From positions 1 to 32,564 of the forward strand of contig NZ_JACJOO010000010.1 in NCBI RefSeq assembly GCF_014695575.1: 32,564 nucleotides of DNA, given 5' to 3'. The notes beneath the pieces are model-generated. The model saw only the letters and a list, made by a program, of their open reading frames with translations. It was not told the origin of the DNA and did not search any database. Both the position numbers and the translations under genes were made by a program. This stretch comes from Leptolyngbya sp. FACHB-8. Its GTDB lineage: Bacteria; Cyanobacteriota; Cyanobacteriia; Elainellales; Elainellaceae. Shown piece after piece: positions 1 through 32,564 of the stretch; the stretch's first letter is position 1; each line of letters starts with the position of its first letter.

Positions 1-105
1 AAAAAGAAAGTTCCAAAACCCGAACGGCAAAAAGACAAACCTCATGTCTCCACTGCTCGATTGCTGAGTGAATCGAAATCTAAAAAAGATAAAAAAGCAC
101 CTTGA
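1..105 (+). CDS. C-terminal end of an unidentified lysine-rich protein (partial)
   Basis: Frame 1 is open from the window edge to a TGA at 103-105, giving 34 residues. The tail is very basic, rich in Lys, Arg, Ser and Pro, and ends in KSKKDKKAP. It has no recognisable domain; such tails occur on nucleic-acid-binding or membrane-associated proteins, so no function is proposed. The stop lies 8 bases before the likely start of the DedA-like gene at 114, which suggests the two were co-transcribed. The 5' part lies outside the window. Confidence 0.4.
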   Translation, partial: KKKVPKPERQKDKPHVSTARLLSESKSKKDKKAP

Positions 106-113
106 AAGGGCTG

Positions 114-467
114 ATGCAAATAAGTTATTTGGGTATTTTGGTGCTAATGATTGCTTCTCCTATACCTCCTGAAGTTTTCATGCCTTTAGCAGGGATCATG
201 GTAGCTCGAAGCAAGCTCAACTTTATTGGTGTCGTTTCTATAGGAGTAGTAGGCTTTCTCCTAAGCACAATGCCTTGGTATTTAGTGGGTAGAAGTTTAG
301 GGGGACAACAGTTTTTGCATCGTTTTCAGAAACAAAATAGATGGTTTAAAAAAATTCCTGCCGCAAGATTTATCAAAGTAAGTTATTGGTTTAAGGGTCA
401 TGGAAAACACACATTACTATTCGCCATATTAATAGCTCTCTACCAGAGGAGCCTTTGCGTTAGCTAG
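114..467 (+). pseudogene. DedA-family membrane protein, 3'-truncated
   Basis: The N-terminal part of a DedA/SNARE-associated (VTT domain) membrane protein, a family acting as lipid scramblases or transporters in the inner membrane. Seen directly: a hydrophobic first segment, the stretch SPIPPEVFMPLAGIMVAR, a second hydrophobic segment with a GxxLG-like glycine pattern, and the start of the motif that normally continues as a Gly-rich loop (GHGKHTLLFA). Family homology stops near residue 105, about position 425; the remaining codons up to 467 look like unrelated joined sequence. Full DedA proteins are about 200 residues, so this copy is broken. ATG at 114 is preferred over TTG at 102 because GAAAGGG sits about 5 bases upstream of it. 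The truncation suggests a deletion or insertion event that also created the remnants downstream. Confidence 0.6.
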
Positions 468-472
468 GTTGA

Positions 473-598
473 GCGGATATAGAACGTAAGCACAGTTCTC
501 GTAAACGTGGTGTTGTTTTAACCGCAGAAGAACTGCGAAGACTGCATGCACGACGGCAGACTGAACTTGCTGATAACTTTGCGATCGCTACACCCTGA
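473..598 (+). pseudogene. Short coding remnant, unidentified
   Basis: An open frame of 41 codons beginning just after an in-frame TGA and ending with TGA at 596-598. It has no start codon, and its basic, helical composition includes RKRGVVLTAEELRRLHARRQ. This resembles the short N-terminal helix-turn-helix-like segment at the start of some cyanobacterial NACHT or WD40 proteins (KRGVVLTPQG-type), but that is a memory-based resemblance, not proof. It lies between the truncated DedA gene and a WD40 remnant and is probably debris from the same rearrangement. Confidence 0.3.
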
Positions 599-620
599 AG
601 GAACGAAGTTTAACCCAGAT

Positions 621-806
621 AATTGCTCTCTTAAAAGTGGCAGCGCTGACGAAACCATCAAGATATGGAACATCCAAACTGGACTGCACCAAACTTTCAA
701 AGCAGAAAGACCTTATGAAGGAATGAATATTGCAGGGGTCAAAGGATTAGATGAAGAAGCAATCGCAACACTCATCAGACTTGGCACGAAGTCGGGCGAT
801 CGCTGA
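621..806 (+). pseudogene. 3' remnant of a WD40-repeat protein
   Basis: The last WD40 blade is clear: SGSADETIKIWNIQTG matches the GSxDxTIKIWDxxTG signature. It is followed by a tail (AERPYEGMNIAGVKGLDEE) typical of the C-terminus of cyanobacterial NB-ARC/NACHT-WD40 proteins, which usually end a few residues after a GLTEAT-like stretch. Only about 60 codons survive. There is no start, no other blade and no nucleotide-binding domain. The frame ends at TGA 804-806, next to a HIP1 site. The parent protein would have been a very large cytoplasmic STAND-type signalling ATPase. Confidence 0.65.
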
Positions 807-827
807 TCGCATCTTTACTGATGTATA

Positions 828-1030
828 CTCTCAAGAAACTTGACCTAATCTATGTAAAAGGGAGGAATTGTTTCCTAATTATCAACAGCTTCTTCCATTC
901 ATGTGTGTGCGCAGTAGTAGGTCAGGCGCTCTTGAGAAACAGGCGTTTCTTTTTAGGAGCGAATGAGGGAGAGGAGAGCGATCGCCCTCCTCTCCCTCAT
1001 ATATAAAAGAAACTGTAAGTTTCTTGAGAG
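828..1030. mobile_element. MITE-like element with 14-bp terminal inverted repeats
   Basis: CTCTCAAGAAACTT at 828-841 is the exact reverse complement of 1017-1030, enclosing about 200 bp without a convincing gene. Inside is a second perfect palindrome, at 963-1000, with a HIP1 core. No clear target-site duplication is visible. The short ORFs crossing it arise from the palindromes. The element lies directly upstream of the DUF4177 gene and may supply its promoter region. Confidence 0.5.
963..1000. repeat. Perfect palindrome with HIP1 core
   Basis: ATGAGGGAGAGGA at 963-975 pairs with 988-1000, with GCGATCGC in the middle. It lies inside the MITE-like element. Confidence 0.75.
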
Positions 1031-1065
1031 CACATACTTTATGCACCAGATGCAGGGTGAAGACT

Positions 1066-1269
1066 ATGCACACATGGGAATACAGAACGATTAAGTTCTT
1101 TGCTCAGGGGCCGATGGATCCCGGAAGGATCGATGACGTGGAACTGGAGAATGTATTGAATGAATTTGGAGCAAGGGGCTGGGAACTGGTAACGATTGTT
1201 TCTGGAACTCGTAGAGACGGAGAATTAATGGATTTTGTGGCAGTTCTCAAGCGAGAGGTTCTTTCGTAG
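1066..1269 (+). CDS. DUF4177-like small protein
   Basis: A protein of 67 residues with the hallmark of DUF4177: WEYRTIKF at the N-terminus, a central helix (ENVLNEFGARGWELV) and a final strand (DFVAVLKRE). The family folds as a small alpha/beta unit; its function is unknown, and related modules occur fused to other domains or alone. ATG at 1066 is chosen over TTG at 1024 because AGGGTGA lies about 5 bases upstream and the family normally starts one or two residues before the WEY strand. It stands alone, with the MITE-like element just upstream. It looks intact and full length for the family. Confidence 0.75.
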   Translation: MHTWEYRTIKFFAQGPMDPGRIDDVELENVLNEFGARGWELVTIVSGTRRDGELMDFVAVLKREVLS

Positions 1270-1380
1270 GTACCGCGGCGATCGCTTCGTCAGGTTAGTG
1301 GTGTAATTCCACTCCTCACCACAGTCAGTGGTGAAGTAGTTCTCATGAATACCGATGGTCTTTTGTCAGGGTTTGTGAAC

Positions 1381-1413
1381 TTATCTGCCAAACTGCCCCA
1401 ATTTGGCAGATAA
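1381..1413. repeat. Hairpin in the spacer 1270-1555
   Basis: TTATCTGCCAAA at 1381-1392 pairs exactly with 1402-1413 around a 9-base loop. No T-run follows, so it is not a classic terminator. It lies about 110 bp downstream of the DUF4177 gene. Nothing else was recognised in this spacer. Confidence 0.6.
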
Positions 1414-1555
1414 TCTGTAACAATGAATACAGAAATAATTTCTTATCCTTTTCTACTCCTAGAGAGGGATGTGTTGGCACGATAGGACACACTGCTATAG
1501 TTCTGCAACTGGAACTGTGCCTTAAACCCTTGAATCCTTGTCGAAGTGAATCGCT

Positions 1556-1801
1556 ATGGATAGTTCTTCCCCCCTTGATTGGGATGAGATGTTTGAATAC
1601 TTGCCAGGCACCCTAGTGGAGCTAGTCGAGCGGCCTGGTGTGTTTTATGAAATCGAATGCTACGAGGCGATGATGGTGCCCCCTATTTGGTTAAAGGGAG
1701 ATTCACGACCTCGCTATCCCCATAGTCTTCGCATCGTTTCACGTAAAACAGTGCAAGCCTGCGAACTTGAGCCCACTCTTGTTCATACAGCATCCAGTTG
1801 A
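1556..1801 (+). CDS. Hypothetical small protein
   Basis: An 81-residue acidic protein starting at ATG 1556. It has no signal peptide or membrane segment. Predicted strands alternate with short loops (LPGTLVELVERPGVFYEIEC; LRIVSRKTVQACELEP). No family is recognised. The composition and the absence of palindromes inside make it more likely to be real than neighbouring short frames, but the ribosome-binding site is weak (GAAGTGAA upstream). A structured spacer follows it. Confidence 0.45.
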   Translation: MDSSSPLDWDEMFEYLPGTLVELVERPGVFYEIECYEAMMVPPIWLKGDSRPRYPHSLRIVSRKTVQACELEPTLVHTASS

Positions 1802-1997
1802 AGAAGCCTCGTAATAGGAGGTGCTTTACGCCGCACCATCTCCTATTGCCAGTTATGGAAGACGTTGGCTCCCACAGCTTCTGGTGTCCTAACTAACCTA
1901 TGGCCCACAATATTGTTGTGCCAAAGATGGATGCAGACTTGAAAAGTTAGCACCCAAAAGGGGTGTAAACTTTCAATTTTTGTTCAAACCCAAGTAG

Positions 1998-2044
1998 ACA
2001 GTTACTTTGAAGGCCTTGCATTGCAAAGCCTTCAAAGTAACTGT
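1998..2044. repeat. 17-bp-stem palindrome
   Basis: ACAGTTACTTTGAAGGC at 1998-2014 is the exact reverse complement of 2028-2044, around a 13-base loop. TGTTCAAA occurs on both sides, at 1981 and 2042, as a possible short direct repeat. Confidence 0.75.
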
Positions 2045-2079
2045 TCAAATTCTATTCGATATGGCGCTGTGCGCGTTGA

Positions 2080-2134
2080 TTAAGTACAGTGGTGTGGGGC
2101 ATGAGGTGCTCCACACCACTGTTGTTATACTTAA
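2080..2134. repeat. Palindrome with nested stem
   Basis: ACAGTGGTGTGG (2086-2097) pairs with 2111-2122, and an outer TTAAGTA/TACTTAA pair (2080-2086 and 2128-2134) closes it. It lies about 50 bases beyond the stop of the minus-strand GST gene and could act as its transcript end, but no T-run is visible. Confidence 0.65.
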
Positions 2135-2181
2135 CGCACTTGCACGTTGCTACATGATTCTGTCGTCTTCTACCTTGCTCT

Positions 2182-2790
2182 CTACGCTTTAGGTATTGTG
2201 TCTTGCAAGGATGGGCGCTGATGAAGCTGATCAAACCACTGAGCCAAACGAGGGTAGGAAGACTGCCAATCTTTGCCAAATCGCAGGCTATAGTAGCCCA
2301 AACCAGAAATAGCAGCAATATCTACGGCAGTAATCTGGTCGCTGAGCAGGTGGCTCGTCGTACCTAACTGTTGCTCAAAAACGGCGATCAGCCGATCAAT
2401 GTTGCCTTGGTGCAGGGCTTGTACTTGAGGATTAGCGTCACCTCCCTTGCGAGTTTCATACCAGAGAGCAACCACTTCATCAATCAGCGTATCTGCCAGT
2501 TCTTCTCCTTGACGGCAGCGCAGCCGCTCCGACCGCCCTGAGGGGTAGAAAGAGGGGGTTGGATAGCTGTCGTCCAGATATTCCACAATCAGAGTTGAGT
2601 CCCAGAAGATCAGGCCGTTGTCATCTACCAAGACGGGAATTTTCCCAATAGGGTTGAGCTGTAAGAATTCAGGTGATTTCTGCTTGATGTCGGTCTCAAT
2701 CATCTCGCAGGGGAGTTGTTTTTCCGCCAGTACAATCCGCACCTTGCGGGCATAGGGCGATCGTGATGTGTAATAGAGCTTTCGAGACAT
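2182..2790 (-). CDS. Glutathione S-transferase family protein
   Basis: A 202-residue cytosolic GST-type protein, normal length for the family. The N-terminal thioredoxin-like domain (about 1-78) begins MSRKLYYTSRSPYARKVRI, where the Ser/Tyr after the first strand is the usual glutathione-activating region. It contains the cis-proline motif (NPIGKIPVLV) and the E/D-S-x-x-I glutathione-binding element (FWDSTLIVEYLDD). The all-helical C-terminal domain (about 85-200) carries DIAAISGLGY. The start at 2790 is chosen because upstream codons add a non-homologous 42-residue extension. Likely role: glutathione conjugation or peroxide/aldehyde detoxification; the substrate cannot be inferred. It is transcribed alone on the minus strand. 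Confidence 0.88.
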   Translation of the reverse strand: MSRKLYYTSRSPYARKVRIVLAEKQLPCEMIETDIKQKSPEFLQLNPIGKIPVLVDDNGLIFWDSTLIVEYLDDSYPTPSFYPSGRSERLRCRQGEELADTLIDEVVALWYETRKGGDANPQVQALHQGNIDRLIAVFEQQLGTTSHLLSDQITAVDIAAISGLGYYSLRFGKDWQSSYPRLAQWFDQLHQRPSLQDTIPKA

Positions 2791-3264
2791 CGTATTAAAA
2801 ATGTGCAGCTTACAGATTAAGAAGATATAAAGCCCTTTCGCGGCTCTATCCCCGACCGGCCGCCCACACCAAGCAAAGAGCCATAACAGCTTTCTGCCAA
2901 GCCTGCCAAGTTTCACTACCTGGGACAGTTTAAAACCGTCTGACCAAGCGGGAACGTCTATTTATAAGGCAGAAGTGGGCACCAGACGATGCAATTCTAC
3001 CAGTTGGGCAATACTCTCTTGTCGCCCGAAAAACTTAACAAATTAGAGTGTTCTATAGTCAGGCTCGTCGGGCACTTGTTACATTCTGAACTCCTCTTGG
3101 TCATATTTCAAACGTGTGGATGGGAGAGTGGTGAAAGGAGCATTTCGTACATCTCTCACCACTTCCCCATCCACATGTTTAGAACACCACTAACCGAGCG
3201 ACCCATAGGGATGAGTTACTCAAACAACCCTTGTACCTATCTGAAGTAGGAATAGACGGTCGGA
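2791..3264. other. Spacer with imperfect palindrome
   Basis: No supported gene in 474 bases between two minus-strand genes. It contains the inverted repeat at 3111-3179. The first 100 bases should contain the GST promoter, but no clear box could be named. Confidence 0.6.
3111..3179. repeat. Imperfect palindrome, family with 5431-5470
   Basis: The 24-base arms at 3111-3134 and 3156-3179 pair with a few mismatches (core GTGTGGATGGG). The right end, read on the minus strand as GTGTTCTAAACATGTGGATG, recurs almost exactly at 5433-5450 beside the truncated CBS gene, so this is a dispersed repeat. Confidence 0.6.
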
Positions 3265-3495
3265 TTAATCGTTATTTGATAGAGCTCCAATTTCAGGTGT
3301 ATACACCGTTCTCCAGGCTTCGACGGTTCCCTGGCCGATCTCGCTGTCGATCATTTCTCCACTTTCCGTTACCAGTCGAATGCTAACAATGCCCTCTGGT
3401 GCAGCCTGCAACGCCTGGGCTAACTCATCACTGATTAGAAACGTACTGTTTTGTCCCGAAATCTGAAACACCTGCTCATTAATTCTGATAAACAA
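3265..3495 (-). CDS. Conserved-looking small hypothetical protein
   Basis: A 76-residue acidic protein without membrane segments. Predicted alternating strands and one helix (SDELAQALQAAPEG) give a compact alpha/beta pattern; the C-terminus ends GALSNND. The called start is TTG at 3495. The frame stays open about 10 codons further upstream, so the true start is uncertain. No family is recognised. No partner gene is evident; the decayed frame beginning at 3492 lies on the opposite strand. Confidence 0.5.
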   Translation of the reverse strand: MFIRINEQVFQISGQNSTFLISDELAQALQAAPEGIVSIRLVTESGEMIDSEIGQGTVEAWRTVYTPEIGALSNND

Positions 3496-3977
3496 TTCAC
3501 TATCGTCCAGGCGATCGCAGCTTGCTTAAAGACGATCTGTTTGATATACCGCGTCCCTATTTGAGGTTATTTACAACAACTCTAATTCATTTGCATCGCC
3601 ATTCTATAGGCGTAGATATTGCCACTCGTGAAATTAGTTTTCTTAACCCAGGATTTTCATAACCTGAGATTCAACCTGACTATTCTTACAGCGCTTTTCA
3701 AGCGCTTAAAATCTGGTTATTTTTGTGAGAGCCGCTCTCCGCGCAGCTCTCACAAAAATATGGTCTTGAGTGGGCAGAGCATGGTGCTGAGGTTGCCCGA
3801 TGGGCGGGACCGGGAGTTCTCGATACCCTTCGACAACTGCCTTCACCCGTCTCTGTAGCCACGTACTTACGGTTGTATGTAGCACTCTATAGCCTAGTAG
3901 CCAGTTCAGGTTTTAGCTCTTACTTATTCGCTCCAAAATTACTTTATTCCATCCGAAAAATTACAGAACTTTTTTAG
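3492..3977 (+). pseudogene. Decayed reading frame carrying a palindromic insertion
   Basis: One frame runs for about 160 codons with only two stops (TAA at 3660, TGA at 3726) and ends at TAG 3975-3977. Both ends read like coding sequence (DDLFDIPRPYLRLFTTTL before; EWAEHGAEVARWAGPGVLDT after). Between them is a palindrome (3718-3760) belonging to a family also found at 10337-10443. The product is not recognised and no start codon is convincing. The reading could be chance: two stops in 160 codons is fewer than expected at random but not decisive. If real, the repeat inserted in or beside a gene that then decayed. Confidence 0.33.
3687..3770. repeat. Palindromic repeat, family D, copy 1
   Basis: Starts TACAGCG at 3687. 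The hairpin at 3718-3760 has arms ATTTTTGTGAGAGC. The left half (AGCGCTT...GCGCTTAAAA..TGGTT) matches the reverse complement of the right half of the 10337-10443 copy. The right end lacks the expected CGCTGTA terminus, so this copy is truncated or diverged. Confidence 0.65.
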
Positions 3978-4201
3978 GTATTGATTCTATAAACTTCCAG
4001 ATTCCTCTAAAAAGATTTAGTAAAAAAATAGAAAGAAACTAATTTAATGTGTAGCATTTTAACCCCGTGGAAAGGGTTGTAGGTACACAAATTATTTCTT
4101 GTTAACTTTAATAATAGCTCGTACTCCTGTCATACCCTTTCCCTTCTAAAGGGCATATTAAGAAAAGCAAGCCTTGCCAATAATCAATTGTCAAATACTT
4201 T

Positions 4202-5398
4202 ATGTCCTTAGACCTAGTAGCCGATATCGCACTGAAGCAGGCAATCGTTGTCAATCCTTTAACCGTTTCACCGGATATTTCACTTACGGACGCGATCGCT
4301 TGCATGAGTGCAACCCGTTCGGCCTGCTCTTGGCATGAGGGTCTTGGGATACAAAACCTTTCGCAAACTAATGCCCGTGCCAGTTGTTTGCTGGTTATGG
4401 AGGAAAATCGGCTGGTTGTTTTGTTAACCGAACGAGATGTGGTACGCCTGATTACTGACGGTCACTTAGCAACCAACCCGCCCCTTGTGGAGGTAATGAC
4501 TCGGCATGTGATTACGCTGCGTCAGGCTGAATTTACGGATATTTTTGCAGCATTGCATCTTTTGCAACGGAATCATATCCGTCATCTTCCGGTTCTGGAT
4601 GATCAGGATCAGGTTGTTGGGTTGCTAACCCATGAAACTCTACGGCAATTGTTGCGCTCCGTAGGTTTGTTTCATTTACGAACCGTTTCAGAAGTTATGA
4701 CTTCCAAGGTCATTCATGCTTCGGTAGAAGATTCAGTCTTGCAGCTTGCACAACGGATGACACAACATCGCGTGAGTTCCGTCGTGATCATTGAGAGCCA
4801 AGCCGCAGGGGCAGCAACAGTAAGTGGATTGTCTTCTCCATTACTAATGCCTGTTGGCATTGTGACGGAAAGCGATGTTGTTCAATTGCAGGTATTGAAT
4901 TTGAACTTCAAACAGATTCAGGCCCAGCAAGTTATGTCTCCTGTGTTCGCTGTACGCCCCACTGATTCGCTTTGGGCTGCCCAGGAATGGATGCAACAAA
5001 AACACGTGGGTCACCTTGTGGTAAAAGGCGATCGCGGAGAGCTACTGGGAATCGTAACCCAAAGTACCTTGCTGCAAGCACTGAACCCTGTCGAAATCTA
5101 TAAGTTAGTGGAGGTTTTGGAGAAAAAGGTTTCTCGGTTAGAAACCGAAAAGCTTGAACTTCTGCAAAACCACAACACAGATAATGCTCTGAAGCAACTG
5201 AATGACGAGCTAGAAGATAGAATTGCACAACGCACGATTGAGCTACGACAAAGTGAAGAACAGTTCCGACAAGTCTTTGAGCAAAGCCCCGTTGGAATTG
5301 CCATCTCTGATCTGAAAGGACACTTAACCAGCGTTAACTCCAGCCTCTCACAAATCCTGGGTTGTTACAAAACCGGTCAAACTAAAATCACTGGTTGA
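4202..5398 (+). pseudogene. Four-CBS signalling protein cut off inside its PAS domain
   Basis: The 398 residues start at ATG 4202. Two tandem CBS pairs fill about 10-300 (for example VMEENRLVVLLTERDVVRL, HLPVLDDQDQVVGLLTHETL, VMTSKVIHASVEDSVLQL, HVGHLVVKGDRGELLGIV). A coiled-coil linker lies at about 302-348 and a PAS domain opens at about 350 (SEEQFRQVFEQSPVGIAISD). The PAS sequence stops near residue 388 (ILGCY), replaced by KTGQTKITG and a stop. Such cyanobacterial proteins normally continue through PAS/GAF into a histidine-kinase or GGDEF/EAL output, all missing here. CBS pairs bind adenine nucleotides, so the parent would have been an energy-sensing cytoplasmic signalling protein. A dispersed repeat begins about 35 bp after the stop, a plausible scar of the truncation. 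The remaining CBS module could still be expressed. Confidence 0.75.
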
Positions 5399-5430
5399 AG
5401 TCATACAAAGCCTCCTATAGCCTCTGGATA

Positions 5431-5470
5431 GTGTTCTAGACATGTGGATGGGGTGAACCAGCATCCACAT
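5431..5470. repeat. Partial copy of the 3111-3179 repeat
   Basis: ATGTGGATG (5442-5450) pairs with 5462-5470. The flanking GTGTTCTAGACATGTGGATG matches the minus-strand end of the 3111-3179 repeat with one change. It lies directly after the truncated CBS-PAS gene. Confidence 0.5.
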
Positions 5471-5650
5471 ATTTGCAACATGCATGAGCTATAGCCACCT
5501 CAACTTAAATGGGTTGTGTCGCTTAAATCACACAAGAGTGAGTGCTACGGCCACCTCCACCCGGATAGCTTACTGAGCTGAAGGTTAACTTACCTCCCCA
5601 TTCATTGATAATGAAGAGAAAGCAAACCTTCTTATCTTCAGTCTTCCATC

Positions 5651-6868
5651 ATGTCCGACCTGTCAACTTGGGGTACATCCCTGACCACAACTGCTCAACG
5701 ACTTCTCCTGCTTGGTTCCGGCGAACTGGGCAAAGAAGTTGCAATTGAAGCCATGCGCCTGGGGTTAGAAGTTATTGCAGTCGATGCCTATGCGAACGCA
5801 CCGGCCATGCAGGTAGCCCATCGAGCACATGTGATCAATATGCTAGACGGAGCACAGGTGCGGCAGATTGTTGAGCGGGAAAAACCAGGGCTGATTGTGC
5901 CTGAGGTCGAGGCGATCGCAACGGCCACTCTTGTCGAGCTGGAACAGGAAGGCTGGCGAGTTATTCCCACCGCTAAGGCGACCCAACTCACAATGAATCG
6001 GGAAGGGATCCGGCGCTTGGCTGCCGAGGAGTTAGGACTGAAAACCTCGCCTTATCGCTTTGCTGAGACAGAAGCTGAATACCGGCAGGCGATCGCAGAC
6101 CTGGGTTTACCCTGTGTAGTCAAACCCGTCATGAGTTCCTCCGGCAAAGGCCAGAGTACGATCCGCACCGAGGCAGAAGTTCAACCCGCCTGGGATTATG
6201 CTCAAGCGGGGGGACGCACCAAAGGGGGGCGGGTGATTGTAGAAGGATTTGTACCCTTTGACACTGAAATTACTTTACTGACAGTTCGTTCAGCCTCCGG
6301 AACCCACTTCTGCCCCCCCATTGGGCATATTCAGGTCAGTGGCGACTACCGAGAATCCTGGCAGCCGTGCGCCCTACATCCTCAGACTCTGGAGCAATGT
6401 CAGGAGATTGCTGAGAAGATTACGACGGCCCTTGGAGGATGGGGCATCTTTGGCGTAGAACTCTTTATTCAGGGAGCAGGCGATACAACACAAACCGTTT
6501 ACTTCAGTGAAGTCAGTCCCCGTCCCCACGATACAGGGATGGTGACTCTAATCAGTCAGAATATGTCTGAATTCGAGTTGCATGTGCGGGCCATCACCGG
6601 GCTTCCCATTGGCGAGATTAGCTTGATCCAACCGGGGGCATCGGCTGTGATTCTAGCTGATAGGGCAGGTGACAATCCCCGATTTACCGGAATCCGCGAG
6701 GCGTTGCAGGTACCGACCAGCAAATTGCGGCTGTTTGGCAAGCCTCGCGCCTATCGGAATCGTCGCATGGGGGTTGCTTTGGCCCTGGGTGATACTGTAG
6801 AGCAGGCCAGAGAGCGAGCGAAAGCAAGCGCTGATGCTGTCACGCTTTTAGTGGATGATGCAGAGTGA
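5651..6868 (+). CDS. purT: Formate-dependent phosphoribosylglycinamide formyltransferase (PurT, GAR transformylase 2)
   Basis: An ATP-grasp enzyme making formyl-GAR from GAR, formate and ATP, the third step of purine synthesis, without folate; it is cytoplasmic. 405 residues, near the usual 390-400. The N-terminal pre-ATP-grasp domain has [13 protein letters not shown] (18-30) and the substrate region VPEVEAIAT (83-91). The ATP-grasp core shows [14 protein letters not shown] (156-169, K158 and the Gly-rich loop), the metal/phosphate region [12 protein letters not shown], and the [13 protein letters not shown] motif that marks PurT. The start ATG 5651 fits, although the N-terminus before residue 16 is slightly longer than in many homologs. 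It is transcribed alone, with HIP1 sites and no sign of transfer. A family-A palindrome lies about 45 bases past the stop. Confidence 0.96.
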
Positions 6869-6899
6869 ATGCGTTTGAGATAAGCGCAGCTCCTATGTA

Positions 6900-6996
6900 A
6901 CAATACTCTGGGCAGTTTTTCTGAAACCCTTGATTTTGCGTGCGCTTCGCGCACGCAAAATCAAGGGTTTCAGAAAAACTGTCTGAACTAATGATG
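6900..6996. repeat. Palindromic repeat, family A, copy 1 (reverse orientation)
   Basis: A stem of 33 bp (6913-6945 with 6949-6981) closes a TTC triloop. Arms include ACCCTTGATTTTGCGTGCGC. The left flank is CAATACTCTG and the right flank is GAACTAATGAT, the reverse order to copies 2 and 3. Confidence 0.9.
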
Positions 6997-7032
6997 TAAG
7001 AAACAACTTCAGTAGATCTCAAGTCTGTTCCA

Positions 7033-7117
7033 AAACCCGGAGAAAAGAGGCGCTAAGCACCCTCTTCCTTCGGGTTTCAGAGCATTTTGGGTGTGCGTTG
7101 CACGGCCCAAAATGCTC
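7033..7117. repeat. Two adjacent hairpins
   Basis: AAACCCG/CGGGTTT closes 7033-7077 around an inner AAGAGG/CCTCTT stem. GAGCATTTTGGG (7080-7091) pairs with 7106-7117. They are arranged like the double-hairpin elements near 13770 and 18120 but unrelated in sequence. Confidence 0.55.
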
Positions 7118-7429
7118 GTTTTCGATCGACTCAACTCATATTGTGAAAATAGGCTCACGGTAAGGTGAGAAAGCCAACAACGAACACAACAATGCGAGTT
7201 TTAAGTTGCTCTTTATAGGACGTAACTCGCTCATGCAAATACAAAGATATTTAATTTGCACCCTCAAACGTAAAACTACTTGTCAAGGCTTCGTTAATAA
7301 AGAATCAAATAACTTTGAAATCTTTTATAGCAATCTTTACCAACCTTTAGTAACTGAAAAATTCTGAAAAACAAGCAACTTTTTAATGTTTATCTAGCTC
7401 CTTCAAGCTAAGGATCGCGATTTATTAAC

Positions 7430-7488
7430 CTGTAATTCTTGTTGTGAGAGAGGCGGCAAAGCCGCCCCTCTCACAACAAGAATTACAG
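7430..7488. repeat. 28-bp-stem palindrome with AAA triloop
   Basis: 7430-7457 pairs with 7461-7488 almost perfectly. The middle of the arm, GTTGTGAGAG, resembles family D (TTTTTGTGAGAG), so the two may be related. Confidence 0.75.
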
Positions 7489-7652
7489 ATTATTTTGTTC
7501 GTGATTCTAAATACTTACTTACAGCCCAACATTAGCAGTTTATGGACATGTATGTTTTTACAGACTCATCTTGAGCTACCGGCATAACCGATTGTTTCAA
7601 ATCGCAAACCCATTGTTTCGAAACACAACGTTTATTATTTCTCCCGTCAATT

Positions 7653-7692
7653 ATATTTCCCATCGATTATCCCAATAATTATTATGTGCTAC
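7653..7692. promoter_or_regulatory. Possible Fur/PerR-like operator and katG promoter region
   Basis: An AT-rich stretch about 75-110 bp upstream of katG, with CGATTATCCCAATAATTATT (7664-7683), loosely resembles the inverted-repeat box of Fur/PerR proteins, which control katG in many bacteria. The match is weak and no promoter boxes were assigned. Inference only. Confidence 0.2.
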
Positions 7693-7754
7693 TTGTTGGC
7701 AGTGTTTGTAATACCTCCAGTATGTCAAGAAAATCTACACCAACACCTCGTTAG

Positions 7755-9989
<2,235 letters not shown>

Positions 9990-10079
9990 GCGTAACTTCA
10001 ACTAATGTCGGTAATCAGCGATTGAAGCTATGCTAACCTGCGGCAATCCTGAACGTAGGTAGAAGTCAGCGACAAAAAT

Positions 10080-10117
10080 GAGAGCGGCGTTTCAAGACAA
10101 GTTGAAACGCCGCTCTC
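10080..10117. repeat. 16-bp-stem hairpin after katG
   Basis: GAGAGCGGCGTTTCAA (10080-10095) pairs exactly with 10102-10117 around a 6-base loop. It could end katG transcription, but only a weak pyrimidine stretch follows. Confidence 0.6.
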
Positions 10118-10181
10118 GCTTTAGGCCCTTACTGATCATCCTGTTCCACGGATACAGAAATAAGAAAATGCCCATTACTAA

Positions 10182-10277
10182 ATCATTAGTTCGGACAGTT
10201 TTTCTGAAACCCTTGATTTTGCGTGCACGAAGCGCACGCAAAATCAAGGGTTTCAGAAAAACTGTCCAGAGTATTGT
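10182..10277. repeat. Palindromic repeat, family A, copy 2
   Basis: A stem of 36 bp (10193-10228 with 10232-10267) closes a GAA triloop, with one mismatch near the tip. Flanks are TCATTAGTTC on the left and CAGAGTATTG on the right, identical to copy 3 at 14695. Confidence 0.9.
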
Positions 10278-10336
10278 AAATAAAACGATGAAATGGAATG
10301 TGATTTAGTTTCACATCCCATTTCATAGCTGGAAAA

Positions 10337-10443
10337 ATACAGCGCCTTGCGCTTGAGTCAGACACGGTTGTTTTTGTGAGAGCCGCGCTCCGCGCGGCTC
10401 TCACAAAAACAACCAGGTTTTAAGCGGTTGAAAAACGCTGTAT
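10337..10443. repeat. Palindromic repeat, family D, copy 2
   Basis: Termini ATACAGCG and CGCTGTAT. The inner stem GGTTGTTTTTGTGAGAG...is 22 bp (10366-10387 with 10393-10414). Between termini and stem the arms pair imperfectly. Copy 1 at 3687 matches the right half in reverse. Confidence 0.8.
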
Positions 10444-10472
10444 GTTAATTCAGTAATTGCAATACCCTTGAG

Positions 10473-10798
10473 ATGCAGGGCATTGTCCTGAATGCGAGGA
10501 ATATACCTGTGAATTCTTTCAATGAGTTTGGAACGCCGCCTGAAAGACAAACGTTTATTCGGCTACAGGACAGTCGTAAATTGGCATGGTCTGAGGGGGG
10601 ATCTGTTAACGGTACTCCGGTTTTATGTTGCACCGGGGCTGGAATGAGCGGTTCGCTTGGGTTCGGCATCCGTCATCTACCTGCTCTCGGATTACGTCTG
10701 ATAGCGATCGACCGGCCAGGTTTAGGTTAGCGGATCCTCACCCCAACAAAACTCTGTCCTCCTGGGCCGACGATGTGAGGGAGGTCATATCGAGTTAG
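10473..10798 (+). pseudogene. Alpha/beta-hydrolase N-terminal remnant with a frameshift
   Basis: The first part reads RQTFIRLQDSRKLAW, then GTPVLCCTGAGMSG, where the usual oxyanion HG motif appears as TG, then RLIAIDRPGLG, the standard strand-3 and turn of alpha/beta hydrolases. At 10730 the frame hits TAG; one base later the sequence continues as ADPHPNKTLSSWADDVRE, exactly what follows in the family, so one base is missing near 10730. After about 20 more codons homology stops. The nucleophile elbow, acid and histidine are all lost. The remnant overlaps the 3' end of the convergent AraC gene by about 14 bases. No function can remain. Confidence 0.75.
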
Positions 10799-11726
10799 CA
10801 GTCTCCCGGGCAGCTTCGCGCAACCGTTCCATATCTCGCATGGGTGGTGCACCAAAGTGCCGCTTGTATTCCCGATTGAAATACGAAGCATCTTCATACC
10901 CCACACGGTAAGCAGCACTGGTCGCATCAAGGTTTTGCCCCAGCATCAAACGGCGAGCCTCCTGGAGCCGTAGTTGCTTCTGGAACTGCAAAGGACTCAT
11001 GGCTGTGACCGACTTGAAGTGATGATGAAAACCCGAAACACTCATGCCCAGCTCTCGTGCCATACTTTCAATCTGAAGCGGTTGGTTAAAGTCCTTCCGC
11101 AGGCGATCGACGGCTCTGGCGATGTGATGGGTGTAGCCACCCAGAACAGCAATCTGGCACAGCCGAGCACCCTGCTCTCCCGTCAGGAGCCGGTAAATGA
11201 TTTCGCGCTTAATCAGGGGTGCGAGAACATGCGCTTCAGCTGGGGAATCAATTAACCTGACGAGCCGTACAACCGCGTCCAACAGGTTTGCATTTAATGA
11301 ACTAACAGCGATCGCTTTGACACTGGCACCTCGTTGTGATGAGGGATAACCTGCCTCAACCATAGCTGAGCCAACGAGGGTGGAGTCGAGATCGAGACGA
11401 AGCCCCAGATACGGTTTCTCCTGGGTTGCTTCTAGAATTCGGCTGGCAATCGGCAGTTCGACCGTCCCCAGCAGATAGTGCATTGGATCGTACTGATAGC
11501 GATCGCTACCCAGCAGCACTTCCTTACTGCCCTGAGCAATCACACAAAAGGCAGGAATAGAGACACTATGCACACATTCCAAAGGGGAAGAAAAACGGTT
11601 GAGATGCAATCCTTTTAGTGGCTCAATTGTTCCATCTTGACGAATTACCTGTGCAATTCGCTCCGTCAGCTCCTCTCTGTTAGCTTGCGCTCGGTTTGCC
11701 TCGCGTTTTGTCTGTGGGCTGTTCAA
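10785..11726 (-). CDS. AraC-family transcriptional regulator with cupin-like N-terminus
   Basis: 313 residues. The N-terminal half (about 35-190) matches the AraC-type regulatory domain PF06719: CVIAQGSKEVLLGSDRYQYD, then LGTVELPIASRI and KPYLGLRLDLD. The C-terminal half holds two HTH motifs (about 215-305): LQIESMARELGMSVSGFHHH and the signature AYRVGYEDASYFNREYKRHFG. Regulators of this subgroup (YqhC is the studied example) often control a nearby aldehyde/alcohol dehydrogenase. Here the gene is divergent from a cupin remnant plus a zinc alcohol dehydrogenase, with 314 bp between, so it likely controls them in response to reactive aldehydes or related stress. The start ATG 11726 gives the expected N-terminus. 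The target is inferred from position only. Confidence 0.9.
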   Translation of the reverse strand: MNSPQTKREANRAQANREELTERIAQVIRQDGTIEPLKGLHLNRFSSPLECVHSVSIPAFCVIAQGSKEVLLGSDRYQYDPMHYLLGTVELPIASRILEATQEKPYLGLRLDLDSTLVGSAMVEAGYPSSQRGASVKAIAVSSLNANLLDAVVRLVRLIDSPAEAHVLAPLIKREIIYRLLTGEQGARLCQIAVLGGYTHHIARAVDRLRKDFNQPLQIESMARELGMSVSGFHHHFKSVTAMSPLQFQKQLRLQEARRLMLGQNLDATSAAYRVGYEDASYFNREYKRHFGAPPMRDMERLREAARETANSI

Positions 11727-12040
11727 TTAAAATTGCTATAAGTTTGCAGGATTGTACAACGATCTTAGACGATTGTCCTATTGCTGGCCCTTGAGAGTTC
11801 CTAGAATAAAGCTAAGGCAATGAAAAACGATTCCGGCTTCTTGCAAGCGTCTGGACTTTTATTTAAGAGAACAACTCAGATTTGATTGAGCAAGCAATCT
11901 GCCGATGGCCACCGAACTGGCATCAAAGCGAATCTTGCTTCTTAAGAATTTCCATCTCCATGGATAGAGCAGATGATCAGTACTCAATCTCTACGATTGG
12001 GCTAGCGGTCTGCATGGCATCTAACGAAGGAATTTGAAGA
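11727..12040. promoter_or_regulatory. Divergent promoter region between AraC regulator and cupin/adh genes
   Basis: No coding sequence and no long palindrome is seen in these 314 bases, unlike most spacers in this window. It should hold both promoters and AraC-type operators; none could be placed with confidence. GAAGGAATTTGAAG just before 12041 is a good ribosome-binding region for the cupin frame. Confidence 0.4.
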
Positions 12041-12240
12041 ATGGACATCAAACGAAGTGGCTCTCAAGCTTCCGGCAAAGGCCCAGACGAGTATACCGGC
12101 ACGGTTCGTATTGACCCCTTGTTCGAAGCACACGAGCCAGGACGCACATTGCCATTCAGGAGGCCCTCAACGGCAAGCCTGTGGAATGGCTGGAACAGGT
12201 CAGTGACGAGCAATACCAGACACGAAATGTAAACCAATAG
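12041..12240 (+). pseudogene. Cupin-domain protein with a large internal deletion
   Basis: The first 35-40 codons ([18 protein letters not shown], then [12 protein letters not shown]) are the standard start of small cupin proteins often found beside alcohol dehydrogenases. After GR at about 12141 the sequence jumps, in another frame, to [20 protein letters not shown] and [11 protein letters not shown]-stop, which is the normal C-terminus of the same family. The whole central barrel with its metal-binding histidines is missing. At 200 bases, the remaining region is not a multiple of three, confirming an out-of-frame deletion of probably 200 bases or more. The stop lies 13 bases before adh, so the two were one operon. 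In the first frame it would read through to 12232 as a nonsense 63-residue peptide. Confidence 0.82.
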
Positions 12241-12253
12241 GAGCATCAATATC

Positions 12254-13315
12254 ATGTACAACACGAAAGCTTATGCCGCAGCCAGTGCAACATCACCCCT
12301 GGCCTTTACCCAAATTAAGCGCCGCGATCTAACTGAACACGACGTTCAGATCGAAATCCTTTTCTGCGGCGTCTGTCACTCTGACGTCCATTCAGTCCGT
12401 GATGAGTGGAGCGACTTTATGTCCACAACCTATCCAATTGTTCCTGGACACGAGATTGTTGGGCGTGTCACTAACGTTGGCTCAGCAGTGACAAAGTACA
12501 AGTCCGGCGATCTGGCTGCAATTGGCTGCATGGTTGATTCGGATGGAACCTGCCCTCATTGCAAAGCTGGCTTTGAGCAGTTTTGCCAAAATACAATCTT
12601 CACCTACAACTCCCCAGACAAGCACAGGGCTGCTCCGGTTACTTATGGCGGCTACTCCGATAGCATTGTCGTGGATGAACGCTTTGCTGTGCGAGTCCCA
12701 GACAACCTCGATCTGGCTGGGGTTGCACCGCTCCTTTGCGCCGGAATTACAACCTATTCCCCCCTGCGGCACTGGGGTGTCACTGAGGGCAAAAAGGTCG
12801 GCGTGGTCGGTCTTGGCGGGCTGGGGCATATGGGCGTGAAGTTTGCTCATGCCTTCGGTGCTCATGTCGTTGTCTTCACCACCTCGCCTGGCAAAACGGA
12901 AGACGCACTTCGCCTGGGTGCTGATGAAGTAGTGGTTTCCCGCAATGCTGAGGAAATGCAAAAACACGCGGGCAGCTTCGATTTCATTCTCGATACTGTC
13001 TCTGCCAAGCACGACATCAACGCCTATCTCAATCTGCTCCGCCTCGACGGCAACATCACCCTGGTCGGCGCACCGGAGAAACCCCTGGATGTTGCAGCAT
13101 TTAGCCTGATCATGCGTCGTCGTAGCCTCTCTGGCTCTACCATTGGCGGCATCCCGGAAACCCAGGAGATGCTCGATTTTTGCGGCAAGCACAACATTAC
13201 TGCGGATGTCGAAGTTATCCCCATCCAGAAGGTCAACGAAGCTTACGATCGCCTGCTCAAATCTGATGTGAAGTACCGCTTCGTGATTGATATGGCCTCC
13301 CTGAAATCTGAATAA
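12254..13315 (+). CDS. NAD(P)-dependent zinc alcohol dehydrogenase (YahK/cinnamyl-alcohol dehydrogenase type)
   Basis: 353 residues, normal for this MDR group, which reduces aldehydes to alcohols with NADPH in the cytoplasm. Catalytic zinc ligands: C41 (CGVCHSD), H66-E67 (PGHEIVG) and C162 (LLCAGITTYSPL). Rossmann motif GLGGLG is at 186-191, with TTSPGK (209-214) suggesting NADP preference. The structural-zinc loop has C100, C103 and C111, but the first position, usually Cys97, is Asp (MVDSDGTCPHC), so zinc binding there may be altered or use Asp. The start ATG 12254 has TAGGAG about 10 bases upstream. It is second in an operon with the deleted cupin gene, divergent from an AraC regulator that probably controls it. 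Confidence 0.93.
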   Translation: MYNTKAYAAASATSPLAFTQIKRRDLTEHDVQIEILFCGVCHSDVHSVRDEWSDFMSTTYPIVPGHEIVGRVTNVGSAVTKYKSGDLAAIGCMVDSDGTCPHCKAGFEQFCQNTIFTYNSPDKHRAAPVTYGGYSDSIVVDERFAVRVPDNLDLAGVAPLLCAGITTYSPLRHWGVTEGKKVGVVGLGGLGHMGVKFAHAFGAHVVVFTTSPGKTEDALRLGADEVVVSRNAEEMQKHAGSFDFILDTVSAKHDINAYLNLLRLDGNITLVGAPEKPLDVAAFSLIMRRRSLSGSTIGGIPETQEMLDFCGKHNITADVEVIPIQKVNEAYDRLLKSDVKYRFVIDMASLKSE

Positions 13316-13598
13316 CTGCGATGGAAGCTCAGCTAATTGGCAAGTCCGCTTTAAACTCGAAGTCGATCTGAGGTTTTTCGATCGCCAACTCGAAGAACCA
13401 AATTTTGACTGGCAGAACTCATTAAAAGGCTATCAATCCATCTACCTGGAAGTACTGGAGCAACGACGAAATTTATTGAACAAAATGAATCGCCATGCCG
13501 AGTTTAACGAAGAGTTGATCAGGAAATATCTCTTGCTGACCGACGTGGAAGAATTCAAAGTTCGGGAAATAGGCTTACAGGAATCTGACGTCGAGTAA
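13314..13598 (+). pseudogene. C-terminal fragment, possibly of a CPA1-type Na+/H+ antiporter
   Basis: An open frame of about 95 codons without a usable start ends at TAA 13596-13598. The part from 13350 reads as coding sequence: FKLEVDLRFFDRQLEEP, GYQSIYLEVLEQRRNLLNKM, NEELIRKYLLLTDVEEFKVR. This charged helical pattern (a YxxxxLexxRxxLxxL helix, then eeLixxyxxxxDxEE) resembles the cytoplasmic tail of CPA1 cation/proton antiporters; the identification is an inference from pattern. No membrane domain is present and the fragment begins right at the adh stop, so the gene was cut when the adh segment was joined to it. Confidence 0.45.
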
Positions 13599-13666
13599 AG
13601 AGAAATAATTGTCAAACTAAAAATGTTTACAGACTGGAAAGGTAAATCCTTCTAATAGTAAGTAAG

Positions 13667-13735
13667 GTTAAATGTTGATGATAAAAAGTGGCGTAGCGCA
13701 AAGCGCTACGCCACTTTTTATCATCAACATTTAAC
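13667..13735. repeat. 33-bp perfect palindrome with AAA triloop
   Basis: 13667-13699 is the exact reverse complement of 13703-13735, with only three unpaired bases (AAA). Arms include ATGTTGATGATAAAAAGTGG. No second copy is seen in the window. It lies about 70 bp past the antiporter-like fragment. Confidence 0.9.
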
Positions 13736-13746
13736 TCGACATAATA

Positions 13747-13880
13747 TCAGCAATTCTCAGTATGAAATTAGGCCTGAAAACCGCTTGCCTTCGGCAAGCG
13801 GTTTTCAGGCTTCAAAGCCAAGATTGCGCGCCCGACGGGCGCGCAATCTTGGCTTTGAAGCTCATAATAAGAACTGCTGA
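13747..13880. repeat. Three-way-junction repeat, family B, copy 1
   Basis: The outer stem CAGCAATTCTCAGTATGA (13748-13765) pairs imperfectly with 13862-13879. It encloses two back-to-back hairpins: 13772-13810 (18-bp stem, TTC loop) and 13811-13859 (23-bp perfect stem, GAC loop). Copy 2 at 18087-18233 has the same plan. It ends about 35 bp upstream of the short-chain dehydrogenase start. Confidence 0.9.
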
Positions 13881-13916
13881 CATAATATAAGATAGGGGCT
13901 GTTCAGTTACAGCATC

Positions 13917-14663
13917 ATGAAAAAAGTTCTCATCGTTACGGGGGCAGGCCGAGGCATTGGTGCAGCTACCGCCTGTCTCGCAGCTCAGCAAGGCTATGCT
14001 GTCTGCGTCAACTATCGTCACAGTCAAGAAGCCGCCCAACGTGTTGTTGAGACGATTGAAAAAAGTGGGGGACAAGCGATCGCCATCGCCGCAGATGTAG
14101 CTTCTGAATCGGAAGTCGTGGCCCTCTTTCAAGCTGTTGATAAACAATTAGGAACGGTCACAGCACTGGTCAATAATGCCGGTATTTTGGAACAGCAACA
14201 AAAAGTAGAAGCAATGGATGCAGCTCGGCTTCACCACGTTTTTGCCACCAATGTTATTGGTAGCTTTCTATGTGCAAGGGAAGCCATCAAACGGATGTCT
14301 ACTAACCAGGGAGGAGGCGGAGGAGCTATCGTCAATGTCTCCTCCGTGGCTGCGCGATTGGGGTCTCCAGGCGAATATGTAGACTATGCCGCCTCAAAAG
14401 GGGCGATTGATACACTCACAATTGGGCTGGCCAAAGAAGTGGCTGACGAAGGAATTCGCGTCAATGCCGTTCGCCCAGGCTTCATTTACACCGATATTCA
14501 TGCAAGCGGCGGCGAGCCGAATCGGGTAGAACGTGTTAAAATCTCGGTTCCCATGAAGCGGGGAGGGCAGGCTCTGGAGGTTGCCCATGCAATCCTATGG
14601 CTCCTATCAGATGAAGCATCTTACACAACAGGAAGCTTTATTGAAGTAGCAGGTGGCAAGTAG
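13917..14663 (+). CDS. Short-chain dehydrogenase/reductase (FabG/glucose-1-dehydrogenase-like)
   Basis: 248 residues, a classical SDR: cofactor motif TGAGRGIG (8-15), NNAG (86-89), catalytic serine in NVSSVAA (142-143), and catalytic YxxxK at Y157/K161 (YAASK). RPGFIYTD (about 186-193) is the usual substrate/cofactor loop, and the C-terminus ends TGSFIEVAGGK, as in this subgroup. The arginine region VNYRHS (31-36) after strand 2 suggests NADP(H). The substrate is unknown. The start ATG 13917 has no obvious Shine-Dalgarno. The gene is alone between two palindromic repeats: a family-B element upstream and a family-A element 30 bp after the stop. Confidence 0.92.
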   Translation: MKKVLIVTGAGRGIGAATACLAAQQGYAVCVNYRHSQEAAQRVVETIEKSGGQAIAIAADVASESEVVALFQAVDKQLGTVTALVNNAGILEQQQKVEAMDAARLHHVFATNVIGSFLCAREAIKRMSTNQGGGGGAIVNVSSVAARLGSPGEYVDYAASKGAIDTLTIGLAKEVADEGIRVNAVRPGFIYTDIHASGGEPNRVERVKISVPMKRGGQALEVAHAILWLLSDEASYTTGSFIEVAGGK

Positions 14664-14694
14664 CAGATAAAAAAACCTGGACAGTCAACCAGAA

Positions 14695-14788
14695 TCATTA
14701 GTTCGGACAGTTTTTCTGAAACCCTTGATTTTGCGTGCGCGAAGCGCACGCAAAATCAAGGGTTTCAGAAAAACTGTCCAGAGTATTG
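14695..14788. repeat. Palindromic repeat, family A, copy 3
   Basis: A perfect 36-bp stem (14705-14740 with 14744-14779) closes a GAA triloop. Flanks TCATTAGTTC and CAGAGTATTG are the same as copy 2. Confidence 0.92.
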
Positions 14789-14948
14789 AGAATCAGGGGT
14801 GGATAAAATAGGAAGCCGTAACCACAGCTGGATATGGATAGTGGAGGGATGAGCGATCGCAGGGACAGCGAGGATTACACAACGGGTGCCAGAGTTTGAG
14901 AAGCGGTAGTAGGGTAGGACGAGTGCTATCTCATACCCACTCAACACC

Positions 14949-16238
14949 TCATCCGATGGCAATCGATTCCAAGTGTTGATGAATGACCGAAACAGCTTGC
15001 TGCACGCCGTTCTCGTTGTTAACTTTCATCCCAAGCTGAGCTGCTTTTTGCTGCATCACCGGATCGCCTGTCGCGGTTTCAATTGCCGCAGCGAGGGATT
15101 CAACGGTCAATTGCTTTCTTGATATAGGTTCTGGGCTGACCCCCAATTGGTGCAGCCGTTTGGCCCATCCAATTTGATCTGCAAAAAAGGGAACCACGAC
15201 TGAAGGAAGCCCAGCGCGACAAACAGCAGCTGTCGTGCCTGCCCCCCCATGATGTACGACGGTTTTGACCCTGGAAAATAACCAACTATGGGGAACTGAT
15301 TCCACCACAAAAACTTGATCTCGAAAGAGACCAGCAGTTTCTATCCTTCCAAGAGCACCCCAACCGGACAGCAGAATTGCTCGTTGCTTTGATGCCGCAA
15401 CTGCATCAATCACAATGTCAGTTAATACTTCTGAATTTGCATCGGCCATACTTCCAAAGCCAATACAGATGGGTGTTTCTCCAGCCTCTAGAAACTTGAC
15501 TAATGCGGTTGGAGGCTCATACTGCTCCAAGCGATCAAGGAACCACGCACCTGTCATATAAATTGAACTTCGCCAATCCCTGGGTTTAGGCATAATCGAT
15601 GGGCTAACTCCGTAGAGTATGGGTAAGGGAGAGAGATAAGGGGGTTTATCACTTCTAAAGCGAGGGCCAAGCGCTGGCAGTGGTGATAAGCCCCATGCCT
15701 TTCTAACGGTGTTGATGAGGGTGTGGCTTTGCCATGCACCTGACAGTTCCACTAAGAGGTAGCTAGCATAGTTGAGCCCGCCTTTGAGCAGGTTAACTGT
15801 ATCCTCACTAAAATTGAGAAAGGGAAACTGCCGGGTAGGGCTGAGGGGAACCGTTGGAGCCAAAAAGCTGGGTACCGCCAGACGTTCAGCAACATGGTAA
15901 CCCCAAATTGCTAGATGATTAAAAATGAAAACCTCGGTGCCTTGAGCCGCTGCCAGGGCATCGTTCATTTGCTGTTGCAACAGGTCATCCTCAATCAGTT
16001 TGACCATTTCGCCTTGAAGAAGCTTCTGCCCCAGTTCTGAACGGAGTAAAACTTGATAGTCTCCAGCGATCGCCGCAAAATCTAAACCCAGGCCGCGCAC
16101 AAAAGTTTCAAAATTAGAATTTGTGGCTACCCTAACTTGATGTCCAGCTTCCTGCAATCCTAAAGCCAGCGCGCAGTATGGGTAGAGATCTCCAGTTGAA
16201 CCAATTGCTAAGACGGTAATCCTACGAGACTGAATCAT
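14949..16238 (-). CDS. Glycosyltransferase, GT1/GT28 UDP-sugar type
   Basis: 429 residues with the GT-B fold. The N-terminal domain begins with ITVLAIGSTGDLYPYCALAL, the GSxGD motif of sterol/macrolide glucosyltransferases. The C-terminal donor-binding domain has CIGFGSMAD and then VVHHGGAGTTAAVCRAGLPS (about 327-345), the nucleotide-sugar signature of the family, followed by PFFADQIGWAKR. It has no signal peptide. It probably transfers a hexose to a lipid or secondary metabolite; the acceptor is unknown. The MFS exporter downstream is divergent, so a glycosylate-and-export pair is possible but unproven. The start ATG 16238 sits right before the family N-terminus. Confidence 0.9.
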   Translation of the reverse strand: MIQSRRITVLAIGSTGDLYPYCALALGLQEAGHQVRVATNSNFETFVRGLGLDFAAIAGDYQVLLRSELGQKLLQGEMVKLIEDDLLQQQMNDALAAAQGTEVFIFNHLAIWGYHVAERLAVPSFLAPTVPLSPTRQFPFLNFSEDTVNLLKGGLNYASYLLVELSGAWQSHTLINTVRKAWGLSPLPALGPRFRSDKPPYLSPLPILYGVSPSIMPKPRDWRSSIYMTGAWFLDRLEQYEPPTALVKFLEAGETPICIGFGSMADANSEVLTDIVIDAVAASKQRAILLSGWGALGRIETAGLFRDQVFVVESVPHSWLFSRVKTVVHHGGAGTTAAVCRAGLPSVVVPFFADQIGWAKRLHQLGVSPEPISRKQLTVESLAAAIETATGDPVMQQKAAQLGMKVNNENGVQQAVSVIHQHLESIAIG

Positions 16239-16745
16239 ATAAATCTCAATTAAGTTTAATAAGCTTTAGATAATAGCCCGGATACTCTTGTCAGGATAAT
16301 CCTGGTTTGAGTAGAGCGCAAATAAGCAAAGACAACACAGATGAAGCACGATCGCCGAAGGATATACTTTCGGCTCTCAGACAACACTCTCATTTCCGAA
16401 AGACTAGTACGCTGAGGCGGAAATCCATCACCTATGTTTTTGTGTAGGGTGCGAAGCACCCTACACAAAAACATAGGTTGCGAACTTAGGCTGCAGCCTA
16501 CTAGACAAACCTCATGCCATTGGGTGAGGCCATAATAGGAGGCGATCGCTACTCTAAAAAGGCTATAACAAGTGGAGGAACTGTGATGCTCTACATCTAC
16601 ATCCCAAATTGACCTCCAAAACGAAGATTTCATTTCTCAATTCCCTTTCAATTCTATAACTAGAGTAGGAATTGCTCAGTTAATAGCGCATTTGGTCTTT
16701 AGGAATTTAGAGCACGGATAGAACTGAGCCCTATTACGATTTGCT
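16239..16745. other. Divergent spacer between glycosyltransferase and MFS genes
   Basis: No gene is supported. The 507 bases hold a triloop palindrome at 16431-16477 within a weaker outer inverted repeat (16402-16506). Both promoters must be here; no boxes are assigned. Confidence 0.6.
16402..16506. repeat. Palindromic repeat with GAA triloop
   Basis: A perfect 22-bp stem (16431-16452 with 16456-16477) closes a GAA loop. The outer ends (GACTAGTA on the left, TACTAGAC on the right) form a weaker closing pair. The stem segment GTTTTTGTG resembles family D and A copy 4 arms. Confidence 0.75.
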
Positions 16746-18071
16746 ATGGCAAAAGTTTTTTATACCACCCTGGTAAACTCTCTCATCGCAGCACTCACCA
16801 ATAACTTCGTCTGGTTTGCCGTTACCTTCTGGGTATACCTGCAAACCCGATCAGTACTAGCAACTTCGATGATGGCAGGGATATATGTTGGAACAGTCGC
16901 TATTTCTGGCTTCTTCCTTGGCTCATTAGTTGATCAGTATCGTAAGAAAACAGCGATGCTGTTATCAAGCTATGTTTCACTCATTTTATATACCTTCGCC
17001 TATATCCTTTTTGTTTCCACACCCTCGGCTATCTTTTCAAATGTATCTAGCATTGCACTCTGGATTTTTATTGTTCTGACATTAATGGGAGCGATCGCCG
17101 GAAACATTCGTACGATCGCCCTTCCTACTCTCGTTACGCTCCTGATACCTGAAGCAGAGCGTGATCAGGCGAATGGTTTGGTAGGTACAGCGAACGGTGT
17201 TTCTTTTTTGATAGCATCCATCTTTAGTGGATTGGCAATTGGGTTTCTGGGGGTGTATTGGGTGCTGGTTGGAGCGATCGCCTTATCCATTGCCGTCATC
17301 CTTCATCTCACAACCCTCCACATTCCAGAGCAGAGGACGGCACATACTGAGCATCAAACGAAAAATATTGACCTACGGGGAACTGTCCGTGCAATCCGTC
17401 TTGTCCCTGGGCTATTTGGGCTTATTTTCTTTAATTGCTTTAACAACTTCTTAGGCGGGGTCTTCATGTCCCTAATGGATGCCTATGGATTGTCACTGGT
17501 TTCAGTCCAAATCTGGGGGTTGTTGTGGGGAATCCTAAGCCTAGGCTTCATTGTCGGTGGGTTGCTTGTTGCCCGAAACGGCTTAGGGAAAAGCCCCTTG
17601 AAGACATTGTTTGTGGCTAATATTGCGATGTGGATTATTGCCGCTGGCTTCACGATCCAGGCATCTGTGGGGTTGTTGGCAGTAGGGATGTTTATGTACC
17701 TCTGTTTGATCCCTGTCGTTGAGGCAGCAGAGCAAACGATTCTACAAACTGTTATACCTCTAGAACGTCAGGGACGCGTTTTCGGCGTTGCCCAGAGTAT
17801 TGAGCAAGCCGCATCACCCCTTACAGCGTTTATGATTGGGCCGATCGCCCAGTTCATTTTCATCCCCTTTATGACAACCGGTGCAGGTGCTGATCTGATC
17901 GGTGGTTGGTTTGGAACCGGAACCGATCGCGGAATAGCACTCCTATTTACCGTAACGGGATGTATTGGGCTCGTGGTTACTTTAATGGCGATGCGATCGC
18001 GCTCATACCGAAAGCTATCCATTAATTACCAGAAGCTTTACAAAAGATCGTTGTGCCTGAGTGAGAAATAG
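16746..18071 (+). CDS. MFS exporter
   Basis: 441 residues with about 12 hydrophobic segments. The loop between segments 2 and 3 carries the MFS motif A variant GSLVDQYRKKTA (59-70), placing the N-terminus in the cytoplasm. A long central loop (about 195-215, HIPEQRTAHTEHQTKN) separates the two six-helix halves. It resembles the MFS_3 group of macrolide/siderophore efflux pumps (enterobactin exporter-like). The substrate is unknown. The start ATG 16746 is preceded by no strong Shine-Dalgarno. The C-terminal tail (RSRSYRKLSINYQKLYKR) is basic. It is divergent from the glycosyltransferase gene; a family-B repeat begins about 15 bp after the stop. Confidence 0.9.
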   Translation: MAKVFYTTLVNSLIAALTNNFVWFAVTFWVYLQTRSVLATSMMAGIYVGTVAISGFFLGSLVDQYRKKTAMLLSSYVSLILYTFAYILFVSTPSAIFSNVSSIALWIFIVLTLMGAIAGNIRTIALPTLVTLLIPEAERDQANGLVGTANGVSFLIASIFSGLAIGFLGVYWVLVGAIALSIAVILHLTTLHIPEQRTAHTEHQTKNIDLRGTVRAIRLVPGLFGLIFFNCFNNFLGGVFMSLMDAYGLSLVSVQIWGLLWGILSLGFIVGGLLVARNGLGKSPLKTLFVANIAMWIIAAGFTIQASVGLLAVGMFMYLCLIPVVEAAEQTILQTVIPLERQGRVFGVAQSIEQAASPLTAFMIGPIAQFIFIPFMTTGAGADLIGGWFGTGTDRGIALLFTVTGCIGLVVTLMAMRSRSYRKLSINYQKLYKRSLCLSEK

Positions 18072-18086
18072 CGACGTAATCCAAAC

Positions 18087-18233
18087 GGTACCAGCAATTC
18101 TCATTTTGAAATCAGGCCCGAAAACCGCGCGCCTTTGGCGGGCGGTTTTCGGGCATCAAAGCCAAGAGTTCACGCCCGTAGGGCGTGAACTCTTGGCTTT
18201 GATGCCTATACTGAGAATTGCTGAAATGGTACC
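18087..18233. repeat. Three-way-junction repeat, family B, copy 2
   Basis: The outer stem GGTACC..AGCAATTCTCA (18087-18103) pairs with 18212-18233. Inner hairpins: 18116-18154 (TTT loop, one mismatch) and 18155-18203 (perfect 23-bp stem, GTA loop). The tip of the second hairpin differs from copy 1, but both arms changed together. Confidence 0.9.
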
Positions 18234-18319
18234 CTCTCTGTTGGTTCAAAACCTGTTGGGATGTTAGGCTTACTTGAATTGAAAGGGGCAACATTCCAAA
18301 AAATTATTCTCTATATAAG

Positions 18320-18466
18320 ATGAGCAGTAAAGCCATGGAATTAGCACTCGTCGTATTTGTACTACAAATTCTGCTCTTTTTCTGGTTTATTGAGACTCTT
18401 GGAAAAATTAAAGTGTATCTACGCGATATTCGCGACATTGCCCAAAGATTAGATAGAGAGCTGTAA
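18320..18466 (+). CDS. 48-residue single-pass membrane protein
   Basis: ATG at 18320 gives 48 codons to TAA 18464-18466. After MSSKAMEL there is one clean membrane segment (ALVVFVLQILLFFWFIETLG, residues 9-28), then an amphipathic, charged helix (KIKVYLRDIRDIAQRLDREL). The sharp hydrophobic/charged partition and absence of palindromes make it a likely gene. No family is recognised. It is on the same strand, about 195 bp ahead of the CHAT gene, and might be a small membrane partner of that block; this link is positional only. Confidence 0.6.
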   Translation: MSSKAMELALVVFVLQILLFFWFIETLGKIKVYLRDIRDIAQRLDREL

Positions 18467-18496
18467 TACTGCTTTGATGTGAAGATACATAGGATA

Positions 18497-18526
18497 GGAG
18501 GCGTGGTGCGTATGGACTACGCCTCC
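18497..18526. repeat. Short hairpin
   Basis: GGAGGCGTGGT and ACTACGCCTCC pair with one mismatch around a short loop. It lies between the small membrane protein and the CHAT gene and could be a weak terminator or leader structure. Confidence 0.4.
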
Positions 18527-18661
18527 CATATGGATCAAGTTCTAAGTGCTCTATCAGCAAATCCAGGTAAAATTCAATCCGTTTAAGCTTACGTTCACTC
18601 TGATGCTGAATCGTTCCAAGGGTTGAGAGAATTGTAAGCAGAATCGCAAAGTGTTGTCTCT

Positions 18662-20080
18662 ATGCGATCGCTGCGAAATCCCCATCGATTAGCGTCACTG
18701 ATAATGAAACATGATTATCGAGCGGCTTTTTGCTTTCTTTTAGCTCTTTGCGTTGCGCTATTGCTCCGATTGCCTCTCAGCGCACAAACTCAGAGTCCAG
18801 TAATACCAAATGCACCCCCATTATCTGCGCTCCGACTGAACCCACAGCAGTTAAAAGCATCCTTAGATGCAGGAAATGTTGCTGAAGCAGTTCAACAATT
18901 AGAGCAGGGATGGCGGCAACAGCTAAATGAATATTATGGCCGATACTTCAGAACTGAGCTTTTTCCTCCTGAGCAAATTGCTCAAGGTTTGAGACAAACC
19001 GCTAGTACGACAGGGCAGCGATCAGCGCTCATTTATGCGGTATCGATTCCTGAGCAACTCGAAATAATTCTGCTCCTGCCTAGCGGGCAACTTCGTCACC
19101 ATCGGGTTACAGAAGCATCTGCTGAAGTTTTGACCACCACGACTCGCAATTTACGGATGGGACTGGTCAATATCAATACGTCTACGAGTGAGTATTTACC
19201 CCCAGCACAGCAGTTGTATCGATGGATTATCGAGCCCCTAAAGCCTGTGTTAGAGGAACAGGGGATTACGAATTTGATCTTCTGTTTGGGCGGGAAGCTA
19301 CGCAGTGTGCCCATGGCCGCGTTGCATGATGGTCAGCAGTTCCTCATCGAGCAATACAGTATTGGCATTATTCCAGCGTTTAACTTACTCGATCGCCGCC
19401 CCTCACAGCTCTCTGAGGCGCAAGTTTTAGCAATGGGTGCATCAGAGTTTCAAAACCAGGAACCCCTTCCTGCTGTCCCTGTAGAGCTGGCAGCTATCCG
19501 TCAGTTGTGGCCGGGTGAAGTTCGCTTGAATCAGCAGTTTACGGTGGAGAATTTGAGACAGCAGCGATCGCGCCAACCCTTTAGTCTGATTCACTTAGCA
19601 ACCCATGCCGATTTTGCACCTGGCTCGGTTCAAAATTCCTACATTCAGTTTTGGGATCGCCGCCTCTGGCTAGACCAGCTTCGGGACATGAACTTACAGG
19701 CTCCTCCTGTAGAATTGCTGGTACTGAGTGCCTGTCGTACCGCTTTGGGAGATACGAATGCCGAGCTAGGGTTTGCTGGATTAGCCGTACAATCGGGAGC
19801 CAAAGCCGCACTGGCAAGTCTATGGAAAGTCTCCGACAGCGGAACAGTGGCGCTCATGACAGGATTTTATCAGAACCTAAAAACGGCTCCAACGAAAGGA
19901 GAAGCCTTACGCCAAACTCAACTCGCCTTGCTTCAGGGCCGTCTCAATTTAGATAATCCTGTAATTCAGCAAGTCCTACGAAATGTTCCACATCCGTCTG
20001 AAGTGGTAGATATGGCAACCACTCGCTTGTCCCATCCTTACTACTGGTCAGGGTTTACAATGATCGGAAACCCATGGTAG
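18662..20080 (+). CDS. CHAT-domain (caspase-like) protein with N-terminal signal/anchor segment
   Basis: 472 residues. A hydrophobic segment (AAFCFLLALCVALLLRLPLSA, 21-41) followed by AQTQ looks like a signal peptide or anchor, so the rest may be exported. The CHAT peptidase domain occupies about 180-472, with catalytic His315 (LIHLATHADF) and Cys358 (LLVLSACRTA), then GFAGLAVQSGAKAALASLWK and WSGFTMIGNPW, the family's standard end. TPR repeats common in cyanobacterial CHAT proteins are absent; a short helical region (60-120) stands in their place. ATG 18662 is used; the internal ATG 18704 would give a cleaner signal peptide (MKHDYRAAF...). It is first in a tight plus-strand block with a sigma factor, DUF1822, CHAT-CHASE2 and DUF928. 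Substrate unknown. Confidence 0.9.
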   Translation: MRSLRNPHRLASLIMKHDYRAAFCFLLALCVALLLRLPLSAQTQSPVIPNAPPLSALRLNPQQLKASLDAGNVAEAVQQLEQGWRQQLNEYYGRYFRTELFPPEQIAQGLRQTASTTGQRSALIYAVSIPEQLEIILLLPSGQLRHHRVTEASAEVLTTTTRNLRMGLVNINTSTSEYLPPAQQLYRWIIEPLKPVLEEQGITNLIFCLGGKLRSVPMAALHDGQQFLIEQYSIGIIPAFNLLDRRPSQLSEAQVLAMGASEFQNQEPLPAVPVELAAIRQLWPGEVRLNQQFTVENLRQQRSRQPFSLIHLATHADFAPGSVQNSYIQFWDRRLWLDQLRDMNLQAPPVELLVLSACRTALGDTNAELGFAGLAVQSGAKAALASLWKVSDSGTVALMTGFYQNLKTAPTKGEALRQTQLALLQGRLNLDNPVIQQVLRNVPHPSEVVDMATTRLSHPYYWSGFTMIGNPW

Positions 20081-20141
20081 ACCGCTGGCATCCGGTCTTT
20101 CGCTATCGCTTGTCGTTAGAGAGGCACTGGAATTCCACGCT

Positions 20142-21341
20142 ATGCAGGCTCGGCAAGACGTTATGGATCAATTCACAACGTTCCTACAGTTCGCGGGCGA
20201 TCGCGCCGAAGGATGGGCTGTAGACGGACGCTTGCGCCGTAGTATGCAGATGCGAATGGCTGAGTTAGACCATCAAACCAGTTCTGAAGCGTTTTGGGCT
20301 GTTTACTGGCATCACCAATGGTTGGCAACAGAAACGACATCCTCACAACAGCTTTCCCTGGCTCACTTGAGTGCTTATCTCCAAGAGGTTGGGTACTGGG
20401 CCGCTCAACGGGTTGCCCAGACTGGCAACCCCCTATTTGATGGCTTCCAGATAGCCCTGGAAAAACTTCCAAAGGTTTTACGAGCCTGTGACCCAAATCA
20501 TCACGTTAGTTTGAAACCCTATAGCCGAATTGCCTTTGAGAATATTATTCGAGATTCGTTGCGACAACAGCAGACCGTTAATCTGTGTAATGATTGGGCC
20601 TTGTTGTTGCGGGTAAGCCGCAAGCGGATACAGGAAGCGTTGCAGCAGGTGGGATTGTCTGCGGAGACGATCGCCCGCTACGTCCTGGCCTGCCAGAGCT
20701 ACGAGGCGGGCTATCAACTGCTACGCTCGGCGAACCGTCAGCGCATTCAACGACCTGATGCGGAAGACTGGGAAACCCTGGTTCAGTGCTACAACCAGCG
20801 CCGATCGCCACAAGACCCTACCATCGATGCGGCTACGATGGAAACCTGGTTGCTTTATTGTGCAAAACAAGTTCGAACTTATTTGTACCCTACATTTCTG
20901 TCGTTGAATGCTCCTCGATCTGAAGATGAAAGTGACTGGCAGAGTGAGCTACCTGCCCAGCAAGAGCCACCTCTAACGATGCTGATGGAACAGGAAGACA
21001 CGCGTGTTCGACAGGAGCAGCGATCGCAGCTTAACGAAATCCTCTCCGCAGCACTAGGACAGCTTGATTCACAATCCCAACATCTTCTTCAAACGTATTA
21101 TCAGCAGCAGTTAACGCAACAGCAGATTGCTCAACAATTAGATTTGCCCCAATACACCGTATCGCGCCGCCTATCAAAGGCAAGGGAAAAACTGCTGATC
21201 GCGGTAGTGCGCTGGAGTCAATCGACCCTGCATATCGAGCCCAGTTCGACCGTAATGAACAGTATCAGCGCTCTACTGGAGGACTGGCTGTATCACCATC
21301 TTCCTACGGCTGATTCTCCAACCGTTCCAACTCATCGCTGA
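20142..21341 (+). CDS. Sigma-70 family RNA polymerase sigma factor
   Basis: 399 residues. Region 4 is clear at about 296-355: EILSAALGQLDSQSQHLLQT, then the recognition helix-turn-helix QQIAQQLDLPQYTVSRRLSK. The earlier part is divergent; FDGFQIALEKLPKVLRACDP (99-118) and LKPYSRIAFENIIRDSLRQ (124-142) resemble region 2 core-binding helices. This large, divergent form is a cyanobacterial group normally adjacent to DUF1822 and CHASE2 genes. It would direct transcription of a dedicated regulon, possibly this block itself. The start ATG 20142 lies 61 bp after the CHAT stop; ATG 20163 is an alternative. DUF1822 follows after 20 bp, so co-transcription is likely. Confidence 0.85.
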   Translation: MQARQDVMDQFTTFLQFAGDRAEGWAVDGRLRRSMQMRMAELDHQTSSEAFWAVYWHHQWLATETTSSQQLSLAHLSAYLQEVGYWAAQRVAQTGNPLFDGFQIALEKLPKVLRACDPNHHVSLKPYSRIAFENIIRDSLRQQQTVNLCNDWALLLRVSRKRIQEALQQVGLSAETIARYVLACQSYEAGYQLLRSANRQRIQRPDAEDWETLVQCYNQRRSPQDPTIDAATMETWLLYCAKQVRTYLYPTFLSLNAPRSEDESDWQSELPAQQEPPLTMLMEQEDTRVRQEQRSQLNEILSAALGQLDSQSQHLLQTYYQQQLTQQQIAQQLDLPQYTVSRRLSKAREKLLIAVVRWSQSTLHIEPSSTVMNSISALLEDWLYHHLPTADSPTVPTHR

Positions 21342-21361
21342 CCGAGTTCAGGAGTCGATTC

Positions 21362-22519
21362 ATGGTCTTTTTGTATGCCTCACCGACCGAAATTGTTTTA
21401 CAGATAGAGGCAGCTATCCGGGCACAGGCTGATCGCCAGAGCCGGCAATTACGCCATCCCGATGGGCGGTGGAATGCCTACCTCAACAGTATGTGTATCC
21501 GAACTGTGTTGTTCTGGCTCCAGACGGACTATTCCCTCTCGGCGCGGGTTTGGTTGGCGAATGAGTTGCCGGAGTTATGGGGGGCTGTGAATGGTACGGC
21601 GATCGCCCTGAACCATAAGCGATTTGTCTTCATTCCGAGCAAGCAAATTGATACCGAGGAATTAATTGTGCCGCAGGAGTGGGTTGACCTGGCTGAATGG
21701 GCTGGCGATTACTTTGTGGCTGTACAAATCGATCCCGAAGGCGAGTGGTTGCGCCTCTGGGGATATACAACGCATGCTCAGCTTAAAACAAAAGGTGAAT
21801 ACCAGGCGGGCGATCGCTCCTACGTTCTGGATGCGACTCAATTGGTTCGAGATGTCACAGCACTCTGGGTTATCCACCAACTGAATCCCACTGAATCCAC
21901 TCAGGCATCACTATTGCCTGCCCCGGCCCATGCTCCACCGCAAATTCAATCCCTTCTCCAGCTCTCTGATCTTCTTCCACCCCGGCTGACGCTTCCCTAT
22001 ACTCAATGGAGTGAACTGCTTTGCCACGGTGAAACGCGACAGCAGTTGTACCAGCAATGGCGGACATCGGAGGCGCGATCGCTCCTTCCTTCAAGCGTTA
22101 AACTCGTGAACTGGCTGCAACATCGCTTTGAGGAAGGATGGGAAGCCCTAGAAAACTTAATCCAGACTCAACCTCAGTTAGCCTATAGCCTGCGCGATCG
22201 CACCGACAGCGATGGGGCTGTGCGACGGGCGCGTTCGATTGCATTAGGAGACGGTCACCATGTGATCTTGATGGTGATCTTGGCAGAGGTAGAGCGATCG
22301 TCCCAAATCCGAGTACGCCTTTATCCGGGCGATCGCCCCCTACCCGCCAATCTTTCCCTGGCATTACTCACCGATGTAGGCGAAGTGGTGCAATGGGTGC
22401 AGGCCCGCGAAGATGCAGACTTCATTCAACTCAAACGGTTTGTGTGTCCGGCAGGTAAACCTTTTTGGATTCAGGTCGCACTGGATGAACCGCTCTTTTT
22501 GGAGTCATTTGTGGGATAA
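21362..22519 (+). CDS. DUF1822 family protein
   Basis: 385 residues, typical length. The N-terminal helix region (IEAAIRAQADRQSRQLRHPD, then RWNAYLNSMCIRTVLFWLQT) is the recognisable part of DUF1822. The rest is predicted alpha/beta with many Trp-containing strands (WLRLWGYTTHAQLKTKG; GEVVQWVQ). It has no membrane segment or signal peptide, so it is cytoplasmic. The family has no assigned biochemistry; it consistently sits between a sigma factor and a CHASE2 protein, which suggests a regulatory partner, for example of the sigma factor. It starts 20 bp after the sigma gene and ends 4 bp before the CHASE2 gene, so translation is likely coupled. Confidence 0.85.
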   Translation: MVFLYASPTEIVLQIEAAIRAQADRQSRQLRHPDGRWNAYLNSMCIRTVLFWLQTDYSLSARVWLANELPELWGAVNGTAIALNHKRFVFIPSKQIDTEELIVPQEWVDLAEWAGDYFVAVQIDPEGEWLRLWGYTTHAQLKTKGEYQAGDRSYVLDATQLVRDVTALWVIHQLNPTESTQASLLPAPAHAPPQIQSLLQLSDLLPPRLTLPYTQWSELLCHGETRQQLYQQWRTSEARSLLPSSVKLVNWLQHRFEEGWEALENLIQTQPQLAYSLRDRTDSDGAVRRARSIALGDGHHVILMVILAEVERSSQIRVRLYPGDRPLPANLSLALLTDVGEVVQWVQAREDADFIQLKRFVCPAGKPFWIQVALDEPLFLESFVG

Positions 22520-22523
22520 GGCC

Positions 22524-24887
22524 ATGATGTATTGGGTGACGCTGAACTTAGGTAAAGGAAGTCTTGCACAGGGCTTTAGCAGCGTTACCGTGCAGATCTG
22601 GCAACCCAAACAGTTAACGCCAATCCAACGAATTGGCGCATTACCCCCAGCACCTGATCTTGAGGCAAGCCATCATCGCTGGCGGCAATTTTATCTCACA
22701 CTTTATACAGGAATGGGGTGGCGAAAATCCTTACTCAAGCATGAGGTTAGAACACCCATCAGAAATGATTGGAGTGATGATTTTGAGATTATTGAGGAGG
22801 ATATCACCGTCATATCTCGCTCAGAGTTTTTAACGCTCTGTGAAAAATTGAAGGAACAGTTTAACCAATGGCTACATAACGATCTCTTCCGATTAGTCGA
22901 TCAATTACTGCGCACCCAACTCCATCCAGACGACCATATTCGCCTCATTGTAACGGCTGAGACGGATGAAGCCTTAGGATTACCCTGGCACCTGTGGGAG
23001 TTTTTAGATGATTATCCTTTGGCTGAATTGGCTTTGAGTCCGGCTAATTATGGGCGATCGCCCTCCACTTCCACCGCATCCCTACCCGCCAAAGTACGAA
23101 TTCTTGCCATTTTGGGCGATCGCCAGGGCATTGATACGGATGCCGACCAGCAATTCCTTCAACAACTGCCCCACAGCGAGATTACATTTTTAGTGGAACC
23201 TGATCAGGCAACGGTCAGTGAACAACTCTGGAAGGGCCATTGGGACATCCTATTTTTTGCAGGGCATAGTTCTAGCCAGGATCAGGGTTACATCCGAATT
23301 AACCCAAATGCGCGTTTGTCTATTGAGCAAATTAAATATGGCCTACAAACCGCGATCCGTCATGGCTTGAAACTCGCCATTTTTAACTCTTGCGATGGAT
23401 TAAGCCTGGCTCATGACCTGGCGGAATTACACCTGCCCCATATTATTGTCATGCGTGAATCGGTGCCCGATCGCATTGCCCAGGAATTTCTCAAATCGTT
23501 TCTGGCAGCTTTTTCGGGGGGACGATCGCTGCATGCTTCAGTACGTCAAGCTCGTGAGCGTTTACAGTCCTGGGCAGATGAATTTCCCTGCGCGACCTGG
23601 TTACCTGTAATTTGTCAAAATCCGGCAGAGGAGTCTCCCTTTTGGCAGGATTGGTATCGCGATCGCCAATTTTCTCCACGCTTGCCTCAACCCCGTGAAC
23701 GGGCTGCAATTGGATTCAGTAGTCTGTTGGCCGTGGGGGCGATCGCCGCCATTCGCTGGCTCGGCCTTCTGCAACCCCTGGAGTTAGCCGCCTTCGACCA
23801 ATTCCTGCAACGACGCCCTGCTGAATTACCAGATTCACGGTTGTTAATCGTCAACGTAACCGAAGATGACATTCGAGCAGAAGGCCAAGCTATCCGTCAG
23901 GGTTCCCTTTCCGATCGCACCCTCAGCCGCCTATTGCAAAGGATTGAGCAAGCTCAACCCCAGGTTATTGGGTTGGATATTTATCATGATTTTGCAGCCG
24001 GTCCTGAGTTAGCTTCACAGCTTAAATCCCAACGGCTCGTCGCCATTTGCAAACGGCCTGATACCCAGGATGACCCCTCAGGTGTCCTGCCACCACCAGA
24101 GGTTGAACCGGCTCAATTGGGGTTTAGTGACGTTGTACAGGATGACGATGGAGTGATTCGTCGCCACTTATTATTTACCAGCCCCAATTCTGCTTCGGTT
24201 TGCGTTACTCCCTATGCATTAAGTGTGCAATTAGCATTTCGCTATCTTCATGCCCAGGGAATTTCGCCTCAGTTTACCCCCGACTCTGCACTGCAACTGG
24301 GTGATGTGACCTTTCATGCCTTGCGATCCCGATCTGGAGGTTACCAATCTCTCGATGCACGAGGTAGCCAAATCCTACTCAATTATCGAGCTGCACCCAC
24401 ATTATCTGAAGTCGCTCAGCAGGTTACAGTGGGGCAGATTCTCAAAGGAGAAGTGCCAGTTGACACAATAAAAGATCGCATTGTACTGATTGGTGTTGCA
24501 ACATCCAGCACGGGCGATCGCTGGATGACCCCTTACGGTCGAGCCTTTGGAGCCCGTCCTCCCGGTGTTGTATTACAGGCCCAAATGACAAGTCAGCTTC
24601 TGAGTGCTGTGCTGAATGGACGTCCTCTATTGCAGGTATGGCATCCTCTCGTTGAGCTGATCTGGATTAGTGCATGGGCTGGACTGGGTGGAGTTTTAGC
24701 ATGGGGTATGTCTAGATGGCAAAGGAGAGCGATCGCCTGTGCTATAGTCATAAACCTTACGATCTGTTATCTATTGTTGTTACAGGGTCTTTGGATTCCT
24801 TGTATTCCAGCGATTGCGACTCTTCTACTTAGTTTTCTACTCTATCGCTTAAACCTTTCTCGTTTCCATTCATCTTCAAATTTGTAG
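22524..24887 (+). CDS. CHAT-CHASE2 membrane sensor protein
   Basis: 787 residues from ATG 22524; an open frame extends upstream but overlaps DUF1822. The N-terminal cytoplasmic half ends in a CHAT peptidase-like domain (about 130-365) with His248 (FFAGHSSSQ) and Cys290 (IFNSCDG), both catalytic positions present. One TM (about 394-411) leads to an extracytoplasmic CHASE2 sensor domain (about 412-700; ELAAFDQFLQRRPAELPDSR, LLIVNVTEDDI, VIGLDIYHDF, IVLIGVAT). Three C-terminal TMs follow (about 709-728, 735-756, 757-774). Usual CHASE2 proteins end in a kinase or cyclase; here the output is the protease at the N-terminus. Inferred role: an external signal alters cytoplasmic proteolysis. It is 4 bp after DUF1822 and 42 bp before DUF928. 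Confidence 0.92.
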   Translation: MMYWVTLNLGKGSLAQGFSSVTVQIWQPKQLTPIQRIGALPPAPDLEASHHRWRQFYLTLYTGMGWRKSLLKHEVRTPIRNDWSDDFEIIEEDITVISRSEFLTLCEKLKEQFNQWLHNDLFRLVDQLLRTQLHPDDHIRLIVTAETDEALGLPWHLWEFLDDYPLAELALSPANYGRSPSTSTASLPAKVRILAILGDRQGIDTDADQQFLQQLPHSEITFLVEPDQATVSEQLWKGHWDILFFAGHSSSQDQGYIRINPNARLSIEQIKYGLQTAIRHGLKLAIFNSCDGLSLAHDLAELHLPHIIVMRESVPDRIAQEFLKSFLAAFSGGRSLHASVRQARERLQSWADEFPCATWLPVICQNPAEESPFWQDWYRDRQFSPRLPQPRERAAIGFSSLLAVGAIAAIRWLGLLQPLELAAFDQFLQRRPAELPDSRLLIVNVTEDDIRAEGQAIRQGSLSDRTLSRLLQRIEQAQPQVIGLDIYHDFAAGPELASQLKSQRLVAICKRPDTQDDPSGVLPPPEVEPAQLGFSDVVQDDDGVIRRHLLFTSPNSASVCVTPYALSVQLAFRYLHAQGISPQFTPDSALQLGDVTFHALRSRSGGYQSLDARGSQILLNYRAAPTLSEVAQQVTVGQILKGEVPVDTIKDRIVLIGVATSSTGDRWMTPYGRAFGARPPGVVLQAQMTSQLLSAVLNGRPLLQVWHPLVELIWISAWAGLGGVLAWGMSRWQRRAIACAIVINLTICYLLLLQGLWIPCIPAIATLLLSFLLYRLNLSRFHSSSNL

Positions 24888-24929
24888 GTGCAGGTTCATC
24901 ATTCACGTTCATAAGAGGAGCGCTATACC

Positions 24930-25706
24930 ATGAAATATTATTCTCGTTTTTCAACCTATATCTTTCATATTCTTGTTCAATGTTCGTTGTGCATCTTTCC
25001 ACTATCATTTAGTTTGATACCTGTTCGTGTCGCAGCTCAATCTAGTGCAACCGGAGGGACTTTTACACCACCACCACCACCCGTTGTGGGAGAACCGGGA
25101 GGTAGAGGCCAGGGAGGCGGCTCTCGCAGTCCAGAATGCGAACGCTATGCAGACGTTACGGCTCTGGTGCCGACAGTGCAGGTGGGCGATCGCACATTTC
25201 AATGGGGGCTCACCACCCGATCCCACCCAACAGTTTGGCTATCCGCACCCGCAGGCTTAGCCGATGCGGTTCCCATCGAGTTTACCCTATGGAGCGAAGA
25301 TCCCCAGCCTATTTACCGAACCCTGCTCACCAGTACAGCAACAGCGCCAGGAGCTTTTCGGGTGACATTTCCTGAAGATACCCCTGCGCTATCTACGGGG
25401 ACGGTGTATCACTGGACAGTCTCTATTTTCTGCAACCCAGAAACGCCGGATGTACCTGTAAGAGTTGATGCCTACATTCAACGGACGGAATTATCCATTC
25501 CCCAGGAAACCTCCGATGTTCTTCAGACATCAGCGGCCTATGCCAGAGGTGGCGTCTGGTATGATGCTCTGTCTTTGTTGGGGGAACAGTACGGGGAGAG
25601 TGGAGATGAGGCGATCGCCGCAGCCTGGACAGACTTATTACAGCAAGTCAATCTCCATCAGTTACCTAACAGACCCATCGGAGCCTGTTGTCAGACGTCC
25701 CCTTGA
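24930..25706 (+). CDS. DUF928 family exported protein
   Basis: 258 residues. A signal peptide is evident (about 1-36; hydrophobic FHILVQCSLCIFPLSFSLIP and then VRVAAQ). A proline/glycine-rich linker (TFTPPPPPVVGEPGG) leads into DUF928: CERYADVTALVPTVQVGD, then FQWGLTTRSHPTVWLSAP, IEFTLWSED, GTVYHWTVSIFC, and a helical C-terminus (YARGGVWYDALSLLGE, AWTDLLQQVNL) ending IGACC, as expected for a full-length member. Paired cysteines suggest an oxidising, periplasmic location. Function is unknown; it may be the ligand or partner of the CHASE2 domain. Ribosome-binding AAGAGGAG lies about 10 bases upstream of ATG. Last gene of the block. Confidence 0.88.
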   Translation: MKYYSRFSTYIFHILVQCSLCIFPLSFSLIPVRVAAQSSATGGTFTPPPPPVVGEPGGRGQGGGSRSPECERYADVTALVPTVQVGDRTFQWGLTTRSHPTVWLSAPAGLADAVPIEFTLWSEDPQPIYRTLLTSTATAPGAFRVTFPEDTPALSTGTVYHWTVSIFCNPETPDVPVRVDAYIQRTELSIPQETSDVLQTSAAYARGGVWYDALSLLGEQYGESGDEAIAAAWTDLLQQVNLHQLPNRPIGACCQTSP

Positions 25707-25741
25707 TATAGCGATCGCTCACACCTCGCACCTTTCTAAAA

Positions 25742-25802
25742 CCAAATTCCAAGAGCCTGATTTTGTGCGCTTCGCGCACAAAATCAGGCTCTTGGAATTT
25801 GG
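25742..25802. repeat. 29-bp perfect palindrome, TTC triloop, related to family A
   Basis: 25742-25770 pairs exactly with 25774-25802. The inner arm TGATTTTGTGCGC resembles family A (TGATTTTGCGTGCGC) while the outer arm (CCAAATTCCAAGAGCC) is different. Confidence 0.88.
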
Positions 25803-25857
25803 CGCAAAATCTGAGTATAAGCAAATCGCACTGAAATAAGCCCAAACCTGTACCCCA

Positions 25858-26000
25858 GAAAGGCCGGGGTCTGCTTCAAAACCCCAGTAAAGCGAAGCGA
25901 CCTAACGCCTCCCCTGCAAGGTCTCCTTGCCGAGAGGGGGCCGGGGGGATGGGCAGCCGTCCCCCCAGTCAGGGGGGGTTGGGGGCGACGCGCCCCCAAG
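25858..26000. repeat. GC-rich degenerate repeat tract
   Basis: Runs such as GAGAGGGGGCCGGGGGGATG and GTCAGGGGGGGTTGGGGGCG with small hairpins stand out from the surroundings. Similar G/C-run boilerplate is common between genes of cyanobacteria with large genomes. No coding potential. Confidence 0.45.
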
Positions 26001-26056
26001 CCAGACCTGAGCGATCAATCCCAGCTTATGTCAGTATCTGTCGAATATGAGCATAC

Positions 26057-26163
26057 TAAGGAGATTTCCAGATAAGAACTTCCCCATTATTTGGAAAAAA
26101 GGCGCGGCGAAGCCGTGCCTTTTTTCCAAATAATGGGGATATTTTTTCTCAGAAATCTCCTAA
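26057..26163. repeat. Palindromic repeat, family C, copy 1
   Basis: Ends TAAGGAGATTT and AAATCTCCTAA. The inner stem is 28 bp (26081-26108 with 26112-26139, GAA loop, one mismatch). The left end CTAAGGAGATTTCCAG recurs at 32496 with a completely different inner stem. Confidence 0.85.
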
Positions 26164-26306
26164 AGTCGTGACTATTAGTTACAGGAGATGACGAAAGTCC
26201 GATATTAAATTCGACTTTTTTAAGACGGCTATCAAGACATCTGTTAGAGGTTTTGAAGGGTGCAGTTTCCTATGATCAAAACGATCGCACCCTTACCCCC
26301 AAAGCC

Positions 26307-27515
26307 ATGAATTTCGTCAACTTTCCTGCCCCCGATATTAAACCTCTCGAACGCTTAAACGTATACGATAGCTTGATGATCAACGCCCAACGATGGTCAC
26401 TGGCCCATGCATACCATCGACAGCGGCAAAATGTGCACTATCAATCCCTCAACCAACCTGGCATTGTTTGTGGGTTGGGCATCACGATTATAGACCCACC
26501 AGATTCTACAGAATCGCGGTTTCGCGATCAACGGTGGATTGAAATTCAGCCTGGCATTGCCATTGATGTAGAAGGTAATGTCATCATCGTAGATGAAGCC
26601 GTTGATCGCACCTATCGCATTGCAGCTAAACCTCCTATAGCAGGGAGTATTACCGTTTATGTTGTAGTTAGTTATGTAGAACCAGAAGCTCCAAGTTATC
26701 AACCCCATTCTGAAGTCCTGCGAGAACAGTTTCGCTTCGATCAAAAAACGACACCACCCAAGGACCACGAAATTGAACTGTGTCGTATTCAGCTAAGCAA
26801 CAATTTCATTCAGATTGAGCGTCCAGATGACGTTCTTTTCCCGGTGCAGAATCAGTTAGATATGAGCCATCGCTTACAGGCTCAAACGAAGCCGATCGCC
26901 ACGGCCCATCTGGCTCAGATCAAACCCCAGAGCACAGAAGCCGGGGTATCAAAAGGGCAAGCGGTTACATTTCTAGCACGATCGACCTCGGCCCTTTATC
27001 CCAGCTTACAGGGCATAGCCGCTCCTAATGTTTTGTCGCTACAGGCTGAAGCGATCGCCCCCTACGATCTCCTGCTTCTTGATGCAGATCATGTATCGGA
27101 GCTCAGCGGCACCGAACAGGATGTCTTGAGTGAGTACCTGACTCAGGGGGGTATGGTGCTGATTGAATTGCTGGATACAAACGAGTTTGCGATCGCCAAC
27201 TTTCAAAACTGGATCGAACACAGCTTCCAGACTGCTTTGGAATCCTGGCATGAGTTATCAAATGACCATCCGGTGCGATCGCATCCATTCCTTTTTGCCG
27301 CGCTTCCAGAGGTAGATCAGACATCCATCCAAGTCTGGTGTGGTGGCGGAATTATCTTTGTGGCTGGAGGGCTGTCATCGGCCTGGGCACCGGATGTTCA
27401 AGGAATGCGATCGCGCAATGACATTCGCACAGCTCAGGAATTTGGCATCAACCTGTTGCACTTTGCCTGGCGGCGACGACACCTGACCCAGTTGCTTCAG
27501 CCTGCGTTGTCGTAG
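26307..27515 (+). CDS. Two-domain protein: beta-rich N-terminus plus DUF4159-like C-terminus
   Basis: 402 residues from ATG 26307; a TTG at 26253 would add 18. The N-terminal half starts PLERLNVYDSLMINAQRW, then AYHRQRQNVHYQSLNQPGIV and CGLGITI, with WIEIQPGIAIDVEGNVI, a beta module of the type 'GIVCGL...PGxAIDxxGxxI' often encoded near phage-like and contractile-injection genes. The C-terminal half (about 215-400) has a Rossmann-like pattern (YDLLLLDADHV, LSEYLTQGGMVLIELLD, DHPVRSHPFLFAALPEV, GGIIFVAGGLS) that resembles DUF4159. It has no signal peptide or TM. Assignment of both halves is from pattern. First gene of a three-gene plus-strand block; the next starts 83 bp after its stop. Confidence 0.6.
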   Translation: MNFVNFPAPDIKPLERLNVYDSLMINAQRWSLAHAYHRQRQNVHYQSLNQPGIVCGLGITIIDPPDSTESRFRDQRWIEIQPGIAIDVEGNVIIVDEAVDRTYRIAAKPPIAGSITVYVVVSYVEPEAPSYQPHSEVLREQFRFDQKTTPPKDHEIELCRIQLSNNFIQIERPDDVLFPVQNQLDMSHRLQAQTKPIATAHLAQIKPQSTEAGVSKGQAVTFLARSTSALYPSLQGIAAPNVLSLQAEAIAPYDLLLLDADHVSELSGTEQDVLSEYLTQGGMVLIELLDTNEFAIANFQNWIEHSFQTALESWHELSNDHPVRSHPFLFAALPEVDQTSIQVWCGGGIIFVAGGLSSAWAPDVQGMRSRNDIRTAQEFGINLLHFAWRRRHLTQLLQPALS

Positions 27516-27598
27516 GGACAATGCCCACAATTTGTAAATCCCTTAACTGACAAGGATGGGAGCACAATGCTCACCCGATCCGCTAGAGGAATGGAAGG

Positions 27599-29905
27599 AT
27601 GGAAAACCGAATTCAAGCCACGGTTTCTAAACGGAAGCTCAGATTAATTCCAGACTTGGCCGCCGATCCCGATCTGAAGTCGGGCAATGAGCACGAGTTT
27701 GATGTGGTCGTAATCAATGCGAGTCGCTACTTTACCAGCTTTCAACTGGAGTTACTGGCTCCTGGCCTTGACTCACAAGCGGGAGGAGATTGGTACAGCA
27801 TCGAGCCAGAGATCTGTGCCAAGAAACCACCCGGTGCCCAAACCCAATTTCACGTTGTTATTAAGAAACCGCCAATTCCGGCCTACGATACCACCCTGGA
27901 TTTAACTCTGCGAATTTTTTCGGTAGAGTATGCCACTCTCTTCACCAGTCAACCCATTAGTTTATTGGTCGAGAAGCCGCGTCGATCATTACGCATTTTT
28001 CTGCCTAATAAGGATTTGAAGGTTTTTCCAGGGGATGAAATCGAGATTCCTGTTATCCTCTACAACCTCGATTCCAAATCGAATGCTGTTATTGTTAGCC
28101 TGACGGGGCTTGAGCCCGGTTGGATGACGGGCTCACGGGATATAGCCTCCATTGAACAGGAATTGACCATTGAAGCCGGAGATTCCCTCAAAACTAGCTT
28201 CTATTGCCGCCCTCCGCACTATACCGCCCTTAGCCAACCTTACCCCTTCACGGTAGAGGTCAAATCGCCAGCAAACTATTACAGCGCTCGTGAGCAGGGT
28301 GTTTTAGAGGTATTACCGCAAGGGGCTGTCACCTTTGAATGCCAACCTGAGGTTCAAACGATCGCCGCCAAGGGCCTCCGTAAGGCTGTAGGGACAGCTA
28401 TCTATGAGTTGCGATTTGAGAATCGGAGTAACCAGCCGCAAGAGATCGCGATCGCCCCTTCAGAAGGCCCCCACCCATTCATTCCACCCCCACCCCTGCG
28501 CCTTCATCCAGGAGAAGTTCAGCAAGCCCCACTGGTTGTTCAACGGCGGCGACCCTGGTTAGGTTGGCCCCGACGGGTGTTGTTCCCTGTGACTCCGGAG
28601 TTAACCCCGATGCACAGCGACAGCTCCATGACAGCCGTGCAACTACAGCCCAATAGCAAAACCCTGGAGTTACGCATTCCGCCCCTCATTCCACCGCTTG
28701 CCCAACTAGGAAGTGCGCTCCTGTTCCTGCTGTTGCTCTGGATGCTGTGGTTACTCCGGTCTGATGGACATCACAGCACCGTTAATTTTGTCCGGTTCAG
28801 CGGCGATGGCACAACGGTATTGAGCGGTTCTAGCGACGAAACGGTACGACGCTGGTTTGTGAATCGAACCATGTGGCAACCCGATCGCCTACTGCATTGG
28901 CAATGGCAGGCTCAGCGATTGATTCAGCCCGATAACATCGGTGAGAACATTGGCAAAGCGGTCCGGGTAATCCGCCACGGACGCAAAAATAATTTAGTGG
29001 CCGTAGGTTTAGAGGATGGCACCATTCAGTTGTGGGATACTGCGTTCACCAAACCACAGCAAACCCTTTACCAGGGAACCGATCGTGTCTTTGATCTGGT
29101 GTTTACTCAGGATTCAAACCTGCTGTTCAGTGGACATGGGAGTGGCATGGTGCGTCGCTGGTCTGTGGTTCCATCCCAAACTGCCGGTCGTCAAATTCGT
29201 ACATCCCTGGGTGAAATGTTCCCCGCTACCGCCAAAGAACCGCAGCGAACTTATTTCCCCTTTGCCGTATCGTCCCTTGCGCTCAGCGAATTCGATCAAG
29301 CTCCCCCATGGTTAGTTGTAGCAGGGCAATTTAATCAGCTGGTGTTGTGGGATTGGAATGCTAATCGCCTTTACAACGTCCCCTATCACTGGGAAACGCC
29401 CCCCTATGCCTTCTCGCAACCCATTATGGGTAAGGAGCAGGCGATCGCCAGCGTCGCAACCGCTCAAAATCTTCTGGCCACCGCTGATAACCAGGGTTAC
29501 ATCACCCTGTGGGATATGACAAAGCGCCCATGCCAGCTACAGGGCGATGCGGAGGGTATCTGTAATCTGCCCATCCTTGATCAATGGCGCGACGGTCATA
29601 GCAAGCAACCTGTGCGTTCCGTTGCCCTCACTTCTGACGGATGCTATATGGCCAGTACCGGGGACGATGGACGTGTCATGTTGTGGCCCCTGGAGAATGG
29701 AAAACGTTCGGAACATGAACGCAATGGTGTACGCCTGGCAGATTTCCCAATTCGCCTGAATAGCGTCGATATTACTCAAAAAGACAACACATTGGTGATT
29801 ACCAGTGACGGTGATCGCGATCGCGTCATGCTGTACCGCATTCATACCCGCAACGATGCAAAGGATGAGAACCATGCCACTTGCCACACACCCACTATTT
29901 ATTGA
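27599..29905 (+). CDS. Membrane protein with Ig-like domains, one TM and a C-terminal WD40 propeller
   Basis: 768 residues. About 1-355 are three beta-sandwich units like NEW3/Ig-like modules (LKVFPGDEIEIPVILYN; LTGLEPGWMTG; TAIYELRFENRSNQPQEIAI), ending in a basic RRRPWLGWPRRV motif. A single TM lies at about 366-385 (LGSALLFLLLLWMLWLLRS). A WD40 propeller follows (about 392-760) with blades such as VRFSGDGTTVLSGSSDETVR, GLEDGTIQLWD, TADNQGYITLWD and STGDDGRVMLWPL. No enzyme motif is seen, so it is a scaffold or sensor with domains on opposite membrane faces. AGAGGA lies 8 bases before ATG 27599. The next gene overlaps its end by 32 bases, so they are co-translated. It shares its N-terminal plan with that gene product. 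Confidence 0.85.
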   Translation: MENRIQATVSKRKLRLIPDLAADPDLKSGNEHEFDVVVINASRYFTSFQLELLAPGLDSQAGGDWYSIEPEICAKKPPGAQTQFHVVIKKPPIPAYDTTLDLTLRIFSVEYATLFTSQPISLLVEKPRRSLRIFLPNKDLKVFPGDEIEIPVILYNLDSKSNAVIVSLTGLEPGWMTGSRDIASIEQELTIEAGDSLKTSFYCRPPHYTALSQPYPFTVEVKSPANYYSAREQGVLEVLPQGAVTFECQPEVQTIAAKGLRKAVGTAIYELRFENRSNQPQEIAIAPSEGPHPFIPPPPLRLHPGEVQQAPLVVQRRRPWLGWPRRVLFPVTPELTPMHSDSSMTAVQLQPNSKTLELRIPPLIPPLAQLGSALLFLLLLWMLWLLRSDGHHSTVNFVRFSGDGTTVLSGSSDETVRRWFVNRTMWQPDRLLHWQWQAQRLIQPDNIGENIGKAVRVIRHGRKNNLVAVGLEDGTIQLWDTAFTKPQQTLYQGTDRVFDLVFTQDSNLLFSGHGSGMVRRWSVVPSQTAGRQIRTSLGEMFPATAKEPQRTYFPFAVSSLALSEFDQAPPWLVVAGQFNQLVLWDWNANRLYNVPYHWETPPYAFSQPIMGKEQAIASVATAQNLLATADNQGYITLWDMTKRPCQLQGDAEGICNLPILDQWRDGHSKQPVRSVALTSDGCYMASTGDDGRVMLWPLENGKRSEHERNGVRLADFPIRLNSVDITQKDNTLVITSDGDRDRVMLYRIHTRNDAKDENHATCHTPTIY

Positions 29906-32267
29906 AGATCGAGCGGCGAATCACGAAGCCAAACGGGGTTCTGCGCTGAAACGGAGCATTGTGGTCAAGAACCTGGGCGATCGCCCCGCTGAAGTTGATT
30001 TGTGGATTGTTGCCACCGAACAAAAGGCAGAACCCATCCTGCGGTGGTGCAGCTTCAGCGAACGCAACCCGTTTCGTCTAGAGGCAAGGGAAAGCCGGGA
30101 AGTGATGCTCACCTTCGACATTCCCCAACAGGCTACACCTGATTTGTACCATTACGAAGTGCTGGTGGATGCCCAGGCGCAGTATCCAGACAAGCCACCC
30201 ATCCGCCGCCCTCAACAGTTTCGCGTTCTACCCTCGACCCACGATGCGGAATGGGGAACTGACCCCCTGTTCTCGGTGCAGCCCGTTACCCAGGCAGCTA
30301 ATCCCTATCGCCTTCAGGCAGGGGAAGCCTTAGATGTGACAGTTCACATAAAAAACTGCTCCAAACGGGTCGATCGGTTCTACCTCACCTGTCCCGAACT
30401 GCCGCAGTCCTGGTTCACCGTCCGCTATCCCGAAAGCAGTTTAGACAATCCCGGTTTGGTCAGCGAAACCGATGGACTGGAGTTGAATCCTGACAGCAGC
30501 GGTTCCATTGTTTTGAGGTTGCACCCGCCGCAATTTACCACTGCCGGACACTACTTTCCAACCCTCCGGCTCACCTCTAGCAATGACGATACCCTGCAAC
30601 GACTGGATGTGGTGTATCTACAAATTCTGACGAGCGATCGCCTGGATGTACAGCTTCAACCCTCCCTACGCCGCATTCCCAGCGAATCTGGTCTGTTTGA
30701 TGTGCAAATCAGCAATCAGGGGAATGTCGTTCGTAAACTCATTGTGGATGCCATTGACCCTGAACACCAGTTTCGCTACCGGATTGAGCCTTTTGTACTG
30801 CATCTGGAGCCGGGTCATAGTGAGCCACTCGTCATCCATACCATGCCCCGAAAGTGGTGGGCTCGTCCCTGGTGGGGCAAGGGGCGAGAGATTCCATTTG
30901 ACCTTCACCTGAAAGAGGTTTCGGGTGCGATGGACGCGCCAAAGATACCGTCAACCGCTCAGGGGGTTATTCTTTGGCAAGCACGCCCCTGGTGGATGCT
31001 GGTGCTGCTGGTACTGGCAGGATTAGGGGCTGTAGGGGCGATCGCCCTCATGGTATGGCTCACTCTCTTCAAACGCCCCGCTCCCGCCCCTGTTCCTCAA
31101 CCTCAAATTGTGGCCATTAACCCGACGGTTAATTCAACAACGGGGGAACCGCTAACCTATCGAGCAGGCAAAGACGAGACAATGCGCCTGGATTGGACAA
31201 TTAACCGCTTGAATGATATTGATCGCATTACTATTATTCATCTAGAGCAAGGAACTGAAGTCAGCCGCAAGAATTACACTTTTGCAGGCAGCATCCCGAA
31301 AGAACTCCAGCGTCGTGCTGGACAGCAAGATTTGTGCGCCGCCGTGCAGGAGGACACCACTCAGTTAAGCTGCCGGGCCATGCCCATTGCTCAAGCCACC
31401 CCCGGAACCCACACATTTCGACTGCAAGTATTTTCCAGGAGCGATCGCACTCAACCTGTAGACGAACGAACAACAGATTCCCTGACAATCGCCGCGCTAT
31501 CTCACCCTGCGATCGTGCAGTTTTCTCCGACTGCTGCGACGTATCAATCCGGGTCAGAAGTCGGGGAGGGAGCGATCGCACCGCCTATCCGCCTCAATTG
31601 GGAGATTAGTTCTCCTGAGCAAATTCAAGAGGTGCAGGTGATGGGCATTACAGAACATGGCACGATCACCGATGCGATGCAACGCTACTCCCTGGCTGAT
31701 GGAGTTCCGCCTGAGCTGCAAGGCTTCTGCTCCATGACCACACGTCTGGTCTGCCGCAATGTACCAACTTCAGCGACTCGGCCTGGAACCTACACCTTTC
31801 AACTCACCTTAATTGCCAAGCAGTCAGAGCAGACCATAAAACAAACACCCCCCATTCGTATTCAGGCAACTCCCCCTAAAGTGCAATCGTTGCAGATCAA
31901 CGGAGAGGATGTAGGACAAAACCCTACCCATCGCATTGAGCTGTCTGCCGATAAACCCACAACCATCACGTTTTCATGGCAGATTGAATCAGACCCCGAT
32001 ACCCAGGTTGAACTTCTCCCGGCACCGGGGTCAGTTCCAGCAACAGGCTCTCTGGAATATACGCTGAATGATCAACCGGGACAGCAACCTTTAACACTAC
32101 GAATAACCAACCCATCAGGAGAACAAATGACACGAACAATTCTCATAGAAACCGTTGCTCCCCCACCTGAACCGGCGCCTCCGCCTACTGAGCCGACGAA
32201 TCCTGTCAGTCCGGTTCCATCTCCATCTCCTAAACAACTCATTCTGCCCATTCCCGTTCAAAATTAG
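29874..32267 (+). CDS. Membrane protein with Ig-like domains on both sides of one TM and a proline-rich tail
   Basis: 797 residues from ATG 29874, chosen over upstream starts because AAGGATGAGA lies right before it and the beta module begins at once (ALKRSIVVKNLGDRPAEVDL). About 1-360: three NEW3/Ig-like units (LDVTVHIKNCSKRVDRFYLT; LFDVQISNQGNVVRKL), ending in a basic-aromatic KWWARPWWGKGRE motif like that of the preceding gene. One TM lies at about 373-396 (MLVLLVLAGLGAVGAIALMV). About 400-760: two or three Ig-like repeats, each opening with PQIV or PAIVQFSPT and carrying a pair of Cys (DLCAAVQEDTTQLSCRAMP; FCSMTTRLVCRNVP). The tail is proline-rich (PPPEPAPPPTEPTNPVSPVP). No enzyme motif. 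It looks like a surface or inter-membrane adhesin/scaffold paired with the WD40 protein. Confidence 0.82.
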   Translation: MPLATHPLFIEDRAANHEAKRGSALKRSIVVKNLGDRPAEVDLWIVATEQKAEPILRWCSFSERNPFRLEARESREVMLTFDIPQQATPDLYHYEVLVDAQAQYPDKPPIRRPQQFRVLPSTHDAEWGTDPLFSVQPVTQAANPYRLQAGEALDVTVHIKNCSKRVDRFYLTCPELPQSWFTVRYPESSLDNPGLVSETDGLELNPDSSGSIVLRLHPPQFTTAGHYFPTLRLTSSNDDTLQRLDVVYLQILTSDRLDVQLQPSLRRIPSESGLFDVQISNQGNVVRKLIVDAIDPEHQFRYRIEPFVLHLEPGHSEPLVIHTMPRKWWARPWWGKGREIPFDLHLKEVSGAMDAPKIPSTAQGVILWQARPWWMLVLLVLAGLGAVGAIALMVWLTLFKRPAPAPVPQPQIVAINPTVNSTTGEPLTYRAGKDETMRLDWTINRLNDIDRITIIHLEQGTEVSRKNYTFAGSIPKELQRRAGQQDLCAAVQEDTTQLSCRAMPIAQATPGTHTFRLQVFSRSDRTQPVDERTTDSLTIAALSHPAIVQFSPTAATYQSGSEVGEGAIAPPIRLNWEISSPEQIQEVQVMGITEHGTITDAMQRYSLADGVPPELQGFCSMTTRLVCRNVPTSATRPGTYTFQLTLIAKQSEQTIKQTPPIRIQATPPKVQSLQINGEDVGQNPTHRIELSADKPTTITFSWQIESDPDTQVELLPAPGSVPATGSLEYTLNDQPGQQPLTLRITNPSGEQMTRTILIETVAPPPEPAPPPTEPTNPVSPVPSPSPKQLILPIPVQN

Positions 32268-32278
32268 GGAAAACTCTG

Positions 32279-32319
32279 TTTTGTGAATGCGGTAGGCGAA
32301 ACTTCTTGCATTTACAAAA
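32279..32319. repeat. Hairpin after the last gene
   Basis: TTTTGTGAATGC (32279-32290) pairs with 32308-32319 with one mismatch, around a 17-base loop. Confidence 0.45.
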
Positions 32320-32371
32320 ATAGGATGCCTTCTGTTCAAAAGCTTATTGATATAAACTTGTCAACTCTGAT

Positions 32372-32407
32372 AAGTCGTAGTTCTTGAAAAACTACGACTT
32401 CTTTTAT
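32372..32407 (+). terminator. Rho-independent terminator candidate for the 26307-32267 block
   Basis: AAGTCGTAGTT (32372-32382) pairs exactly with 32390-32400 around a 7-base loop, and is followed by CTTTTATT. It lies about 105 bp after the last stop in the block, in the right orientation. The T-run is short, so efficiency is uncertain. Confidence 0.6.
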
Positions 32408-32408
32408 T

Positions 32409-32499
32409 CAATATTCTGGACAGTTTTTGTGAAACCCTTGATTTTGCGTGCGTGAAGCGCACGCAAAATCAAGGGTTTCACAAAAACTGTCCGAACTAA
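32409..32499. repeat. Palindromic repeat, family A, copy 4 (reverse orientation)
   Basis: A stem of 36 bp (32418-32453 with 32457-32492) closes a GAA triloop, with one imperfect pair near the tip. Both arms carry a matched change from the other copies (TTTTTGTGAAA with TTTCACAAAAA instead of TTTTTCTGAAA with TTTCAGAAAAA). Flanks CAATATTCTG and CGAACTAA are in reverse order to copies 2 and 3. Confidence 0.9.
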
Positions 32500-32564
32500 G
32501 GAGATTTCCAGTAATGAAATTACCCCCAGAATGTTGGTGCTTTGCCCGCTTCGCGGGCAAAGCA
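32495..32564. repeat. Palindromic repeat, family C, copy 2 (cut by window end)
   Basis: Begins ACTAAGGAGATTTCCAG, as copy 1 at 26055. The hairpin tip TGCTTTGCCCGC (32538-32549) with loop TTC pairs with 32553-32564; the rest of the right arm is beyond the window. It directly abuts family-A copy 4. Confidence 0.75.

Follow-up and report, generated by a model that had tools for sequence, protein, structure and literature searches.

A core of three genes, for an EACC2-caspase with a variable C-terminus, an ECF sigma factor and DUF1822, was proposed from genomes in 2021, together with an output that runs from the autopeptidase to the sigma factor (eLife; PMC8195603). Literature searches found no bench test of this design. 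In Craspase, the CHAT protease Csx29 cleaves Csx30, which is proposed to free an adjacently encoded sigma factor from inhibition (PMC10028731). A different kind of neighbourhood is known for MtxA, the gene of which is followed by a CHASE2 receptor gene (PMC4439547).

Here, we report on a five-gene locus in a window of 32,564 nucleotides, the whole stretch analysed, from Leptolyngbya sp. FACHB-8. A preliminary description of this DNA had stated that the set has no characterised function. Literature searches agree, but the EACC2-caspase/ECF/DUF1822 core had already been proposed as an autopeptidase-to-sigma system (PMC8195603). What is new beyond the 2021 proposal is that the cluster consists of two modules, CHASE2/DUF928 and sigma/DUF1822.

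Gene content and predicted topology

ORF calls place the set between positions 18662 and 25706, entirely on the plus strand (Table 1). All five families named in the preliminary description (CHAT, sigma-70, DUF1822, CHAT-TM-CHASE2 and DUF928) were recovered on that strand by ORFs and Pfam, and the numbering of the His and Cys residues of both proteases was identical. The set does not begin at 18320 as described, since no member starts there and the first gene start is at 18662; a 48-codon frame at 18321-18467 has one hydrophobic stretch by eye. Gaps of 61, 20 and 42 bp were reproduced, whereas the 4-bp gap between DUF1822 and the receptor holds only with the ATG at 22524, because the longest receptor frame (22413-24887) opens inside DUF1822. 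We infer that the five genes are transcribed as a single operon.

Table 1. Members of the five-gene set
Feature	Length (aa)	Coordinates	Strand	Features and evidence
CHAT1, exported short CHAT protein	472	18662..20080	+	Pfam CHAT E 7e-72; predicted signal peptide; His315/Cys358
Long-class sigma-70 factor	399	20142..21341	+	Region 2-like ~83-149, insert, region 4 ~300-352
DUF1822 protein	385	21362..22519	+	Pfam DUF1822 E 4e-79; structure model
CHAT-TM-CHASE2 receptor protease	787	22524..24887	+	N-terminal region, CHAT with His248/Cys290, TM 398-416, CHASE2, C-terminal TMs
DUF928, exported protein	258	24930..25706	+	Pfam DUF928 E 1e-36; 46-sequence alignment; structure model

Pfam matched both CHASE2 (E 6e-62) and CHAT (E 5e-12) in the receptor and region 4 (E 2e-10) in the sigma factor. 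The latter exceeded the cut-off of the NCBIfam sigma-70 superfamily TIGR02937 (residues 76-352, 96.6 bits, cut-off 42.9) and stayed below that of the CASP sigma family NF041236, where a match confined to region 4 reached 19.1 bits against a cut-off of 100. This diverged class, "region-4-only" in Pfam, is probably family J.1 of PMC11119718.

The topology given in the preliminary description is concordant with simple hydropathy, which detected one N-terminal segment each in CHAT1 (21-35) and DUF928 (11-25), three segments in the receptor (398-416, 709-727 and 736-754) and none in the sigma factor or DUF1822. From these hydropathy profiles, CHAT1 and DUF928 would be exported, and a cytoplasmic location is predicted for the receptor's CHAT part (residues 1-395). 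Among relatives, the number of TM segments varies between proteins according to crude hydropathy counts.

The His/Cys dyad was present in 111 of 112 aligned EACC2/CHAT-type proteins (the remaining one is gapped there), in all 95 such proteins with CHASE2 and in 66 of 67 CHATp proteins. In the receptor, approximately 215 residues with conserved positions lie ahead of the catalytic part. The C-terminal fusion is CHASE2 in the window and nSTAND1-WD40, nSTAND1, Peripla_BP_6 or pentapeptide in relatives. The closest relatives of CHAT1 are short CHATs from the same operon type, found at five loci.

Conservation of gene order

Gene neighbourhoods were compared at 80 named cyanobacterial loci retrieved with the receptor; this sample favours close relatives of the query because it holds the best 80 of at least 569. 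Loci with a contig ending too near were dropped from the counts, and the set was not de-duplicated. DUF928 was located downstream of the receptor in 71 of the 75 loci with enough contig, DUF1822 immediately 5' of it in 58/73, and the strict order sigma-DUF1822-receptor was found in 36/67. Based on this conserved order, the five-gene set is no chance grouping, and the co-occurrence of the families on which the preliminary description had staked its case is borne out. Of 94 receptor genes, 39 had no labelled sigma gene among the four upstream genes and 17 had neither sigma nor DUF1822, in both cases partly owing to contig ends.

Of the 50 loci with full flanks, 28 had a CHATp gene no more than ~10 kb away, compared with ~4% expected from the density in the Leptolyngbya genome, where 15 CHAT matches, 13 of them outside the window, are spread over 6.9 Mb. 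The exported CHAT protein, listed first in the preliminary description, is a recurrent member of such loci. Related operons are present in Dulcicalothrix desertica PCC 7102, there with the exported CHAT, and in Calothrix sp. PCC 7716.

The sigma factor and DUF1822

Long- and short-class sigma factors were treated separately because hhalign gave a probability of just 2.8 for a single family. Wherever the sigma factor of a receptor operon was known (55 operons), its class matched that of DUF1822 without exception. On the receptor tree (FastTree, with long branches), the sigma class switches 4 times, at least 3 of which are forced by supported branches. Sigma and DUF1822 classes thus switch jointly, and both class agreement and adjacency support the two as a gene pair, as the preliminary description had suggested. 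In a DUF1822-anchored sample, a sigma gene lay at most two genes upstream of 42 of the 51 DUF1822 genes, while 26 of the 51, some of them near contig ends, had no EACC2/CHAT-type gene directly downstream; weak DUF1822 matches (20 in one family, one in a single further genome) were left without full flanks. The presence of DUF1822 alone does not imply CHAT. In some genomes the sigma-DUF1822 pair precedes a trypsin-like protease gene in place of CHAT.

Short-class sigma genes share the upstream motif GTAAAGTTTTGTAA-N14-17-TTTTGCRTAAAA, for which the p-value is descriptive because it was calculated on the same sequences that yielded the motif. For the long class, to which the window's sigma factor belongs, bipartite k-mers and an EM motif search gave no promoter motif clearly over shuffles, the real set having been searched from 120 starts and each of the three shuffles from 40. 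The candidates discarded were a motif of width 12 (44.4 versus 31.5-35.5 in shuffles), topped by a GCGATCGC-like palindrome, and one of width 20 (72.1 versus 61.2-69.4).

The DUF1822 model has an alpha/beta N-terminal part, a helical middle and a C-terminal beta sandwich (residues 287-385). Compared with the PDB set at E up to 1, DUF1822 profiles matched neither an anti-sigma factor nor, at the sequence level, a Csx30 chain, although this set may contain no Csx30. The fold had no Foldseek match at E 0.001 or below. Among the VIA matches listed, mostly Ig-like proteins for the C-terminal part and Hjc and NhoI/Eco15I for the N-terminal part, all had Z < 7, the background of the tool, and were rejected; Csx30 was absent there, an absence that excludes nothing. 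Identity between groups and within the CHAT-linked group was 0.39 and 0.40 for the N-terminal part and 0.23 and 0.33 for the C-terminal part. A CHAT docking site in the C-terminal domain was not adopted and is a lead only, as the trees need 4 label changes with either part; the correlation of the C-terminal type with a close receptor counts as one event because the differing type is confined to a single clade. Likewise, the near-invariant linker residue Arg278 is not evidence for cleavage because it is equally invariant in DUF1822 proteins without a CHAT neighbour. The DUF1822 trees (quick) and the receptor tree carry long-branch warnings.

DUF928 and CHASE2

In 49 of 72 cases, a CHASE2 gene lay no more than 3 kb from DUF928, compared with ~0.8 expected from density; the count covers the CHASE2 matches listed (to ~E 1e-39) in genomes with DUF928 plus one entry from a further genome. 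DUF928 followed CHAT-CHASE2 in 9/12 cases and CHAT without CHASE2 in 0/13 (p 1e-4). Twelve DUF928-CHASE2 pairs were picked by hand and the CHASE2 proteins of 8 were scanned. CHASE2 proteins linked to DUF928 also carry cyclase, kinase or TIR outputs, and both CHATp and DUF928 adjoin CHASE2 proteins with non-CHAT outputs. DUF928 therefore accompanies CHASE2 whatever the output. A triple-TIR-CHASE2 protein with DUF928 is encoded elsewhere in the Leptolyngbya genome.

Cys70 and Cys168 of DUF928 were invariant across 46 aligned sequences, and its model comprises a beta sandwich and three helices. MtxA was the top realigned fold match (Z 8.8, 145 residues, 3.9 A; next match 6.2); it was absent among the 50 Foldseek matches listed, and no sequence match between the two was found. 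Together with the genomic counts, the candidate fold match to MtxA and the context of its gene support the CHASE2/DUF928 gene pair suggested in the preliminary description.

Proposed mechanism and alternatives

The earlier interpretation is partly supported: the co-occurrence and both gene pairings stand, and the EACC2-caspase/ECF/DUF1822 core had been proposed before. We give a probability of roughly 45% to the reading that the cluster is one operon encoding a two-module path across the envelope. Outside, the CHASE2 ectodomain and its periplasmic partner DUF928 would sense an envelope or surface-protein signal, with the exported CHAT protease joining in this subtype. Inside, the cytoplasmic caspase-like CHAT domain of the receptor would become activated and, on the precedent of Craspase, could cleave or displace DUF1822, the cognate sigma partner; the sigma factor, so released, would transcribe its own regulon. 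An anti-sigma role of DUF1822, its cleavage, the signal and the regulon are all presumed here.

The receptor CHAT could instead cleave many host proteins upon envelope attack, in a conflict or cell-suicide device in which sigma and DUF1822 merely control expression of the operon and its helpers. EACC2-caspase systems are classed with apoptosis-like conflict systems (PMC8195603), other proteins encoded after DUF1822 carry nSTAND1 behind the CHAT-type part (one with WD40), and the triple-TIR-CHASE2 protein is likewise consistent with such a device. However, the sigma-DUF1822-receptor order is tighter than a helper role demands, and PADLOC gave the five proteins weak matches only (BovA to CHAT1 at 4e-5; CARF, Csa3 and mad1 to sigma), none of them convincing for a defence system. 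We regard this explanation as somewhat unlikely.

Less likely again is that the two modules have separate jobs, sigma-DUF1822 regulating on its own account as a pair, while CHAT-CHASE2 together with DUF928 and the exported CHAT would mature or police two-partner-secretion exoproteins encoded nearby. TPS-domain proteins occurred in 22 of 50 full-flank loci and Pfam PF05860 matched 4 of 10 flanking proteins scanned; sigma-DUF1822 pairs without CHAT, and the CHATp and DUF928 genes beside CHASE2 proteins with other outputs, also suit it. Set against this are the 58/73 loci with DUF1822 directly upstream of the receptor, the predicted cytoplasmic location of the receptor CHAT part, away from exoproteins, and the close spacing among long-class operons that have the same C-terminal DUF1822 type as the window, where 15 of 29 receptor frames, by mechanical start calls, overlap DUF1822 or begin at most 14 bp away. 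Finally, DUF1822 could be an activator, chaperone or scaffold of sigma, and the protease would shut the system off by destroying it. The lack of a hydrophobic segment and of an anti-sigma match in the PDB set (E up to 1), and the retention of DUF1822 where no protease gene follows, agree with such a role. Nothing direct speaks against it; however, ECF sigma genes usually have the gene of their cognate anti-sigma factor next to them, and we consider the activator role improbable.

If the two-module path is correct, bacteria would wire an envelope receptor to the transcription machinery through caspase-like proteases without CRISPR, and three widespread unknowns, DUF1822, DUF928 and the diverged sigma class, would gain a function. 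Every link would be testable by single-gene work in culturable filamentous cyanobacteria.

Comparison with known systems

Like the window, the systems in PMC8195603 combine a constant N-terminal region and caspase domain with a variable C-terminus, including CHASE2, and have ECF sigma and DUF1822 neighbours. The words DUF928, hemagglutinin and two-partner do not occur in its main text, and DUF1822 is described there as a TPR protein, whereas our model predicts an alpha/beta fold plus a beta sandwich. HetF, a CHAT protein from filamentous cyanobacteria, resembles the receptor in having an N-terminal CHAT region followed by a TM, but its C-terminus is TPR rather than CHASE2 (PMC8406250). The receptor scored 13.4 bits against the HetF equivalog NF045509, below the cut-off of 1200; a HetF-like protein of the same genome reached 784 bits, also under that cut-off, and matched the receptor profile over 232 columns. 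A Trichodesmium metacaspase-CHASE2 protein likewise has an N-terminal caspase-like domain inside, CHASE2 outside and one TM before and three after it; its protease is a metacaspase domain, and no DUF1822 context is given in the account available (PMC3501461). MtxA has a signal peptide, as predicted for DUF928, and its gene likewise adjoins a CHASE2 gene; DUF928 may also share its Ig-like part and TPR helices. The output of the MtxA neighbourhood is a CHASE2-adenylate cyclase, unlike the window's CHAT (PMC4439547).

As in the window, the genes of Craspase for a CHAT protease, a sigma factor and a partner protein of larger size lie together; its trigger is RNA via Cas7-11, where the window has a membrane receptor (PMC10028731). 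No Cas protein was found on nine Pfam-scanned ORFs between 16746 and 32267, and DUF1822 had no sequence match to a solved chain (PDB set, E up to 1). Overall, we tentatively view the locus as a possible membrane-receptor counterpart of Craspase, in which periplasmic CHASE2, DUF928 and exported CHAT would control, from across the membrane, the caspase-like CHAT of the receptor and so release sigma from DUF1822. Its modules would be exchangeable, with DUF928 kept while outputs vary between CHAT, cyclase, histidine kinase and TIR, and with sigma-DUF1822 swapped as a unit, in some genomes to a place before a trypsin-like protease gene.

Organization of the cluster and of related loci

The plus strand of the window carries a cluster of five genes encoding, in order, a short exported CHAT protein (CHAT1), a sigma-70 factor of 399 amino acids, a DUF1822 protein, a CHAT-TM-CHASE2 receptor and an exported DUF928 protein. 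The catalytic residues and the intergenic gaps (61, 20, 4 and 42 bp) given in the preliminary description were borne out, the 4-bp gap assuming a receptor ATG at 22524. Its cluster start at 18320 was wrong, as the first gene begins at 18662.

Features of the window and of related loci
Location	Coordinates	Strand	Feature
Window	18092-18227		Palindromic MITE-like element; 40 copies scored, including the window's, from 197 candidates in the same genome
Window	18321-18467		48-codon frame, single hydrophobic stretch, just 5' of the cluster (read by eye); site of the cluster start first proposed
Window	18662-25706	+	Five-gene cluster
Window	25742-25802		Near-perfect inverted repeat 3' of DUF928; sole other match in the genome spans 33 of 91 query bases
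Window	26253-32267		Genes weakly similar to contractile-injection-system protein (CIS13 family) and DUF4159; WD40 repeats, sub-threshold Ig-like matches
L098, Calothrix sp. CSU_2_0			Five-gene set; extra gene between receptor and DUF928
L105, Dulcicalothrix desertica PCC 7102			Five-gene set; extra gene between receptor and DUF928
L105	1441-2595		CHATp homologue, Ser and Tyr replacing His and Cys; only such case among 67
L108, Lyngbya sp. HA4199-MV5			Five-gene set
L101			Set interrupted by contig end
L102			Sigma and DUF1822 inverted
L103			No labelled sigma
L179, window's own genome (G000:C86)	1949-5974		Three TIR domains, then CHASE2; DUF928 adjoins

Of at least 569 relatives found by scanning named genomes with an alignment of 11 receptor sequences, the best 80 loci, from genomes presumed by name to be cyanobacterial, were taken with flanks of up to 10 kb and labelled with profiles built in this analysis; loci too close to contig ends were omitted from the order counts. 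Among these best 80, DUF928 lies no more than two genes downstream of the receptor in 71/75 and DUF1822 immediately 5' of it in 58/73, and the co-occurrence anticipated for these families across cyanobacterial genomes was thus confirmed. The strict order sigma-DUF1822-receptor was found in 36/67. The five-gene set headed by a short exported CHAT recurs in 3 of the 80 loci (listed in the table with L101 to L103), and the closest relatives of CHAT1 are the short CHATs of those same loci (47 to 51% identity). Within the same 80, 50 loci had full flanks; a CHATp gene lies within approximately 10 kb in 28 of these, and a two-partner-secretion (TPS) protein is encoded in 22 (Pfam check on four examples).

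The sigma-DUF1822 module

DUF1822 belongs with the sigma factor. The sigma factors form two mutually unalignable classes, long (including the window's) and short, the latter also ECF-like, most clearly in locus L052 and as a profile. In the 55 receptor operons whose sigma is known, the long class accompanies one DUF1822 class (34 operons) and the short class the other (21), with none mixed; among all collected loci, with or without a receptor, 7 of 92 pairs have a long sigma before a DUF1822 of the other class. Along the receptor tree (FastTree), sigma class switches four times, and supported branches force three of these switches.

A sample anchored on DUF1822 covered 59 genomes of the phylum, 38 of which had matches (20 of them single weak matches of family f15). 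A sigma gene lies no more than two genes upstream of 42 of the 51 DUF1822 genes, and an EACC2/CHAT-type gene directly 3' of 25, 12 of which carry CHASE2. Further CHAT-type proteins in this position carry pentapeptides, a periplasmic-binding domain or nSTAND1, with WD40 in one of the nSTAND1 cases. At three loci (L055, L056 and L084), the protein after DUF1822 has two trypsin-like domains and no Pfam CHAT, with TPRs at two of these loci; a TPS protein also occurs after DUF1822. Therefore, we read sigma-DUF1822 as the base unit, onto which various proteases and sensors are coupled.

Upstream of short-class sigma genes, a common element consists of GTAAAGTTTTGTAA (by eye) followed by TTTTGC(A/G)TAAAA, with an EM score of 78.8 versus 34.0 to 39.9 in three shuffles. 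Its second half (at most one mismatch) lies within 200 bp of 10/35 de-duplicated short sigmas versus 13/981 unlabelled genes, and the strict two-part element matches 9 times in 2.45 Mb, and 5 of these matches precede short sigmas. Autoregulation is common among ECF sigma factors, and the element is consistent with it. No such element was found upstream of long-class sigmas, the window's class. Three regions (L041, L106 and L109) share a near-identical TACGATGRCTTTTAGTYTTTATGCAC upstream of a long sigma, perhaps the promoter of that subgroup.

Above Pfam cut-offs, region 4 alone was detected in the window's sigma factor. As TIGR02937 covers residues 76-352 and a profile from 11 relatives touches the solved sigma domain 8b3z at 83-145 (E = 5e-4), the protein is probably a complete, diverged sigma factor carrying an insert of approximately 150 residues rather than a region-4 fragment. 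In a 2024 survey, region-4-only cyanobacterial sigmas constitute family J.1, and the function of certain other families without region 2 or 4 by Pfam is doubted (PMC11119718). The window's factor would probably belong under J.1.

The DUF928-CHASE2 module

DUF928 belongs with CHASE2. It is present in 14 of the same 59 genomes, where it lies within 3 kb of a CHASE2 gene in 49/72 cases, counting the CHASE2 matches listed (approximately 0.8 expected from density), with 43 of the 49 on the same strand. DUF928 follows 9/12 CHAT proteins with CHASE2 versus 0/13 without (P = 1e-4). Eight CHASE2 proteins from 12 chosen DUF928 pairs were scanned for outputs. The C-terminal domain is a nucleotide cyclase in four and a hybrid histidine kinase in two; of the other two, one starts with three TIR domains, and the last shows only CHASE2 by Pfam. 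CHATp genes adjoin 5 of the 12 pairs. The TIR-CHASE2 protein of L179 is an effector coupled to the envelope in the same orientation as CHAT-CHASE2.

A hydrophobic N terminus was found in 81/90 DUF928 copies, and two cysteines are invariant across 46 sequences. In the predicted structure (pLDDT 83.5), helices follow a beta sandwich. After realignment, its best solved match was MtxA (Z 8.8, 145 residues, 3.9 Å; runner-up, Z 6.2); MtxA was neither among the 50 Foldseek matches listed for the model nor found by sequence-level search from DUF928. In magnetotactic bacteria, mtxA precedes a gene with likeness to adenylate cyclase and CHASE2 (PMC4439547). Because modelled fold and genomic partner agree, DUF928 is likely a periplasmic co-receptor of CHASE2. 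One cluster of this DUF928-CHASE2 type, in Nostoc, was noted in 2017 (PMC5587647).

Proposed mechanism and comparison with known systems

The catalytic His/Cys dyad is intact in 111/112 EACC2/CHAT-type proteins, the remaining one being gapped at the site, and in 66/67 CHATp proteins; given this conservation, proteolysis is probably their function. Hydropathy predicts that the receptor's CHAT lies inside and its CHASE2 outside. In the DUF1822 model (pLDDT 89.2), helices in the middle separate an alpha/beta part from a C-terminal beta sandwich, and a fold search against solved structures gave no clear match. DUF1822 is a putative sigma inhibitor.

Our literature search found two papers that mention DUF1822, one that mentions DUF928, and no paper uniting CHASE2, the CHAT domain and cyanobacteria. 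As far as searched, the two-module reading of the cluster, the pairing of DUF928 with CHASE2 proteins of differing output, the recurrence of an exported CHAT, sigma-DUF1822 co-switching and the short-sigma motif are new. The authors of an eLife 2021 study describe EACC2-caspase proteins with C termini such as CHASE2, most TRADD-N-free cases being accompanied by ECF sigma and DUF1822 genes, and propose autopeptidase activation and sigma output (PMC8195603); we take that caspase domain to be the window-type CHAT. The receptor's predicted topology resembles that described for a metacaspase-CHASE2 protein (PMC3501461). By analogy with the CHAT protease Csx29, which cleaves Csx30, an inhibitor of the sigma factor specified by an adjacent gene (PMC10028731), we propose that a signal sensed by CHASE2/DUF928 would activate CHAT, which would cleave or displace DUF1822 and so release sigma.
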